In this document: positions 1 to 64,000 of the stretch, in pieces
Layout of the letters: the number at the start of each line of letters is the position of its first letter
Numbering within the stretch: position 1 is the stretch's first letter
Source: Mytilus galloprovincialis
Taxonomy: Eukaryota; Mollusca; Bivalvia; Mytilida; Mytilidae
Direction: 5' to 3'
DNA length: 64,000 nt
NCBI RefSeq assembly: GCF_965363235.1
Contig: NC_134842.1
Location: 5,421,112-5,485,111, forward strand
The notes under the pieces: generated by a model
The model's input: the letters and a program-made list of their open reading frames with translations, nothing else
Databases searched by the model: none
Told to the model about the DNA's origin: nothing
Position numbers and translations under genes: made by a program

Positions 1-975
1 CTTGAAAATGAGGTCAAGGTCAGATGAAACATGCCAGGCAGACATGTACAGCTAACAATGCTTCTATACAACATATATAGTTGACCCATTACTTATAGTT
101 TAAGAAAAATAGACCAAAACACAAAAAGTTAACATTGTGCAATGAACCGTGAAAATGAGGTCAGGGTCAAATAAAACCTGCGTGACTGACATAAAGTTCA
201 TAATATATTTCCATACACCAAATATAGTTGACCTATGGCATATAGTATTAGATAAAAAGCCCAAAACTCAAAAACTAAACTTTGACCACTGAACCATGAA
301 AATGAGGTCAGGGTCACATGACATCTGCCCGCTAGATATGTACACCTTACAATCATTCCAGACAACAAATATAGTAGACCTATTGCATATAGTATGAGAA
401 AAACAGACCAAAACACAAAAATTTAACTATAACCACTGCACCATGAAAATGAGGTCAAGGTCAGATGACACCTGCCAGTTAGACATGTACACCTTACAGT
501 CCTTCCATACACCGAATATACTAGCCCTATTGCTTATAGTATCTGAGATATGGACTTGACCACCAAAACTTAACCTTGTTCACTGATCCATGAAATGAGG
601 TCGAGGTCAAGTGAAAACTGTCTGACGGGCATGAGGACCTTGCAAGGTACGCACATATCAAATATAGTTATCCTATTACTTATAATAAGAGAGAATTCAA
701 CATTACAAAAAATTTGAACTTTTTTTTCAAGTGGTCACTGAACCATGAAAATGAGGTCAAGGACATTGGACATGTGACTGATGGGAACTTCGTAACATGA
801 AGCATCTATATACAAAGTATGAAGTATCCAGGTCTTCTACCTTCTAAAATATAAAGCTTTTAAGAAGTGAGCTAACGCCGCCGCCGTAGCCGCCGCCGTA
901 GCCGCCGCCGGATCACTATCCCTATGTCGAGCTTTCTGCAACAAAAGTTGCAGGCTCGACAAAAATCAATAGCCT
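1..975 (+). repeat. Tandem-monomer element, family A, cut by window start
   Basis: Six head-to-tail monomers each carry a shared AAAATGAGGTC block, starting at about 5, 152, 299, 446, 593 and 748, so the period is about 147 bp. The array is followed by a CCG-rich tract (878-911) and a hairpin at 926-960 (GTCGAGC..CTGCAAC loop GTTGCAG..CTCGAC). The element appears again inverted at 5633-6640. The order array, GC-rich tract, terminal hairpin resembles non-autonomous Helentron/pearl elements; that family call is inference. The other end lies outside the window. Confidence 0.8.
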
Positions 976-1650
976 TGGCCTTGTCTTTGTAGGAATACCT
1001 GTTCAAGGTATGAAAATAAATGATGTGACGTATTTTCATGTACTATAATTAACATCTATCGGGCTATTTAAAGCATGATTTACCTATCTAATCGAATGAA
1101 ACAAATCGCCGGCAAATTGGCTCTACCTCTTTTCAACTTTCCAGGTCCAAATACATATTATCTGTCCAATCTCACTGCGTTAATTTAGGCCAATACATAT
1201 GGTGTAGTCGTGTAAGTTTACACTTCTCGGATTTCACCAATATGTGGGTGATCAGTGATCAAACATAAACTTCACCAGCACAGTGAGGTCTTTGATAGAT
1301 GTATCTACAATTACATAGAACAAATCTTCAATTTATAACACTAAGTAAGGTTTAAGGGAGCAATCATTTTAGTTTATTGGAGATATTGTTCGCATGATAG
1401 AAAAGATGTATTTTATTTGTGAAATAAAGACGTTTACTTAAATAAATTAGTACAGCACTTGTGACATTCAGGTTGATATCTTTGGGTGTTTTTGGTTTAG
1501 GTTAATCCAAAAGAGAGCGTTGGACGCATTATAGAGAATAGAACATGGCAAAATCCGTAACATATATTGGTCGAGGATGATATGGCATGTAATACGGATT
1601 TGCCTTGTTTTAAACGCTTTAAAAGGGCGAGGTTTGGCGAGCAACAAAAC
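976..1650. other. No gene seen
   Basis: AT-rich sequence with no convincing exon, promoter or repeat boundary. Short open frames here have no family resemblance. Confidence 0.5.
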
Positions 1651-1653
1651 CAA

Positions 1654-2075
1654 GTACAATCCACCATTTTTTTCCTAAAATGTCCTGTACAAAGTCAGGA
1701 AAATGGCAATTGTTATCTTATAGTTCGTTTCTGTGTGTGTTACATTGTCGTTTTGGTTTTGTTGCACTTCAGTGTTTTAGTTGTTTCGTTGTTTTGCTCT
1801 TATATTTGATGTGATTCGCTCAGTTGTTTTTTTAACCCGACTATGTTTCTCTCAATCGATTTATGACTTTAAGCCACAAACATGAAATACCAGGTTCAAC
1901 ACACCATTTATTTTCCTAAAATGTCATCTGCCAAGTCAGGAAAATTACAATGTTATATAATAGTTCGTTTCTATGTATGCTGCATGGTCGTTTGATTTTT
2001 GTTGTACTTCGGTGTTTCTGTTTTCACTCATAGTTGATGTGTTTCTTCGGTTTTCTCTCAATCGATTTATACCTT
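1654..2075 (+). repeat. Two adjacent copies of a retroposon-like repeat
   Basis: The blocks at about 1654-1830 and 1890-2070 share a CACCATTTWTTTTCCTAAAA start, an AAGTCAGGAAAAT block, TAGTTCGTTTCT and a shared tail. A related minus-strand copy lies at 10090-10250, and the window ends inside another (63978-64000). No coding potential is visible. I infer a SINE or LINE 3' region. Confidence 0.55.
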
Positions 2076-2727
2076 TTAAACAGCGGTATACTACTATTGT
2101 CTTTATTTAATTTTCTGGTGATTGATAATGTGCGTGCTGCGTTTATTACATAAATATTTCATTTACCGTAGAATCCAATGGCATATTTGTTGCGTTACAT
2201 TTTATTTAAGACACATGTCTGTTCCATCAATACAGTGGAATATTAGCTTAACATCTGGTTTTGCTGCTACAACATAAAACATTTAAGTCAATTGCAGCAA
2301 TTTAAATGTCAAACTCACTCGAAACAGTATTCTTTACAACCAAAACACTAGCAATAGAAAAAGGATATTTGGTATGATTGTCAATGAGAACGACGTTCAC
2401 CAGAATCAAAGGACATGTGACATCGTACGCGTGTGGTCCTTTTTTATGACAAATACCACAGCGTATAGAAAGGGCGAAAAAATAATATATTATAGCGAAT
2501 AATGATTAAATACGATTTCACATAAAACAAAATCTGAGAATCAACCTGCATAATAAATGTGGATCGATAGTTAAACAACGCAAATATTTCATAATTGTTT
2601 GGATTTGTATTGTTAAGGTGTATGTGTGAATTTCAAAATTATATGTTCGTTACAAAAATACGTCACAGTTTAGTCCTTTGTTTTTTTATTGTTAAATTGG
2701 GGTTTTTTTAATTTATTTTGCCCATTA
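2076..2727. other. No gene seen; small SINE-like fragment
   Basis: Mostly AT-rich unique-looking sequence. At about 2357-2400 there is a fragment reading GGTATGATTGTCAATGAGA, related to the retroposon tail found about ten times in the window. Confidence 0.45.
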
Positions 2728-4445
2728 TTCTCTTTTCTTCATACATCACTCCATTTATTTCTATTCTTCATACATCACTCCATTTATCTCTTTTCTTTAT
2801 ACAGCACTCCATTTATTTCTATTCTTCATACAGCACTCCATTTATCTCTTTTCTTTATACAGCACTCCATTTATTTCTATTCTTCATACAGCACTCCATT
2901 TATTTCTATTCTTCATTCAGCACTCCATTTATCTCTTTTCTTCATACATCACTCCATTTATTTCTATTCTTCATACAACACTCCAGTTATTTCTATTCTT
3001 CATACAGCACTCCATTTATCTCTTTTCTTTATACAGCACTCCATTTATTTCTATTCTTCATACAGCACTCCATTTATTTCTATTCTTAATACAGTACTCC
3101 ATTTATTTCTATTCTTCATTCAGCACTCCATTTATTTCTATTCTTTATACAGCACTCCATTTATTTCTATTCTTCATACAGCACTCCAGCACTCCATTTA
3201 ATTATATTCTTCATACAGCACTCCATATAATTCTATTCTTCATACAGCACTCCATTTATTTCTATTCTTCATACAGCACTCCATTTATCTCTTTTCTTCA
3301 TACATCACTCCATTTATTTCTATTCTTTAAACAGCACTCCATTTATTTCTATTCTTCATACAGCACTCAATTTATATATATTCTTCATACAGCACTCCAT
3401 TTAATTCTATTCTTCATACAGCACTCCATTTATTGATATTCTTCATACAGCACTCCATTTATCTCTTTACTTCATATATCACTCCATTTATCTCTTCACT
3501 TCATACATCACTCCATTTATTTCTATTCTTCATACATCACTGCATTTATTTCTATTATTCATACAGCACTCCATTTATTTCTATTCTTAATACAGCACTC
3601 CATTTATTTCTATTCTTCATACAGCACTCCATTTATTTCTATTCTTCATACAGCACTCAATTTATATCTATTCTTCATACAGCACTCCATTTATTTCTAT
3701 TGTTCATACAGCACTCAATTTATTTCTATTCTTCATACAGCACTCCATATAATTTCTATTCTTTATACAGCACTCCATTTATTTCTATTCTTCATTCAGC
3801 ACTCCATTTATTTCTATTCTTTATAAAGCACTCCAGCACTCCATTTATTTCTATTGTTCATACAGCACTCAATTTATTTCTATTCTTTATAAAGCACTCC
3901 ATTTATTTCTATTCTTCATTCAGCACTCCATTTATTTCTATTCTTTATAAAGCACTCCAGCACTCCATTTATTTCTATTCTTTATAAAGCACTCCAGCAC
4001 TCCATTTATTTCTATTGTTCATACAGCACTCAATTTATTTCTATTCTTCATACAGCACTCCATTTATTTCTATTCTTTATACAGCACTCCATTTATTTCT
4101 ATTCTTCATACAGCATTCAATTTATTTCTATTCTTCATACAGCACTCCATTTATCTCTTTACTTCATACATCACTCCATCACTCCATTTATCTCTTCACT
4201 TCATACATCACTCCATTTATTTCTATTCTTCATACATCACTCCATTTATTTCTATTCTTCATACAGCACTCCATTTATTTCTATTCTTCAAACAGCACTC
4301 CATTTAATTATATTCTTCATACAGCACTCCATTTATTTCTATTCTTCATACATCACTCCATTTATTTCTATTGTTCATAAGTAGCACTCAGTTTATTTCT
4401 ATTCTTCATACAGAACTCCATTTATATCTATTCTTTATTTCTATT
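2728..4445 (+). repeat. 29-bp minisatellite, about 1.7 kb
   Basis: The unit is 29 bp and close to CACTCCATTTATTTCTATTC followed by TTCATACAG. About 58 copies run with point variants (CTCTTTTC for TATTCTTC, CATCA for CAGCA) and occasional short 11-bp insertions (CAGCACTCCAG). Because 29 is not a multiple of 3 and the unit has no stop in any forward frame, long open frames arise in all three frames. These are by-products, not genes. Confidence 0.95.
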
Positions 4446-5632
4446 CGTTTACCAATTTTTCTCTGTAATCTTAATTTTGTTTTTCTTTTATTTTTTTCTA
4501 TTCGATACAACCAAACAAGACTGCATTTGATGTTGTATATTGGTTAATTTCACCGTTCGAAACTGATGACACTATGATTCAAGGTTTCGACTATGTTTCC
4601 CCATAACAATGTTACATTTCAATTCAATTAAGGTCTGTATGTACAGTAAAGGTCTCGGTTAAGATGTTTTCATACAGTGAACCCTTGATCGCTTGAAAGG
4701 ACTTAAAAAAGAATTAAAGGTTGCACTTTGTAAATACAGCTGTTTCTCAAACACGCCTCTTTTGGGGGAAATTTGAATATTCATAGAAAATTAATTTTGT
4801 TTACACACTGGTTCCCAGTTATGCTCTCTGTGTTCCATCTCACAGAGACATAACTTGGGAATGTTACCAGTAAATAAACATGTGCATATTGTTTACATTG
4901 ACATTTTTTTTTTGGTCTTTTTTCCTTTGAATTATTTCATATTCTCTCAAGTGTATCTTTTTATGTGACTTTCCCGTTGGATGACTTATATTTGCGAACA
5001 TACATCATGTCAATGTCATTTAAATTATGTTGGGTATTTGTTGCATTGGAAGTCATACTTGATATCCGTTTTTTTTATATATATTATGTATAAAAAAAAG
5101 ACTTTCATTACAAGATAATTAAATTGATGAATCAAATTATTGAAAGTAATTTTTTTTTTTCGAAAAACTATTTCTTTTTAGATTTTGATAACTGAAAGGT
5201 AAAGTCTAAAAAATAGTGCACTCCAAGGAAAATTTAAAACGGAAAGTCTCTAATTAAATGGCAAAATCAAAAGCTTAAACACATTAAACGATTCCATAAG
5301 TATTTACTGTACAATTTTCCTGTTTCTGCAATATAATTAACTTACAGTGAACTGTTTCTATAATAGAATAAACTTACGATGAACTGTTTCTATAATATTA
5401 GCACATACTTACAACTTCTCGTCCAATCAAATTGCTTATATTTGCCTTCTAATTTTCATAGTACATACTTTTTCCATGTACTAAGTAACTACGCATGAAT
5501 GACCACAAGGGTAAGATTTCATTGTATCGTAATCAAGATATTAAAACAAAAATTGCTACTGGCTATTTTGGAATAAATGCTGTGTTCCAAATTAAACTGA
5601 ATAGTTTGTAATTAGTTTTCAAGTTGATTTTT
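4446..5632. other. No gene seen; hairpin and retroposon scrap
   Basis: It holds an imperfect hairpin at 4807-4871 (arms TTCCCAGTTATGCTCTCTGTG and CACAGAGACATAACTTGGGA). A minus-strand retroposon fragment at about 5195-5300 matches 10090-10175. The rest is AT-rich without signals I can support. Confidence 0.5.
4807..4871. repeat. Short hairpin
   Basis: Two ~21-bp arms with an 8-base loop, extended by ACTGGT/ACCAGT outer pairs. It could be a foldback remnant; nothing ties it to a gene. Confidence 0.6.
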
Positions 5633-6640
5633 GTCGAGCCTGCAACTTTTGTTGCAGAAAGCTCGACATAGGGATAGTGATCCGGCGTCGGCGGCTACGG
5701 TGGCGAGGGCGCCGTTAGCTAACTTCTTAAAAGCTTTATATTTTAGAATGTAGAAGACCTGGATGCTTCATACTTTGTATATAGATGCCTCATGTTACGA
5801 ACTTTCCGTCAGTCACATGTCCAATGTCCTTGACCTCATTTTCTTTTTTCAGTGACTACTTGAAAAAATGTTAAGAATTTTTGTAATGTTAAATTCTCTC
5901 TTATTATTAGTAATTGGATAACTATATCTGGTATGTGCGTACCTTGCAAGGTCCTCATGCCCGTCAGACAGTTTTCAATTGACCTCGACCTCATTTCATG
6001 GATCAGTGAACAAGGTTAAGTTTTGGTGGTCAAGTCCATATCTCAGATACTATAAGCAATAGGTCTAGTATATTTGGTGTATGGGTGGACTGTAAAGTGT
6101 ACATGTCCAATTGGCAGGTGTCATATGACCTTGACCTCATTTTCATGGTTCAGTGGTTATAGTTAAGTTTTTGTGTTTTGGTCTGTTTTTCTTAAACTAT
6201 ATACAATACGTCTACTATATTTGGTGTATGGAATGATTGTAAGGTGTACATGTCTAGCTGACAGGTGTCGTCTAACCTTGACCTCATTTTCATGGTTCAG
6301 TGGTCAAAGTTAAGTTTTTGAGTTTTGGTCTATTTTTCTAATACTTTATGCATTAGGTCAACTATATTTGTTGTATGAAAATATTATATCATCTATATGT
6401 CTGTTACGCAGGTTTTATTTGACCTTGACCTCATATTCACGGTCCATTGCTAAGCGTTAAGTGTTTGTGTTTTGGTCTGTTTTTCTTAATTTATAAGCAA
6501 TAAGCAGTAGGTCAACTTTATTTGTTGTATTGAAGAATTGTTAGCTGTACATGTCTGCCTGGCATAGTTCATCTGTCCTTGACCTCATTTTAATGGTTCA
6601 TTGATCAATGTTTTGTTTTCTTGGTTAATCTTGAGTTAAT
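5633..6640 (-). repeat. Family A tandem-monomer element, inverted copy
   Basis: This is the reverse complement of the element at 1-975: hairpin at 5633-5667, a GGCGGCTACGG tract, then monomers with TGACCTCATTTTCATGGTTC spaced 146-155 bp (tracked at about 5836, 5991, 6137, 6284, 6431, 6585). Both copies share the same unique segment between array and GC tract. The pair forms ~970-bp inverted arms around the 29-bp minisatellite. Confidence 0.8.
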
Positions 6641-7048
6641 GTGACAGTTGTAATAAAGCTTTATATTTAGGTCTATCAACATAATATCAATGATTAGTAA
6701 AGAAGGCGAGACATTTCAGTGTGTGCACTCCTGTTAAACATCCTACTATTTAATCTTTGGATCTTAAAATGTTTTTGACGATTAAAAGTTTTTTCATTTA
6801 AATAAAGAGTAACAAATATGTTTTTTTTTATACCTTGAGTACAACACCATCAGAAAGTTGTAATAATTTATCTTCCATGCAATTACTTTGTACACAAAAA
6901 AAAGTGAACCATAAAACCTCAGTGTGAAGGGAAATTAAAGCAATTTGATCTATTTCGTCATGAATTGATTGATTATTGGTTGCTTAATATCCAGTGACAA
7001 ATATTTCATGCATGTAAACTATCCACTTTACTACCTATGGGTACATAC
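6641..7048. other. No gene seen
   Basis: AT-rich. The outer end of the family A copy probably extends to about 6735, where GGCGAGACATTTCAGTGTGT may be its other terminus. Confidence 0.4.
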
Positions 7049-7205
7049 CAGTGGCAGATCCAGTCATTTTTGAAAGAGGTTCCATCTCAAGATAAAGGAG
7101 GGGGTCCAAATGTATGTCCTCATTCAAAAGTATTGATCACCACAAAAAGGGTGTTTTTTATCCTCCTCCTGAACTCCCCACTCCCCCTCTTTGGATCCGC
7201 CACTG
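7049..7205. mobile_element. MITE with CAGTGGCGGATCC-type ends
   Basis: It starts CAGTGGCAGATCCAG and ends TTGGATCCGCCACTG, giving ~14-bp terminal inverted repeats. The interior contains CATTCAAAAGTATTGATCA, shared with copies near 46.3, 53.8, 60.4 and 62.6 kb. CAGTGGCGGA ends suggest a hAT-type MITE (inference). No clean target duplication is visible. Confidence 0.7.
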
Positions 7206-7469
7206 CAATCTATCTATAAGTGTAAAATTTATTACAGTTTTAGTTTTTAGGCGAAATTGAAAAAAATGTTTTCAAGAATGTAAAGCTTCCATGGCAATTA
7301 ATTATTGCCTGCTTTTGGTTAATTTATTTTGTCATCTTACCATGTGAAGAAGTACATGTATAGTTAAACACCGCTTTTTCTACCTCATGCATAGATTACC
7401 TTAGCTGTATTTGGCAACTCTTTAGGAATTTTGGATCTCAATGCTCTTCAACTTTGTACTTTATTTGGC

Positions 7470-7565
7470 TTTTCTAACTTTTGTGGAATCGAGCGTCACT
7501 GATGAGTCTTTTGTAGACGAAACGCGCGTCTGGCGTATATACAAAATTTAGTCCTGGTATCTATG
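7470..7565 (+). ncRNA. Hammerhead-ribozyme-like motif inside a repeat
   Basis: CTGATGA at 7499-7505 is followed by a 4-bp stem (GTCT 7506-7509 with AGAC 7515-7518). GAAA follows at 7519-7522. A second stem (ACGC 7522-7525 with GCGT 7533-7536) ends in a GTA cleavage-type triplet at 7535-7537. That is the core order of a hammerhead with stems II and III. Stem I is not supported: only one base pair forms between the flanks, so activity is doubtful. I recall close relatives of this segment as a common bivalve repeat (memory, unchecked). Confidence 0.4.
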
Positions 7566-7589
7566 ATGGGTTTATTATGTCAATAAACA

Positions 7590-8026
7590 TACTTATTTCT
7601 TATGCAGCAAAAATACTATAATCTGATTGGTTGACTACCCCGGTGTAAATAACACCCCACCCTTGTTCACCCGGGGATAAATAAAATTTTGCCAAAAATT
7701 TTTAAAAAATGAAATTTTGTCAGAAATTTTTTTTTAAAAAAATTGCCAAAATAAAGAAATAAAATAAAATTTAGAAAAAAAATAATAAGAAGAAAATGCT
7801 AAAAAAAAAATTTCATTTTCTTTTTTTGTTTTTTTTTTTTTTGTAAACTCAAAACACACAAAAAAAATTCTGACTTTTGCCAAAAATAGAGTAAAAAAGT
7901 ATTTGACAATGTGCAGCAACATGGACATTGAAAAAATATTACGCTGGAAAATTTTCATAACCATTTTTATAATTTTACATCCTGGTTTCAAAATGAGTAA
8001 AGGAATTGTTCATAAGAAATAAATTC
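7590..8026. other. A/T-homopolymer-rich stretch, no gene
   Basis: Long A and T runs dominate. The open frame on the minus strand here is low-complexity Phe/Lys sequence without family resemblance. Confidence 0.5.
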
Positions 8027-8166
8027 GTTATCTTGGTGTAATCAGGTGTGCACGGAATTTTACACCGTTGTTGAAAATTCATACACCCATTCGGCTGCGC
8101 CTCAGGGTGTATGAATTTTCAACAACGGTGTAAAATTCTGTACACCCCTGATTACACCAAGATAAC
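8027..8166. repeat. 140-bp foldback hairpin
   Basis: The left arm from GTTATCTTGGTGTAATCAGG matches the reverse complement of the right arm over about 60 bp with few differences. The loop contains CATTCGGCTGCGCCTCAGGG. It is a MITE-like foldback, similar in size and loop style to 51860-52016. Confidence 0.75.
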
Positions 8167-8332
8167 TAATATTACACCAGCAGCTACCATCTTTTTATTC
8201 TGGATTCAATATTTTACAATGATACAAGTGAGAATATTTACAAAACTATGTAAGAGCTACACCTAGTCTGCCAAAACATATCAATAGACTAATTACAGGA
8301 TTACTCAAGTTGTAAATATGAGCTAAATTGGA

Positions 8333-8396
8333 TAGTGTATGGAAAGGTATATACTATGACATATAAATGTCATAGTATATACCTTTCCATACACTA
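8333..8396. repeat. Perfect 30-bp-arm palindrome
   Basis: Arms 8333-8362 and 8367-8396 are exact reverse complements around the 4-base loop ATAA. The strict identity implies recent origin or homogenisation. As RNA it would be a 30-bp hairpin. Confidence 0.85.
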
Positions 8397-8527
8397 ACCG
8401 ACACGAATAAACTTACAGTGAACTGTTTCTATAATAGAATAAACTTACAGTGATGCGTGTACATTGTTATTGGTTTAACAGTATATAGTGTTTTAAAGAG
8501 AGACAAACAAATGTGAAAAAGTCCTAC

Positions 8528-8576
8528 CTGAACATAAAGCTCCTACTAACAGAAGGAAAACAAAATTGATCAACAT
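8528..8576 (-). CDS. Candidate first coding exon of a secreted protein
   Basis: Read on the minus strand, ATG at 8576-8574 opens 16 codons (MLINFVFLLLVGALCS) and one extra base before a splice-donor-like AG/GTAGGA at 8528/8527. The peptide has the short hydrophobic core and small residues of a signal peptide, and the exon ends in phase 1, as signal-peptide exons often do. A TATAAAAGG lies 59-67 bp upstream (8643-8635), placing a start site near 8610 and making this ATG the first in the message. An earlier in-frame ATG at 8626 would fall upstream of that start site. I could not find a second exon at lower coordinates, so the protein is unknown and the call is provisional. Confidence 0.4.
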
Positions 8577-8634
8577 CTTTTGGCTTGTTGCGACAATGCT
8601 GTCCTGAACTTGGTCTGCCTGCTCCATGCTGACA

Positions 8635-8643
8635 GCCTTTTAT
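8635..8643 (-). promoter_or_regulatory. TATA box for the signal-peptide exon
   Basis: TATAAAAGG on the minus strand, about 30 bp upstream of the inferred transcript start. It fits an animal pol II core promoter; support is sequence only. Confidence 0.4.
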
Positions 8644-8659
8644 ATGAAATTAAATATTG

Positions 8660-10089
8660 AATAGGTCAAACGATTATTGTACGATTATATAGCACAGATA
8701 GTGTTAAAACTCACTTTTTTTATACTCATTAACAATGTACGACACATGTACGAGTCAAGATCAGATAATAGAATATTTTCATATTACCGACTTTTGACTC
8801 CGGAGTTTATATTTTTGCGACAGATTAACTAATGGTTACAATGTACCAAATAAAATTACATGGGCGCAGCCATTTTATGAAGGGAACATGACATAGAGAT
8901 AAAAATAGATGGCGCTCTGTGATTGGTTGTTATATCTTTTATATATTTTTCTTCTGGAAAGCATTATGAATGAAGTTTCATGCAAGCACAAATTTGTCCT
9001 TAAATGTATAGTATGAAGGGCCGGAAATATTTTTTTTATGTTGCTCAAAATTAGGGAAATTTTTCTGCGAAATCGTCAGGTATCGTAAAAAAACCCAAAA
9101 TTCACCAAGAAAAGCCATGGGACCATATATATTTGAGTGCGGTAAAATCGCAAATAGATATCGAGCTTCAATTAGACAACAGCAGTTTTTCCATAATTAG
9201 TTTATTAAAAGCGCCTTTTAAGGAGATAATTGCTAAAAATAGCATTGCCGGCAATGGGGCCACCATTTAGTACTTTATATCCTAATCTGTGGTAGGACAT
9301 CCTGGTACCCGGTCAGGTAAAAGCGACATAAAAAAGTAAAATTAAGCTGACAATCGTTATAATTTTTGGGGGAAATTAACTATTTCGTGTTTTCTATAGA
9401 CGACAAAATCATCGGAAAAAAGCAAACACTCGCCCTAAATTGCACCGATTATATGATTCGATTCGACTTTTTTTATTGCTCTTTCTTGACTGAGTACCAG
9501 GACTTCCTACCATAGACATGATAGAGTATGTAACCTGTCTAAAAAATATATGATAAGGAGTCAAAAGTCGGAAATGTGAAAAAAAGTCAATTGAGAATGA
9601 ACACAACATTTCTTCCGCTATTTCAGATAAAACTTATTAAGTCATTGATTGATAAGCTGAAATGCTACCCGCTTCTGTCGAAATATCATTGATTTAGTTC
9701 TTTTTTAATGGGATTTGTGTCACTGGGTATCATATGAATTTAGAATTATTTCAAAGTCAACTTCCATTATATATTGCGCAAACAACAAAATTACAAATGG
9801 AAAATATATATAATAGAAGCCAAGTTTAAAGTTAACATTACAATGTTATGTTCTGAAACATAATTGACGAAAATCGCCCTATTATATGTGACTTTGACTT
9901 TAAATTCCTCATATTGTTATAAAGTGCTGACTCCACAAAATATAAAGGCCAAATTAAAGTTTGTTGAACGCTTACCTATTTCAAAAACAAAACATGTTGT
10001 TCATTTGCCTGATATCAAAAAAGGTTTCAATAAATCAAATAACTATAGTAATATTTGTTCAGTCTGAAATGCAGTAAAAAGTAAAATTA
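8660..10089. other. No gene seen
   Basis: AT-rich sequence without recognisable exons. Open frames at 9409-9609 and 9864-10067 resemble nothing I know and lack supporting signals. Confidence 0.5.
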
Positions 10090-10250
10090 AAAAAATACTG
10101 AAATCCGAGGAAAATTCAAAACGGAAAGTCCCTAATTAAATGGCAAAATTAAAAGTTCAAACACATCAAACGAATGGATAACAACTGTCATATTCCTGAC
10201 TTGGTACAGGCATTTTCTTATGTAGAAAATGGTGGATATTTGGGAAAGAT
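10090..10250 (-). repeat. Retroposon copy
   Basis: On the minus strand it reads from CCACCATTTTCTACATAAG through AAGTCAGGAATATGACAG to the TTTTGAATTTTCCTCGG block. It shares segments with 1654-2075, 5195-5300 and the window end. Confidence 0.55.
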
Positions 10251-10716
10251 ATGTTCATAAAATCAATAAAAAAAAACTAGTAATGACAGTAAAAATTGGT
10301 ATTGTGAGTGATCTCGACCTATAATCGCTACGCTATTCTACACCAAATGACAAGGAAGGTGGCGATTGCTTTATTCCTGTCGCCCTTTGATATCTCCAAT
10401 TTATCCTATTGACAGATTCTAGTCAAACAATTTCATTTTATTGTTAGCCTTGGCTGCTTTCATTACTTAAAAGTTTAGCGGTCACCTTTACGAGTTGATT
10501 GTTCGTTATCAAAGGATCGTTTATTATGGGTCGCAGACATATCAACATCATTGTTTCGGTACATGTCGCCCCCTAAAATGGCTCATGAGCTGCAAGATTG
10601 TCAAGAAATAATAATGGTCTTTCAATGAGGAAAATGAGATGAATGTTATCAAATAATAGATGGATTGTTAGTTTATAGGTAAATATCAAAGTTTTACTGT
10701 AGTATTCCATTGTTTT

Positions 10717-10882
10717 TTCTATTATACATGCAGGCCAAACAAACATGTACATATGAGTTGAATAAGGACAAGAAGCTAGAGCTGCAAACATCAAACAGTT
10801 TCTATTATACATGCAGGCCAAACAAACATGTACATATGAGTTCAATAAGGACAAGAAGCTAGAGCCGCAAACATCAAACAGA
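10717..10882. repeat. 83-bp tandem duplication
   Basis: The block starting TTCTATTATACATGCAGGCC occurs at 10717 and again at 10800, with two or three differences. The minus-strand open frame across it reads the two copies in different frames, which argues against a protein. Confidence 0.85.
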
Positions 10883-11079
10883 TCGATAATCACCAGGGGG
10901 TGATTGAAACACAGAGCTTTTATGTAATAACCATGTAAATAAAGTAATACTTTACACACTGTTATTCTTCATTTTTTCGTAGTAAATTCATTTTTAAAAT
11001 AAGAAAGAAAACAATCTTGAAGAAATACAAACGGAGATTGACTTGGTGTGTCGACACTATAAACGTATCCCATATGACA

Positions 11080-11220
11080 AGGCATGTTAGTCCAATTTAT
11101 AGTTTGCTGCTCTGTGTGAGCCAAGGTTCCACGTTGAAGACCGGGTTTACATTAATTTTTTTTAAATTGACTTGGATTGAGAGTTGTTTCATTGGCACTC
11201 ATACCACATCTTCTTATATC
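11080..11220 (+). repeat. Retroposon 3' end
   Basis: It runs from GCTCTGTGTGAGCCAAGGTTCC to the tail GGCACTCATACCACATCTTC. The same order of blocks occurs at 15241-15460, and tails alone occur near 15.6, 47.7, 59.8 and 60.1 kb. I infer the 3' region of a LINE or SINE family. Confidence 0.6.
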
Positions 11221-11234
11221 TATCAATCAAAATT

Positions 11235-11370
11235 GTTACGATTTGGACTCAGTTGGAACATGTACGATTTGGACTCAGTCGTTTAATTTACGAATTGGAC
11301 ACAGTCGTTTAATTTACGATTTGGACTCAGTCGGTACATTTACGATTTGGACACAGTCGGTAAATTTACA
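11235..11370 (+). repeat. ~26-bp tandem repeat
   Basis: About five units of TACGATTTGGACTCAGTCG plus a short variable spacer. Open frames across it are repeat by-products. Confidence 0.75.
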
Positions 11371-12480
11371 GACTAAGCCATGGATTGAACCCACTTCTGA
11401 CCAAAAATAGTTATACCAAACAGGTCGATACTTATACGTAGACCACTATCCGCACGAAGGAAACGCTAATTAAGTGTGCTAGACACTCGTAGAAATCGCG
11501 GCAAATAATGGTATCTTAAAGTCTAATATACTCCTAGGTAGGTAAAGTATCCGGCTGGAATTGTGTTTTTTAGAGTGAAAAGGTCTACTTTCTTTCGAGT
11601 ATTGACCTGGTTTTTTTTAGTGGTATTACATGCGATCAGATCGGTTTTCTACTATTTTGCAAGTATAATAGTTGTATTCATGACTGTTTGTCTTATTCGG
11701 AATACTATGAAAATAAGGAGATGGGGTATGATTGCTACTGAGACAACTGTCCTCCAAACTTCAAACAATTATAGGCAATCGTACAGACTTCGGTAATTAG
11801 AAAAACTCATGCCATATACAAGTTTTAAGTACAAATGACGCCCAATTTTCCTGTATTTCACTTAAAATTCAGTGTTTTACAAACCAACATTTAAAACATT
11901 TTTTTGTTAATTTTAAAGAAAATGTGAATACAAAAGAAGACATTATTGTACTCAAACCAAAGTATTTCTCGTTTATAACTGTTATTTAGTGAAGAGCAAT
12001 ATTATATATTCCAAATAAGTCACATAAACATATTACTATGCTGATCAAATTTAACCGTTTTCAGATTAATGTTCATTTTCTCTTCTGATATTATTTACTA
12101 TAACCTTGATGTATCCAAAATCACTGGATCCTTTATAAAACGGTCTTTAGAACGGAATAAAGGGGACTCATGATCTATTCAATATCAATTCCTGTTACCT
12201 TTGTTTTTACAGTCCATTATATTTCATGATTGATATTGATATATATGTATAACCACGTGTTATCCGATTGAAAATGTCTGTCATAAAATTGTCATATGTT
12301 TAGACGTGTATAATAAAATTAAAATTTGATGTGGCGGCATGGTAATTAACGTTATCATCATTACGAAATACAAATTACCTGATCTGCAAAGTACACCATC
12401 TACTAGCCGCTATACATCATGTACTATTTTAAAACCCTAGATAAAGCCGACAAGGAAAGGTATTTCATCGACCACCGATA
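11371..12480. other. No gene seen; SINE-tail fragment
   Basis: It includes a fragment at about 11718-11795 reading GGTATGATTGCTACTGAGAC, the reverse of the common retroposon tail. The remainder is AT-rich and featureless to me. Confidence 0.45.
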
Positions 12481-12489
12481 GCTATATTT

Positions 12490-12600
12490 TATGTAGCCTA
12501 GTTGGTCGAGTGGTCTAGGGCGCTGGACACGGTACAGACGGTGTTGTTGTCACGCTGTCACAGATGCAAGGGTTCGAATCCCGCAGAGGGAAGAACAAAA
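12490..12600 (+). repeat. tRNA-like SINE head
   Basis: An A-box-like GGTCGAGTGGTCTAGGG is followed about 60 bp later by a canonical B box GGTTCGAATCC. It is longer than a plain tRNA and lacks matched acceptor ends, so I read it as a tRNA-derived SINE head, not a functional tRNA gene. Confidence 0.6.
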
Positions 12601-12754
12601 AGTTGCTAACGCAAATTTGACAATCTAACTTTGTTGGGCTAAAATATATAATTCGTCTCAAAGTTAGCCCAACAAAGTTAGATATAACTCGTCTAAACAT
12701 CAACCCAACAATGTTAGATCTGTAAATTTGCTTTTGGCAAATTTTTTGTCCTTC

Positions 12755-12850
12755 CCGCCCCGGGATTCGAACCCATGCTACTGAGATATCGTGACACCTA
12801 ATCGCCTGCACTGTAGCCGTCCTGCTAGACCACACGACCACCTGGGTTTC
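12755..12850 (-). repeat. tRNA-like SINE head
   Basis: On the minus strand, GGTGGTCGTGTGGTCTAGCA (A box region) and GGTTCGAATCCCGGGG (B box). It lies inverted relative to 12490-12600, with the shared CAACCCAACAATGTTAGATC block between them. Confidence 0.6.
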
Positions 12851-13196
12851 ATACAAAATGAAGCTTTCTTTGGCCGGGTGTTACCTTTTCACGCCAGTTT
12901 TAATCTAACGTCGTACTACAGTACATGATATATAATGCATGAAGATGTTATTCCTACAGATCAGCTAAATTATCTATAGTAAAGGATCCTACAAATTATG
13001 TTAGATACAGTCACAAAAAAAATTATATTTATAAGTACGTCTGAGCCAGTGACAACTCTACAACAGATTTATCCATCGGATCACCAGTAGTGATGGTGAT
13101 GCATGGCTGTGTACATTATGTATATACAACTCATCTAAACATCAACCCAACAATGTTAGATCTGTAAATTTGCTTTCGCAATTTTTTTGTTCTTCC

Positions 13197-13292
13197 CTCG
13201 CCGGGATTCGAACCCATGCTTCTGAGATATCGTGACACCAAATCGCCTGCACTGTAGCCGTCCCATTAGACCACACGACCACCTGGGCTTCA
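13197..13292 (-). repeat. tRNA-like SINE head, duplicate
   Basis: Second copy of the 12755-12850 head, carried by the 442-bp duplication, with the B box GGTTCGAATCC intact. Confidence 0.6.
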
Positions 13293-13572
13293 TATAAAAT
13301 GAAGCTTTCGGTGGCCATGTGTTACCTTTCCACGTCAGTTTTAATCTAACGTCGTAATACAGTACATGATATATAATGCATGAAGATGCTATTCTTATAG
13401 ATCAGCTAAATTATCTATAGTAAAGGATCCTACGAATTAATGTTAGACACAGTCACAGAAAATAATCATATTTATAAGTACGTCTGAGCAAGTGACAACT
13501 CTACAACAGATTTATCCATCGGTGTACCAGCAGTGATGGTGATACATGGCTGTGTACATTATATATATATAT

Positions 13573-15240
13573 ATATAGTACATTGGAAAATCCCAGAGTT
13601 TTGATAATAGGTGTAAAAAACTTAGGGACAGCAGTAAAATGCAAAACGCAATATAAACACAAGTATTCTGCTGAATGTCGCCAGGAGTCAGCCCCTCCCA
13701 CAAAAAACAAATACAATAACAATAAAACAAAACACATACACTTGATCCGCCCTTTTACTATTTCCCCATCTACAATACTCATATACGTTGCTTCTGTCTA
13801 TATTCGGCATAATTTAAAAGGGTAGTATTGGATCATAGAAAATATTTTCGTTTTGACATGACTTTGTACAGTTTTATGCACGCCCTGGTAGATTGTCCAG
13901 TGCTTCGAACGATCTTGTTTAGACAGAAATAAGTATTTTCCAATTCTTAGGAAGGAAGTTATATGGTGCTATATTGCTAGCATACTCTTGATCAGACTCC
14001 TCTTCACAGTAGTTGCATCTCAAATGTATCTTGTTTTCCATTTTTAGAATGATAAAACGTATTACTATCAAGACAAATAGTAAAAGAAACATTTTCTTTT
14101 CTTTTTTAAACACGTACACACGCTAAACACACTATTTGTACGTACGAGCTTACAAACAGATTGTTTACATCACGAATATTTACTGTATTAAATATATATC
14201 GGTACGCTCATAAAAAGATCGGTCCAATATGCATTCATGGTTGAGGGCAATTGGTTGAACGGTATCAGGAGAGCTGTCGTAAGCAGAGATGATAAGTTCA
14301 CTTTCAACTTACATTCTGTCTTGCGACATTTAGTCTGAGTTTATTCCTCAAAAAACGTTTTCGGTCAAGTAATCTTGGCAGCAATTGAAATGTTTTATTT
14401 GTTTTGCTTCGTTTTTCAGTAATATTTTGTTTTTAGGGAGTGAATCGTTTGGGTTATGCTGTTTTATTGACCTTATAACTCGTGTCTAATTTTTACCTAA
14501 ATAATAGTAACTCTATTCCCGAATTTATCATTTCAAATGAGTATGAATTCGAATGGTAGGTGAGACATGGATAGCAGAAGATGCTTATCCTGTCGAAATA
14601 ACCGACATTGCTCCTTTTGGAGTTCAGAGTTTTTGTTTGCTCCCTTGATTTGTCTTTTCCTTATCGATTTAAGGGATTTGAACATCGCTAAACTACTGTT
14701 GTCCTAATTTAACGTCCTATCGCAAAATTTCGTGACATAATTAAAACGACGAAAATATAAAATTAATACATTAGGTTGAACGGGGTGAAGGATTGGAACT
14801 TTGGACCGCTATTGACGGAATGCTGAATAGCGCAAATATTTTGACTTGTAACAGACCATATATGGACCTATCAAAGAGTTGTTTCAAGTGATTTATAACA
14901 AGTCATGATATAGAGCTTTGTATTCTCCCATGAGGGGCATATTATTGAATTGTTAGGTCTGGGTTTGTATTTAAAGTAAGCGGACTTTTTCTAATTAGAG
15001 GTTTAACTAACCAAAACTTTTATTGTGTATCTAGTGAACAAAGAGTAATTTTCATATAATAGACTATTGATGTTAAAGTTTTCAAACTCTCAAAATCCTC
15101 AAATTATGGAAAACTGTTCACGATTAACCAACTTGCATATGTTCCAGCTGTATTGTCGATCTCTGAAATGAAATTAAAATTTAAGAAAATGCACAGGAAT
15201 CTGATGTACAGTAGTTGTCGTTTGTTTATGTAATATATAC
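13573..15240. other. No gene seen
   Basis: AT-rich. A minus-strand open frame at 13919-14119 ends in a Cys/Glu-rich tail (CNYCEEESDQEYA) but has no convincing splice signals or family. I looked here for the missing last exon of the dermatopontin-like gene and did not find it. Confidence 0.45.
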
Positions 15241-15460
15241 GTGTTTCTCGTTTCTCGTTTTGTTTATATAGATTAGACCGTTGGTTTTCCCGTTTGAATG
15301 GTTTTACACTAGTAATTTTGGGGCCCTTTATAGCTTGTTGTTCGGTGTGAGCCAAAGCTCCGTGTTGAAGGCCGTACTTTAACCTATAATGGTTTACTTT
15401 TTAAATTGTTATTTGTATGGAGAGTTGTCTCATTGGCACTCACACCACATCTTCCTACAT
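15241..15460 (+). repeat. Retroposon 3' region, longest copy here
   Basis: Ordered blocks: GACCGTTGGTTTTCCCGTTT, TTTTACACTAGTAATTTTGG, TTCGGTGTGAGCCAAAGCTC, GAAGGCCGTACTTTAACC, then the tail TTGGCACTCACACCACATC. Fragments recur at 11.1, 24.0, 47.6 and 59.6 kb. Confidence 0.65.
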
Positions 15461-15980
15461 CTATGTATGTTCTTGTTTGAATTGTTTAACACTTGTAGAG
15501 TTTGGGTCTTTTATAAGTTGCTGTGTGGTATTGGTTTTGCTAATTGTTGTACGGTGATCTATAGTTATTATAGCGTCAACGTCATTTAGTCTCTGTTGGA
15601 ATGTATTCTCATTAGCAATCATACCACATCTTCTGATAATATTAATAATAGGGTATGATTGGTAAAGACAACAGACACCACTTTCCAACAGAAAACAATA
15701 TATATATTTTTCCTGATTTAGAGTAATTTCTCGAAATTTGAATGGCTGATGTTGTTCTAATAAATTTCAGTAAAAAAAAATTTATTACGTCAATTGGAAT
15801 TATCTCCCTTATAACATTGTCCTAATATAAAAAATTTAAAAAAAAATGTTGGTTTATAGTCCTAGTATTTTTCATTTTTCACAGTTTTAGATTAACTATC
15901 TAAATATATTGGCTTGATATTACCCTTATAATTGAATTTGAATATATAAATTTGTAATATAACAAAATCAGGATGAATTC
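15461..15980. other. Retroposon scraps, no gene
   Basis: A second tail (AGCAATCATACCACATCTTC) lies at about 15608-15632 and an inverted scrap at 15650-15690. The rest is A/T-rich. Confidence 0.45.
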
Positions 15981-16070
15981 GTTACACAGTGTGCAATTGT
16001 CCTAATACGGAATTTATGAATTTTATTGACCCGATAAATTCTCGTATAGGACAATTGCACACTGTGTAAC
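15981..16070. repeat. 90-bp foldback hairpin
   Basis: The left arm GTTACACAGTGTGCAATTGT, and its continuation, is the reverse complement of the right arm over ~37 bp with small gaps, around a ~16-base loop. MITE-like. Confidence 0.8.
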
Positions 16071-16305
16071 TAATAATCTGAATGTTTGGAAAATAAGTGA
16101 AAATTTTGAATCGGATGAGATCTGTTCCTGATAATCATTTTTTAATAAGTATATCAATATTGAAAGAAAAATAACAATTCGGAAAAGCTTCCCTGGCTGA
16201 ATATTCACCAATATTTGAAAATCTATAATGGGCATATCATGTTTTGGGATATGAGTATTGTGTTTTGTCACCATTCAGTGTTATTTTTCTTCGAAATATT
16301 TTAAC

Positions 16306-16473
16306 TTACTCATAGCAGTTGTTGTGTGTACTGAACACTTCCTATAACGTAATCATTAGGTACATACTAAAGGAAATATCTAAAATTACTCATATCAACT
16401 GGTGTGTGTATATACAACATCTCTAGTAACGGAACTATTTGGCATAAACTCATTGAAATAATTAAACTTACTC
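16306..16473 (-). repeat. ~81-bp tandem copies of a splice-donor exon end
   Basis: The minus-strand block ending in the donor of the exon at 16472-16592 is repeated at offsets of about 82 and 162 bp: TTACTC occurs at 16306, 16386 and 16468. The two downstream copies still show degraded GSVVRG..YTH-like codons but contain stops, so they are decayed partial exon duplicates. Confidence 0.65.
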
Positions 16474-16592
16474 GTAGTGGTTGTTGTGTGTACTGGAAAC
16501 ACCTCTTACAACGGAACCAGTTGGTACATGCACTGTATTGGGTTTGTCAAACTGATTCCTGAAGGTTTTATGACACTGACTGAGATCCTTTC
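16472..16592 (-). CDS. Dermatopontin-like gene, coding exon 3
   Basis: The acceptor (ATTTAG/GA) is at 16593/16592 and the donor (GA/GTAAGT) at 16472/16471. The 121-bp exon enters in phase 1 and leaves in phase 2. It translates to 39 whole codons with motifs NQFDKPNTVHVPTGSVV and STHNNHYE, the third dermatopontin-type repeat, cut just before the expected DRRW/DRRF motif. Phase fits the upstream exon exactly. The final exon that should begin with DRR was not found, so the gene is incomplete here or its last exon lies at lower coordinates. Confidence 0.75.
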
Positions 16593-16599
16593 CTAAATG

Positions 16600-17500
16600 T
16601 AATATATGTATGTAATTAGCTACTTACTGATTGACAAAATATGATATACGCAAACGGAAATAACTATGAAGAATAAAATCCCACTTTGCGATTGGATAAG
16701 GATTTTTTTTATAATTTGTATTAAACATCGTCAGGAATGTGATTATATTAACTCCAATCGTGACTTAGATTTTCAAAATCGATTATTAAATTAGTTGGTT
16801 ATAAATTAAAAAAAAATCTTATATTCTATCAAAATACTATCATACTGTTGATTATTAAGATTTTTAGCTGATGGTCTGTATGGGTTTTACAGAATAGATA
16901 ATAATGGGCAAATATAAAAAAGAAGATGTGTATGATTGCCAATGAGACAACTGTCCACAAAAGACCAAAATGACACAGAAAAGACTTCAGAAAAAAATCC
17001 TAACATATCAAAAGTAGAGAATATTGACCAAAACATATAGAATAGAGAATCATAAGGTGCTAAAATACAAAGAATAGAGAATAATGAAAAAAAATATAGA
17101 GTAGAGAAAAATAGCCTTAAAAATTAAAGAATACATAAATGAAGTATCCCTTATCAAGACCCTTTTATCTGTTAGCATTTTGAAATAAACGTCAGAATTT
17201 GAATTGTATTCTAGTGCGCGAACGACACGTGTTTCTTGAACAATTTTCACGAGGTTATATCAAAGCTTATGTTTTTTTATATAATGATAATATCAATAAT
17301 ATCTATATAAGCGCATCAAAGTCTAAAAGGCTCCCAAATTTTTTTACCAAAGTCATACAAGGTTAATTAGCTAAACAAGAGTAGTTTGTGAATTTGTGAA
17401 TTTAAAAAAATAATATTTTCGGACTGTAATTTTCAATATCATATATATCGTTCAAACATGACAGTGCCGATGAAATGATACAATTGCTAAACATTAATAG
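16600..17500. other. Intron of the dermatopontin-like gene
   Basis: AT-rich intronic sequence. At about 16918-16990 it contains an inverted retroposon tail (TATGATTGCCAATGAGACAA), a common local repeat. No coding exon seen. Confidence 0.5.
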
Positions 17501-17509
17501 AATATTTAC

Positions 17510-17644
17510 CAGCAATTGAGCAACATTGAAATCTAAACCTTCTGTCCTCATAGTGGTTGTGATGGATGCTCTGCATACCAACTATGAATCCATAATTGTT
17601 GCATTGAAAGCTGAAGAATTTATCCCAGTCATTCACATAATGAG
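17510..17644 (-). CDS. Dermatopontin-like gene, coding exon 2
   Basis: The exon is 135 bp, in phase 1 at both ends, with acceptor ATCAG/CT at 17645 and donor CTG/GTAAAT at 17510/17509. It encodes HYVNDWDKFFSFQC, then IHHNHYEDRRFRFQCC, which is the second repeat of dermatopontin-type proteins: a YVNDWD start, a conserved Cys before the loop, the HHNHYEDRRF box and a following CC. These are secreted extracellular-matrix proteins; in molluscs relatives occur in shell matrix and haemolymph (family knowledge). A symmetric phase means the exon can be duplicated or skipped without a frameshift. Confidence 0.85.
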
Positions 17645-17794
17645 CTGATATATAAAATATAAATGACAAATTTAGCATTTAAATCAAAACAATATAAACT
17701 AGAGTGTGTTTAAATTGCATATTTTACATATTCAGACGCCCTGGTATTACTTTAGTATTCACTTCAATGGGTCATAGTGAAGTTTCTCTTTCGA

Positions 17795-17890
17795 GCTGTG
17801 GGCTTCGTTTGTCGAGAGGTTTAAGCAGTTCCTATGCAGCCTAAAACACCGAGGTTGTCAGTTCGATTCGTGTACGTGTCATGTGCGTTC
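17795..17890 (+). repeat. tRNA-like SINE head in intron
   Basis: TTTGTCGAGAGGTTTAAGCA (A-box-like) and CAGTTCGATTC (B-box-like) about 40 bp apart. Followed by GTGCGTTCGACTCCGATTTT. It is degenerate and without tRNA ends, so it is a SINE relic. Confidence 0.5.
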
Positions 17891-18054
17891 GACTCCGATT
17901 TTAATTGACTATGATTGTCCAAGATCGATTGTTCCCTCCGAGCACTGTGGATTTCTCCACCAATAAAACCTGGCATCCACGATATAGTCATGGAGGCCAA
18001 AACATTGTGTCAATCAATAGTTTTGACAATAAACGTGTAGACTGTTCATTTGAA

Positions 18055-18267
18055 TACTGTGGATTCATTTTTTTTCGTGGGTATCAATTTTCGTTGATTG
18101 CTGAAAACTTGCATATTCATGGATATTTGATTTCGTGGTTTTACCAATCTCTGTATTCAAAGCCTATTGGAAATATGTTATTCGTTGAACATTTGAATTC
18201 GTGGTTAACCTGTACCAACGAAACCCACGAAAATTGGTATCCAACGAATAATAATGAATCCACAGTA
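18055..18267. mobile_element. 213-bp MITE
   Basis: Ends TACTGTGGATTCATT and AATGAATCCACAGTA are inverted repeats. The interior has paired TTCGTGG/CCACGAA-type blocks and AATTCGTGGTT. A second copy is at 62946-63156. The open frame across it is a by-product. Confidence 0.75.
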
Positions 18268-18755
18268 AAGAAACATATGTTATTTATTGTATTATTCATA
18301 TACTGTTTAAACAAATACCAAATATTTGTTTTTGTTCGAATCAATTATTCAACGTAATTATTAAGGGGAGATAACCCAAATAGTAAACATTTTTTAAAGG
18401 AATGTTACAGAAATGGTCATTGATTTTGTTCTTTTTTTATTTAAAAAAGCGGTTTTTCATGAATAATCTAATCAATGCAAATTGTGCAGTTTTCTACGAC
18501 TCGTAGCTTGTAAATTAGTACGGTTACCGAAACATTTTGTTTTATTTTTGAGAAAAAAATTAAGGTAAAATCCATACTTAAGCAATTACTATTAAAAAAA
18601 TCTAGCTGAGGAAATCTTTACTGATGATCCATCTTTTTATCATTGAGACATCAACTCAACTTAAAATCAATTAATTTATTTGTTTTATTTGATGAATTAT
18701 ACTAAAAAATATGATTGCTAATGGGTTTTTGAAAGAAATGTTATTTAATATTTAC

Positions 18756-18990
18756 GAGTCCAGTAACAATTGATGTGTCGTCCACCAGTAGGTCTACACC
18801 CTAAACACCATCTACGATCTTCAAAATGGTTGTGATGTACACTGTGGATGAAAGAAATGGCTTGTCCATGTGGACACGAAAAACGGACAGGTTTATCATA
18901 CTGGTTAACCCATCTGCATCCGACCACAAGATTCAGTGTACATATTAAACAAAGGATATGTAACATCAGCATCATCAGTCAATGATTTTA
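18756..18990 (-). CDS. Dermatopontin-like gene, signal peptide and repeat 1
   Basis: An acceptor (TTTTCAG/TAAAAT) lies at 18991/18990. ATG is at 18975, giving a 15-base 5'UTR piece and 220 coding bases to the donor ACTC/GTAAAT at 18756/18755. The product begins with a hydrophobic leader of ~19 residues (MMLMLHILCLICTLNLVVG). The first dermatopontin repeat follows: RWVNQYDKPVRFSCPHGQ, then HSVHHNHFEDRRWCLGC and ending CYWT. Cys spacing and the HHNHFEDRRW box are diagnostic. The exon leaves in phase 1, matching 17510-17644. The likely product is a small secreted matrix protein with disulphide-bonded repeats. Unlike many relatives, an extra Cys (CLGC) follows DRRW. Confidence 0.85.
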
Positions 18991-19372
18991 CTGAAAATAA
19001 ATAATGATACTAGCATTTTATAAAATATACCTAATGTAGAACTAAGAATTCCAACTTGTAAAGTTACCAGACGGACTTTAATGGTTTGCTTCGCAACGAG
19101 AGTTCCGTGAATCTAACGAATAGCTAATAAGATTTAGTTGAACGAGGTTTGTTGTTGTTGCTTTTTTCATACTTTTTTTTACAAGCGGCGAGCTTCAAAA
19201 ACAACTGCTATCATTCCGTACTCCTTCCATTGTCTCTTCTCTTGTGAACTCGTATCTAAACAGTAAATTAGCGCGAGCAATTGCTAAAGAATACATGAAA
19301 AATTAGCGACACTGTGTAAAATCATACATTTTGCTAGTAACAAATAATTATTATATTCAAAAGTGTACTTAC

Positions 19373-19402
19373 CGGTACCAGCAGATCTGCCAATCGCTTA
19401 TG
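19373..19402 (-). other. Non-coding first exon of dermatopontin-like gene
   Basis: A strong donor, TACCG/GTAAGT, sits at 19373/19372 on the minus strand, 25-30 bp downstream of the inferred start site. It would splice to the acceptor at 18991. The start near 19402 is estimated from the TATA box and is not exact. Confidence 0.45.
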
Positions 19403-19427
19403 TCAGTACATTTTCATTATGCCCTGT

Positions 19428-19434
19428 TTTATAC
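19428..19434 (-). promoter_or_regulatory. TATA box of dermatopontin-like gene
   Basis: CGTATAAAACAGGGC on the minus strand, with TATAAAA at 19434-19428, about 30 bp before the inferred non-coding exon. Confidence 0.45.
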
Positions 19435-19440
19435 GCTAGG

Positions 19441-19840
19441 AAAGGTTGTTGAATGATGTCAGTGACCAACCCATTTTTCCTGAAAGGAAGATGACTAGAG
19501 TAAGACATCCAATACAAAATTATTTCATCTTCTCATTTTTTTACTGATTGGGTTTGGTATTAGGTTTACTATAGATTTTTTTGTATGAAATATTCACAAC
19601 GATATTTATATTTTCTGCACCATGTAATCGTATTTGTTTTATACCAACTTTTCTGCATGTTACATGTGTGCAGCAATTTTCTCTCAAAGCTTCCTTGAAA
19701 AGTACAAAGATAAAAGAAAAGTCATTAAAATGATGTAATAAAGTTGATAAATATTCTAGATAAATTATTGAATGTAACTTTTCCCCGAATCAAAGTTTGA
19801 AAAAACCCAGCTGGCTTGCATTATCTTGCACATTCAGTCA
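19441..19840. other. Upstream region, nothing recognised
   Basis: AT-rich flank upstream of the dermatopontin-like promoter. No repeat boundary or regulatory motif I would defend. Confidence 0.4.
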
Positions 19841-19844
19841 GCGC

Positions 19845-20588
19845 TCGGATTATGACACATAATTCTATACTATGTCTCATCGTTCGGATTCAAATGAAAC
19901 ATCTTTCTACACTATATATGTGTTTCTTAGCCTGGATGCAGATTGATAAAACGTCTTTCTACACAAATCTTTAATCGTTCGGATTCAGATGAAACTTATT
20001 TCTTCACTATTTTTCTTTGCTCGGATTCAGATGAAGCATCTTTCTACACAAATTTTTAATAGCTTGGATTCAGATTTAACGTTCGGATTCAGATGAAACG
20101 TCTTTCTACTCTATGTTTTATCGCCGGGATGCAGATGAAACGTCTTTTAACACTATCATTCATCACTCGGATTCAGATGAAATGTCTTTCTACACTAGAT
20201 TTCATCGCTCGGATATAGATGATTTTTTTTCTTCACTATCATTTATCACTCGGATTTAGATGAAACGTTTTTCTATGCTATGTTTCAATGCTCGGATACA
20301 GATCTTCCTTTTAAACTATTATTAATCGCTCGGATATAAATGAAACGTTTTTCTACACTATAAGTTATCGTTCGGATTAAAATGAGTCGTCTTTCTACAC
20401 TATGTTTCATCGCTCGGATTTATATGAAACGTTATTCTACACTCAATCCACGCTATTTAGATTTAACTTCTTTTTCCACTATCATTTATCGCTTGGATTT
20501 AGATGAAAGGCCTTTCTACTCTAGGTTTCAAATCTCGAATTCAGATGAAACGTCTTTCTACACTTTCTTTCATTTTCGGGTTTAGATG
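19845..20588. repeat. ~45-bp minisatellite, first part
   Basis: Units of roughly 43-47 bp centre on CGCTCGGATTCAGATGAAAC and TCTTTCTACACTAT, with many substitutions. The array is interrupted at 20589 by a retroelement and resumes at 21786. Confidence 0.85.
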
Positions 20589-21785
20589 AAGTAAAATTGA
20601 GAATGGAAATGGGGAATGTGTCAAAGAGACAACAACCCGACCAAATAAAAAACAACAGCAGAGGGTCACCAACAGGTCTTCAATGTAGCGAGAAATTCCC
20701 GCACCTGGAGGCGTCCTTCAGCTGGCCCCTAAACAAATATATACTAGTCCAGTGATAATGAACGCCATACTAATTTCCAAATTGTACACAAGAAACTAAA
20801 ATTAAAATAATACAAGACTAACAAAGGCCAGAGGCTCCCGACTTGGGACAGGCACAAAAATGCGGCGAGGTTAAACATGTTTGTCAGATCTCAACCCTCC
20901 CCCTATACCTCTAACCAATGTAGAAAAGTAAACGCATAACAATACGCACATTAAAATTCAGTTCAAGAGAAGTCCGAGTCTGATGTCAGAAGATGTAACC
21001 AAAGAAAATAAACAAAATGACAATAATACATAAATAACAACAGACTACTAGCCGTTAACTGACATGCCAGCTCCAGACTTAAATTAAACTGACTGAAAGA
21101 TTATGATTTCATCATATGAACATCAGGCACAATCCTTCCCGTTAGGAGTTTAGTATCATACCATCATAACATATATGAGAAGAACATAACCCGTGTCATG
21201 CCAACAACTATTTTTAGAATAAATGTGTTTAGTTCCGATGCAAAGACCTTATCAGTGACTCAATATTAACGCCAAAATATGCAATCTTTAATGATTTGAC
21301 AACAGTATCGTAATTATATCCCTTCTTAATAAGTCTATTCAAAGGTTTTGTAAGTTTCTGAGGTGAATACTGACACCTTTGTGCTTTATAAAGAATATTT
21401 CCATAAAAAATTGGATGTTAAATACCTGAACGTATTAGAAGTCTGCATGTTGAGCTATATTTACGAATGATGTCTTTATACCGATGATAAAATTTAGTAA
21501 ATGTTTTGACTAGTTTGTGATATCGAAAACCCTGGTGTAATAATTTTTCAGAATGCATAGATTTCTCTCGTTAAAATCTAAAACATTGATACATACACGA
21601 GCGAATCGTACAAGTTGAGATATATAAACACCGTAAGATGGTGACAAGGGAACGTCACCATCTAAAAACGGATAATTAACGATAGGAAATGAAAAATCAT
21701 CCCTTTTATCATAAATTTTAGTATTCAGCTTTCCATTAGTGATATAGATATCAAGATCGAGAAAAGGGCAGTGGTCATTGTTAGT
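20589..21785 (-). pseudogene. 5'-truncated retroelement with dead RT C-terminus
   Basis: Read on the minus strand from 21785, it opens with reverse-transcriptase C-terminal codons: FLDLDIYITNGKLNTKIYDK, then SYGVYISQLVRFARVC and, after a frameshift near 21537, RYHKLVKTFTKFYHRY. An in-frame stop follows near 21422. A non-coding 3' region continues to 20589. The last ~115 bp (GGGTTGTTGTCTCTTTG on the minus strand) recur at 46735-46850, so the 3' end is family-specific. Truncation at the 5' side and insertion into a minisatellite fit target-primed retroposition. The SYGVYISQLVRFARVC motif matches an RT type I recall as common in molluscs and corals; whether it is Penelope-like or another clade I cannot say. 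Confidence 0.75.
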
Positions 21786-21910
21786 ATTTCTGCACTATCA
21801 TGTATCGCTCTGATTTAGATGAATTTCTACACTATGTTTCATTGTTCGGATTTAGTTGAAATGTTATTATGCACTAACATTTATCGCTCGGATTTAGATG
21901 AAATGTAATT
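21786..21910. repeat. ~45-bp minisatellite, resumed
   Basis: About three more units (TATCGCTCTGATTTAGATGA and variants) directly after the retroelement's truncated end. Confidence 0.8.
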
Positions 21911-22611
21911 TTTTCCTGAAAAAATATATGAAAAACTTGCATAGGTTAAAGAAATGAACAATATGTTAATTAAAGTAAATGTACTGGTTTTTTTTTCTCC
22001 ATTTTTATAAACTTGCATTATCAATCATAAGACAATGAATGTTTTGCGTCATACATCTATGACTAAAATTATACATTTTGTCTACTGCTCATAAGATAAT
22101 GTGATTACACTGAAGATAAGGCTTCGACTATCACAGGCAAATATGACTTTTAAAAATACAGTTTGATTTTCGATCTCGAGTATAACTAGTGCATGTTATT
22201 CCAGAATAACAGTGGTACCCATGCTTGGGAACCCCCTCTTTTTTACGTATTGTAATAATCTCGTTGTTGTATTTCCTAATATTAATCCGGTGCATGTTTT
22301 AAGATAATATTTTTTTATTGTTAAACGGAAAACTAACGGGATGCTTTTGTTGTTTTGACAGGACAAAAATTGTTCCGATCCGGTGTTTATGTTACAATAT
22401 AATAAATCGACCGTTTCCGAAATGGATACCACCCACATTGAACTTACGTACGTTGAACTGTATGTGTCATACTTATACGTAAACAAGTTCATGTGCATTT
22501 CTGAAGTAACAACTTTGTCAGTGGATACTTCGCTGGTTTTGTTTGTTTATTTTTATTATGGAAATTGAAGATTATACCAAATCCTTTATTATCCTCTTTG
22601 AAAAAATTATA
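21911..22611. other. No gene seen
   Basis: AT-rich. Open frames at 22196-22498 (minus) and 22383-22568 (plus) overlap each other and have no resemblance or signals. Confidence 0.45.
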
Positions 22612-23383
22612 TTTAAACCACAGGGACTCGGTGAGCAGATTAAAATTTTGTAAATCAATGTTTTTAATTTATTTTTTATTATTTCCTGTCTATTTGCATT
22701 ACTACATTAACGTATTTAACGTTGCCATCACTATTTCTTTGTTTTATGGCAATGTGCAGTTTACTATCCATATCCATATACTGAAAAAACCTAAAGGGAT
22801 CTAAGTCGCCATCTTGAATTGATTTATGTTACCCCGTTTGAAGAAAGGTTCTATTCGTTAACATGGTTAATAATTTTGCGCTCGATATGTAATAATAAAT
22901 CAGGGGACAGCACTCGTCTGTTTATAAGGATTTATCGTTGTAGTAAACGCATCAACCTGGAAGTTTCCGAATGATACGTTGCTTTCGCCGGGAAATTTGA
23001 ATATTCTGACACGAATGCAACTGAAACTGCGTAAGGGTTCTGTTAATCCACAAATCAAAATATGCATGTGATAGAAGAATAATTTCGGAAGAAAATGAGG
23101 GATGTTGTAAGGTATATATATAGTAATTTATTAATATTTTTAATTATTTTTTATCTAAAGTAGGGAAGGCAATTCAAGATGGCGACTTAGATCCCTTTAG
23201 GTTTTTTCAGTATATGGATATGGATAGTAAACTGCACATTGCCAGAAAACAAAGAAATAGTGATGGCAACGTTAAATACGTTAATATAGTAATGCAAATA
23301 GACAGGAAATAATAAAAAATAAATTAAAAACATTGATTTACAAAATTTTAATCTGCTAACAACCGAGTCCCTGTGATTTAAAC
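22612..23383. repeat. Foldback with ~210-bp arms
   Basis: The left arm 22612-22821 and right arm 23170-23383 are reverse complements with only a few differences, around a ~350-bp spacer. Both arms give the same open frame on opposite strands (FLIYFLLFPVYLHYYINVF-like), which betrays the inverted repeat, not a gene. The right arm abuts a family B repeat end at 23393. Confidence 0.9.
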
Positions 23384-23392
23384 TAGAGGCTC

Positions 23393-23531
23393 TAAAGAGC
23401 CTGTGTCGCTCACCTTGGTCTTTGTGAATATTAAACAAAGGAAGCAGATTGTTTTTTGGTGATGGTGATGTGTTTGTACATCTTACTTTACTGAACATTC
23501 TTGCTGCTTACAATTATCTCTATCTATAATG
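23393..23531 (-). repeat. Family B repeat fragment with hairpin terminus
   Basis: It starts with AGAGGCTCTAAAGAGCCTG and GTCGCTCACCTT, the reverse complement of the distal end of the 55-57 kb element. It then enters the monomer body (TCTTACTTTACTGAACATTC). It loses similarity after about 23531. Confidence 0.7.
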
Positions 23532-24129
23532 AACTAGCTTGGCTCTGTAGTGTCAGTGGAAAATGTTAGTAAAAATTTACAAATTTTATGAATATTGTTA
23601 ATCAAAGCACCAAAGGCGCTGTAGGCAGTTAATTAAAAAAAGCAGGCAAAAAAAAAAGAGGCAAACTTGGCAGAAGTTAAGACGAAATTGTTGAAAAATT
23701 GGGGAAAATATTATCTCGGCTATTTCTCAAGTATTGAATAATGTTTGTACCCTAAAATTTTCACTATCCAATCCCGCCACTTTCAAAAGTTATGTCCAAT
23801 TATTTATTTTAACATTTTTATTAGTTTTTATTGTTTTACATTTTTAATTCCTGGTCTTTTAAAGCTTACTATGCAGTATACATGTAGGTTTTGCTAATAG
23901 GTACAAGCTGCATGGAGGAATATACAACTGCTTACCAAATACCATTGACTTTTCATAAGTTGTCCTTTATGAACAAACCTTTGGTTTTCTAGTTTGAAAG
24001 GTTTTACACTAGTAATTTCTGGACCCTTGTTGTTCGGTGTGAGCCAAGAAATTAAAAGTGACAAAGTTTATCCAACTGCACACCAAATATCATTGACCAT
24101 TCACTAGTGGTTCCTCAATATCTGACCTA
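23532..24129. other. Repeat scraps, no gene
   Basis: It holds a retroposon fragment (TTTTACACTAGTAATTTCTG, GTTCGGTGTGAGCCAAG, 24000-24050) and parts of a monomer (CCAAATATCATTGACC) related to 42.5-43.1 kb. Confidence 0.5.
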
Positions 24130-24307
24130 AGGCAGCAACCATTTGATTTTCTGGGGGGGGGGGGGGGGGCTATGGTTTTTTTTTCTGTACACACTTTTTT
24201 TTTAGGATAAAAAACAAATTTTTTTTTCTTCCAAAAACTGGAAAAAAACTTTTTTTTTCAAAAAAAACCATAGCCCCCCCCCCCAGAAAATCAAATGGTT
24301 GTTGCCT
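24130..24307. repeat. Poly-G foldback 1
   Basis: AGGCAGCAACCATTTGATTT, then a long G run and GCTATGG, is mirrored by CCATAGC, a C run and AAATCAAATGGTTGTTGCCT. The interior is T- and A-runs. Confidence 0.85.
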
Positions 24308-24984
24308 AATCAAAAACTAATACATATTAGGTAATAGACCATGACAAAGGGGGTGGGCTAAATATTCTGGTAATGAGATATACCTACATTATTTAAGTAT
24401 GTTCCTGTCCCAAGTCAGGAGCCTGTAATTCAGTAGCTGTCATTTGTTTATGTGTTACATACCGTAGAAAGGGGTGTATAGTCAGCAGTTTTGTACCCTG
24501 GGAATGAAATTGGTGGAAAGAGTGCGGACTATGCAGTACTATAGGATTTCATGACATTTTTTTCCAGAGTTGGGATACGATGTTGAACGAGGTTTGGCCA
24601 AGTAAACAGAAACATTATGTGTTGTCAATGTTATAATGTATTCTTGACAACTCTTTGTATTATTTAGAAATAAAAGTATTCTTGACTACTCTTTGTTATT
24701 ATTTTCAAATAAAATAAACAATCTAACAGTGTTGACTTAGTAATTTGCATAAAAATCAGCCTTTGATCGAATGTCCGCTTTGTTTCGGATTTGGTAAAAT
24801 TTGTGTCATTGCATCTTAACAGTGTACCTGAATCCTGAATATCAATAAAAGATGAACCCTTCAATGGTAAAACAATTATAGTCTAGATAAAACCTAGTGA
24901 AATCTTCCCAAGATCGATTTCGTTTAATGTTATTCACGTGTGTACAAGTAAACCACGATGCGCCATTTTGAATATGTGTGATTA
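24308..24984. other. Retroposon scraps, no gene
   Basis: CCCAAGTCAGGAGCCTGTAA (about 24408) is shared with 59509. Otherwise AT-rich; the minus open frame at 24664-24864 is unsupported. Confidence 0.45.
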
Positions 24985-25275
24985 AGGGAGCTACCATTTA
25001 ATTTTTATGGGGGGGGGGGGGGGCTAGGATGAAATTTGAAAAAAATAGGCAGGACAGGAGTTTTGAGTAAAAAAAAAAGGCAGGATGAGACACTTGCAAA
25101 AAAAAAAGTCAGGACGACAATTTAGGTAAAAAAAAGTCAGGATAAACTAAAAAAAAAAAGGCAGGACCGAACAGATTGAAAAATAAAAAGGCAGGACAGA
25201 GATTACAGCTAAAAAAAAATACAGGACAAAATTTTTCCTCCTAGCCCCCCCATGAAAATCAAATGGTAGCTCCCT
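24985..25275. repeat. Poly-G foldback 2
   Basis: AGGGAGCTACCATTTAATTT, a G run and CTAGGA are mirrored by CCTAGCCCCCCC and AAATCAAATGGTAGCTCCCT. The interior has ~six degenerate units with GGCAGGA and A-runs. It is the same design as 24130-24307. Confidence 0.85.
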
Positions 25276-26276
25276 AAAGTATCAAAAAATTTCGTATTCC
25301 GACTTTTTGTGTTTAACCCCTAACTTATCGACTTAAATAAATCAAGACCTAACATTTTTTAATTGTAAATTGTAACCATTAATACTGAAAGTGTAAACCT
25401 GAAAGAAGTGGAATTTTGTATACGAAACTATATTTCCAGGTGAAAGGTCACATTGTACAGGTGCATCTTCTTACATGAATGAGTTTACAGGTTACGGTGT
25501 GTAAAGCAATTAATTAACCATGTCAACTTTAGATTTTCCTCTAAGTTCAATATTTTTGTGATTTCACTTTTAACTAAAACTCGATAAAGGAAACCATCTT
25601 GAAATGACCTTAATTGACATCGACAAAATCTATAAATACGTATTCAAATGAGGTCCCGATTGAAATTGCAATGGCCCTGATCGAGTATAATGTTTAGGGG
25701 TTTACACGATACATAGCAAGTAAGGAGAGACACGATGACAAATAATAACATCAGCTTACATTAAATAATTAAATAAAATACATATCTTCATACAATGTAG
25801 AAATAAAATAATCAAGTATTCTTACAAATCCAAGACTTATACAGAGAGGAAGTAAGACAATGCTTTTAAATATTTACCTTTAGTAGGATGGAATCCACCA
25901 AATTCAACGGCGTAATAGCCGCAAAATAATATCCATGCGCCATTCATGCCATTTGGCAAATTTTAATGCCTTTATTACAAACATTTTCGGCGATGAAATT
26001 ATTCTTACAATAGTTCACTTACATCTTCATCAAAAGCACAGACGATAAAAAGCTATGCTTAACTTTTTAATTAGCACTTTTTCAAATGGGGAACATCAAT
26101 TGTTTTGGGAAAATCGACGATCATCTAAGGTAATCTTCCTTATATTTATTGTTTTTTATAACAAAAAGTGTGAAAAAAATGTCTAATTAGTTATAAAGAA
26201 TCTACCAGACCTGCCAGATCAGAGCAATGGCACTTTTTCAAAAATTACCAGGGGGGAACCCAAATCCAGGGTGCTC
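25276..26276. other. No gene seen
   Basis: AT-rich without exons or repeat ends I can define. Confidence 0.4.
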
Positions 26277-27325
26277 GCATAAGGCAGCTTAACTGCCTAA
26301 AAATTGACTATAAAGGACAATACTTCCTTTGTGGGTCAATTGACCATTTGGGTCATGTTGACTTAATTTTAGGTCTTACTTAGCTGTACTTTATTGCTGT
26401 TTACAGTTTATCTCTATCTATAAAAATATCCAAGATAATAACAACAGCAAAATTTCCTTAAAATTACCAATTCAGGGGCAACAACCCAACAACGGGTTGT
26501 CTGATTCATCTGAAAATTTCAGGGCAGATAGATCTTGACCTGATAAACAATTTTACCCATTGTCAGATTTGCTCTAAATGCTTTGGTTTTCAGTTATAAG
26601 CCAAACACTGCATTTTACCCTTATGTTCTATTTTTATCCATGGCGGCCATCTTGGTTGGTTGTCCGGTTCAACGGGCACATTTTTTACACTACATACCCC
26701 AAAGATGATTGTGGCCAAGTTTGGATTAATTTGGCCCAGTAATTTCAGAGGAGAAGAAATTTGTAAAAGATTACTAAGATTTACGAAAAATGGTTAAAAA
26801 TTGACTATAAAGGGCAATAACTCCTAAAGGGGTCAATTGACCATTTCGGTCATATCGACTTGTTTGTAAATCTTACTTTGCTGAACATTATTGCAGTTTA
26901 CAGTTTATCTGTATCTATAATAATATTCAAGATAATAACCAAAAACAGCAAAATTTCCTTAAAATTACCAATTCAGGGGCAGCAACCTAACAACAGGTTG
27001 TCCGATTCATCTGAAAATTTCGCGGCAGATAGTTCTTGACCTGATAAACAATTTTACCCCCCCCCCCCCCCATATCAGATTTGCTTTAAATGCTTTGGTT
27101 TATTTAGTTATAAGCCAAAAACTGCATTTTACCCCTATGTTCTATTTTTAGCCATGATGGCCATCTTGGTTGGTTGGCCGGGTCACCGGACACAATTTTT
27201 AAACTAGATACCCCAATAATGAGTGTTGCCAAGTTTGGTTTAATTTCGCCTAGTAGTTTCAGAGAAGATTTTTGCAAAAGTTAACAGACGACGCCGGACG
27301 CAAAGTGATGAGAAAAGCTCACCTG
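26277..27325 (-). repeat. Family B tandem-monomer element, interrupted
   Basis: About two monomers: TTCAGGGGCA at 26471 and TTCAGGGGCAG at 26972, 501 bp apart. A C-run (about 27057-27071) interrupts the second. A GACGACGCCGGACGC tract (27287-27302) and the hairpin arm AGCTCACCTG (27317-27325) follow. The other hairpin arm lies at 32267-32293, beyond the Polinton-like insertion. It matches the reverse complement of 55075-57473. Confidence 0.8.
27320..27325. repeat. Left target-site duplication CACCTG
   Basis: CACCTG directly abuts the element's first bases AGTAGTAGGG. The same six bases follow its last base at 32267-32272. Confidence 0.85.
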
Positions 27326-27947
27326 AGTAGTAGGGAGTGATCAGTTTTAAGTGAGGAAAAAAGGTAGGCACGCTGGCACGGATAAATATGGTCATGCCCC
27401 TCCCACCGAAAAAAGGTAGGCACGCTGGCACGGATAAATATGGTCATGCCCCTCCCACCGAAAAAAGGTAGGCACGCTGGCACGGATAAATATGGTCATG
27501 ACCCTCCCTCCCTGTCAATCAACAGAAGTCATGACCTTTCGTTTCGATTACACATAAACTTATTTGGTCATAACGATCTGTGAAAAATCTATACATTCAC
27601 CATTGTATCCAAATAAGTTCATCGGGTGAGGCTGAAAAGATAGTGTTACCTCCTCGAACAACATTTGCCTGGTCATATAATCAAATTTGGATTCAGATCG
27701 ACTTATATATATTTGAACCTGGTCATGCCCCTCCCTCCCTATCAATCAACAGAAGTCATGACCTTTCGTTTCGATTACACATAAACTTATTTGGTCATAA
27801 CGATCTGTGAAAAATCTATACATTCACACGTTGTATCCAAATAAGTTCATCGGGTGATGCTGAAAAGATAGTGTTACCTCCTCGAACAACATTTGCCTGG
27901 TCATATAATCAAATTTGGATTCAGATCGACTACGTCATCGTGTAAAA
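27326..27947. repeat. Left terminal inverted repeat, 622 bp
   Basis: It contains three 52-bp subrepeats (GGTAGGCACGCTGGCACGG at 27363, 27415, 27467). Two copies of a ~230-bp block follow (GTCAATCAACAGAAGTCATG at about 27513; ATCAATCAACAG at 27740). The match to the right end stops after CGTCATCGTGTAAAA. Short open frames here are by-products. Confidence 0.85.
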
Positions 27948-27956
27948 TCACGTGAT
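27947..27956. promoter_or_regulatory. ATCACGTGAT palindrome inside the left TIR edge
   Basis: This 10-bp palindrome with an E-box core recurs at 30926-30935 next to the TATA box of the small gene. A shared regulatory site is possible but speculative. Confidence 0.25.
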
Positions 27957-28084
27957 CGTATCGAGGAACTCTGATACAAAAAAGGGAAGCAACTCTTCAT
28001 GATGTGAACATCAATCACCGATTAATCGTATCGTGTTCGGGGCAAATAGAAAAAATACCAACGCAGATGTCAGGGTCATATATA

Positions 28085-28090
28085 TTTATT
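28085..28090 (-). terminator. Poly(A) signal after the ATPase-protease gene
   Basis: AATAAA on the minus strand lies four bases beyond the stop codon at 28097-28095, a very compact 3' end typical of viral genes. Confidence 0.5.
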
Positions 28091-28094
28091 ACAT

Positions 28095-29594
28095 TCATTC
28101 GTACAATGCAAGCAGTTTGTCGTCGTTACTCATCAAGTCTCTAGACGAAAAATCTTTCACAATGTCTTCCATGCTAATGTTTCTATATCTCATCTTCACG
28201 AAATGTACACAATAGATTCCGCACGTATCGGATGATCCCGGTTGCACTTGAGTCGTACTGAATCTGTATTGAGGTCCATTGGCGATGAGCACGTTCATGA
28301 AGCGACGATGGTAATACTCCGGAGAACGTCCGAACGAATCGAAGAATTCGACGGGTCCCTCTCGCGGGAAGTGGAACGCCAACCAGTGAATGCCCTTGCC
28401 GTCGCAGTCGTCCGTGTTGACGACGAAACTGCGGGGCCTGTTCGAGACTTCATCCGGCAGTGCATCGGCACAGCACACGGTCGCCGGCAGGTCTTCGAGA
28501 TAACACTCCAGTTCGTATCCGTAGGTTCCCTCCACGCCGTCGTCTTCCGTTCTGCATCGTTTGGCGGATGGTTCGTCGCCACAGTCCCTCTCTTGATGGA
28601 TCTCGAGTCCCCGGGCGTGCGCAAATACCAGTCCGCATGCGCGGCAAGCCATCAGGTCCGATTCGCTTCCGACGTCTTCTTCTCCGAATTCCATGGTGTT
28701 CGATTCGCTTCCGGTGGAATCGACGTCTTCGTCCTCGGCTTCGGCGTCGTCCTCGCTTCCGCCCAAGACGTCGCTACGTAATCTCAAGTGTTCGGGTGTA
28801 GCGGCCTTCAGATCCACCAGAAGGTATCCGAAGGGTCTCCTCGTGGCCTCTCGGAACGTTTGCATCAAGTGGTGTCTCTGACTCGGATACATCTGTCTAC
28901 CTAGCGTGGCGACGGGCTGGCGATCGACTGGATTGTCGAAGAGGACCAGGTAGTGACAGTTTCTCCTCTGAGTCGGATCCTTCCCGAAATACAGGTTCTG
29001 ATTCACAGCTACCACCGACAGGTTACGATGATGCGATCCTTCCGTGAACAAGTCGTTGATGCGACGGTCTTTGGCCGAGGTCGACATCAGGTCGTCCAGC
29101 ACGAGTAAGTTTCTGGTCCGTGCATCGAAGAAGTGATCGGCTTCCAACTCGGTCGGGATACCGCGAACGAATTCCACGGTGGGCACCACCGTCTTTCGAA
29201 TCTCGTCGTAGAGGGGTTGCCATCGTCGGTACAGCCAGACGATCCTCTCCGGTACCGGGTTGCACGTGGATCTTCGCAATGCTTCCTTCACGAAAAACGT
29301 CTTGCCGCAGGAGGTCGGACCGGAGACGATCATGGTGAACGGGTGTTGAAAACGAAAACTTTCTTGCGTCGCATTTTGCGGTGGCGGCGGCGGCGGTGGC
29401 GGCGGCGGTGGCGGCGGCGGTGGCGGCGGCGGTGGTGGTACGTCAGTACCATGCTTATTTCGATGATGCCTCAACATGACGTCTCTTCTCGAAAACATTC
29501 TTTGACAGCTAGGACACTCCATCCTCACTTCAAGGGTGGAACTTTCCCTCTTATAACTTTTGTCGGAAATGAAGCAAGCAGAACACGTGATCAT
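28095..29594 (-). CDS. Zinc finger-ATPase-protease fusion protein, 499 aa
   Basis: Domains in order: a C2H2 finger (C27, C30, H43/H44, H48); 20 consecutive prolines (53-72); a P-loop ATPase with Walker A GPTSCGKT (92-99) and Walker B LLVLDD (163-168), followed by NQNLYFGKDPTQRRNCHYLV, continuing to about 275. Then comes an acidic Ser/Asp/Glu linker (280-313), a second C2HC finger (C317, C320, H333, C338), and a cysteine-protease domain with H403 (IHWLAF), D419 (EFFDSFG), Q451 and C458 (DTCGIYC), in the His-Asp/Glu-Gln-Cys order of adenain/Ulp1 proteases. Family knowledge: the ATPase packages DNA and the protease matures capsid proteins in Polintons and adintoviruses. Here both are one open frame with all key residues intact. 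ATG at 29594 overlaps the upstream gene by 44 bp. Host-like fusion or deletion between two genes are both possible origins. Confidence 0.85.
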   Translation of the reverse strand: MITCSACFISDKSYKRESSTLEVRMECPSCQRMFSRRDVMLRHHRNKHGTDVPPPPPPPPPPPPPPPPPPPPQNATQESFRFQHPFTMIVSGPTSCGKTFFVKEALRRSTCNPVPERIVWLYRRWQPLYDEIRKTVVPTVEFVRGIPTELEADHFFDARTRNLLVLDDLMSTSAKDRRINDLFTEGSHHRNLSVVAVNQNLYFGKDPTQRRNCHYLVLFDNPVDRQPVATLGRQMYPSQRHHLMQTFREATRRPFGYLLVDLKAATPEHLRLRSDVLGGSEDDAEAEDEDVDSTGSESNTMEFGEEDVGSESDLMACRACGLVFAHARGLEIHQERDCGDEPSAKRCRTEDDGVEGTYGYELECYLEDLPATVCCADALPDEVSNRPRSFVVNTDDCDGKGIHWLAFHFPREGPVEFFDSFGRSPEYYHRRFMNVLIANGPQYRFSTTQVQPGSSDTCGIYCVHFVKMRYRNISMEDIVKDFSSRDLMSNDDKLLALYE

Positions 29595-29973
29595 CTTTGC
29601 AACGGCACACGCGAAGTCGATCGTCTCTCAAGGTGATTTCCAATATTTCCATCTCGCCTCCCCTCGACGCGAGGTAGAGCGGTCTCTCGAAAATTATCTC
29701 CGTGGTCTCTTCTTTTCTGATGGCTACGGATTGAAGCAGTGGCAGGTAAGTGTCTCTGACGTAAGATTCATCCCTTACCAGATCGCAACACACGTACATC
29801 CTCTGCGTAGACGTTTCAAAAGCCGGTACAAAGGTCATCTCCAACAGAGCACACTCCCACGTTCCTTTCATTAAGTGTGATCTAGGTAAACGTATTCTGA
29901 ACTGTCCTCCCCTATTCTGGGGAAAAAGTTGGAGCGAGTCTCCACTATTGACGAATAAGTAAAACTCGTCCAT
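29551..29973 (-). CDS. Penton/minor-capsid-like candidate, 140 aa
   Basis: Starts MDEFYLFVNSGDSLQLFPQN, with NRGGQFRIRLP, GTWECALLEM, MYVCCDLVRD, ERPLYL and a C-terminal LLHFRQKL. This beta-rich pattern (FPxN, FxxxLP, GxWEVAL, YVYCDLV, LHFR) matches a protein I recall beside packaging ATPases in invertebrate Maverick/adintovirus-type loci. The structural role as a penton or minor capsid jelly-roll is inference. The frame overlaps the start of the ATPase-protease gene in a different frame, as in compact viral genomes. No TATA box was seen directly upstream; 29974-30060 holds a GCC-repeat tract and T-runs. It is a complete frame of about the size of the family's N-terminal region. Confidence 0.6.
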   Translation of the reverse strand: MDEFYLFVNSGDSLQLFPQNRGGQFRIRLPRSHLMKGTWECALLEMTFVPAFETSTQRMYVCCDLVRDESYVRDTYLPLLQSVAIRKEETTEIIFERPLYLASRGGEMEILEITLRDDRLRVCRCKDDHVFCLLHFRQKL

Positions 29974-30449
29974 GGTTTTGATTAAGCATTCGATCCTCTT
30001 CCTCTTATATCCATCGCCGCCGCCGCCGACGCCGCCACGGCATGACCATGTTTTTTTTTGTTTTTTTTTTTATACAAGTAACCATACATTTCATATGTCT
30101 CGAATGAGTCCCGAAGTTCGATTAAAACCACATAACACCATGCAAAGATTTTTTTTTGTCAACAATAAATGTATATTGTGTATAATAAAATGTATATTGT
30201 GTATGTTTCATATTGTCGTGCATCTGGCCTGATGGAAAGTCGAAAACTACTTTTCGTCGTTATCTCCCCTCCCTTCCTTGTCATAACGAAAAATAGTTCT
30301 CGACTTTCCAGTCTACAATAAATAATAGGAAATGAATGAAAGCAAATTAGACACTAAATATTTATTAACATTAGTTACAAATTGAAAAAAAAAAAAAAAT
30401 ACCCAGAAACATCAGCTATATATTATTAATCCATAAATAATTAGCAATG
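29974..30449. other. Spacer between element genes
   Basis: It holds a GCC-repeat tract (30010-30035), poly-T runs, a TGTATATTGTGTA duplication and the hairpin at 30233-30310. The plus-strand open frame at 29972-30232 is unsupported. Confidence 0.5.
30233..30310. repeat. Intergenic hairpin inside the element
   Basis: TGGAAAGTCGAAAACTACTT and its continuation pair with the segment ending AAAAATAGTTCTCGACTTTCC, giving arms of ~30 bp with few mismatches. It sits between the 3' end of the 137-residue gene and the 5' side of the penton-like gene, so it could act in termination, packaging or replication. Confidence 0.7.
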
Positions 30450-30863
30450 TTAATTTGTAAAGCGGTCACCAAGTTGGATTATTTTCTTTGTCATTTCATA
30501 GAATCCATCTTTGTCTGGTAAATTATTTTCTCGCCATTCACAGTTTTGTAAAAGGTTTATAAATGTATTTTTCAACTCCAATGATATGTCTGTAAGTTTA
30601 GTGTCCCTTTTCCACAATTCTAAGAGTTCTTCGCAATCAACATTTTCCAAGGCATCGTCGAAGTATATATTCAGTTGTTCTAACTCGGACATCATGAGAC
30701 AGGAATGTTTTCTCTGACTGGGATGATTGTTTCTACATCCAAAACAATGTTTTCTGGTTAAAAGTCTGACTTCTTCTTCCACTTTTCTAGCATATAAGAA
30801 CAAGTATATATCAATCGTCATTCGAATCTCTTTACCCTCAGTTATGGTTTGTGTTGATTCCAT
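30450..30863 (-). CDS. Small Cys/His protein of the element, 137 aa
   Basis: A complete frame with a C40-x2-C43-x3-H47-x5-H53-x1-C55 cluster (KHCFGCRNNHPSQRKHSC), likely zinc-binding. A mostly helical, acidic C-terminal half follows (NIYFDDALENVDCEELLELW). I recall the C-GC-PSQ-H-C pattern from uncharacterised proteins in aquatic invertebrates and related DNA elements but know no function. The start is chosen at 30863 because a TATAAA-type box lies ~46 bp upstream (30916-30909) and an earlier start would fall in it. Codons are AT-rich, unlike the GC-rich ATPase-protease and penton-like genes. Confidence 0.65.
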   Translation of the reverse strand: MESTQTITEGKEIRMTIDIYLFLYARKVEEEVRLLTRKHCFGCRNNHPSQRKHSCLMMSELEQLNIYFDDALENVDCEELLELWKRDTKLTDISLELKNTFINLLQNCEWRENNLPDKDGFYEMTKKIIQLGDRFTN

Positions 30864-30908
30864 CTCGATAGTTTATGAAGACTCTGTGAACGTTGGATTC
30901 CAACGCTG

Positions 30909-30935
30909 TTTATAAAGGGTATTTGATCACGTGAT
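30909..30935 (-). promoter_or_regulatory. TATA box and ATCACGTGAT palindrome
   Basis: TTTATAAA (30909-30916) and the palindrome (30926-30935) lie upstream of the 137-residue gene on the minus strand. The spacing to ATG at 30863 suits a short 5'UTR. Confidence 0.5.
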
Positions 30936-30973
30936 GATGTGTGGTTTGATTGGCTTAACAACACTGGCAGATG

Positions 30974-31303
30974 TCAAAATCGGGAATTTGATGTGGTAGC
31001 GAAGAGATAATTGGGTTCCCATTTTAAATGTTCTGTTTGTATACAGTCGTTTTTTTTTTTTTTTTGTCTAAGCCAGTAGTGAAGTTCCATTTTTTGAACG
31101 ACTAAAACACATTCTTGGTAAATGAAAGCGATTAGAAACGACCACTGGGTGAAATGAAAACGTTCTAAAACGTAATGGAAATTACACGAGACTGGGACCA
31201 TTTTCCCGTTAACTTTTAAATTTGATACATAATTTATTGTAAAATAATATTGATGATGAAAGTGATTCCTTTGAGGATTTGATATAATTATCTCGCTGTG
31301 CAC
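30974..31303 (-). CDS. Weak open frame of 109 aa
   Basis: An uninterrupted frame within the element, with aromatic-rich codons (YYFTINYVSNLKVNGK) and an A-run giving QKKKKND. No family recognised and no promoter seen. It could be the remnant of a longer element gene or chance. Listed because it fills the space between the TATA region and the right arm. Confidence 0.2.
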   Translation of the reverse strand: MHSEIIISNPQRNHFHHQYYFTINYVSNLKVNGKMVPVSCNFHYVLERFHFTQWSFLIAFIYQECVLVVQKMELHYWLRQKKKKNDCIQTEHLKWEPNYLFATTSNSRF

Positions 31304-31640
31304 TTATGTCCATCTGGTATGAATTTAAAAGTGTGTGTGTAAGAATAACAATAAATAATTATTATTTACAGGGATATAATAAATGTCATTTATCATAACA
31401 TTGCGATTTTAATAAATGAGAAACTCACGCATCTCAAATAAAAGTAGGCTTCATTGAACAATAATTGTATTTAGCAGGAAAGTTCTGTGTATCTAATTAG
31501 TCACTCGAGTTATCTTTGTTATAAATCAACAAAGATGTGAAATTCAATCCCCAGACATATATATACACACTGATCAATGTATCAAAAGATAAGACTAATG
31601 CGATATGTATCGGTCAGTCTTCTAACATATGTGTGATTTT
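31304..31640. other. Non-coding right part of the element
   Basis: AT-rich with a GTGTGTGTG scrap. Nothing else recognised. Confidence 0.4.
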
Positions 31641-31645
31641 TCAAT

Positions 31646-31653
31646 TATAAAAG
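31646..31653 (+). promoter_or_regulatory. TATA box on the plus strand
   Basis: CAATTATAAAAGGAAGCCAGC, a strong pol II TATA match, pointing towards the right end of the element. Confidence 0.45.
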
Positions 31654-31714
31654 GAAGCCAGCTTTATGATACAGCAAGACGTACACGCGTGCATTTCTTG
31701 TTGATTGGAATATA

Positions 31715-31740
31715 ATGACTACAAGCGACGTTCGGATAAA
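31715..31740 (+). CDS. Candidate orphan first exon
   Basis: ATG at 31715, 62-69 bp after the TATA box, opens MTTSDVRI plus two bases before a consensus donor (AAA/GTAAGTAAG at 31740/31741). The direction is opposite to all other element genes and outward. Only ~520 bp remain to the element's end and no acceptor exon is evident. It may be the first exon of a gene lost by internal deletion. Confidence 0.3.
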
Positions 31741-31923
31741 GTAAGTAAGTTTGTTTTCATTTATGTATAATTTAATTATTTATTTGATCATTTGTTTTAA
31801 TTGCAACGCATATTATTCATATATTTACTTTTGTTATAAAAACTAATATAATGGCATGACGCTCAAATCTCGAGGTTCAAATATATATAAGTCGATCTGA
31901 ATCCAAATTTGATCAATCTATTC

Positions 31924-32266
31924 TTTTACACGATGACGTAGTCGATCTGAATCCAAATTTAATTATATGACCAGGCAAATGTTGTTCGAGGAGGTAACAC
32001 TATCTTTTCAGCCTCACCCGATGAACTTATTTGGATACAACGTGTGAATGTATAGATTTTTCACAGATCGTTATGACCAAATAAGTTTATGTGTAATCGA
32101 AACGAAAGGTCATGACTTCTGTTGATTGACAGGGAGGAAGGGGCAGGACCATATTTATCCGTGCCAGCGTGCCTACCTTTTTTCGGTGGGAGGGGCATGA
32201 CCATATTTATCCGTGCCAGCGTGCCTACCTTTTTTCCTCACTTAAAACTGATCACTCCCTACTACT
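31924..32266. repeat. Right terminal inverted repeat, 343 bp
   Basis: Reverse complement of the left end, but with two rather than three 52-bp subrepeats and one rather than two ~230-bp blocks. Just inside it (about 31880-31912), a second copy of GTCGATCTGAATCCAAATTT matches the left arm's internal junction. Confidence 0.85.
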
Positions 32267-32293
32267 CACCTGGTTCAGGCCAGGTGAGCTAAA
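32267..32293. repeat. Right target duplication and rest of the split host hairpin
   Basis: CACCTG (32267-32272) repeats the left duplication. It continues as GTTCAGGCCAGGTGAGCTAA. Without the insertion, the site reads as a near-perfect palindrome with AGCTCACCTG and CAGGTGAGCT arms. Confidence 0.8.
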
Positions 32294-32687
32294 AACTGGT
32301 TCGATATAGGCTGTCACATATATTCTATATAAAAAAAATATGTTGACCTCTAGATGCTATTTTGCTCTTTGACAGAAAGGGTGGATCTTCTATTGACTCG
32401 AACTCCATACAATCTGTTATTGATAGTCATTATCTAATGGTATATTGACATTATCCGCTGAGATACGAAATGTGGTTTGTATTTTTATATTACACTTGAC
32501 CCACTATGAAAATTAATTCTTTCATTTCTTCAATAACGAAATTTATTCATAAAAAGGTAGGAAAATTAGATGAAGTGACAATTAACGAAAACATTGAAAT
32601 GAAAACTTGGTTTTTTAAAATCTCTAAAGATTTGGATTTTTGGTCGAATGATTTATTTTCCCTACTCATCATTTTAAACATATTTTA
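32294..32687. other. No gene seen
   Basis: AT-rich. The 79-codon frame at 32506-32745 runs into the hairpin repeat and is not supported. Confidence 0.4.
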
Positions 32688-32830
32688 CAGTTACTGCACA
32701 GGGGCTTGTTACAATTGCCGGGTTTACTATCTAGATAGTAGATAGTAAACCCGGCAATTGTAAATGTTTTTTTTACGGGGTTCGTAGATAGTAAACCCGG
32801 CAATTCTAACAAGCCCCTGTGGTTACTGTA
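32688..32830. repeat. Nested foldback hairpin
   Basis: ACAGTTACTGCACAGGGGCT..CTATCTA on the left is mirrored by TAGATAGTAAACCCGGCAAT..ACTGT on the right. A third TAGATAGTAAACCCGGCAAT copy lies between (about 32739). Confidence 0.8.
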
Positions 32831-32979
32831 ACTAGTTTGGACATATTTTTCTAAAACCAATGAACCCTATTATTACAAATCAAACATTTGATGTAATTGG
32901 TTTTGTACTAACTAAAATATCAGTAACTGTGAGTACTGCACCAATGTTCCAGGTAAGCAGATAATTGGGTGTTCATAAA

Positions 32980-34414
32980 CAGAGCCGTAACTAGCCCCTT
33001 TTAATACAGAAGCAATATATATTTTGGCGAGGGGTCTGGGGCCGCTTAAGGCCCCCAGAAGCTCTGAGAAAAATAACGCAAAATCGTGCATTCTGAGCGT
33101 TTATTGGACTCTTTCTTACATAGAAATGCAAATCATTTTTAGCTATTTATCGACAATATTCTGGTCTCAAAGCAAAAACATAGATTCATTGTTATTTAAG
33201 ACTTTAAATATTTAGGGAAATTCGAAACATTAAAAGACCCATATGTAGCATAAAGCAAAAATCGTAATTCTCATAATCATTAATACCGGATTTGTCTGTC
33301 TGTTCTGGTCTTGTATTGTGCTGACTTGAGATTTTTATGACTAGATTTAAATATAGTGCCAGTCATTAGTGCAGTAATATACTTAAATATTACTACTGCT
33401 CAAGTCGACACAAGGGACCAAATGACCTTGTTTTACGGTATTTATGATTCGTTCATTATTGAAGACCCTCCAGCAACTATCGAGATGAATAACAGGAATA
33501 AAAACTTTGACCATTGATCAATTGTATTATTTTCTATACATTGACATTGTGTGTGATTAGCTCCCATGCACGTGTACTTCATATTCTTTATTTTCTGTTA
33601 AAGGGTCTGAACACGACTTAATCATGTCAATGCAAATTTAACCCTTGAATGTAAAAGGTCATATGGCAACACATTGATGTTTTTTCAACAAATGGTTTGA
33701 TACCGGGAAATTGGTGGTCTTACTTTAATTCAAACCATGTCAGTTATCTAGTTTTATCCACAGGCGCTTGGATATATGATACAGTTATTTTTTTTAATTT
33801 TGTTGTTGATTAAGATATTCAATTTTCTATATTTATAATACATATCTATCACTTCTGTGCATATCTTACCTACAGAAAATACCTAATTTTGCAGTCCATA
33901 CATTCATACTATGAAAAATTGGGTATGGTTTTATATACAAGAAAGGCAGTTTCGTATTCTTTGATATCAAGTTCAATTCTCCATGCAGAAACGATCACTT
34001 TTTTCTGTGTCCAGTAACATGGTATATTCTTAAAATATTTTCTCGCATAATGCCTGGACATCGGTGGACATGCAACATTACATAGTGTTACACGTTTACA
34101 AATGAAAATCAATACTCAGACTAGTCAGTAAGTAGGACAATAAATGAACAAAAGACAAACCCGGGACACAGAAGTACAAACAATAGACCATCAACTCTGA
34201 AAACCAAAAGTAAAATAGAAACATGGATTACGAAAAATATGCAGGGGCGACATCAGAGAGTGAAGAGAACTTGCTTCTTGCATGACACTTTCAGTGAAAA
34301 CAATTTGATATGAAAAAAATCATAAGAAGACAATCTTTTGTTTTAGTTTTTTTTTTTTTGAAATTTAAAACATGAGGCATTTGCCTCATTTGCCTCAATG
34401 TAGTTACGGCCCTG
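32980..34414. mobile_element. 1.4-kb TIR element, CAGRGCCGTAACTA ends
   Basis: Left end CAGAGCCGTAACTA and right end TAGTTACGGCCCTG are inverted repeats with one difference. GAGGCAAATGAGGCA lies next to the right end. No transposase frame survives, so this is a non-autonomous or decayed hAT-like element (inference). Target duplication is unclear. Confidence 0.6.
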
Positions 34415-35990
34415 ACATAACTTACAAATATTAATATTTTTACAAGTGTTGATTATTTATGGTTGTTTTTAAATGTTTTAAAACTTTAAGGGGAGGTTAC
34501 TCTAAAACAGTGCATTTTCTGAAGGATTGTACATAAAATTTTCTTATTTTGTATTTTAGCTGGGAAAAATGTACGGTGACCCTATCTTTTCTTTTGATAT
34601 TCTCAAAGCATTGTCTGAAAGCTATCTTTTCCTAATTTATCTTACAATTCTATCATTTTGTTTAGTTTCTAATCACAAAATGGTGTTTTTTTCCTTTATA
34701 ATCCATACAAAATGTGTCATTTTGTCACAACCTGTAGCTTGAGAAAATGCACAGTGACCTATCATTTTTATTATATTTTTTAACATGTATCAATTATTAT
34801 AGATACTACGTTTTGGCAAAGTATGAACAAATTCTATCATTTTTATTTTAGACTCTCATACCACCTAAATGGTTTATCTTGATCTATAAAAATATTCAAG
34901 ATAATAACCAAAAAATAGTTGTCCTGAAAGCAGTTATCTGGACCATGACAATGGACAAGGGACCAATATATAATTAAGATGAAAATAAAATTTCTAGGTA
35001 TTAGTTTGCTTTTTCCACCATTTTTATCTTGAAAAGAGGGATAAAAAAATGCTTGGAGAAATTTTTCATAAGAAATTGCTTACAAAAAACACTGTGAAGG
35101 GGACTTCTGGGTATAAATCATTTTTTTTTTTCTAATATAGGATTTCGCTATATTTTTTTATAAATGAACTTTATCATTTACTTAAAAGAAAAATGAAATA
35201 AAAAAATGGGGTCACCGTTCATTTAAGCTAACAATCTGCCTCCGGAAGAAGCATACATTTTTGTTAATGTCCTTTTTTTCTGATGAACTAATAGGAGAAA
35301 TAGAGGTAATATCAAAATAAAAAAATAACCTAAGTACAGAAATCACTAAAATTTTACAATTATTTAGTTTATGTACAGCTTATATGAAAACAATAATAAA
35401 AAATATAGGTCACCAATGAGTTAAAAAAGATATTTCAAATTTAATGCCAAAAAATGGCATTTTTACACTAAAGGGAGATAATTTGGAGTTTTTTCAATGA
35501 TGTAAACATTTTAAAAGTCATCTGGGGCCAAACCGAATCGATTTTTTGGGTTGATTTTTTACCATATCATAAAGTAATAACTAATAGTGTAATAAATAAA
35601 ATTTGTAATGAAAAAATAAATGTTCAATTTTTTTGCTGAAATTTTTGTACCCACAAGCCACCTTAAAATAATAAATAGAGTAAACAGAGCAAAAATGATA
35701 AATCAAAGTGACTTGCTTTTTTTAGCAAGGATCAGAAGAAAAGAATCCCAATTAATAACAAATAAAACAAAATAAGTATTTAGACTAAAACAAGAAAAAC
35801 CCATTTTGCTCAAGGGGTCAAACCCATTAATCAACCCTATCCTGCATTTTATATTTTAAATTATCTTCAGGTTAAAATTTGAAATAAATGCAGTCATCAA
35901 CTGAATACTAGTACTTTATCAGAAATATAATAAGTCATGAGAAAGTAATATATAAATAAAATACATTGTAACAGGAAATGTTTTACATAA
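34415..35990. other. No gene seen
   Basis: Very AT-rich. Downstream flank of the 407-residue gene. No exon or clear repeat. Confidence 0.45.
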
Positions 35991-35993
35991 ATA

Positions 35994-36209
35994 TTACAAA
36001 TTCGAATTATGCATCCTACAACATTCTTTTTCCATTTCTCTCTTTGTAAAGTTTCCCATATCAAGGAGCAAAGATATAAGAGTCCTTCTTCCATCTCTAG
36101 TTAGAATGTTCAAACTATTGCTATATAAAACTTCTGCAGTTAACTTTGGTTTCCCTAGGCTAATTTGCTGGAAATATTCATTTGTGCCTCTATAATATGC
36201 AAGGGTAAT
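35994..36209 (-). CDS. 407-aa unknown gene, exon 5 (C-terminus)
   Basis: A polypyrimidine acceptor (TTTTTTTTTAG/ATTACC) at 36210/36209 opens 71 codons in phase 0 and a TAA stop at 35996-35994. The sequence includes LAYYRGTNEYFQQISLGK, LYSNSLNILTRDGRRTL and a charged end. It is not the frame of the overlapping ATG-initiated open frame at 35897-36094; splice phase decides. Not recognised as a named family. Confidence 0.7.
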   Translation of the reverse strand: MTLAYYRGTNEYFQQISLGKPKLTAEVLYSNSLNILTRDGRRTLISLLLDMGNFTKREMEKECCRMHNSNL

Positions 36210-36639
36210 CTAAAAAAAAAAGAAGAAATAAAATAAATCAATACAAAATAATCTTTTGGTATAAAACCTCTCAATCTCAACCCATAAATCCTCTAAATGG
36301 TAAAATATAAACACTAGAGGCTCCAAGGAGAACAAATGGCTCAATTGTCAGGATTATCCAATATTATGGTCTATCAGTATTTTGTGAAATTTTCCTTTGA
36401 TCTTACTGACTGATAATTTCCTGTATCAGCACAGTAGAGTGAGATGGATATTTTTGCTAAAAACTGAGGAGGCACATGCTGTTGTCAATGTAAACATCAA
36501 TGGCGTCACAGTCAAAATAAGGATAAACAGATTATCAATGGTCATCTTCAGTCAATTGCTTTTCTTTTTTACGTCGTGCTGACTCAAGGTAGAAAATAAT
36601 TTATAATTATCCAATAATTTTCCAAATTATTAAAAGAGA

Positions 36640-37440
36640 GGCAAAAGATACCAAGGGACAATCAAACTCTGAAGTCGAAAAATAAACTGACAATGCCATA
36701 GCAAAATTAAACTGACAATACCATAGCAAAATTAAACTGACAACGCCATAGCAAAAATAAACTGACAACGTCATAGCAAAATTAAACTGACAACGCCATA
36801 GCAAAAATAAACTGACAACGTCATAGCAAAATTAAACTGACAACCCCATGGCAAAAATAAACTGACAACCCCATAGCAAAATTAAACTGACAACCCCATG
36901 GCAAAATTAAACTGACAACCCCTTAGCAAAATTAAACTGACAACCCCATGGAAAAAATAAACTGACAACCCCATGGCAAAATTAAACTGACAATCCCATG
37001 GCAAAAATAAACTGAAAACCCCATGGCAAAATTAAACTGACAACCCCATAGCAAAATAAACTGACAACCCTATAGCAAAATAAACTGACAACCCCATGGC
37101 AAAAATAAACTGACAACTGCATAGCAAAATAAACTGACAACCCCATGGCAAAAATAAACTGACAACTGCATAGCAAAATAAACTGACAACCCTATAGCAA
37201 AATAAACTGACAACCCCATGGCAAAAATAATCTGACAACCCCATAGCAAAATAAACTGACAACCCCATAGCAAAATAAACTGACAACCCCATGGTAAAAA
37301 TAAACTGACAAACCCATAGCAAAAAAAGAAAAAGACCACAAGACAAACAACAGAACATAAAATGCAACATAGAAAACCAAAGACAGGGAAACACAAACCC
37401 CACCAAAAACGAGAGTAACCTCAGGTGCTCCAGAAGGGTA
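36640..37440 (-). repeat. 26-bp minisatellite inside a retroelement 3' region
   Basis: About 26 units of AAACTGACAACCCCATGGCA plus AAAAT fill 36680-37320. The flanks (GATACCAAGGGACAATCAAA; then GACAAACAACAGAACATAAA, CTCAGGTGCTCCAGAAGGGT) match the retroelement at 61820-62060, where the unit occurs once. Long minus frames are repeat by-products. Confidence 0.85.
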
Positions 37441-37555
37441 AGCAGATCATGCTCCACATGTTGCACCTGTCGTGTTTATCATGTAAGTACTAACCCACAA
37501 TGATGTGTCTTGATAAAGATTATAAACACATCTATATATATACGTATATAGCTAA

Positions 37556-39043
37556 CAGTGTTCCAGCTAGGATTTGAAAATAGAGGGGCGCGTTTTTAAA
37601 AAGGGCGTTCTCACTGAAAAAAATCAAATACTTAATATTACCACATAAAGACATATTTCTTGATGCATGGTGGGTCTAAGATGAATTTGCAACGCAATGC
37701 ACTGCGTTGTTTTGTAGAATTATTTTATTACACTTGTGAAATGAATTGTGCATGTCAGTTTAAAAACTTCACATAAATCTGCAATACAGTCAGGAACAAT
37801 ACTTAACATTTTCTCTGATGGCCAGCCTGGATCCAAAAGTTTTTTCAAGGGCCCTGTAGAATTTTTTTAGGCCTTACCAGGTTTGTTTTTACTGTAGGCA
37901 AATACATATTAATAGTCTTGAATGTTCTTATATAAAAGCCAAAAATATATGTTTGAAATACCTTATACATGTAGCTTGTTTCTTATTATGATGGAAATAA
38001 TAAAGGAATTAAATAAACATGAGTTTTTCAGAATTAAAATCCATTTAACCATGTATTTTCAGACTGGTGAACTTTATATATATTTGTAATATTATTGGAA
38101 AAAAAAGCCCCCCTTTCCATATCCCTAGATGTAAATTATTTTAATAAAAAAAGTATTATCAGTTTCACCCCAAGAAATTATTATAATTTTTCATGAATGA
38201 ATCTTAGCAGTTGTAATCAAAATGATTTCCAAAATGAAATTCCTACTGTCTATAAATAACAATGAAATGTAACTGTTTCCTGTTAATAAGGGGTTTCCCG
38301 AATTTTCCCGCCAAAAAGCACATGGCTTTCAACAATTGTAAACAAAGCATTCAATTTGTGATCATGGATTTAATACAGTTTTAATTAATTTAATTTGGAT
38401 ATAGATATTCAACTTAAGGTACAGTCAAGCAATGTTTTTACTTTCTTCTGGATTAAAACTAGTTTGAAAGATCAGTTTAAAAAATAAAAACATCAAAACA
38501 AAAACGATCTGAATTGTGAATATTCAGTGACTCATAAATTTTTTGAACTCTGCTACGGAGATCAAAGTTACATCATGTTTCATGCATTTTGCGTGTTGAC
38601 CTATTGGGATGATTCTTTTTAAATGACATAATAAATAACAAATACAATAGAAATGAACACCGTTCACATTTATTTGATAAATTATATTTTGCATCGTCAG
38701 GTGTTAAAATAATCAATTCATTTAACTTCGATGTTTGGTGCTTCAGGGTAAAGGGATTAGACAGGGTCGTAAATTTCACCTGATTAAGTAATTGACTCTA
38801 ATTGAATAGGTGATTATAATCAGGTAACAAGTGTCAACAATTTTAATCTGTTGTCTTACTCTTAATGAAGTGTGTGTATAAAGAACTCAACAAAATGGCG
38901 ACGATATGAGGAAAAAAGATTGTTTTTTAAACTTTTTTTCAAAAGGGCACAGAGGGGCGCAGGGGCGCTTAAAAAAGGCAGAGGGGCGCAAAATTTCGGG
39001 GGCGGGGCGCGGCGCCCTCCATTTCATGCTAGCTGGAACACTG
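37556..39043. mobile_element. 1.49-kb TIR element, CAGTGTTCCAGCTAG ends
   Basis: Ends CAGTGTTCCAGCTAG and CTAGCTGGAACACTG are perfect inverted repeats, flanked by GCTAA on both sides (37551-37555, 39044-39048), a candidate 5-bp target duplication. GGGGCGC-rich blocks sit next to both ends. No transposase frame remains; hAT-like by its ends (inference). Confidence 0.75.
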
Positions 39044-39048
39044 GCTAA

Positions 39049-40029
39049 ACTCACTCATAAATGTAAATCCTAGATCCAGTATTTTTGTTGTGTTTTGGGA
39101 AAATCCTAAGATGTTTTTGAGAGCTATTTATTTTCGCAAGTAGAAAAATATGGCAAATATAAATCGTGGATCTTTCCTTTTTCAACGACATCAAGTAAAT
39201 TTGAAAATCACAAAACAAAATCGCCCTAAATCAGGATAGAAATGGTTAATTGCAAAATAAAATATCCATGAAAACTAGTTGGTTTATAATGGTTTACCCC
39301 ATTCCGGTGGTCATAATGTTATTCTTCAAATCCAACTGCCAGTTGAGCTAGACGGAACAAATATGATTCAAATAAATAAAATTCAGATATTTAGCTTTAC
39401 AATGATGCATAATATGTTACCCAATTGTCTAGTTTATTCAGTTCAATAAATGATTGAAAATCGGCGATCACCATCCGCCATTGTTTTGTTTATCAACCTC
39501 TTTCCGGTGCAAAGATAAAATATAGTATGGAGGACAACAAGAACACTAATGCACCCTATTTTGTGCATCAAATAACATTAATATTCTAGTAAAGAAACAC
39601 AAATGAGCAAAACATTGTTTTATTCAGGACAATTTACATTTGCAAGATGAAAAGTATTTACAGAGTCAAATGTGCAAGAAGTAAAAAAAAAAAATATATT
39701 TTTTATTTTAATTTTTAATTTTATTGTGAAAAATCCATAAAGATAAATTTATTTGGATGTCTATAAGGAAACAAGAATTTCACAAATTTTCAATATTTGA
39801 AAAATTACCTGAATACATATAAAAAAAGATAATTTTTAAAACAGTTTTAAAACTATTGTGTGTTTGTTTGAATCAGAATAATGGAAAAAATATTGTTCTG
39901 TGTTGCAGTTTACGTTCGTAAAGAACTATTCCCTCTTCTCAAAACACCAATTTTCATAATCATCACTGCAGAATTGAAGATATCTGTAATAAAAATTAAC
40001 ACTCATAAACACTTAAAACATGAAAAAAT
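39049..40029. other. No gene seen
   Basis: AT-rich intron sequence of the 407-residue gene, with nothing recognised. Confidence 0.4.
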
Positions 40030-41114
40030 TAAAGAACCTTAGTGAGCACGCTCACATACCCCACGTCCCCACATTGTCATTGGAGAAATTAAATAAGTAT
40101 AAGAAAAAAAAATTGTATAAGAAAAAATATTGAATAATAATTTCCTGTCAATATACATAGTATGTCCTTATTATCTACAAAATTTCATGAAATTCTGTTG
40201 TGTGTTTTCAGAGGAGTTGAGATGACAAACTGTTGCAGAAGTACATTTAGGCAAATAAGTTCAAAGGGGCATAACTCCTAGAAAAAAAATTGAACCGTAA
40301 TTTCCTGTTAATATGCACATCTACGTAGTATGTCCTTATTATCTACAAAGTTTCATGAAATTCTGTTGTGTGGTTTGAGAGGAGTTGCGATGACAAACTG
40401 TTGCAGTAGTACATTAAAGGAAATAAGTTCAAAGGGGCGTAACTCCTAGAAAAAAAAATTGAATCGCAATTTCCCGTCGATATGCACAACTACATAGTAT
40501 GTCCTTATTATCTGAAAAGGTTTCGTGAAATTCTGTTGTGTGGTTTGAGAGGAGTTGCGATGACAAACTGTTGCAGTAATACATTAAAGTAAATAAGTTC
40601 AAAGGGGCGTAACTCCTAGAAAAAAAAAATTGAATCACAATTTCCCGTTGATATGCTTAACTACATAGTATGTCCTTATTATCTGAAAAGGTTTTGTGAA
40701 ATTCTGTTGTGTGGTTTGAGAGGAGTTGCGATGACAAACTGTTGCAGTAGTACATTAAAGGAAATAAGTTGAAAGGGGCATAACTCCTAGAAAAAAAATT
40801 GAATCGCAATTTCCTGTCGATATGCACAACTACATAGTATGTCCTTATTATCTGAAAAGGTTTCGTGAAATTCTGTTGTGTGGTTTGAGAGGAGTTGCGA
40901 TGACAAACTGTTGCAGTAGTACATTAAAGTAAATAAGTTCAAAGGGGCGTAACTCCTAGAAAAAAAATTGAATCGCAATTTCCCGTCGATATGCACAACT
41001 ACATAGTTTGTCCTTATTATCTGAAAAGGTTTCGTGAAATTCTGTTGTGTGGTTTGAGAGGAGTTGCGATGACAAGAAACAGGACTGACGGACTGACGGA
41101 CTTACGGACGGACG

Positions 41115-41150
<36 letters not shown>

Positions 41151-41169
41151 TCGTTGCATGGGGTATAAT
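40030..41169 (+). repeat. Family C tandem element, ~170-bp monomers
   Basis: It starts near CCTTAGTGAGCACGCTCACA. AACTCCTAGA marks monomers at 40273, 40441, 40611, 40782 and 40951 (168-171 bp apart). The array ends in a GACGGACGGACGG tract and a hairpin at 41133-41169 (ATTATACCC..GCAAC TTC GTTGC..GGGTATAAT). Minus-strand open frames across it repeat the monomer. Confidence 0.85.
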
Positions 41170-41895
41170 GACCAGTAAAAACTAAAATCTGCTTTGAATC
41201 AAATTGTTAGCAAAATGTTTTTTTTTCTCATATATAGCTGCCATAATTTAACTTGTACTGTATAGCAGCATTTGTTATATTCATTGTGCAAGATTTTGTC
41301 TTTTCAGTACAGTAATTTATGGTAAATGTTCTTTTCGTATCCATTTATAAAAATTTCAATTGAATTCAATCAACAGAAATCGTTTTCAATAACATAAAAA
41401 AATGATAAATAACTTTTTCTAAAAGCATTGTAAAATTGTTCATTTTTGTTAACCAAGCTTTCCGTAGATTTTTCCAGAGTCATTAGAACGTTTTATTATC
41501 ACGTGACTGTTGTTTGGGACGATTTGCACATGGCAGACGATAAATCAATAACAGTAGATTGATTTTGGATGAATATTAAATATTTTTAGATCGCTTGAAA
41601 TTTCATGGCATATCAATGGTTTTAGAATGGACGAAAAAACACTATGTTGAACTTATAAATATTTGTTTACCTGTAATAAAGACTGTTGATGTATTTTACA
41701 TCCGTTGACATACAGCGGGGAACCAGTTGTCTTTAAACTCCGACCTCCGAGCCATGCACGTGCTTTTATGACAACAAAAACCCGGATTTTAAAATTACAC
41801 CAGAATCAGGTATACACCGGAAAGAGAAGAAGGCAGTATAATGAAGTTAATGTTTTTAAAAATTACACTTGATGTAGATAATGTTTTGTTAATTG
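41170..41895. other. No gene seen
   Basis: AT-rich intron sequence. Confidence 0.4.
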
Positions 41896-41901
41896 ACTTA
41901 C

Positions 41902-42081
41902 CTTTATTTCTTGAACAAGTAATCCATATATTCCTCTAAATCCAAATAATGACTGTCCAGACTGGACAACTGCTAACATCTGTCCTATATGCTGACCTTT
42001 AATGTGATGAGGTACTGTTGTTTTATTCCTCAAGTTATAAGTCCTACTTTCTTCATCAACCTCTACACATGTACTTTTTGA
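41902..42081 (-). CDS. 407-aa unknown gene, exon 4
   Basis: 180 bp, phase 0 at both ends: acceptor TTTACAG/TCAAAA at 42082/42081, donor AAAG/GTAAGT at 41902/41901. It encodes 60 residues beginning SKSTCVEVDEES, with TVPHHIKGQHIGQMLAVVQ and FGFRGIYGLLVQEIK. Placed after exon 3, its first residues complete an E-S-K triad, and the GQxxxQ and GxYGLL patterns follow as in PD-(D/E)XK nuclease folds (inference). Confidence 0.75.
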
Positions 42082-42439
42082 CTGTAAATGAAAAACAATC
42101 TCAGAAAAGGCAACACAACTGTTCATTTTTTAAAGGCTTAAAATGAGCCCTACTTAATTGGACATACAGACAAATCTTTATACAAAATATAGCATCTCAT
42201 TAAACTGCTTGCTAAACAATTTGTTTTTGTCGGTTTTTTTTGTTTGTTTCGGGAAGGAGGTCCATCCATTCGCCTGTAAGTCTGTCTGTCTGTCTGAATG
42301 TCAGCTTGTTTATCCTTTATATATCTGCACACGAAGGAATACTATTACTGTCTAAGATTTGGAAGTAAATATAATTCAACTTCTACTCTCAGAGCAGGAG
42401 GAATCACTTGATATAATAGACCTTCTACCCATATGAAAC

Positions 42440-43070
42440 AGACATTATATAAATAACACATAGCTGCCAGGGTAATAGAGCAGATTGTTACCCTGAGAAA
42501 ACATTGTTAACCCTGGTGAAGCCAAGGTTGACAATGCTTTTTCAAGGGGTACCAATCTGTACCCAATACCATTGACTTATTATAAATTGTTCCCTTTAAA
42601 CAAACCTAAACACAAACATTTACCTTTAAACTATGTTAAAGTTTCAAGGTCAATGAACCATGATGAGGGGATGGGGCTAAATAATCCCCATGGAAACCAT
42701 ACTTGCCAATGCCAATAAATTTGCATACCAAATATCATTGACTTCACATTATCAGTTCATCTAAAACTGAAACTGATCTAATCACAAACTAATACATATG
42801 ACATTAGCAAAGTTTCAAAGTCAATAGACCAAGACTAAAGAAGAGGGGACAAACATTATCCATGGAAATGGAATGCTGTTGCTTAAATACATGTTATACA
42901 ACTGAATACCAATAAACACTGGTTTTCCACTAATAGTTCCGCTTGAATTGACCTAATCGCAAACTAATACATGAAAAACAAAATATTTTTTTAAAAGTCA
43001 ATATGCCATGACTAAGGGGCGGTGCTAAATAATTTCCATGGAAATGAGATATGTTCATATATTTATACAA
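42440..43070 (+). repeat. Family E ~180-bp monomer array
   Basis: Three or four diverged units share ACCAAATAYCATTGAC, RACTAATACAT, AAAGTCAATRNACCATGACT and CCATGGAAATGAGAT. Related pieces lie at 23.9-24.4, 44.76-45.07 and 45.9-46.2 kb. Confidence 0.7.
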
Positions 43071-43079
43071 CAGACATGT

Positions 43080-43385
43080 AATTGACTGTAATTAATTATA
43101 ATTTCTGAAGTGTAATGTGTAATTGAACATTTTTATATATATTACATGTCTTCTTCTTCTGGTATACAGTTACAGCTTCATTAATATTGAAGATAACGAA
43201 CTGTCAAATGACTGTTGCATGCGCAAAGTATATGATTAAAAATATGAAAAAAAAATTATCTTTAAATTTGTAGAATACTTAAAAATTGTAATTGAAGGTT
43301 ATGAATTACATAGCCAAAATTAAGATGTAATTGAAAATTACTTTTACTTTTCAATAACAACTCAATTACATTTAAATTTTGGGTC
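43080..43385. repeat. GTAATT-rich repeat
   Basis: Dense GTAATTGA/TCAATTAC words in both orientations. A similar block is at 44590-44750. Probably an AT-rich foldback family. Confidence 0.5.
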
Positions 43386-44099
43386 AGAAAGATTGAATCT
43401 TGTGCTTCTCAAAAAATGTTTAAAAGCAAATAATTTTATTAGATATAGTTAGCCGACAAAAAAAAGCCAAATTACACAGTATACTCTCTATAATTACACA
43501 ACCATGCGTTACCAACATTATATTTTTTATTATGTATCAAATGAACAAAAATAGCATGAAGAAGAAGAAGAAAAACTTTGTAAAAACATGCCATTATTTG
43601 TGTTGAAAGGAACCATTACTAAGTCACTGTCTTATAAAAAATACTTTAATTCGCTTATTACCTACATGTATGTTCAGATAACTATCATTAGACATTGAGT
43701 TAACAAAATTAACTTCAAGGAACATACCCTATCAACAAATATAACCTCTTAACATTTGTTTTACAAAGAACATAAACAATCAACAAATATAACCTCTAAA
43801 CATTTGTTACCCTATCAACAAATATAACCTCTAAAGTCTAAACATTTGTTTTATTATAAACTATATAATGACTGTTTTTACAACAGTTACATTTGCTTGT
43901 TTAACAGGAGTTGCCTATAAGAGATAATAAATTAATTGCGAATAAAACTATATTTTTCAAAAAAGTCTGGCTTTCTCAATCTTTATATATAGGAAAATAA
44001 TTTTAATAAGTTGTGATCAAAATAAATTAAAAAAATATCAAAATTAGGGCTCTCTTTCAAAATGTGTATAACTTTCAATGAAATACATTAATATATAAA
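43386..44099. other. No gene seen; small direct repeats
   Basis: CAACAAATATAACCTCTAAA is repeated three times at 43734-43835. Otherwise AT-rich intron. Confidence 0.5.
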
Positions 44100-44275
44100 A
44101 TTTGTATAGGTTCTTACAACAAAATTTCTATAGGTTCTTACAACAAAATTTCTATAGGTTCTTACAACAAAATTTGTATAGGTTCTTACAACAAAATTTC
44201 TATAGGTTCTTACAACAAAATATCTATAGGTTCTTACAAAAAAATTTCTATAGGTTCTTACATCAAAATTTAATA
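44100..44275. repeat. 24-bp minisatellite
   Basis: About seven units of TATAGGTTCTTACAACAAAA plus TTTC. Since 24 is a multiple of three, frames on both strands stay open with an 8-residue repeat; the array is short and intronic, so I reject coding. Confidence 0.9.
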
Positions 44276-45468
44276 ATTTCGAAAATATCAAATAAGGCTT
44301 TTTATCATTTTAAGCATTATACTAAACCAGACTCTTGTCCTAACAATTCCTGATAGACAAAGTTTTATGCGCTCTCAGATTTATGTATGTTTTTTCCTGT
44401 AACACACCAGATAGATAACTTTAACTCTTCTTTGTTACTGGCTGAATTTGAAAATACTCAATGAAGATTTTATTTGTTATTACTATCTAGCAATGTTTGC
44501 ATGATACTTATGTACACATGCTGTACATATCATAGAAAAATGCATGTTTTCAATATTTTATCTAAAATTTCCTTTCAACATGTTCAAAATTAATTTAAGT
44601 AATTTCAAAATTACATTTGCCAAGTAATTGGAAAGTAATAAATTACACTGATAAAAGAAGTCAAATGTAATGTGTAATTTAATTGAATATTTTGTAATTT
44701 TTAATAGAATGTACCGGTAATTAATTACTTTCAAAAGTAATTGCCCCCATGTCTGTATACCAAATAATTTGGTATTACAATGTACCAAATAGCATTGACC
44801 TATCACTCTTGGTTCCCCATAAACTGACCTAATCACAAACTAATACACATAAATTAAACAAAAGTTTCAAAGTCAATACACCATGACTGAGGGGGCAGGA
44901 CCAAAGGGCAAATAACCTCTATGGAAATGAGATGAGCCAATGCAATGGTTATAAAACTTTCAAAAGTAATTGCCCCCATGTCTGTATACCAAATAATTTG
45001 GTATTACAATGTACCAAATATCATTGACCTACCACTTGTGGTTCACCATAAACTACCCCTATTTACAAACTAATATTTTGTTGATGCCGCCGATGCCAAA
45101 AACAGCATACCTATGTCTCACTTTTTGACTGTCAAGTTGAGACAAAAAACACAGATACAATGTCCCCAACCAAAACATAAATTTGTTTTAAAATGCTGTT
45201 ATGTAATTTACATTTTAAGGGACAAAATTCCTGTAAACATGTAGATGGTTAATCAGAGATGATTCTCAAACTTCTTCAAAAGTCTGGTGATATAAACCTT
45301 TTGTAATGTGTTGAGGCAGGGATACATCAAGCATGCAGTCAGCAGAAAATTAGTAGAAAAAAGAAAAAAAAAATTGATGAACAGCTTCTTTGGTAGTTAT
45401 ATAAGCAACTATTTTTTTTTCTCTGGGCCCCCCTTAATCCGTCTCTGTGTATGAATGATAATGCAACT
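44276..45468. repeat. GTAATT-rich block and family E monomers
   Basis: 44590-44750 repeats the GTAATT-rich theme. 44755-45070 has two diverged family E units, each including CCCCCATGTCTGTATACCAA (44744 and 44970). The rest is AT-rich intron. Confidence 0.55.
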
Positions 45469-45923
45469 TGGTCTGAGACCACAATTGTTGTCCCTTGATT
45501 TTTGTTGTCCACGAATATAGTCCCTAGTGTTGACAGTGGGTTACTTGCCATTTATTTTCATACCCCTTCCCAATTTATTTCTCCATGTTTAAGGCCTCAA
45601 TTTGCAAGTAGGAGGGTGAAATTACACTTTAAAAAAATTTGGGTCCAGAATTTTAAAGGAAAGTAGTGATTTGGTCCAGCTGGAAAAGGTTAAAAATTAG
45701 CACTTCGGAAGCTGTCAAAAGATTTCAAGACGCCCTAAACATAAAAGTGTCCATATTTTGAGTTAGAGCCGATGAAGTTTTCTATAATTTTGATATAATT
45801 TGTCCCAAAATTAGTACAACACACTGTAAAAATTTCATTGAGAAAGCGCAGGTGGGATATTTTTAATTTTCATTTATGTTCTAAAAGAAATGCACTAGGA
45901 AATAATTGTGGTCTCAGACCACC
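45469..45923. mobile_element. 455-bp TIR element, TGGTCTGAGACC ends
   Basis: TGGTCTGAGACCACAATTGT at the left and AATAATTGTGGTCTCAGACC at the right are inverted. The inner part of each end is itself palindromic (GGTCTGAGACC). No coding content. Confidence 0.65.
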
Positions 45924-46261
45924 TAATAGATAATATCATTGATCTATCACAAGTAGTTTCTATAATCAATAAAATTGAGATTGGAATTGGGAATGACTTA
46001 AGAAGAAAACTAAACTTTGAAAATTGCTAATTAATCTAAAGTCACTGGACCATGACCTAAGGTGCAGGGCCTCCGAATAGTTGTCATAGTAACATGTTCT
46101 GATAGTAATACAACTTCATACAAAACATCATTGATCTAACACAAGTACATGCAGATCCAAGCAGAAAATTTAACATTGAAAATACTTTTATTAGCTCGAT
46201 AATTCAAAGTTACCGCACCATAACCTAGGGGCTAATCCCCATCTCCTTTCTTTTATTTTGA

Positions 46262-46365
46262 CTGTTCATCCATATGATATTCTCCCATTCAAAAGCATTG
46301 AACCTTAAAAAAAAAGGGGGGGGGAGTCCAACCAAAGGATATTCCCCTGGATCTGCCACTGATCA
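46262..46365. mobile_element. MITE fragment of the 7049-7205 family
   Basis: CATTCAAAAGCATTGAACC and a GGATCTGCCACTG end. The left end is degraded. Confidence 0.5.
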
Positions 46366-46481
46366 GTATGACAAGGTAAACAGAATTTCATGTTTCAATA
46401 TTTTTTTTACTTTAAATTTACCTATTCCAATGTCACAAGGTACCAGGTAACAATCTTGCAATTTTTGATATTGTATCTTAC

Positions 46482-46620
46482 CTCGACGACAGCCACAACT
46501 TTAGTGACAAAATGTGATCCACCATCTGTATCTTTATTAATACCAAAACCTTTTACTAATGCATTGGGAATAAATGTCTTCTGATCAAATTTTAATGAGA
46601 AAGATGGGTCTGGTCCATCA
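46482..46620 (-). CDS. 407-aa unknown gene, exon 3
   Basis: 139 bp: acceptor AACTTCAG/TGATGG at 46621/46620 (enters with one base to finish a codon), donor GAG/GTAAGA at 46482/46481 (leaves in phase 0). It encodes DGPDPSFSLKFDQKTFIPN, KGFGINKDTDGGSHF and ends KVVAVVE. D260 or D262 and E276 of the assembled protein could be the acidic pair of a PD-(D/E)XK site whose K278 lies in exon 4. Confidence 0.75.
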
Positions 46621-46734
46621 CTGAAGTTACAGAAACAAACCTTATAAATTTGCTTAGATTGCACAATTTTAAAAAGCATCAAAACTAGAAAATGTGTCAT
46701 CAAGAAACAAATATTGTTAATTCAGAAATTATTG

Positions 46735-46850
46735 CGATAAAATTGAGAATGGAAATGGGGAATGCGTCAAAGAGACAACAACCCGACCATAGAAAAAAAA
46801 CAACAGCAGAAGGTCACCAACAGGTCTTCAATATAGCGAGAAATTCCCGA
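46735..46850 (-). mobile_element. 3' end of the 20.6-21.8 kb retroelement family
   Basis: Nearly identical to the last ~115 bp of that element (TTGAGAATGGAAATGGGGAA, GTCAAAGAGACAACAACCCG). A severely 5'-truncated insertion in an intron. Confidence 0.7.
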
Positions 46851-47334
46851 TGTTTTTATTATTGTGAAAAATTGGAGAGGGTTATAATAGCAATAAATTA
46901 AACTCACATTTTGATATATGAATTTAACCATTGTTAACAGGATTTTTTCAATATTGCAAAAATCTAAAACGCATTTTAGTCTTAAATTACAAAATCACAA
47001 TTATAAATGCACACAATAATTTCTGAATTACAACCCACTGTTACAACTTGTGTCTGTTTTTGTAAACATAAAATGCATTTTTGCTGTTTTTGTAGAATAA
47101 ATGTAATGCCTAAAAAGGTATGCCTCAATGTACCGACAATGAGGGTGGTAAGTTATTTTCGTGCAACATGTTTGCCATTTTTATTTCACATGCAGCCATG
47201 AAATAGGTTTTTTACCTACTGTGTTTTGTGAAATCGGTAAAAAGATCAATGTGCAGGAAACTTTTTCAACATATTCATGTAATCTATTCCAGAGTGATAA
47301 AAGATGAGTGTGGTCTAGTAGAAAGTTATCATAT

Positions 47335-47352
47335 ATATATATATATATATAC
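47335..47352. repeat. (TA)n microsatellite
   Basis: An uninterrupted run of about nine TA units. Confidence 0.9.
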
Positions 47353-47529
47353 ATAAAACTAACACGCCTATTTTTGAGACTGTTATTGAAAAATTTAATA
47401 TTTATACCACAATATATCTAAACTTAATTAAATTATATACATTGTATTATTCTTTTATTATTAGAATGCTTTTGAGCATTCTTTTTGGTAATATGCATAT
47501 ACAGTTTGTATTATGTACAATATACCAAA

Positions 47530-47762
47530 TGTACATCATATTGTTCAGTGGTTGTTGTTTGTTGGTGTGGTTCATGGGTATTACTCTTTTTTTTTAACTT
47601 ACATGTAGATTGGACGGTTGGTTTTCCTGTTTTAGTTGTTTTGCAGTCAACATTATTGGGCCATTTGTGGCCTGCTGTTCTGTGTGACTGTACTTTGACC
47701 TATGACCTTGACCTTGACAGAGTGTTGTTTCATTAGCACTCATACCATATCTTCTTTATTTT
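47530..47762 (+). repeat. Retroposon 3' region
   Basis: GATTGGACGGTTGGTTTTCC and the tail TTAGCACTCATACCATATCT, in the same order as at 15241-15460. Confidence 0.55.
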
Positions 47763-47899
47763 ATATATAAGAGGGACTTCCATTGTTACCGTAAATAATT
47801 CATTTCTAAGAACTTATTTAAATTTAGTATTTACAATCTTTATACATGTAACAAATTATATGTGAAGACATTAACAAACTTATTATACATTGTACTTAC

Positions 47900-48025
47900 A
47901 ATAACCTTAATCCACAAATCTGAGCAAATGATAGAAACAGTTGTTGGTACTTCCTTTCACTTTTCTTTTCATCATCCAATAAATTTAATAAGTTATCAGA
48001 AAAGAGTTGTAGCTTTGGATATAAT
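47900..48025 (-). CDS. 407-aa unknown gene, exon 2
   Basis: 126 bp: acceptor TTTACAG/ATTATA at 48026/48025 and donor TTATT/GTAAGT at 47900/47899. It enters with one base and leaves with two, matching exon 1 and exon 3 exactly. It encodes LYPKLQLFSDNLLNLLDD and FLSFAQICGLRLL, an amphipathic helical stretch. It has no ATG and exists only through splice signals and phase. Confidence 0.7.
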
Positions 48026-48039
48026 CTGTAAATATAAAG

Positions 48040-49082
48040 GTTTATTTCATAATATTGTACTTAAATTCTGTAGATACAATGTACCTAATGACAGCATATG
48101 AAGAATTAAATTCTGGATCTTTTTTACAGATATTAGGCCATAAAAAAGGATAGGTGTGTTTGCCCTAACTCTACATACCCAGAAAATAGGTGACTACTCA
48201 AAATCTTTTATTGTCCTGATGAGAATTTTTTTTATTCAGATAAGCCTGAAGACTAATTTCTCTTTGCCAAAAAATGAAAAAAAGAAAATGTCTACCTACC
48301 TACCCACTGTCTCAATGTTTGGGTAGGGTTTGGGCAAACCAAAATATTATTGAGTGTGGCCTTACTAGCATTATAACTATTGGTAGTCTTTGTCAGTCTA
48401 ATGTCTGATGAGGTACATGTTTTACAGAAACTTGTGCTTCATGAAAAGGCTGTGTGGTGACCTATACATTGTAGTTGTTAATCTACATGTATATATGGCA
48501 TTTGATCTCGTGTGGAGAGTTTGCAATCATACTTCTTGTTTATGAATGGATGAATGAATGAATGAATACTTTTTTATTTTTTTTTAAATTAATAGATCAC
48601 ATAAGCACTGATATGTTTTTTTATTAGATCTATTTTCATAATGCTTATGGTTTATATGTTTAGTTAGCTTGCTTGCTTTGTTTGTGTTAATGTTTTCTCA
48701 AGCATTTCAATTAAGATTGCTTCAGCTTGTATTCATTATATTTCATCTAAATGTAAATACGTGTATATGTATCAATGTAAACAACCGGAAGCTAAAATTT
48801 CAGTTATTTACCAAAATAAATTTGAAATGATCATCATCTACCTACATATATTGTTTAGAAAAATTCTTTAAAAAAACACTGTAGAGAGACATTTGTCTTC
48901 ACTTTGCATCCTTTACTTTTTAAGGACATATTTCTCTATTCTCAAGTTATTTGTCAATTAACAATGATTAATAAGTACAAGAATCGTACAAATAAAAGAT
49001 ATCATTAAATATCAAGATTGATTAGCTTATCATCAGTATACCGAAAGAGAAAAGAAGAGATATGAAATTATTTCCATGAAAT
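48040..49082. other. No gene seen; GAAT microsatellite
   Basis: A (GAAT)n run at 48549-48566. Otherwise AT-rich intron. Confidence 0.45.
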
Positions 49083-50001
49083 CAAGAGTAAACCAGATGC
49101 TCCGCAAAGGCACAGCTTTATAGGACTGCAGAGGTCGAACCCGGAACAGTTGGGATAAGTACGGACACAACATTTAAGCTTGACATAAGCTCTGAATTTG
49201 GATTGTGATTAAATAGTTGACTCAACATAAATGTAGGTTTCTGACCTCAATGTGGACCAATTTGATAACCAGCCCCAAATATTAAAAATCTAAATACATA
49301 GTTAGATTCAGCATATTGAAGAACCCCATATATTCATTTTTTGTTGAAATCAAACAAAGTTTAATTTTGGACCCCGATTTGGACCAACTTGAAAACTGGG
49401 CCCATAATCAAAAATCAAAGTAATACATGTTTATATTCAGCATATCAAAGAACCCAAAGAATTAAATTTTTGTTAAAATCAAACTAGTAAGTTTAATTTT
49501 TGACCCTTTGGCCCTTAATGTAGACCAATTTCGAAAACAGGACCAAAAATTAAGAATCTAAATACAAAAATTTGGCATTTCAAAGAACCCCAATAATTCA
49601 TTTTTTGATGAAATCAAACAAAGTTTAATTTTGGACCCTTTTGGCCCCTAAACTGTTGGGACCAAAACTCCCAAAATCAATCCCAACCTTCCTTATGAGG
49701 TTATAAACCTTGTGTTAAAATTTCATAGATTTCTGTTTACTTATACTAAAGTTATTGTGCGAAAACTAAGAAAAAACCTTATTTGGAACCTTTTTGGCCC
49801 CTAATTCCTAAACTGTTGAGACCAAAACTCCCAAAATCAATCCCAACCTTCCTTTTATAGTCATAAACCTTGTGTTAAAATTTCATAGATTTCTATTTAC
49901 TTATACTAAAGTTATAGTGCGAAAACCAAATGTCTTCGGACGACGACAAAGTTATACCAATATATACGAACAAAAAATTTCAATTTTTGCGGTTGTATAA
50001 A
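49083..50001 (+). repeat. Family D tandem element with terminal hairpin
   Basis: It begins AGAGTAAACCAGATGCTCCG and has diverged internal units (AAATCAAACAAAGTTTAATT; CCCAAAATCAATCCCAACCT). It ends with TTCGGACGACGAC and an imperfect hairpin at 49952-50001 (TTATACC..TTGTATAA, CGAACAAAAAATT..TTTTTGCG). Confidence 0.7.
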
Positions 50002-50850
50002 AACAGTACCCACAGAAACGCCACAAAAGTTGCAACACTTAAAAATCTGGTCACACACTAAATCCCTCATCGAGATTTTTAAAAGTTGGCAGGTCTGAAC
50101 TACAATTTTGCAATGTTTTATAAAAATTTAATTAGCAAATTTGAAGGAACTGCACTTAAATGTAAAAGGCAGACACACAAGGTGGCTCCTTCGTGTATGT
50201 ATTATCATGATTGTAGGAAAGAATATAAAAATCTAGCATAAAGATCAGCTGACAACTAGTGTAGTAGAGAACATAAATCGATAATCATCCTAGCTGTTAA
50301 TAGTCTATTTGCCAATTCACGTAATTGACCCTTTAATTAGAGATCCCTTTTTTAGTTGTCTCCCTTATCAGAGACATTAAATTTTATTTACAATGGAGAG
50401 CTAGTAGAAAGAGCAAAGTTACCTGTGCGTAATGTGAGTAATCTTTAAGGTTTCCAAATCTTTTAATTTATTATTAAGTTAAATACTTTTGACATCAGAA
50501 ATTATTTTTCATGAAAAATTAGTTAAACCCCCGATATATCACTTTCAATTCGTCATGCTTTGCATTGGCAAAAGCCAATATTGTCCGATATAGAACCAGT
50601 CTACAATTGACAAAGGAAGGTAATTTGTTTAAAAAGTGTGCAATAACAGAATCAAATCAGTAATTGGCAAATGGACTATTGAATAATTCTAATTCTAACA
50701 TGACGTCCTTCAAACGCTTTGAGTACACACCCGTGGTAAAATATGAATATATTGTTAGGGCTGTTCCGATTGTACTCCCAGGTCATACAATGTACATTGT
50801 GTATGTGTTTTTATGAATGAGTAACCCGACGTCATAGAATATAACAATGA
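50002..50850. other. No gene seen
   Basis: AT-rich intron sequence. Confidence 0.4.
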
Positions 50851-51529
50851 CAGTCAGGGGTACTACTTGTACAAGTTATTTTTAATTACTTGAAGAAGTA
50901 ATATTAATATACTTTACAATAAATCTATAGGATACTTATACAAGTGAATTTTATTTACTTGTATAGGAAAAAAAAATATTGACTGAGTTATGTCCCTTAG
51001 ACATTCAGATCTTTTTACTTGTAGAAGTAAAAAAAGTCATCCTATCTTCTTTTATTGAATTCTTAGGATTTCTTTGCTCTAATAAAATTTTAAATTATCT
51101 GCCCTTTGCAGATATCTTTACAAATCATTTAAGTGTAATTTCATGGACAATGAAAATCACATTTGTCTGTTATCTTCAGAACACTGCTCATTTACAAGCC
51201 CCCAAGGAGCAATTTTTGAAGGCCTTGCACAATTACTTAAGATCTTTGCGCAATCAGTTTCTTTGTTGAATTAATCAAATGAAACATTGAACTTGAATAA
51301 AAAAAATTTAAGCAAACCTGGGAAAAATCATTAAAGATGATTTTACATCTCTAAACTTGAGGATTTTTCTGGGATTGTAAGAAAAATTTACTTATACAAG
51401 TAAATTTTCTAGAAAATTAAGGGGAGATTATTCAAACATTATCTATTTACTTATATGTGTATATTTTTTTTTACTTCTTCAAGTAAATAAAATTAAGTTG
51501 TACAAGTACAAATGTAGTACCCCTGACTG
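50851..51529. mobile_element. 679-bp MITE, CAGTCAGGGGTACTAC ends
   Basis: Perfect 16-bp terminal inverted repeats (CAGTCAGGGGTACTAC) extend imperfectly through TTACTTGAAGAAGTAA. The interior repeats ACTTRTACAAGTAAA palindromes. The 96-codon open frame is internal noise. Confidence 0.8.
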
Positions 51530-51859
51530 ATTGACGTCAGAATATAAGCATTTTAAGGGAAAATACACGCTTGTGAAACCGAAAAATCATCACAAAAAAA
51601 CGTAAACAAATGATGCTAAAATGAGTTATATTAGTGATTTTTGTATACATATGAGACATATAAGTACAATAATCATTTAGATACACCCAAACTTGTCTAA
51701 ATATGTTATTGTAAATAGTTTAAGCATCAACATTTATTTAGTTTGCTCCGTTATTTTACGTAAATTTAATAGTGCGTTTATTTATGGGAACGGCAAAAAA
51801 TGACATAACCTAGAGCACTTCGACCCAAAACAATTGCCATAATTGTCCTATTAGAATCA

Positions 51860-52016
51860 AAATAATTCATGGGGGCTTGAATATATGGTGATTTTACCAG
51901 GGGTTGCCCCTTTATACCAATATTTTACCCCTCCCTATCGCTCAGGGTAAAATATTTGTCATAAAGGGCCAACCTGTGGTAAAATCACGATATATTCAAG
52001 CCCTCATGAATTATTT
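51860..52016. repeat. 157-bp foldback beside exon 1 donor
   Basis: The left arm from AAATAATTCATGGGGGCTTG pairs with the right arm ending CCCTCATGAATTATTTC. The loop holds CTATCGCTCAGGG, like the loop at 8027-8166. It ends ~17 bp from the exon 1 splice donor. Confidence 0.8.
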
Positions 52017-52032
52017 CTTAAATAGATCTTAC

Positions 52033-52595
52033 AATGAGCATGTGTTTCTGTACAAAGTATTCCTGTCTAGTTGAACAGCATCTTGGCCTTTGAAATTTTC
52101 GTAGCAACATCCTTTATCTTCTTTCACAAAATATTGATACAACATTGAACTTTCAATGGGTTTGCTTAATTCATTTAAATTAACTCTGGCTGCTGCCAAT
52201 TTATTTACATCTGTAATAACCGTATAGTTATATCCATTAAAGAAGTACTGATCAAAAGCAAAATTAATACATTCTTCAAGTATACGACTTTTCAAATCTT
52301 GGTATCTTAATGTTGTGTATACATCACCAAAACCAAGATTTAGCAGAACACTCAGGTCTGTTGAACCAGTCATAGTTATATTGTAAACATTTGTATTATT
52401 GGGTTCTGATGTTGGCTCAGGCATTGATTGCATTGTGATGGACGCCGTTCGCTTATTTTTTGCCTCTGTTACATTTTTAACTATTATAATATGCGGGTTT
52501 GATGCATTGCTGCTTTCCTCTGTTGCTTCTTCATATGCAGAATGTTTCCGTTTTATCGTATAAACTCTAGATGATTCTCCATCTCGTTCGTCCAT
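52033..52595 (-). CDS. 407-aa unknown gene, exon 1 (N-terminus)
   Basis: ATG at 52595 opens 187 codons and two bases to the donor TCATT/GTAAGA at 52033/52032. Residues 1-80 look disordered, with basic (TIKRKH) and Ser/Asn/Glu-rich segments; from ~85 the sequence is ordered (STDLSVLLNLGFGDVYTTL, ECINFAFDQYFFNGYN). Joining five exons in consistent phases gives 407 residues over 16.6 kb. No named family recognised. The C-terminal half carries a possible PD-(D/E)XK-type core (D260/262, E276, K278, Q306/310). Host nuclear gene or old domesticated element gene are both possible. Confidence 0.75.
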
Positions 52596-52639
52596 GGTTT
52601 GAACCAGGGGACATTAAGTAAGGGGAGAGAAATCAATAT

Positions 52640-53318
52640 TTCGTTCTCACAAATTAGTGAAAAGAAGAATTTTAGCGACAAGAAGCGTGAAGAAGCGACA
52701 AGAAGAATAAGTTAATCAAAATTACTTATTCCACTAAATATCAAAAGAATATACAAAATAAACAATTTTAGTAACAAGAAAGTTAATATTCTATCAATAA
52801 ATAGATAGGGGAAAAAAATTGATCTACTGTAGATCTAATTGCCACATTTTTTTTATTTTTTTTTATTATTTATCATGTTGTATTACAGCAAGTATTACGT
52901 TTACTCTGTCGTATTTAATTGTGTTTTAGAACAATAATATATTAATCTTATAATTTGTTTTTAAAACTCTCTGTACAATATATAATAAACTTGCAAAATG
53001 CATTATCAAGTTATGTATCATTGTCCAGAAACGAATTGTGAAATACAAAGCCCTCAAATCAAACAAGGGGAAAACATAATCAGTAAAATGTCAATATTTT
53101 CATCATTTTATTTTTTGTATTGCCTCATTTAACGATATTTATAATTTAATGTTGATTGAAGATTCAAAATTAAATGCATATTTTTTTTAATATTTATTTG
53201 AAATATAAGTAATCTTAATAATAATAAAAAAATGTTTTTATGTCGCTAAAATAGTCCTCTCGTCGCTTCTTGTCACTAAAATTATTCTTCTTGTCGCTTC
53301 TTAACGCTAATAAGTGAG
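52640..53318. mobile_element. ~680-bp TIR element upstream of the 407-aa gene
   Basis: TCTCACAAATTAGTGAAAAG with AGCGACAAGAAGCG is mirrored at the right by CGCTTCTTGTCACTAAAAT and CGCTTCTTAACGCTAATAAG. The left end lies ~45 bp upstream of the ATG, so the element occupies the promoter or 5'UTR zone. Confidence 0.6.
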
Positions 53319-53778
53319 ACCCCAATATTTTGTTATATATATCTTTATTCTCATAAACCAAAGAACAATGGTACAGAGACATATACAAATAAATTAACCA
53401 TGTTAACATAAATTTTAAATACAAATGGAAGAGTATGATCATCCGTACTCTGCTATACATCGGAGCACTTCCACTAAAATATACTAGGGTATTCACATAG
53501 TGTGAGGGGTGCTTATCAAAATTGTTGTCTGTGATTCAACAAAAGAGAACTGTATAGGTGCAAAAGAAAAAATTTAAAGTTAATAAACGATTTTTTAATA
53601 TTGGAAATTCACATTTTTTATAAAAAGAAAACATTTTCTAAGACTTTTAGAGTTACAATTTCAGGGCTTTAACACGAAATATTTTTCACTTGTTTATTTT
53701 CTATTCAAGATCTCCTCCCTTTTTTCAAAGAATATAAGAAATATAGCCGAAAGAAGAATGAACTCAATCAGATATTGC
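53319..53778. other. No gene seen
   Basis: AT-rich. Open frame 53215-53496 spans the TIR element end and is unsupported. Confidence 0.4.
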
Positions 53779-53907
53779 CAGGGCCGGATCCAGCCATTTT
53801 AAAAAAGGGGCGGGGGTCCAACCATACGTCCCCATTCAAATGCATTGATCGTCCCAAAAAAAAGAGGGTATCAACCCCCCGGAACCACCCTTCTGGTTCC
53901 GCCACTG
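53779..53907. mobile_element. MITE of the 7049-7205 family
   Basis: CAGGGCCGGATCCAGCC to GGTTCCGCCACTG, with CATTCAAATGCATTGATCG inside. Open frames on both strands here are by-products. Confidence 0.65.
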
Positions 53908-55072
53908 TACAGAATATGACAGAGTTTAAATCATTTGAAGGAGCCAACCCTCTCACAACCCGGGACAGTGGAGTAACAGTACAACACAAGTTGCTTTCTT
54001 TAAAAAAAAGAAATGCAATCATGAACCCAAATGACTGTTTGATACGAAAGATCGAATAATAGTTAAATAAAGATCCATGGTTGAACCTTCTTTCTGTTGT
54101 ATAAATAAAGACACCAATAGTATAGCCAATACCGCTGTTCAAAAGTTAGTATTCCATTAAGCAAAACCAAATACGGGTAACAAACTAAAACATATATAGA
54201 GAAACACTCTATAAGATATAGAAACTGACATGGATTGACTATATGTAACGGTTGTTCAATGTGGGACAAAATATTCTTTTTAAAAGAACCTGTTTATCTA
54301 TCCCCGCTCCCTCTCTTTTGATAACATGGACTACATTCTTTATAAGAGTCACCCGCCGGATGTTCAATCTGAGGTGCTGTTGTTTTTAAAGTTAGTTTTC
54401 TGTCTTTTTGGTTTTCTAAAATCGAAATGCAAGAGTGAAGAAATTTGACAACTTTAGGGGGATCAATCAAACTTGTTTATATGGTTTTTCTCAGTCTCAT
54501 TATACATTTCACTCAAAACAAAAGAATTGACTTTGCCATTTTTAGATATATTTATTGGATCGGATAGTTGACAAAGATATCCCTTGGAAAACTCTCACGT
54601 TTACCCCACAAAAAAGGCAAACAGATCTCAAGTTTAATAAAATAATCATAGCTAAATAATTTTAATCTTCCTGGTATTACCAGTACTTAAACATGTGTTA
54701 AACAATTGCTAATCTATTCTCGAAAACCACATGTCAGTAGTAATTTACGATAATTGTGATGCCAAACATCGAGGAAAATATCAAACTTCATTTATTAAAT
54801 TGCAATGACCAAAAAATTTAAATAAATAGAACGTCATTGCCTCACACGAAAGATTTATCACTCGGTATACGTGAATCGTTTTATATCTAAATATTAATAT
54901 TAAGGACTCAAACGCATAGTTATTAACTAAATGCTTAGATATGACGGTGTATACATTTGCATTTAACCAAAGATGTCCCTGATTTAACAAGAGACAGATA
55001 TAGATATGTATATATGTCTCTGATTTAACACATTTTGAATTTCGTCTAAATTTCCAGGACGAACTTGCTTTT
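53908..55072. other. No gene seen
   Basis: AT-rich; no exon or repeat boundary I can support. Confidence 0.4.
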
Positions 55073-55074
55073 TT

Positions 55075-57473
55075 AGCTCACCTGTCCCGAAGGGACAAGT
55101 GAGCTTATGCCATCACTTGGCGTCCGTCGTCGTCCGTCGTCTGTCGTCCGTCGTCTGTCGTCGTCTGTCGTCGTAAACTATTTCAAGAATCTTCTCCTCT
55201 GAAACTACTGGGCCAAATACTTCCAAACTTTAACTGAATGTTCCTTAGGGTATCTAGTTTGTAAATTGTATCCGAAGTTTTGATCTATCAACAAACATGG
55301 TCGCCATTGCTAAAAATAGAACATAGGGGTCAAATGCAGTTTTTGGCTTATAACTCAAAAACCAAAGCATTTAGAGCAAATCTGACGTGAGTAATATTGT
55401 TTATCAGGTCAAGATCTATCTGCCCTGAAATTTTCAGATGAATCAGACAACCTGTTGTTGGGTTGCTGCCCCTGAATTGATAATTTTAAGGAAATTTTTC
55501 TGTTTTTGTTTATTATCTTGAATATAATTATAGATAGAAATAAACTGTAAACAGCAATAATGTTCAGCAAAGTAAGATCTTCAATTAAGTCAAATTGACC
55601 AAAATTGTCAATTGACCACTTAAGGAGTTATTGCCCTTTATAGTCAATTTTTAACCATTTTTCGTAAATCTTAGTAATCTTTTACAAAAATCTTCTCCTC
55701 TGAAACTACTGGGCCAAATACTTCCAAACTTTAACTGAATGTTCCTTAGGGTATCTAGTTTGTAAATTGTATCCGAAGTTATGATCTATCAACAAACATG
55801 GTCGCCATTGCTAAAAATAGAACATAGGGGTCAAATGCAGTTTTTGGCTTATAACTCAAAAACCAAAGCATTTAGAGCAAATCTGACGTGGGTAATATTG
55901 TTTCTCAGGTCAAGATCTATCTGCCCTGAAATTTTCAGATGAATCAGACAACCTGTTGTTGGGTTGCTGCCCCTGAATTGATAATTTTAAGGGAATTTTT
56001 CTGTTTTTGTTTATTATCTTGAATATAATTATAGATAGAAATAAACTGTAAACAGCAATAATGTTCAGCAAAGTAAGATCTTCAATTAAGTCAAATTGAC
56101 CAAAATTGTCAATTGACCACTTAAGGAGTTATTGCCCTTTATAGTCAATTTTTAACCATTTTTCGTAAATCTTAGTAATCTTTTACAAAAATCTTCTCCT
56201 CTGAAACTACTGGGCCAAATACTTCCAAACTTTAACTGAATGTTCATTAGGGTATCTAGTTTGTAAATTGTATCCGAAGTTATGATCTATCAACAAACAT
56301 GGTCGCCATTGCTAAAAATAGAACATAGGGGTCAAATGCAGTTTTTGGCTTATAACTCAAAAACCAAAGCATTTAGAGCAAATCTGACGTGGGTAATATT
56401 GTTTATCAGGTCAAGATCTATCTGCCCTGAAATTTTCAGATGAATCAGACAACCTGTTGTTGGGTTGCTGCCCCTGAATTGATAATTTTAAGGAAATTTT
56501 TCTGTTTTTGTTTATTATCTTGAATATAATTATAGATAGAAATAAACTGTAAACAGCAATAATGTTCAGCAAAGTAAGATCTTCAATTAAGTCAAATTGA
56601 CCAAAATTGTCAATTGGCCACTTAAGGAGTTATTGCCCTTTATAGTCAATTTTTAACCATTTTTCGTAAATCTTAGTAATCTTTTACAAAAATCTTCTCC
56701 TCTGAAACTACTGGGCCAAATACTTCCAAACTTTAACTGAATGTTCATTAGGGTATCTAGTTTGTAAATTGTATCCGAAGTTATGATCTATCAACAAACA
56801 TGGTCGCCATTGCTAAAAATAGAACATAGGGGTCAAATGCAGTTTTTGGCTTATAACTCAAAAACCAAAGCATTTAGAGCAAATCTGACGTGGGTAATAT
56901 TGTTTATCAGGTCAAGATCTATCTGCCCTGAAATTTTCAGATGAATCAGACAACCTGTTGTTGGGTTGCTGCCCCTGAATTGATAATTTTAAGGAAATTT
57001 TTCTGTTTTTGTTTATTATCTTGAATATAATTATAGATAGAAATAAACTGTAAACAGCAATAATGTTCAGCAAAGTAAGATCTTCAATTAAGTCAATTGA
57101 CCAAAATTGTCAATTGACCACTTAAGGAGTTATTGCCCTTTAAAGACTTTTTTTCACAATTTGTTCATCATGTTGACTTACTTTAAAAAATCTTCTCCTT
57201 TGAAACTGCTGTATCAATTTCAGCCAAACTTAGGCTAAATGAGTTTCAGAGTATCTAGTATAAATTTTATATTTTATTTCCTTGTATGTCAAGAAACATA
57301 GCTCCTATGGCTAAAATAGAACATAGGAGAAAATGATTATTTTTTTTGGCTTTTGAAGAAAATAGGACGATCCAAAAAACATTTAAATAAATTGAAAAGC
57401 CAAAATAATCATTGATGAGAGATTTAACCAAAAGAATTAAGGTGAGCGATTCAGGCTCTTGAGAGCCTCTTGT
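55075..57473 (+). repeat. Family B element, four ~501-bp monomers
   Basis: It opens with hairpin 55075-55105 (AGCTCACCTGTCCC..GGGACAAGTGAGCT) and a GTCGTC/GTCCGTC tract. CTTCTCCTCT then marks monomers at 55191, 55692, 56193 and 56694, all 501 bp apart and nearly identical. A diverged fifth partial unit starts at 57192. It ends with GGTGAGCG and the hairpin AGGCTCTTGAGAGCCT. No frame stays open across a monomer. Confidence 0.9.
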
Positions 57474-57494
57474 TTTTGTATGAGATTAAAAAAA

Positions 57495-57590
57495 AGGAGA
57501 TGTGGTACATATATGTATGATTGATTGTCAATGAGACAACTATCCACTAGAGTTCAAATGAAGAGGATAATTATAAGCAATTATTGGCAT
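57495..57590 (-). repeat. Inverted retroposon tail
   Basis: GAGATGTGGTACATAT and TTGTCAATGAGACAACTATC; member of the common tail family. Confidence 0.5.
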
Positions 57591-57779
57591 CCGTATGGCT
57601 TTCATGGCCGTATTTTATATCTGTTTCTGTTTCTACTTTGATGACGGTGAAGAATTTATATTTTTTTAATATATTTTCCTCTTGAAACGAAAATAAAAAG
57701 TATACCCACTAGAAGACTGGTGTCAAGCTTTAGATACAACCATTTCAATTTAGATGTATTTATGGACATTTCAATGGCA

Positions 57780-58010
57780 TGTGAGTGTTGACCTTACGAT
57801 GTTTTACTGGACAAACTACTAGCTTATGGTGTATCTGCACTTTCAGTATCCTTCTTTCATTCATATCTTTTTACAAATCAAAGTCAATGGTGTCCCGAGC
57901 AGTTAGGCTGACATACAGAAAGGTTTACCGTACCTAAAGTTCAATTTTAGGCTCCCTACTATTTAATGTTTTTATAAATGATATGATTTACTTCGCAAAA
58001 TTGTGATTTA
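57780..58010 (+). pseudogene. Non-LTR retrotransposon RT fragment
   Basis: In one frame DVLLDKLLAYGVSALSVSFF, then after a frameshift SILGSLLFNVFINDMIYF. These are the LLxKLxxYG and GSILGPLLFxxFINDM landmarks of LINE-type reverse transcriptases, with G/P substitutions and frameshifts. The fragment stops just before the catalytic YADD region. Dead. Confidence 0.7.
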
Positions 58011-59404
58011 AACTTTATACATAGAAAAAATAAAAATTTATATGTATCTTTTTTGGTTGAAATGTGTCTGAAAATGAGATTATGTTTTTGGGGTTCTACT
58101 GTTTGATGGTATGATAAAAGCAGATGGGATTGCTACGATTTGATGTACTATTTTGTAGAACATTATCAATCTTGTGCGAAGTCTTCTTTCTTGTAGTGTG
58201 GGCCAGATTGGTGAGTTTATAATCGGTCTGTCCTACTACTGATGTAACGGTACCTGTTACCGTCATACCGGTATCTGACAGCTCGACTTTGGACCATCTC
58301 GATGAGGTTATATGACCATATAAATTTTCTGAACAATTTTATGACACCTATCAATTAATAATGTACATTTCATTAGGGACTATCATTTGCTCTTGATTTT
58401 TTTTTCATTTTCATAGTACATAGTACATGTACCTTCTGATATGTGTTTTTTTTTTTTTTTTATTGTTTTTTTTTTTTTGTCTCTCAACATATATATATTT
58501 TCTAGTAATTCAGCAACCATGTTCGTCAAAGTTTCATAAGATTACTCGCCAAAACGTAATACTAAAAATAAATTAAAGACTGAAAGTATAATTATATACA
58601 TAATATCTTAAATTATGTTATATGAATCTAAGGCGCAATTACTACATAAGTAAGCCGCCTTCCAAAACCAATAACAACAACAATGAGGTTTGTTCAACTG
58701 TGTGCGGGATATGCCTGAGTTTTGATGTTCTGGTATGATGTTTTTAAATTTCTTTTTTAGAAGCCCAATGATTTGATACCATTAGCTATGGTTTATGCTT
58801 TGTATTGATCTGGTGAGTTAAGCCATTTTAATCTGATTTTAAGTTTGTTCTTATGTTGTGCTGAGACACCACTATCCTAGGTTAGAAGGAGCGCTCACAA
58901 ACATGTTTAAGAGAGATCCTGGTAAACTTATCGATCCTTTAAATAAACTTTTTCTAAATAATTACCAATTTAACATTGGAATTAGATCATTATTGAATAG
59001 TGTTTTTATTGGTATTAATATTGATTTTGTTTTTACTAAATTAAAAGCAAACTAAATATAATTGTTATACACATTCATGGATCTGCAATCTGTCGATACC
59101 TGTATCTTAGCATTGCACAAAGTTATGGTTTTTTTTTTACTGTTTATGATGTCTTTACACTAAATCCATCGGATGTTGGATTTGTACTGATTGATAATTT
59201 AGCTTAGATGTATGATTTTTTTATTAGTTGTTAGTGGCTTTGAACTAGCTGCCAGTAACTGCAAGTACACTCAGATCTGTACTTAGTGTCATTTTGTTGT
59301 GGGGATATACAAGTACCCAGTCATGTCCACTCTGTGTAGTAATTCTATTTGTATCATTCATTTGATGAGTTCAGCCTTTTGCAACTGATTTTTATAGTTT
59401 GTTA
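58011..59404. other. No gene seen
   Basis: AT-rich with T-runs at 58447-58482. The 65-codon frame at 58858-59055 is unsupported. Confidence 0.4.
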
Positions 59405-60085
59405 TTATCTTGTACTGTTACATGTACACCACTGCCCAAGGTAAGGGGGAGTGTTAGGATCCCGCTAACATATTTAACCCCTCCACATTCTGTATGTATG
59501 TGTCTGTCCCAAGTCAGGAGCCCGCACTTCAGTGGTTATTGTTTGTTTATGTGTTACATATTTGTTTTCATTCATTTTTTGGTACATAAATTAGACTGTT
59601 AGTTTTCTCGTTTTAATTGTTTTAATTTGTCATTTCAGGGCCTTTTATAGCTGACTATGCAGTATGGGCTTTGCTCATTGTTGAAGGCCGTACGGTGATC
59701 TATAATTGTTAATGTCTGTCACGGTGTCATTTGGTTTTTTGTGGAGAGTTGCATAATGGGAATCATACCACATCTTCTTTTTTATATTAACCCCGTCATA
59801 TTCTTGATGTGCATATCCGTGTCAGGAGACTGTGGTTCAGGGATTGTTGCTGGTTTCTGTCTGTCATGTTTGTTTTTCTTAAATGGTTTTGTTATAAGTT
59901 ATGCTGTTAGTTATCTCTATTGAATTGTTTTATATTTTTCATGTCAGAGCCTTTGATAGTTGACTATATAGTTTGGGTTTTTGTTATTACTGAAGATCGT
60001 GCGGTTGCCTATAATTGCTTACATCAATTTCATTTGAACACGGGTTGATAATTGTCTAATTGGCAACCATATCACATCACTATAT
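59405..60085 (+). repeat. Retroposon 3' regions, two copies
   Basis: CCCAAGTCAGGAGCCCGCAC, TTAGACTGTTAGTTTTCTCG, GAAGGCCGTACGGTGATCTA and tail AATCATACCACATCTTC at ~59760-59778. A second diverged copy ends at ~60075 (TTGGCAACCATATCACATC). Confidence 0.6.
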
Positions 60086-60411
60086 TTTAATGAAAAAAAG
60101 ACAAAATTTATACATGCAAGACAATCAGACCATTTCGCAAATTGAATTCTCATAATTGTCTTTCAGCACTGCTAGGGAATTGTGATTTAAAAGTTCATAC
60201 AGAACAAACATTATTTCTAGATTATCCTGCACAATGATCACTAAGACGCTTGATGAACATTAATAGTGCAGGGATATAGACGACCCTCTCTATCTGGTAA
60301 ATGATGTCATAAAGGACTGCATTATTGACGATTTTTTTTCCGGTGACAGACAAACTTGAAAGTGGTCTCCACATGATTTTTGTCAAGTAACTATATCTAT
60401 TCTTTTTCAGG

Positions 60412-60515
60412 AGCGGATCCACCCATTTATAAAGGGGGGGTTCCAACTTACTACATGTCCCATTTGAAATGCATTGATCATCAAATTAAAAGAGGGGGTT
60501 TCAACTGCAAGAACT
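60412..60515. mobile_element. MITE fragment of the 7049-7205 family
   Basis: GAGCGGATCCACCCATTTAT and TTTGAAATGCATTGATCAT; the right end is lost. Confidence 0.5.
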
Positions 60516-61819
60516 CTGTGTTATATAATTTTCAAAATTTGAATGAATATAAAATTAATAATATGGGTGTAAAAGCTTAAATCTTACTGTACATGTACTA
60601 CGAAGGGAACAAAGTACAAGGAAACAAAACTTAAATTGTTTTCTGATCGACATGCTGATCAATATTTTAAGGTGAATAAGGAACTGGATAAGCTCTTAAA
60701 TAAGAACAATGTCTATTTATTCACACATGCACATGTCTTTAATGTAGAACAATGACCACGGTCATCTGTAATGAAACATAAAACATTATAAGGTGTAATA
60801 CCACCATTGATTTTCCCCTGTTGAATGAATGAATGAATGAATGAATGAATATTTTATTTATATAAATAATATGCTATGGCATACATAAACAAGTATATAC
60901 AATGTGACAAAACAACAGATAGCAGAGAACAATACATAATATAATAAAGGTACAATTAATTCACAATACATGATCTAATTTTCCAAGCATATTTCAGATA
61001 GTAACACAGTTTAATTGTGATTAATTTTGATTTTGCTTGAAGTAAATGAAAAAGTTTTAAATTATTTGGTCAAGAACAATTATATTTTGGCAAATGTTCT
61101 TGACTCACAGTTCTGTAGGCTGGACATACAAGTACGAAGTGGTATTCATTTTCAATACAAGCCATATTAGTCTTTGTTAAATTTGCATTTTTCAAAAAAA
61201 TGTGCAGAATTTATCTTTGTTTCAAATAAAGAAATACTTGGCATGAGTAAAGTTTTATCCTGTCCAGTACTATAGAAAAAAATTCACATAACATTTCATT
61301 GCATATAAGAAAAGAACCATCATTGGAAGTTAACCAATCAAATGTCTCCCCTTATTTTATCTGTGTACAAGGTTTAGTCACCATGTAACCTCAAGATTAC
61401 AATATTTTCTATAGAAATCCCAAATAAAAAAATAATGGTGTTTTGAAATACCCAAGACATATGTTTATGACACAGAAATGTTTTTACTGCAAACTTGAAT
61501 TAAATCACAAGATAGGCTTTTTGAGTATAAATAAGTTTAAACTAAAGAAACTGTGATTTTTCGTTATAGTTATTATTTACATTATAAATTAGTCCATTTA
61601 GCAGATACAAGGCAATCAGAAAATAGAATATAATAAACCATATGAAATACGTTACCCTGGAAATGTACGCATATAAATCACACACAAAAATGACGTAAAT
61701 ATGTTTTATTCTTTTCAAAATAGATCTAAATCGAGTTTATTATTGCCCGACTCATAAATCCTACAAAATTTCATTCAAACACTTACAACTGCATTTGATC
61801 ATTATGATTAAACCAATTT
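60516..61819. other. No gene seen; GAAT microsatellite
   Basis: (GAAT)n at 60823-60850. Otherwise AT-rich, with nothing recognised. Confidence 0.45.
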
Positions 61820-62410
61820 CCAATAAAAGAGGGACGAAAGATACCAGGAGGACAGTCAAACTCGTATATTGAAAATAAACTGACAACACCATTGGTAAAA
61901 ATGAAAAGACAAACAGACAAACAATAGTACACATGACACAACATAAAAAAACTAAAGAATAAGCAACACGTACCCCACCAAAAACTATGGGTGATCTCAG
62001 GTGCTCCGGAAAGGTAAGCAGACTCTGGTCTATAACAAATCCGGTAAATAGTCTAATTCGGTAGATCACATTCATAAAAAAAAAGATTGATTGTAGTTAG
62101 AACGTAAGGAACATATCCGGTATCATCTTTAAAACGGTTATTCCATAACGGTCAACCAACTAGTGATAGAGTCCGTAAAATTTACGAAGGGATGATTTCA
62201 ACTTCACCATTGGTTTATTAGCTTCCTTGTGAGCAGTAACCCTCTATCAAGAAAATAATGATAGGAAATACAAGCACGGGAATATCGTATGAACTGTGAG
62301 ATACATACCTCGTATGCAGGTGCTGCTGGAATGTTACTACTTAGAAATGGACAGTTCACAATTGGAAAGCTTAAATCATCTCTTATAGAGCTCTCTTCAT
62401 ATAATATCAA
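61820..62410 (-). pseudogene. 5'-truncated retroelement with dead RT fragment
   Basis: On the minus strand, 62410-62204 reads IRDDLSFPIVNCPFLSSNIP, then YEVCISQFIRYSRAC and DRGLLLTRKLINQ. It loses frame and hits stops (KSSLRKFYG appears in another frame). The 3' region to 61820 matches the flanks of the 26-bp minisatellite at 36640-37440. The RT is homologous to that at 20589-21785 but from a different subfamily. Confidence 0.75.
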
Positions 62411-62534
62411 CTACATGAATAAAACATAAATATTAAATACAAACTTATATAAACAATATACATATATGTAAATATATAATAAAAATAATATCTGATGATG
62501 CAAGTCGAGTATTATATGCTTGTATGACAACTCA

Positions 62535-62648
62535 GGTTAAAAGGGGTGTGTTCAAACTATGTATATATATACTCCGATTCAAATGCACTGATCATCCAAA
62601 AAAGGGGGTTCCAACCCCTGGAACCCTCCCCAATGGATCCGCGACTGG
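62535..62648. mobile_element. MITE fragment of the 7049-7205 family
   Basis: ATTCAAATGCACTGATCATC and AATGGATCCGCGACTGG; one end degraded. Confidence 0.5.
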
Positions 62649-62753
62649 GTTCACTGATTTGGTTGTTAGGCTACATAAAACAAGTTTGTCCCTTGAACTC
62701 AAATGTGTAAGACCCTCAAAGTAGTAAAGGTCGTTACTCTCCTTTCGTCGTGG

Positions 62754-62935
62754 TGATCTCTTCTGCTAATGAGCCTATACAAAACCAGTTTGTCTTTTGA
62801 TCTCTTGAGCTAATGAGTCTATACAAAACCAGTTTGTCTTTTGATCTATTGAGCTAATGAGCCTATCCAGTTTGTCTTTTGATCTCGTCAGCTAATGAGC
62901 CTATACAAAACCAGTTTATCTTTTGATCTCTTTAG
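62754..62935. repeat. ~45-bp tandem repeat, four units
   Basis: GCTAATGAGCCTATACAAAA followed by CCAGTTTGTCTTTTGATCTC; the third unit lacks ACAAAAC. Confidence 0.85.
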
Positions 62936-62945
62936 TTTAAATATA

Positions 62946-63156
62946 TTATGGATTCATTTATTTTCGTTGATACCAATTTTCATGCATTAAGTAAAACTTG
63001 CATTTTCGTGAATATTTATCTCATGGTTTTCACAAAGTCTGCATACAAGCCTTATATGTGAAATTTGTCATTCGTTGAACATTTAAATTCGTGGTTCACC
63101 TTATCCATGAAACCTACGAAAATTGGTATCATACGAATAATAATGAACCCACAGTA
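62946..63156. mobile_element. 211-bp MITE, second copy of 18055-18267
   Basis: GGATTCATTTATTTTCGTTG at the left, CGAATAATAATGAACCCACA at the right; the interior ATTCGTTGAACATTTAAATTC is shared with the 18-kb copy. Confidence 0.7.
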
Positions 63157-64000
63157 CTTAGTTTGTCCGTTTCATTTCAGAAATCAAAAAAATTTGCGAT
63201 AACTCTACACATTTATAGCCTTGATGTTTAGTTCCTCCTCTTCGGGCACCTACAATGTCAATGTATAATAAATGTTATCGTTTAAATGCTTTTTTTCAAA
63301 TTGCGTTAATTTAAACATAAGAAAAAGCCTCTGTCCTGTGTTAGTCTCTAATTTTTTTTGTAATTCTACTAATTTTATATGACGTCCATTTTCACTGAAC
63401 TTGTACACATTTTTGTTTAGTGGCCAGCTACTGAAGCCCGATTTAGGTACGGGTTTTTTTTCGCTGTTTTGAGATCAATTACTCCATCAAAATATTTCTT
63501 TCGAATGCCAATGAGACAACTAAATGCATGTCACTATTGGGCATCAACGTATACTACTCAAATATAATTTTAAACAAAAAAGCTCTGAAAAGTAATAAAG
63601 GGTATGTTACTATTTGTTTATTTGTCACAGTGTGCCGATTTAAAGACAAGAAGATCATAAAGCTCTTTAAAAATCATAGAGTTATTTTTGAAAACTTTTT
63701 ACTAAGCCTCTACATTGATCAACTAAATGACTTATAAATAATGTTCCTATCCTCGCAGACAAAGCCCAAACAATGCCGTTTTGTTTGCTTATATGGTTTT
63801 TGTTGAAATTTTATCCATTTTGCTTACCAATATTTTACTATTTAGTTTATATATTCTAATCTGAATACAAACACAAAGACACACATAATAAAAACAGTTT
63901 AAATACTGCCGAACACTCAATTGAATTTGATGTGACTGTCATACAAGTGAGAGATTTAGTTTGCTATAAATCCAGGCTCAATCCACCATTTTCTACATAA
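63157..64000. other. No gene seen; retroposon begins at window end
   Basis: AT-rich. A tail scrap AATGCCAATGAGACAAC lies at ~63505, and GGCTCAATCCACCATTTTCT at 63976 starts a retroposon copy that leaves the window. Confidence 0.45.

What the first reader, a model, noticed from the sequence alone, without database searches (positions are those of the whole stretch)
27326..32266. Compact 4.9-kb Polinton-like element with intact termini
AG..CT ends, long inverted repeats and an exact 6-bp CACCTG duplication show a clean insertion. The element carries virus-type morphogenesis genes but no polymerase, integrase or recognisable major capsid gene. Elements of this family are normally 15-20 kb. A small element that keeps packaging and protease functions while losing replication and integration genes would be an unusual parasite, or a satellite of larger Polintons.
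Basis: partly seen in the sequence, partly recalled or inferred. Interest (0 to 1): 0.85.

Follow-up and report, generated by a model that had tools for sequence, protein, structure and literature searches.

The report
Compact Polinton satellites without capsid gene
A mussel genome carries a family of small virus-derived elements, some of which share their ends with a full-size Polinton, that keep only a few virion-assembly genes, which suggests that they travel as parasites of larger relatives.

The parts
27320..27325 (.). left target-site duplication CACCTG
27326..27947 (.). left terminal inverted repeat: 30-nt terminus, three 52-bp units, about 227-bp block present twice
28095..29594 (-). 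499-aa fusion: C2H2 zinc finger + poly-Pro linker + A32/FtsK-type packaging ATPase (Walker A residues 92-99, Walker B 163-168) + second C2H2 motif (317) + adenain-type cysteine protease (H403, D419, Q451, C458 by motif; roles recalled)
   Evidence: supported fusion-bearing clade
29551..29973 (-). 140-aa penton (single jelly-roll minor capsid protein), overlapping the fusion ORF by 44 nt in another frame
   Evidence: (pLDDT 88, pTM 0.84)
30450..30863 (-). 137-aa helical protein with HCxGCxxxHxSQxxHxCLM motif, related to small proteins in long Polintons of the same genome; function unknown
31924..32266 (.). right terminal inverted repeat (two 52-bp units)
32267..32272 (.). right target-site duplication CACCTG

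Best explanation
The element is one integrated copy of an established, diversified lineage of compact Polinton satellites. SHOWN: multi-copy insertion with Polinton-type ends and 6-bp duplications; a conserved cassette penton + ZnF-ATPase-protease fusion; no match to polymerase, integrase or capsid-candidate probes in the nine elements read; a full-length Polinton with the same terminal repeats as lineage A in the same genome. INFERRED: its linear genome is replicated from the shared ends by a protein-primed polymerase of a full-length relative, inserted by that relative's integrase, and packaged into a shell made of the relative's major capsid protein. The satellite brings its own vertex protein, packaging motor and maturation protease, so that helper shells take up satellite rather than helper DNA. 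It would work like capsid-hijacking phage satellites, with the motor, vertex and protease as the parts that confer specificity.
Against: No transcripts, particles or extrachromosomal DNA examined. Selection among the near-identical A copies alone is weak: fusion p 0.14 (rate ratio 0.62, broken copies included, linker skipped), penton p 0.03, 137-aa 0 synonymous against 3 non-synonymous, pooled p 0.053; open A copies pairwise give 0.17-0.33 on few changes. So the A-B signal could predate the short form; the region between ATPase and protease is little constrained even there (0.58-0.67). Three of nine fusion genes are broken. The only complete long element with these ends found has a stop in PolB; the one C11 copy followed up is truncated. 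The capsid label of the 420-aa ORF rests on size and position, not on a library hit. Only 9 of 65 fusion loci were read through; a long Polinton with the fusion may exist. A helper with the ends of lineages B or C was not found: the TIR-B search stayed unanswered and none was run for C.
Confidence: 0.6

Rival explanations
1. Ordinary non-autonomous transposon: a deletion derivative of an unsampled long Polinton that carried the fused gene, amplified in trans by its ends; the ORFs are passengers that still look intact because the copies are young.
For: A copies are young (0.2-1.2% noncoding divergence); selection among A copies is weak; three of nine fusion genes are broken; related ZnF-ATPases without protease are predicted in one protein with an rve integrase in Mya (P0099) and lie near what looks by eye like a PolB fragment in a Bathymodiolus contig.
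Against: Three lineages 51-68% identical in the fusion keep the same two genes and compact size; dN/dS 0.15-0.24 between A and B; no long element with the fusion among the nine fusion loci read.
Confidence: 0.27
2. Genome segment of a multipartite Polinton: shell and replication genes on one linear segment, vertex, motor and protease on the other, both with the same ends.
For: Shared TIR between a short and a long element; complementary gene sets in part.
Against: The long partner has its own penton, protease and ATPase, so it does not need the short one.
Confidence: 0.06
3. Host-beneficial interference element: endogenous copies make penton, ATPase and protease that poison assembly of invading Polintons, and the genes are kept for that reason.
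For: Partial virion gene set kept without shell gene; virophage-type protection of hosts is known (PMC10945749, title and start of abstract seen in the listing).
Against: Mobile, multi-copy, young and insertion-site diverse copies fit selfish spread better; no sign of one fixed domesticated locus.
Confidence: 0.07

Closest known systems
Polintons/Mavericks (polintoviruses) and adintoviruses
   Same: AGT...ACT ends, long TIRs, 6-bp duplications (family traits recalled); penton, A32-type ATPase and adenain-type protease; best predicted-structure match of the penton is a Drosophila-associated adintovirus protein
   Different: 4-5 kb instead of 15-20 kb; no PolB, integrase or capsid candidate found; ATPase and protease fused behind a C2H2 finger
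Virophages (Sputnik, mavirus)
   Different: virophages encode their own major capsid protein (PMC11071308, passages); none was found in this lineage
Capsid-hijacking phage satellites (SaPI/PICI, P4; recalled) and the Mulch/Flayer satellites (PMC10690885, abstract and outline)
   Same: satellite carries packaging or morphogenesis genes and depends on a helper for others
   Different: prokaryotic tailed-phage systems (recalled); helper dependence is established there, inferred here
Non-autonomous DNA transposons (MITE-like), foldback elements
   Same: moved in trans by shared ends; some family members are near-perfect inverted repeats
   Different: conserved virion genes are retained across diverged lineages

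Membership tests
Polinton/Maverick | AGT...ACT termini with TIRs and 6-bp target duplication | tested here: met
   window element; eight of nine elements read (C14 lacks a matching duplication)
Polinton/Maverick | protein-primed PolB and rve integrase | tested here: not met
   no match in nine of nine compact elements (C14: 4,505 of about 4,655 bp); positive controls hit
Polinton/Maverick | penton, packaging ATPase, adenain-type protease | tested here: met
Polinton/Maverick | double jelly-roll major capsid protein | tested here: not met
   two capsid-candidate probes, no match in nine of nine; probes themselves are labelled by size and position only
Virophage | own major capsid protein | tested here: not met
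   same limit on the probes
Non-autonomous derivative moved by a full-length partner | shares terminal repeats with an element encoding the mobility genes | tested here: met
   C6 element, same TIR units, integrase open, PolB interrupted; shown for lineage A only
Simple internal-deletion derivative of that partner | internal sequence identical to parts of the partner | tested here: not met
   at nucleotide level only the TIRs match; protein identity 39-48%
Capsid-hijacking satellite | packaged in particles built from helper shell protein | not testable with these tools
   needs particles or nuclease-protected DNA
Capsid-hijacking satellite | own packaging genes kept by selection while in satellite form | tested here: inconclusive
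   A-B dN/dS 0.24, within-A pooled p 0.053

The most novel reading that the evidence does not exclude
An old, diversified lineage of animal-genome satellites that lack shell, polymerase and integrase genes but encode their own vertex protein plus a one-chain packaging motor-protease, hijack Polinton shells, swap cassettes between ends, and often exist as foldback genomes with the motor-protease gene in both arms: an independent animal counterpart of capsid-hijacking phage islands.
Probability: 0.42. Interest if true: 0.88.

Novelty: new variant of a known kind. Interest (0 to 1): 0.7.

Why it matters
Whether animal Polintons still make infectious particles is an open question; a parasite that keeps only vertex, motor and protease genes under selection would be indirect evidence that they do or recently did. 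It would extend satellite hyperparasitism with borrowed shells to animal double-jelly-roll-type elements, and gives a concrete marker (4-5 kb TIR-bounded DNA with a penton/ATPase-protease cassette) to look for in bivalve sequence data.

Tried and rejected
Simple deletion of the TIR-sharing Polinton: rejected for C6. Chance TIR or TSD: rejected. Lone insertion: rejected. Extra genes in the 6.9-kb C7 copy: it is a nested 2.2-kb insertion with two identical 456-bp LTR-like repeats. Viral contigs: three scans, no relative; a further alignment could not be scanned. Genome contigs: one Bathymodiolus-derived contig with degraded frames. PHROGs: best E 0.02, a zinc-finger stretch. The 137-aa model (pLDDT 80) has no match below E 1 in the viral structure library; it was not compared with the PDB; function stays open. 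Foldseek alone gives one PDB match of the penton at E below 0.001 (PBCV-1), followed by other beta folds from E 0.0019; the penton call rests on the second look, the viral library and gene position. TIR homogenisation as a general sign of replication: only the outer ~31 nt are symmetrical within elements (6 of 6); inner TIR differences within elements (1.19%, 5 pairs) equal those between (1.30%, 61 pairs), so I do not rest the model on it. Tree: 107 of the 120 listed proteins were used; 13 with matches under 180 residues were dropped, among them several protease-bearing ones. Capsid co-localisation across the genome could not be tested: the search stayed unanswered. Print searches on short, non-autonomous or satellite Polintons; no described counterpart in the listings; the phrases 'non-autonomous/nonautonomous Polinton/Maverick' gave no paper (3 papers, all by 'Polinton-derived'). 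Most subscription literature and Repbase were not searchable.
Full report
WHAT IS THERE. The window lies in an unnamed 1.385-Gb genome whose nearest named proteins are from Mytilus mussels. The element at 27326-32266 begins AGTAGTAGGG and ends CCCTACTACT, is flanked by CACCTG on both sides, and has inverted ends built from a 30-nt terminus, 52-bp units and an inner block of about 227 bp that is doubled on the left. The three genes I accept lie on the minus strand: a 137-aa protein, a 140-aa protein and a 499-aa protein whose start overlaps the 140-aa gene. The 2-kb window with the last two has GC 0.52 against about 0.32 around it; GC at third codon positions is 0.64 (fusion), 0.54 (140-aa) and 0.34 (137-aa), so cassette and backbone differ in composition.

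PROTEINS. The 499-aa protein joins a C2H2 finger, a poly-proline linker, an A32-type ATPase, a second C2H2 motif and an adenain-type protease (PF00770 E 3.1e-5, above its cut-off; Pox_A32 E 0.0015 and Adeno_IVa2 E 0.024, both below theirs). Walker A and B and the protease His, Asp, Gln and Cys motifs are present (residue roles recalled from the adenain/Ulp1 clan). Of the 120 listed homologues (364 found), 15 match the protease part as well, some over a short stretch; other bivalve relatives have the ZnF-ATPase without it. In a tree of 111 ATPase rows, the seven fusion-labelled ones sit in one supported clade of 12 rows (97/95); the C6 long-element ATPase is far outside on a long branch. The 140-aa protein was modelled with 18 sequences (pLDDT 88, pTM 0.84). 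Second-look structural alignment gives PBCV-1 capsid chain 14.4, Sputnik 12.9, mavirus penton 12.7 and 12.4, adenovirus penton base 11.7 and capsid 11.3, then 7.4. PBCV-1's penton is a canonical eight-stranded jelly roll close to Sputnik's (PMC6344570, passages); that chain a6 of 6ncl is this penton I infer from length and fold. In Krupovic et al. [quoted passage not shown] the latter is its place in the C6 long element (penton - 98 aa - 420-aa capsid candidate). The 137-aa protein is modelled as helical and has relatives of 131 and 134 aa in two other long Polintons; the genome holds 62 matches.

COPIES. The right TIR finds 30 matches in the genome (a lower bound). Read through: window 4,941 bp (CACCTG); C12 4,815 (GTTGCA); C13 4,959 (AGTAAG); C5:38.47M 4,769 (CAAAAA); C7 6,881 with a nested 2.2-kb insertion (AATTGC). 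A second lineage B has other ends: C3:43.61M, 4,388 bp (TACGGT), and the chimaera C4:76.65M, 5,196 bp (TATACG), whose 137-aa gene is A-like (dS 0.013) while its cassette is B-like (dS about 0.7-1.0) and which holds a stretch of inner A-type TIR: modules recombine. C3:95.85M is a foldback: 4,061 bp, duplication GTTAGG, ends like lineage B, arms of 1,740 bp at 99.5% that each hold the ATPase-protease gene (one copy lacking its N-terminus), and a 581-bp centre with the penton. C14 is lineage C: about 4,655 bp, penton 53% and fusion 51% identical, no matching duplication found. Fusion open in 6 of 9 (window, C13, C7, C4, C3 foldback, C14), broken in C12, C5:38.47M and C3:43.61M; penton open in 9 of 9; the 137-aa gene is present in 7 of 9. 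No polymerase, integrase or capsid-candidate match in 9 of 9, with working controls.

GENOME VIEW. The fusion protein gives 101 matches; only 86 of 1,949 first-look candidates were scored, so this is a lower bound. I grouped 95 of the 101 (six short zinc-finger rows left out) into 65 loci; 20 hold the gene in both orientations within 8 kb, 18 of these within 3.9 kb; 16 of the 20 include the protease part, 4 do not. 7 of 65 have a 137-aa gene close by among the 15 of 62 matches compared. In four pairs one partner starts at the same place, codon 61-64 (C2:84.2M, C3:95.85M, C5:97.46M, C7:13.13M); this lies in the poly-proline linker, where alignments may be cut, but it suggests that one foldback form has multiplied. 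Only the C3:95.85M pair was read.

PARTNER. C6:17704163-17720820 (16,658 bp, duplication ATGGTG) shares the TIR units and encodes a TBP-like protein, integrase with chromodomain, penton, the 420-aa capsid candidate, separate protease and ATPase, a PolB interrupted by one in-frame stop, and a zinc-finger protein. Its penton, protease and ATPase are 43, 48 and 39% identical to those of the short element, and nothing but the TIRs matches at nucleotide level in any of its three pieces. Three C11 loci share its right end; the one followed further stops in PolB. A degraded long relative on C11 has the 137-aa gene beside PolB and an integrase fragment.

SELECTION. A against B (one B sequence): dN/dS 0.24 (fusion) and 0.16 (penton), with ATPase 0.15, protease 0.25 and the stretch between them 0.67; Fisher 7e-30 for the fusion. 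Among the five A copies: fusion 10 synonymous to 22 non-synonymous (p 0.14), penton 3 to 1 (p 0.03), 137-aa 0 to 3; pooled p 0.053. So the genes were under purifying selection over the deep history, but selection during the latest spread is not established.

TERMINI. In all six TIR-A elements with both ends read, the variable bases inside the terminus are the same at both ends, although they differ between elements except for one pair. By my arithmetic a random pairing of these twelve ends would do this with probability 3/10395. Inner TIR blocks show no such effect.

MECHANISM. Ends shared with a full-length element imply that polymerase and integrase can act in trans (inference). The retained genes are the ones around the vertex: penton, packaging motor, maturation protease. 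The missing one is the shell. The simplest selfish logic is a satellite that builds its own entry point and motor into borrowed shells. Foldback forms would be expected from snap-back copying of a linear protein-primed genome (recalled, not tested here).

NOVELTY. Print searches listed no compact, shell-less Polinton family; that is not proof of absence. Fragmented short Mavericks (consensus 600-4,500 bp, with only polymerase or integrase domains) are described as decayed copies in a midge (PMC8504770, passages), which differs in gene content and intactness. Some adintovirus genomes lack a detectable penton or have a truncated hexon (PMC11071296, passages), the nearest printed case of gaps in the virion set that I saw. 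I file this as a new variant of a known kind.

Noticed in passing
L035 3855-4361 (C6:17704854-17705360): TATA-binding-protein-like gene (PF00352, E 7.9e-22) near one end of the 16.7-kb Polinton; an unusual cargo.
   Followed up: partly
L044 2415-3243 (C5:64303914-64304742): Another long Polinton carries a BIR (IAP) domain ORF (E 9.4e-21) and a weak Macro-domain ORF (E 0.0011, below cut-off) just before its 131-aa and integrase genes.
   Followed up: partly
L045 980-2877 and 8004-9901 (C4:25.99M): Polinton whose 100%-identical inverted arms of at least 1,898 bp hold the 134-aa gene and the start of the ATPase gene.
   Followed up: no
L034 3622-5825; window 45470-45920: Nested 2.2-kb insertion with two identical 456-bp direct repeats (TRIM-like); a 93.6% relative of the repeat stands alone in the window.
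   Followed up: partly
C4:18.38M, C4:17.62M, C10:26.29M, C13:70.27M: ZnF-ATPase genes without a match to the protease part also occur as close inverted pairs; possibly a second foldback family.
   Followed up: no
L057 286 (C2:113.30M): An AGTAGTAG end lies about 0.6 kb before a single, intact 98% copy of the penton/fusion region, so a compact element without the 137-aa gene and without an inverted pair may stand here; its other end was not read.
   Followed up: partly
window 32709-32763: Perfect 25-bp inverted repeat with 5-nt loop just outside the element.
   Followed up: no
window 36678-37325: 25-bp tandem repeat, 26 copies.
   Followed up: no
P0026; L051: Bivalve-type Polinton sequence appears in symbiont genome records (Sedimenticola, Thiodubiliella), most likely host contamination.
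   Followed up: partly
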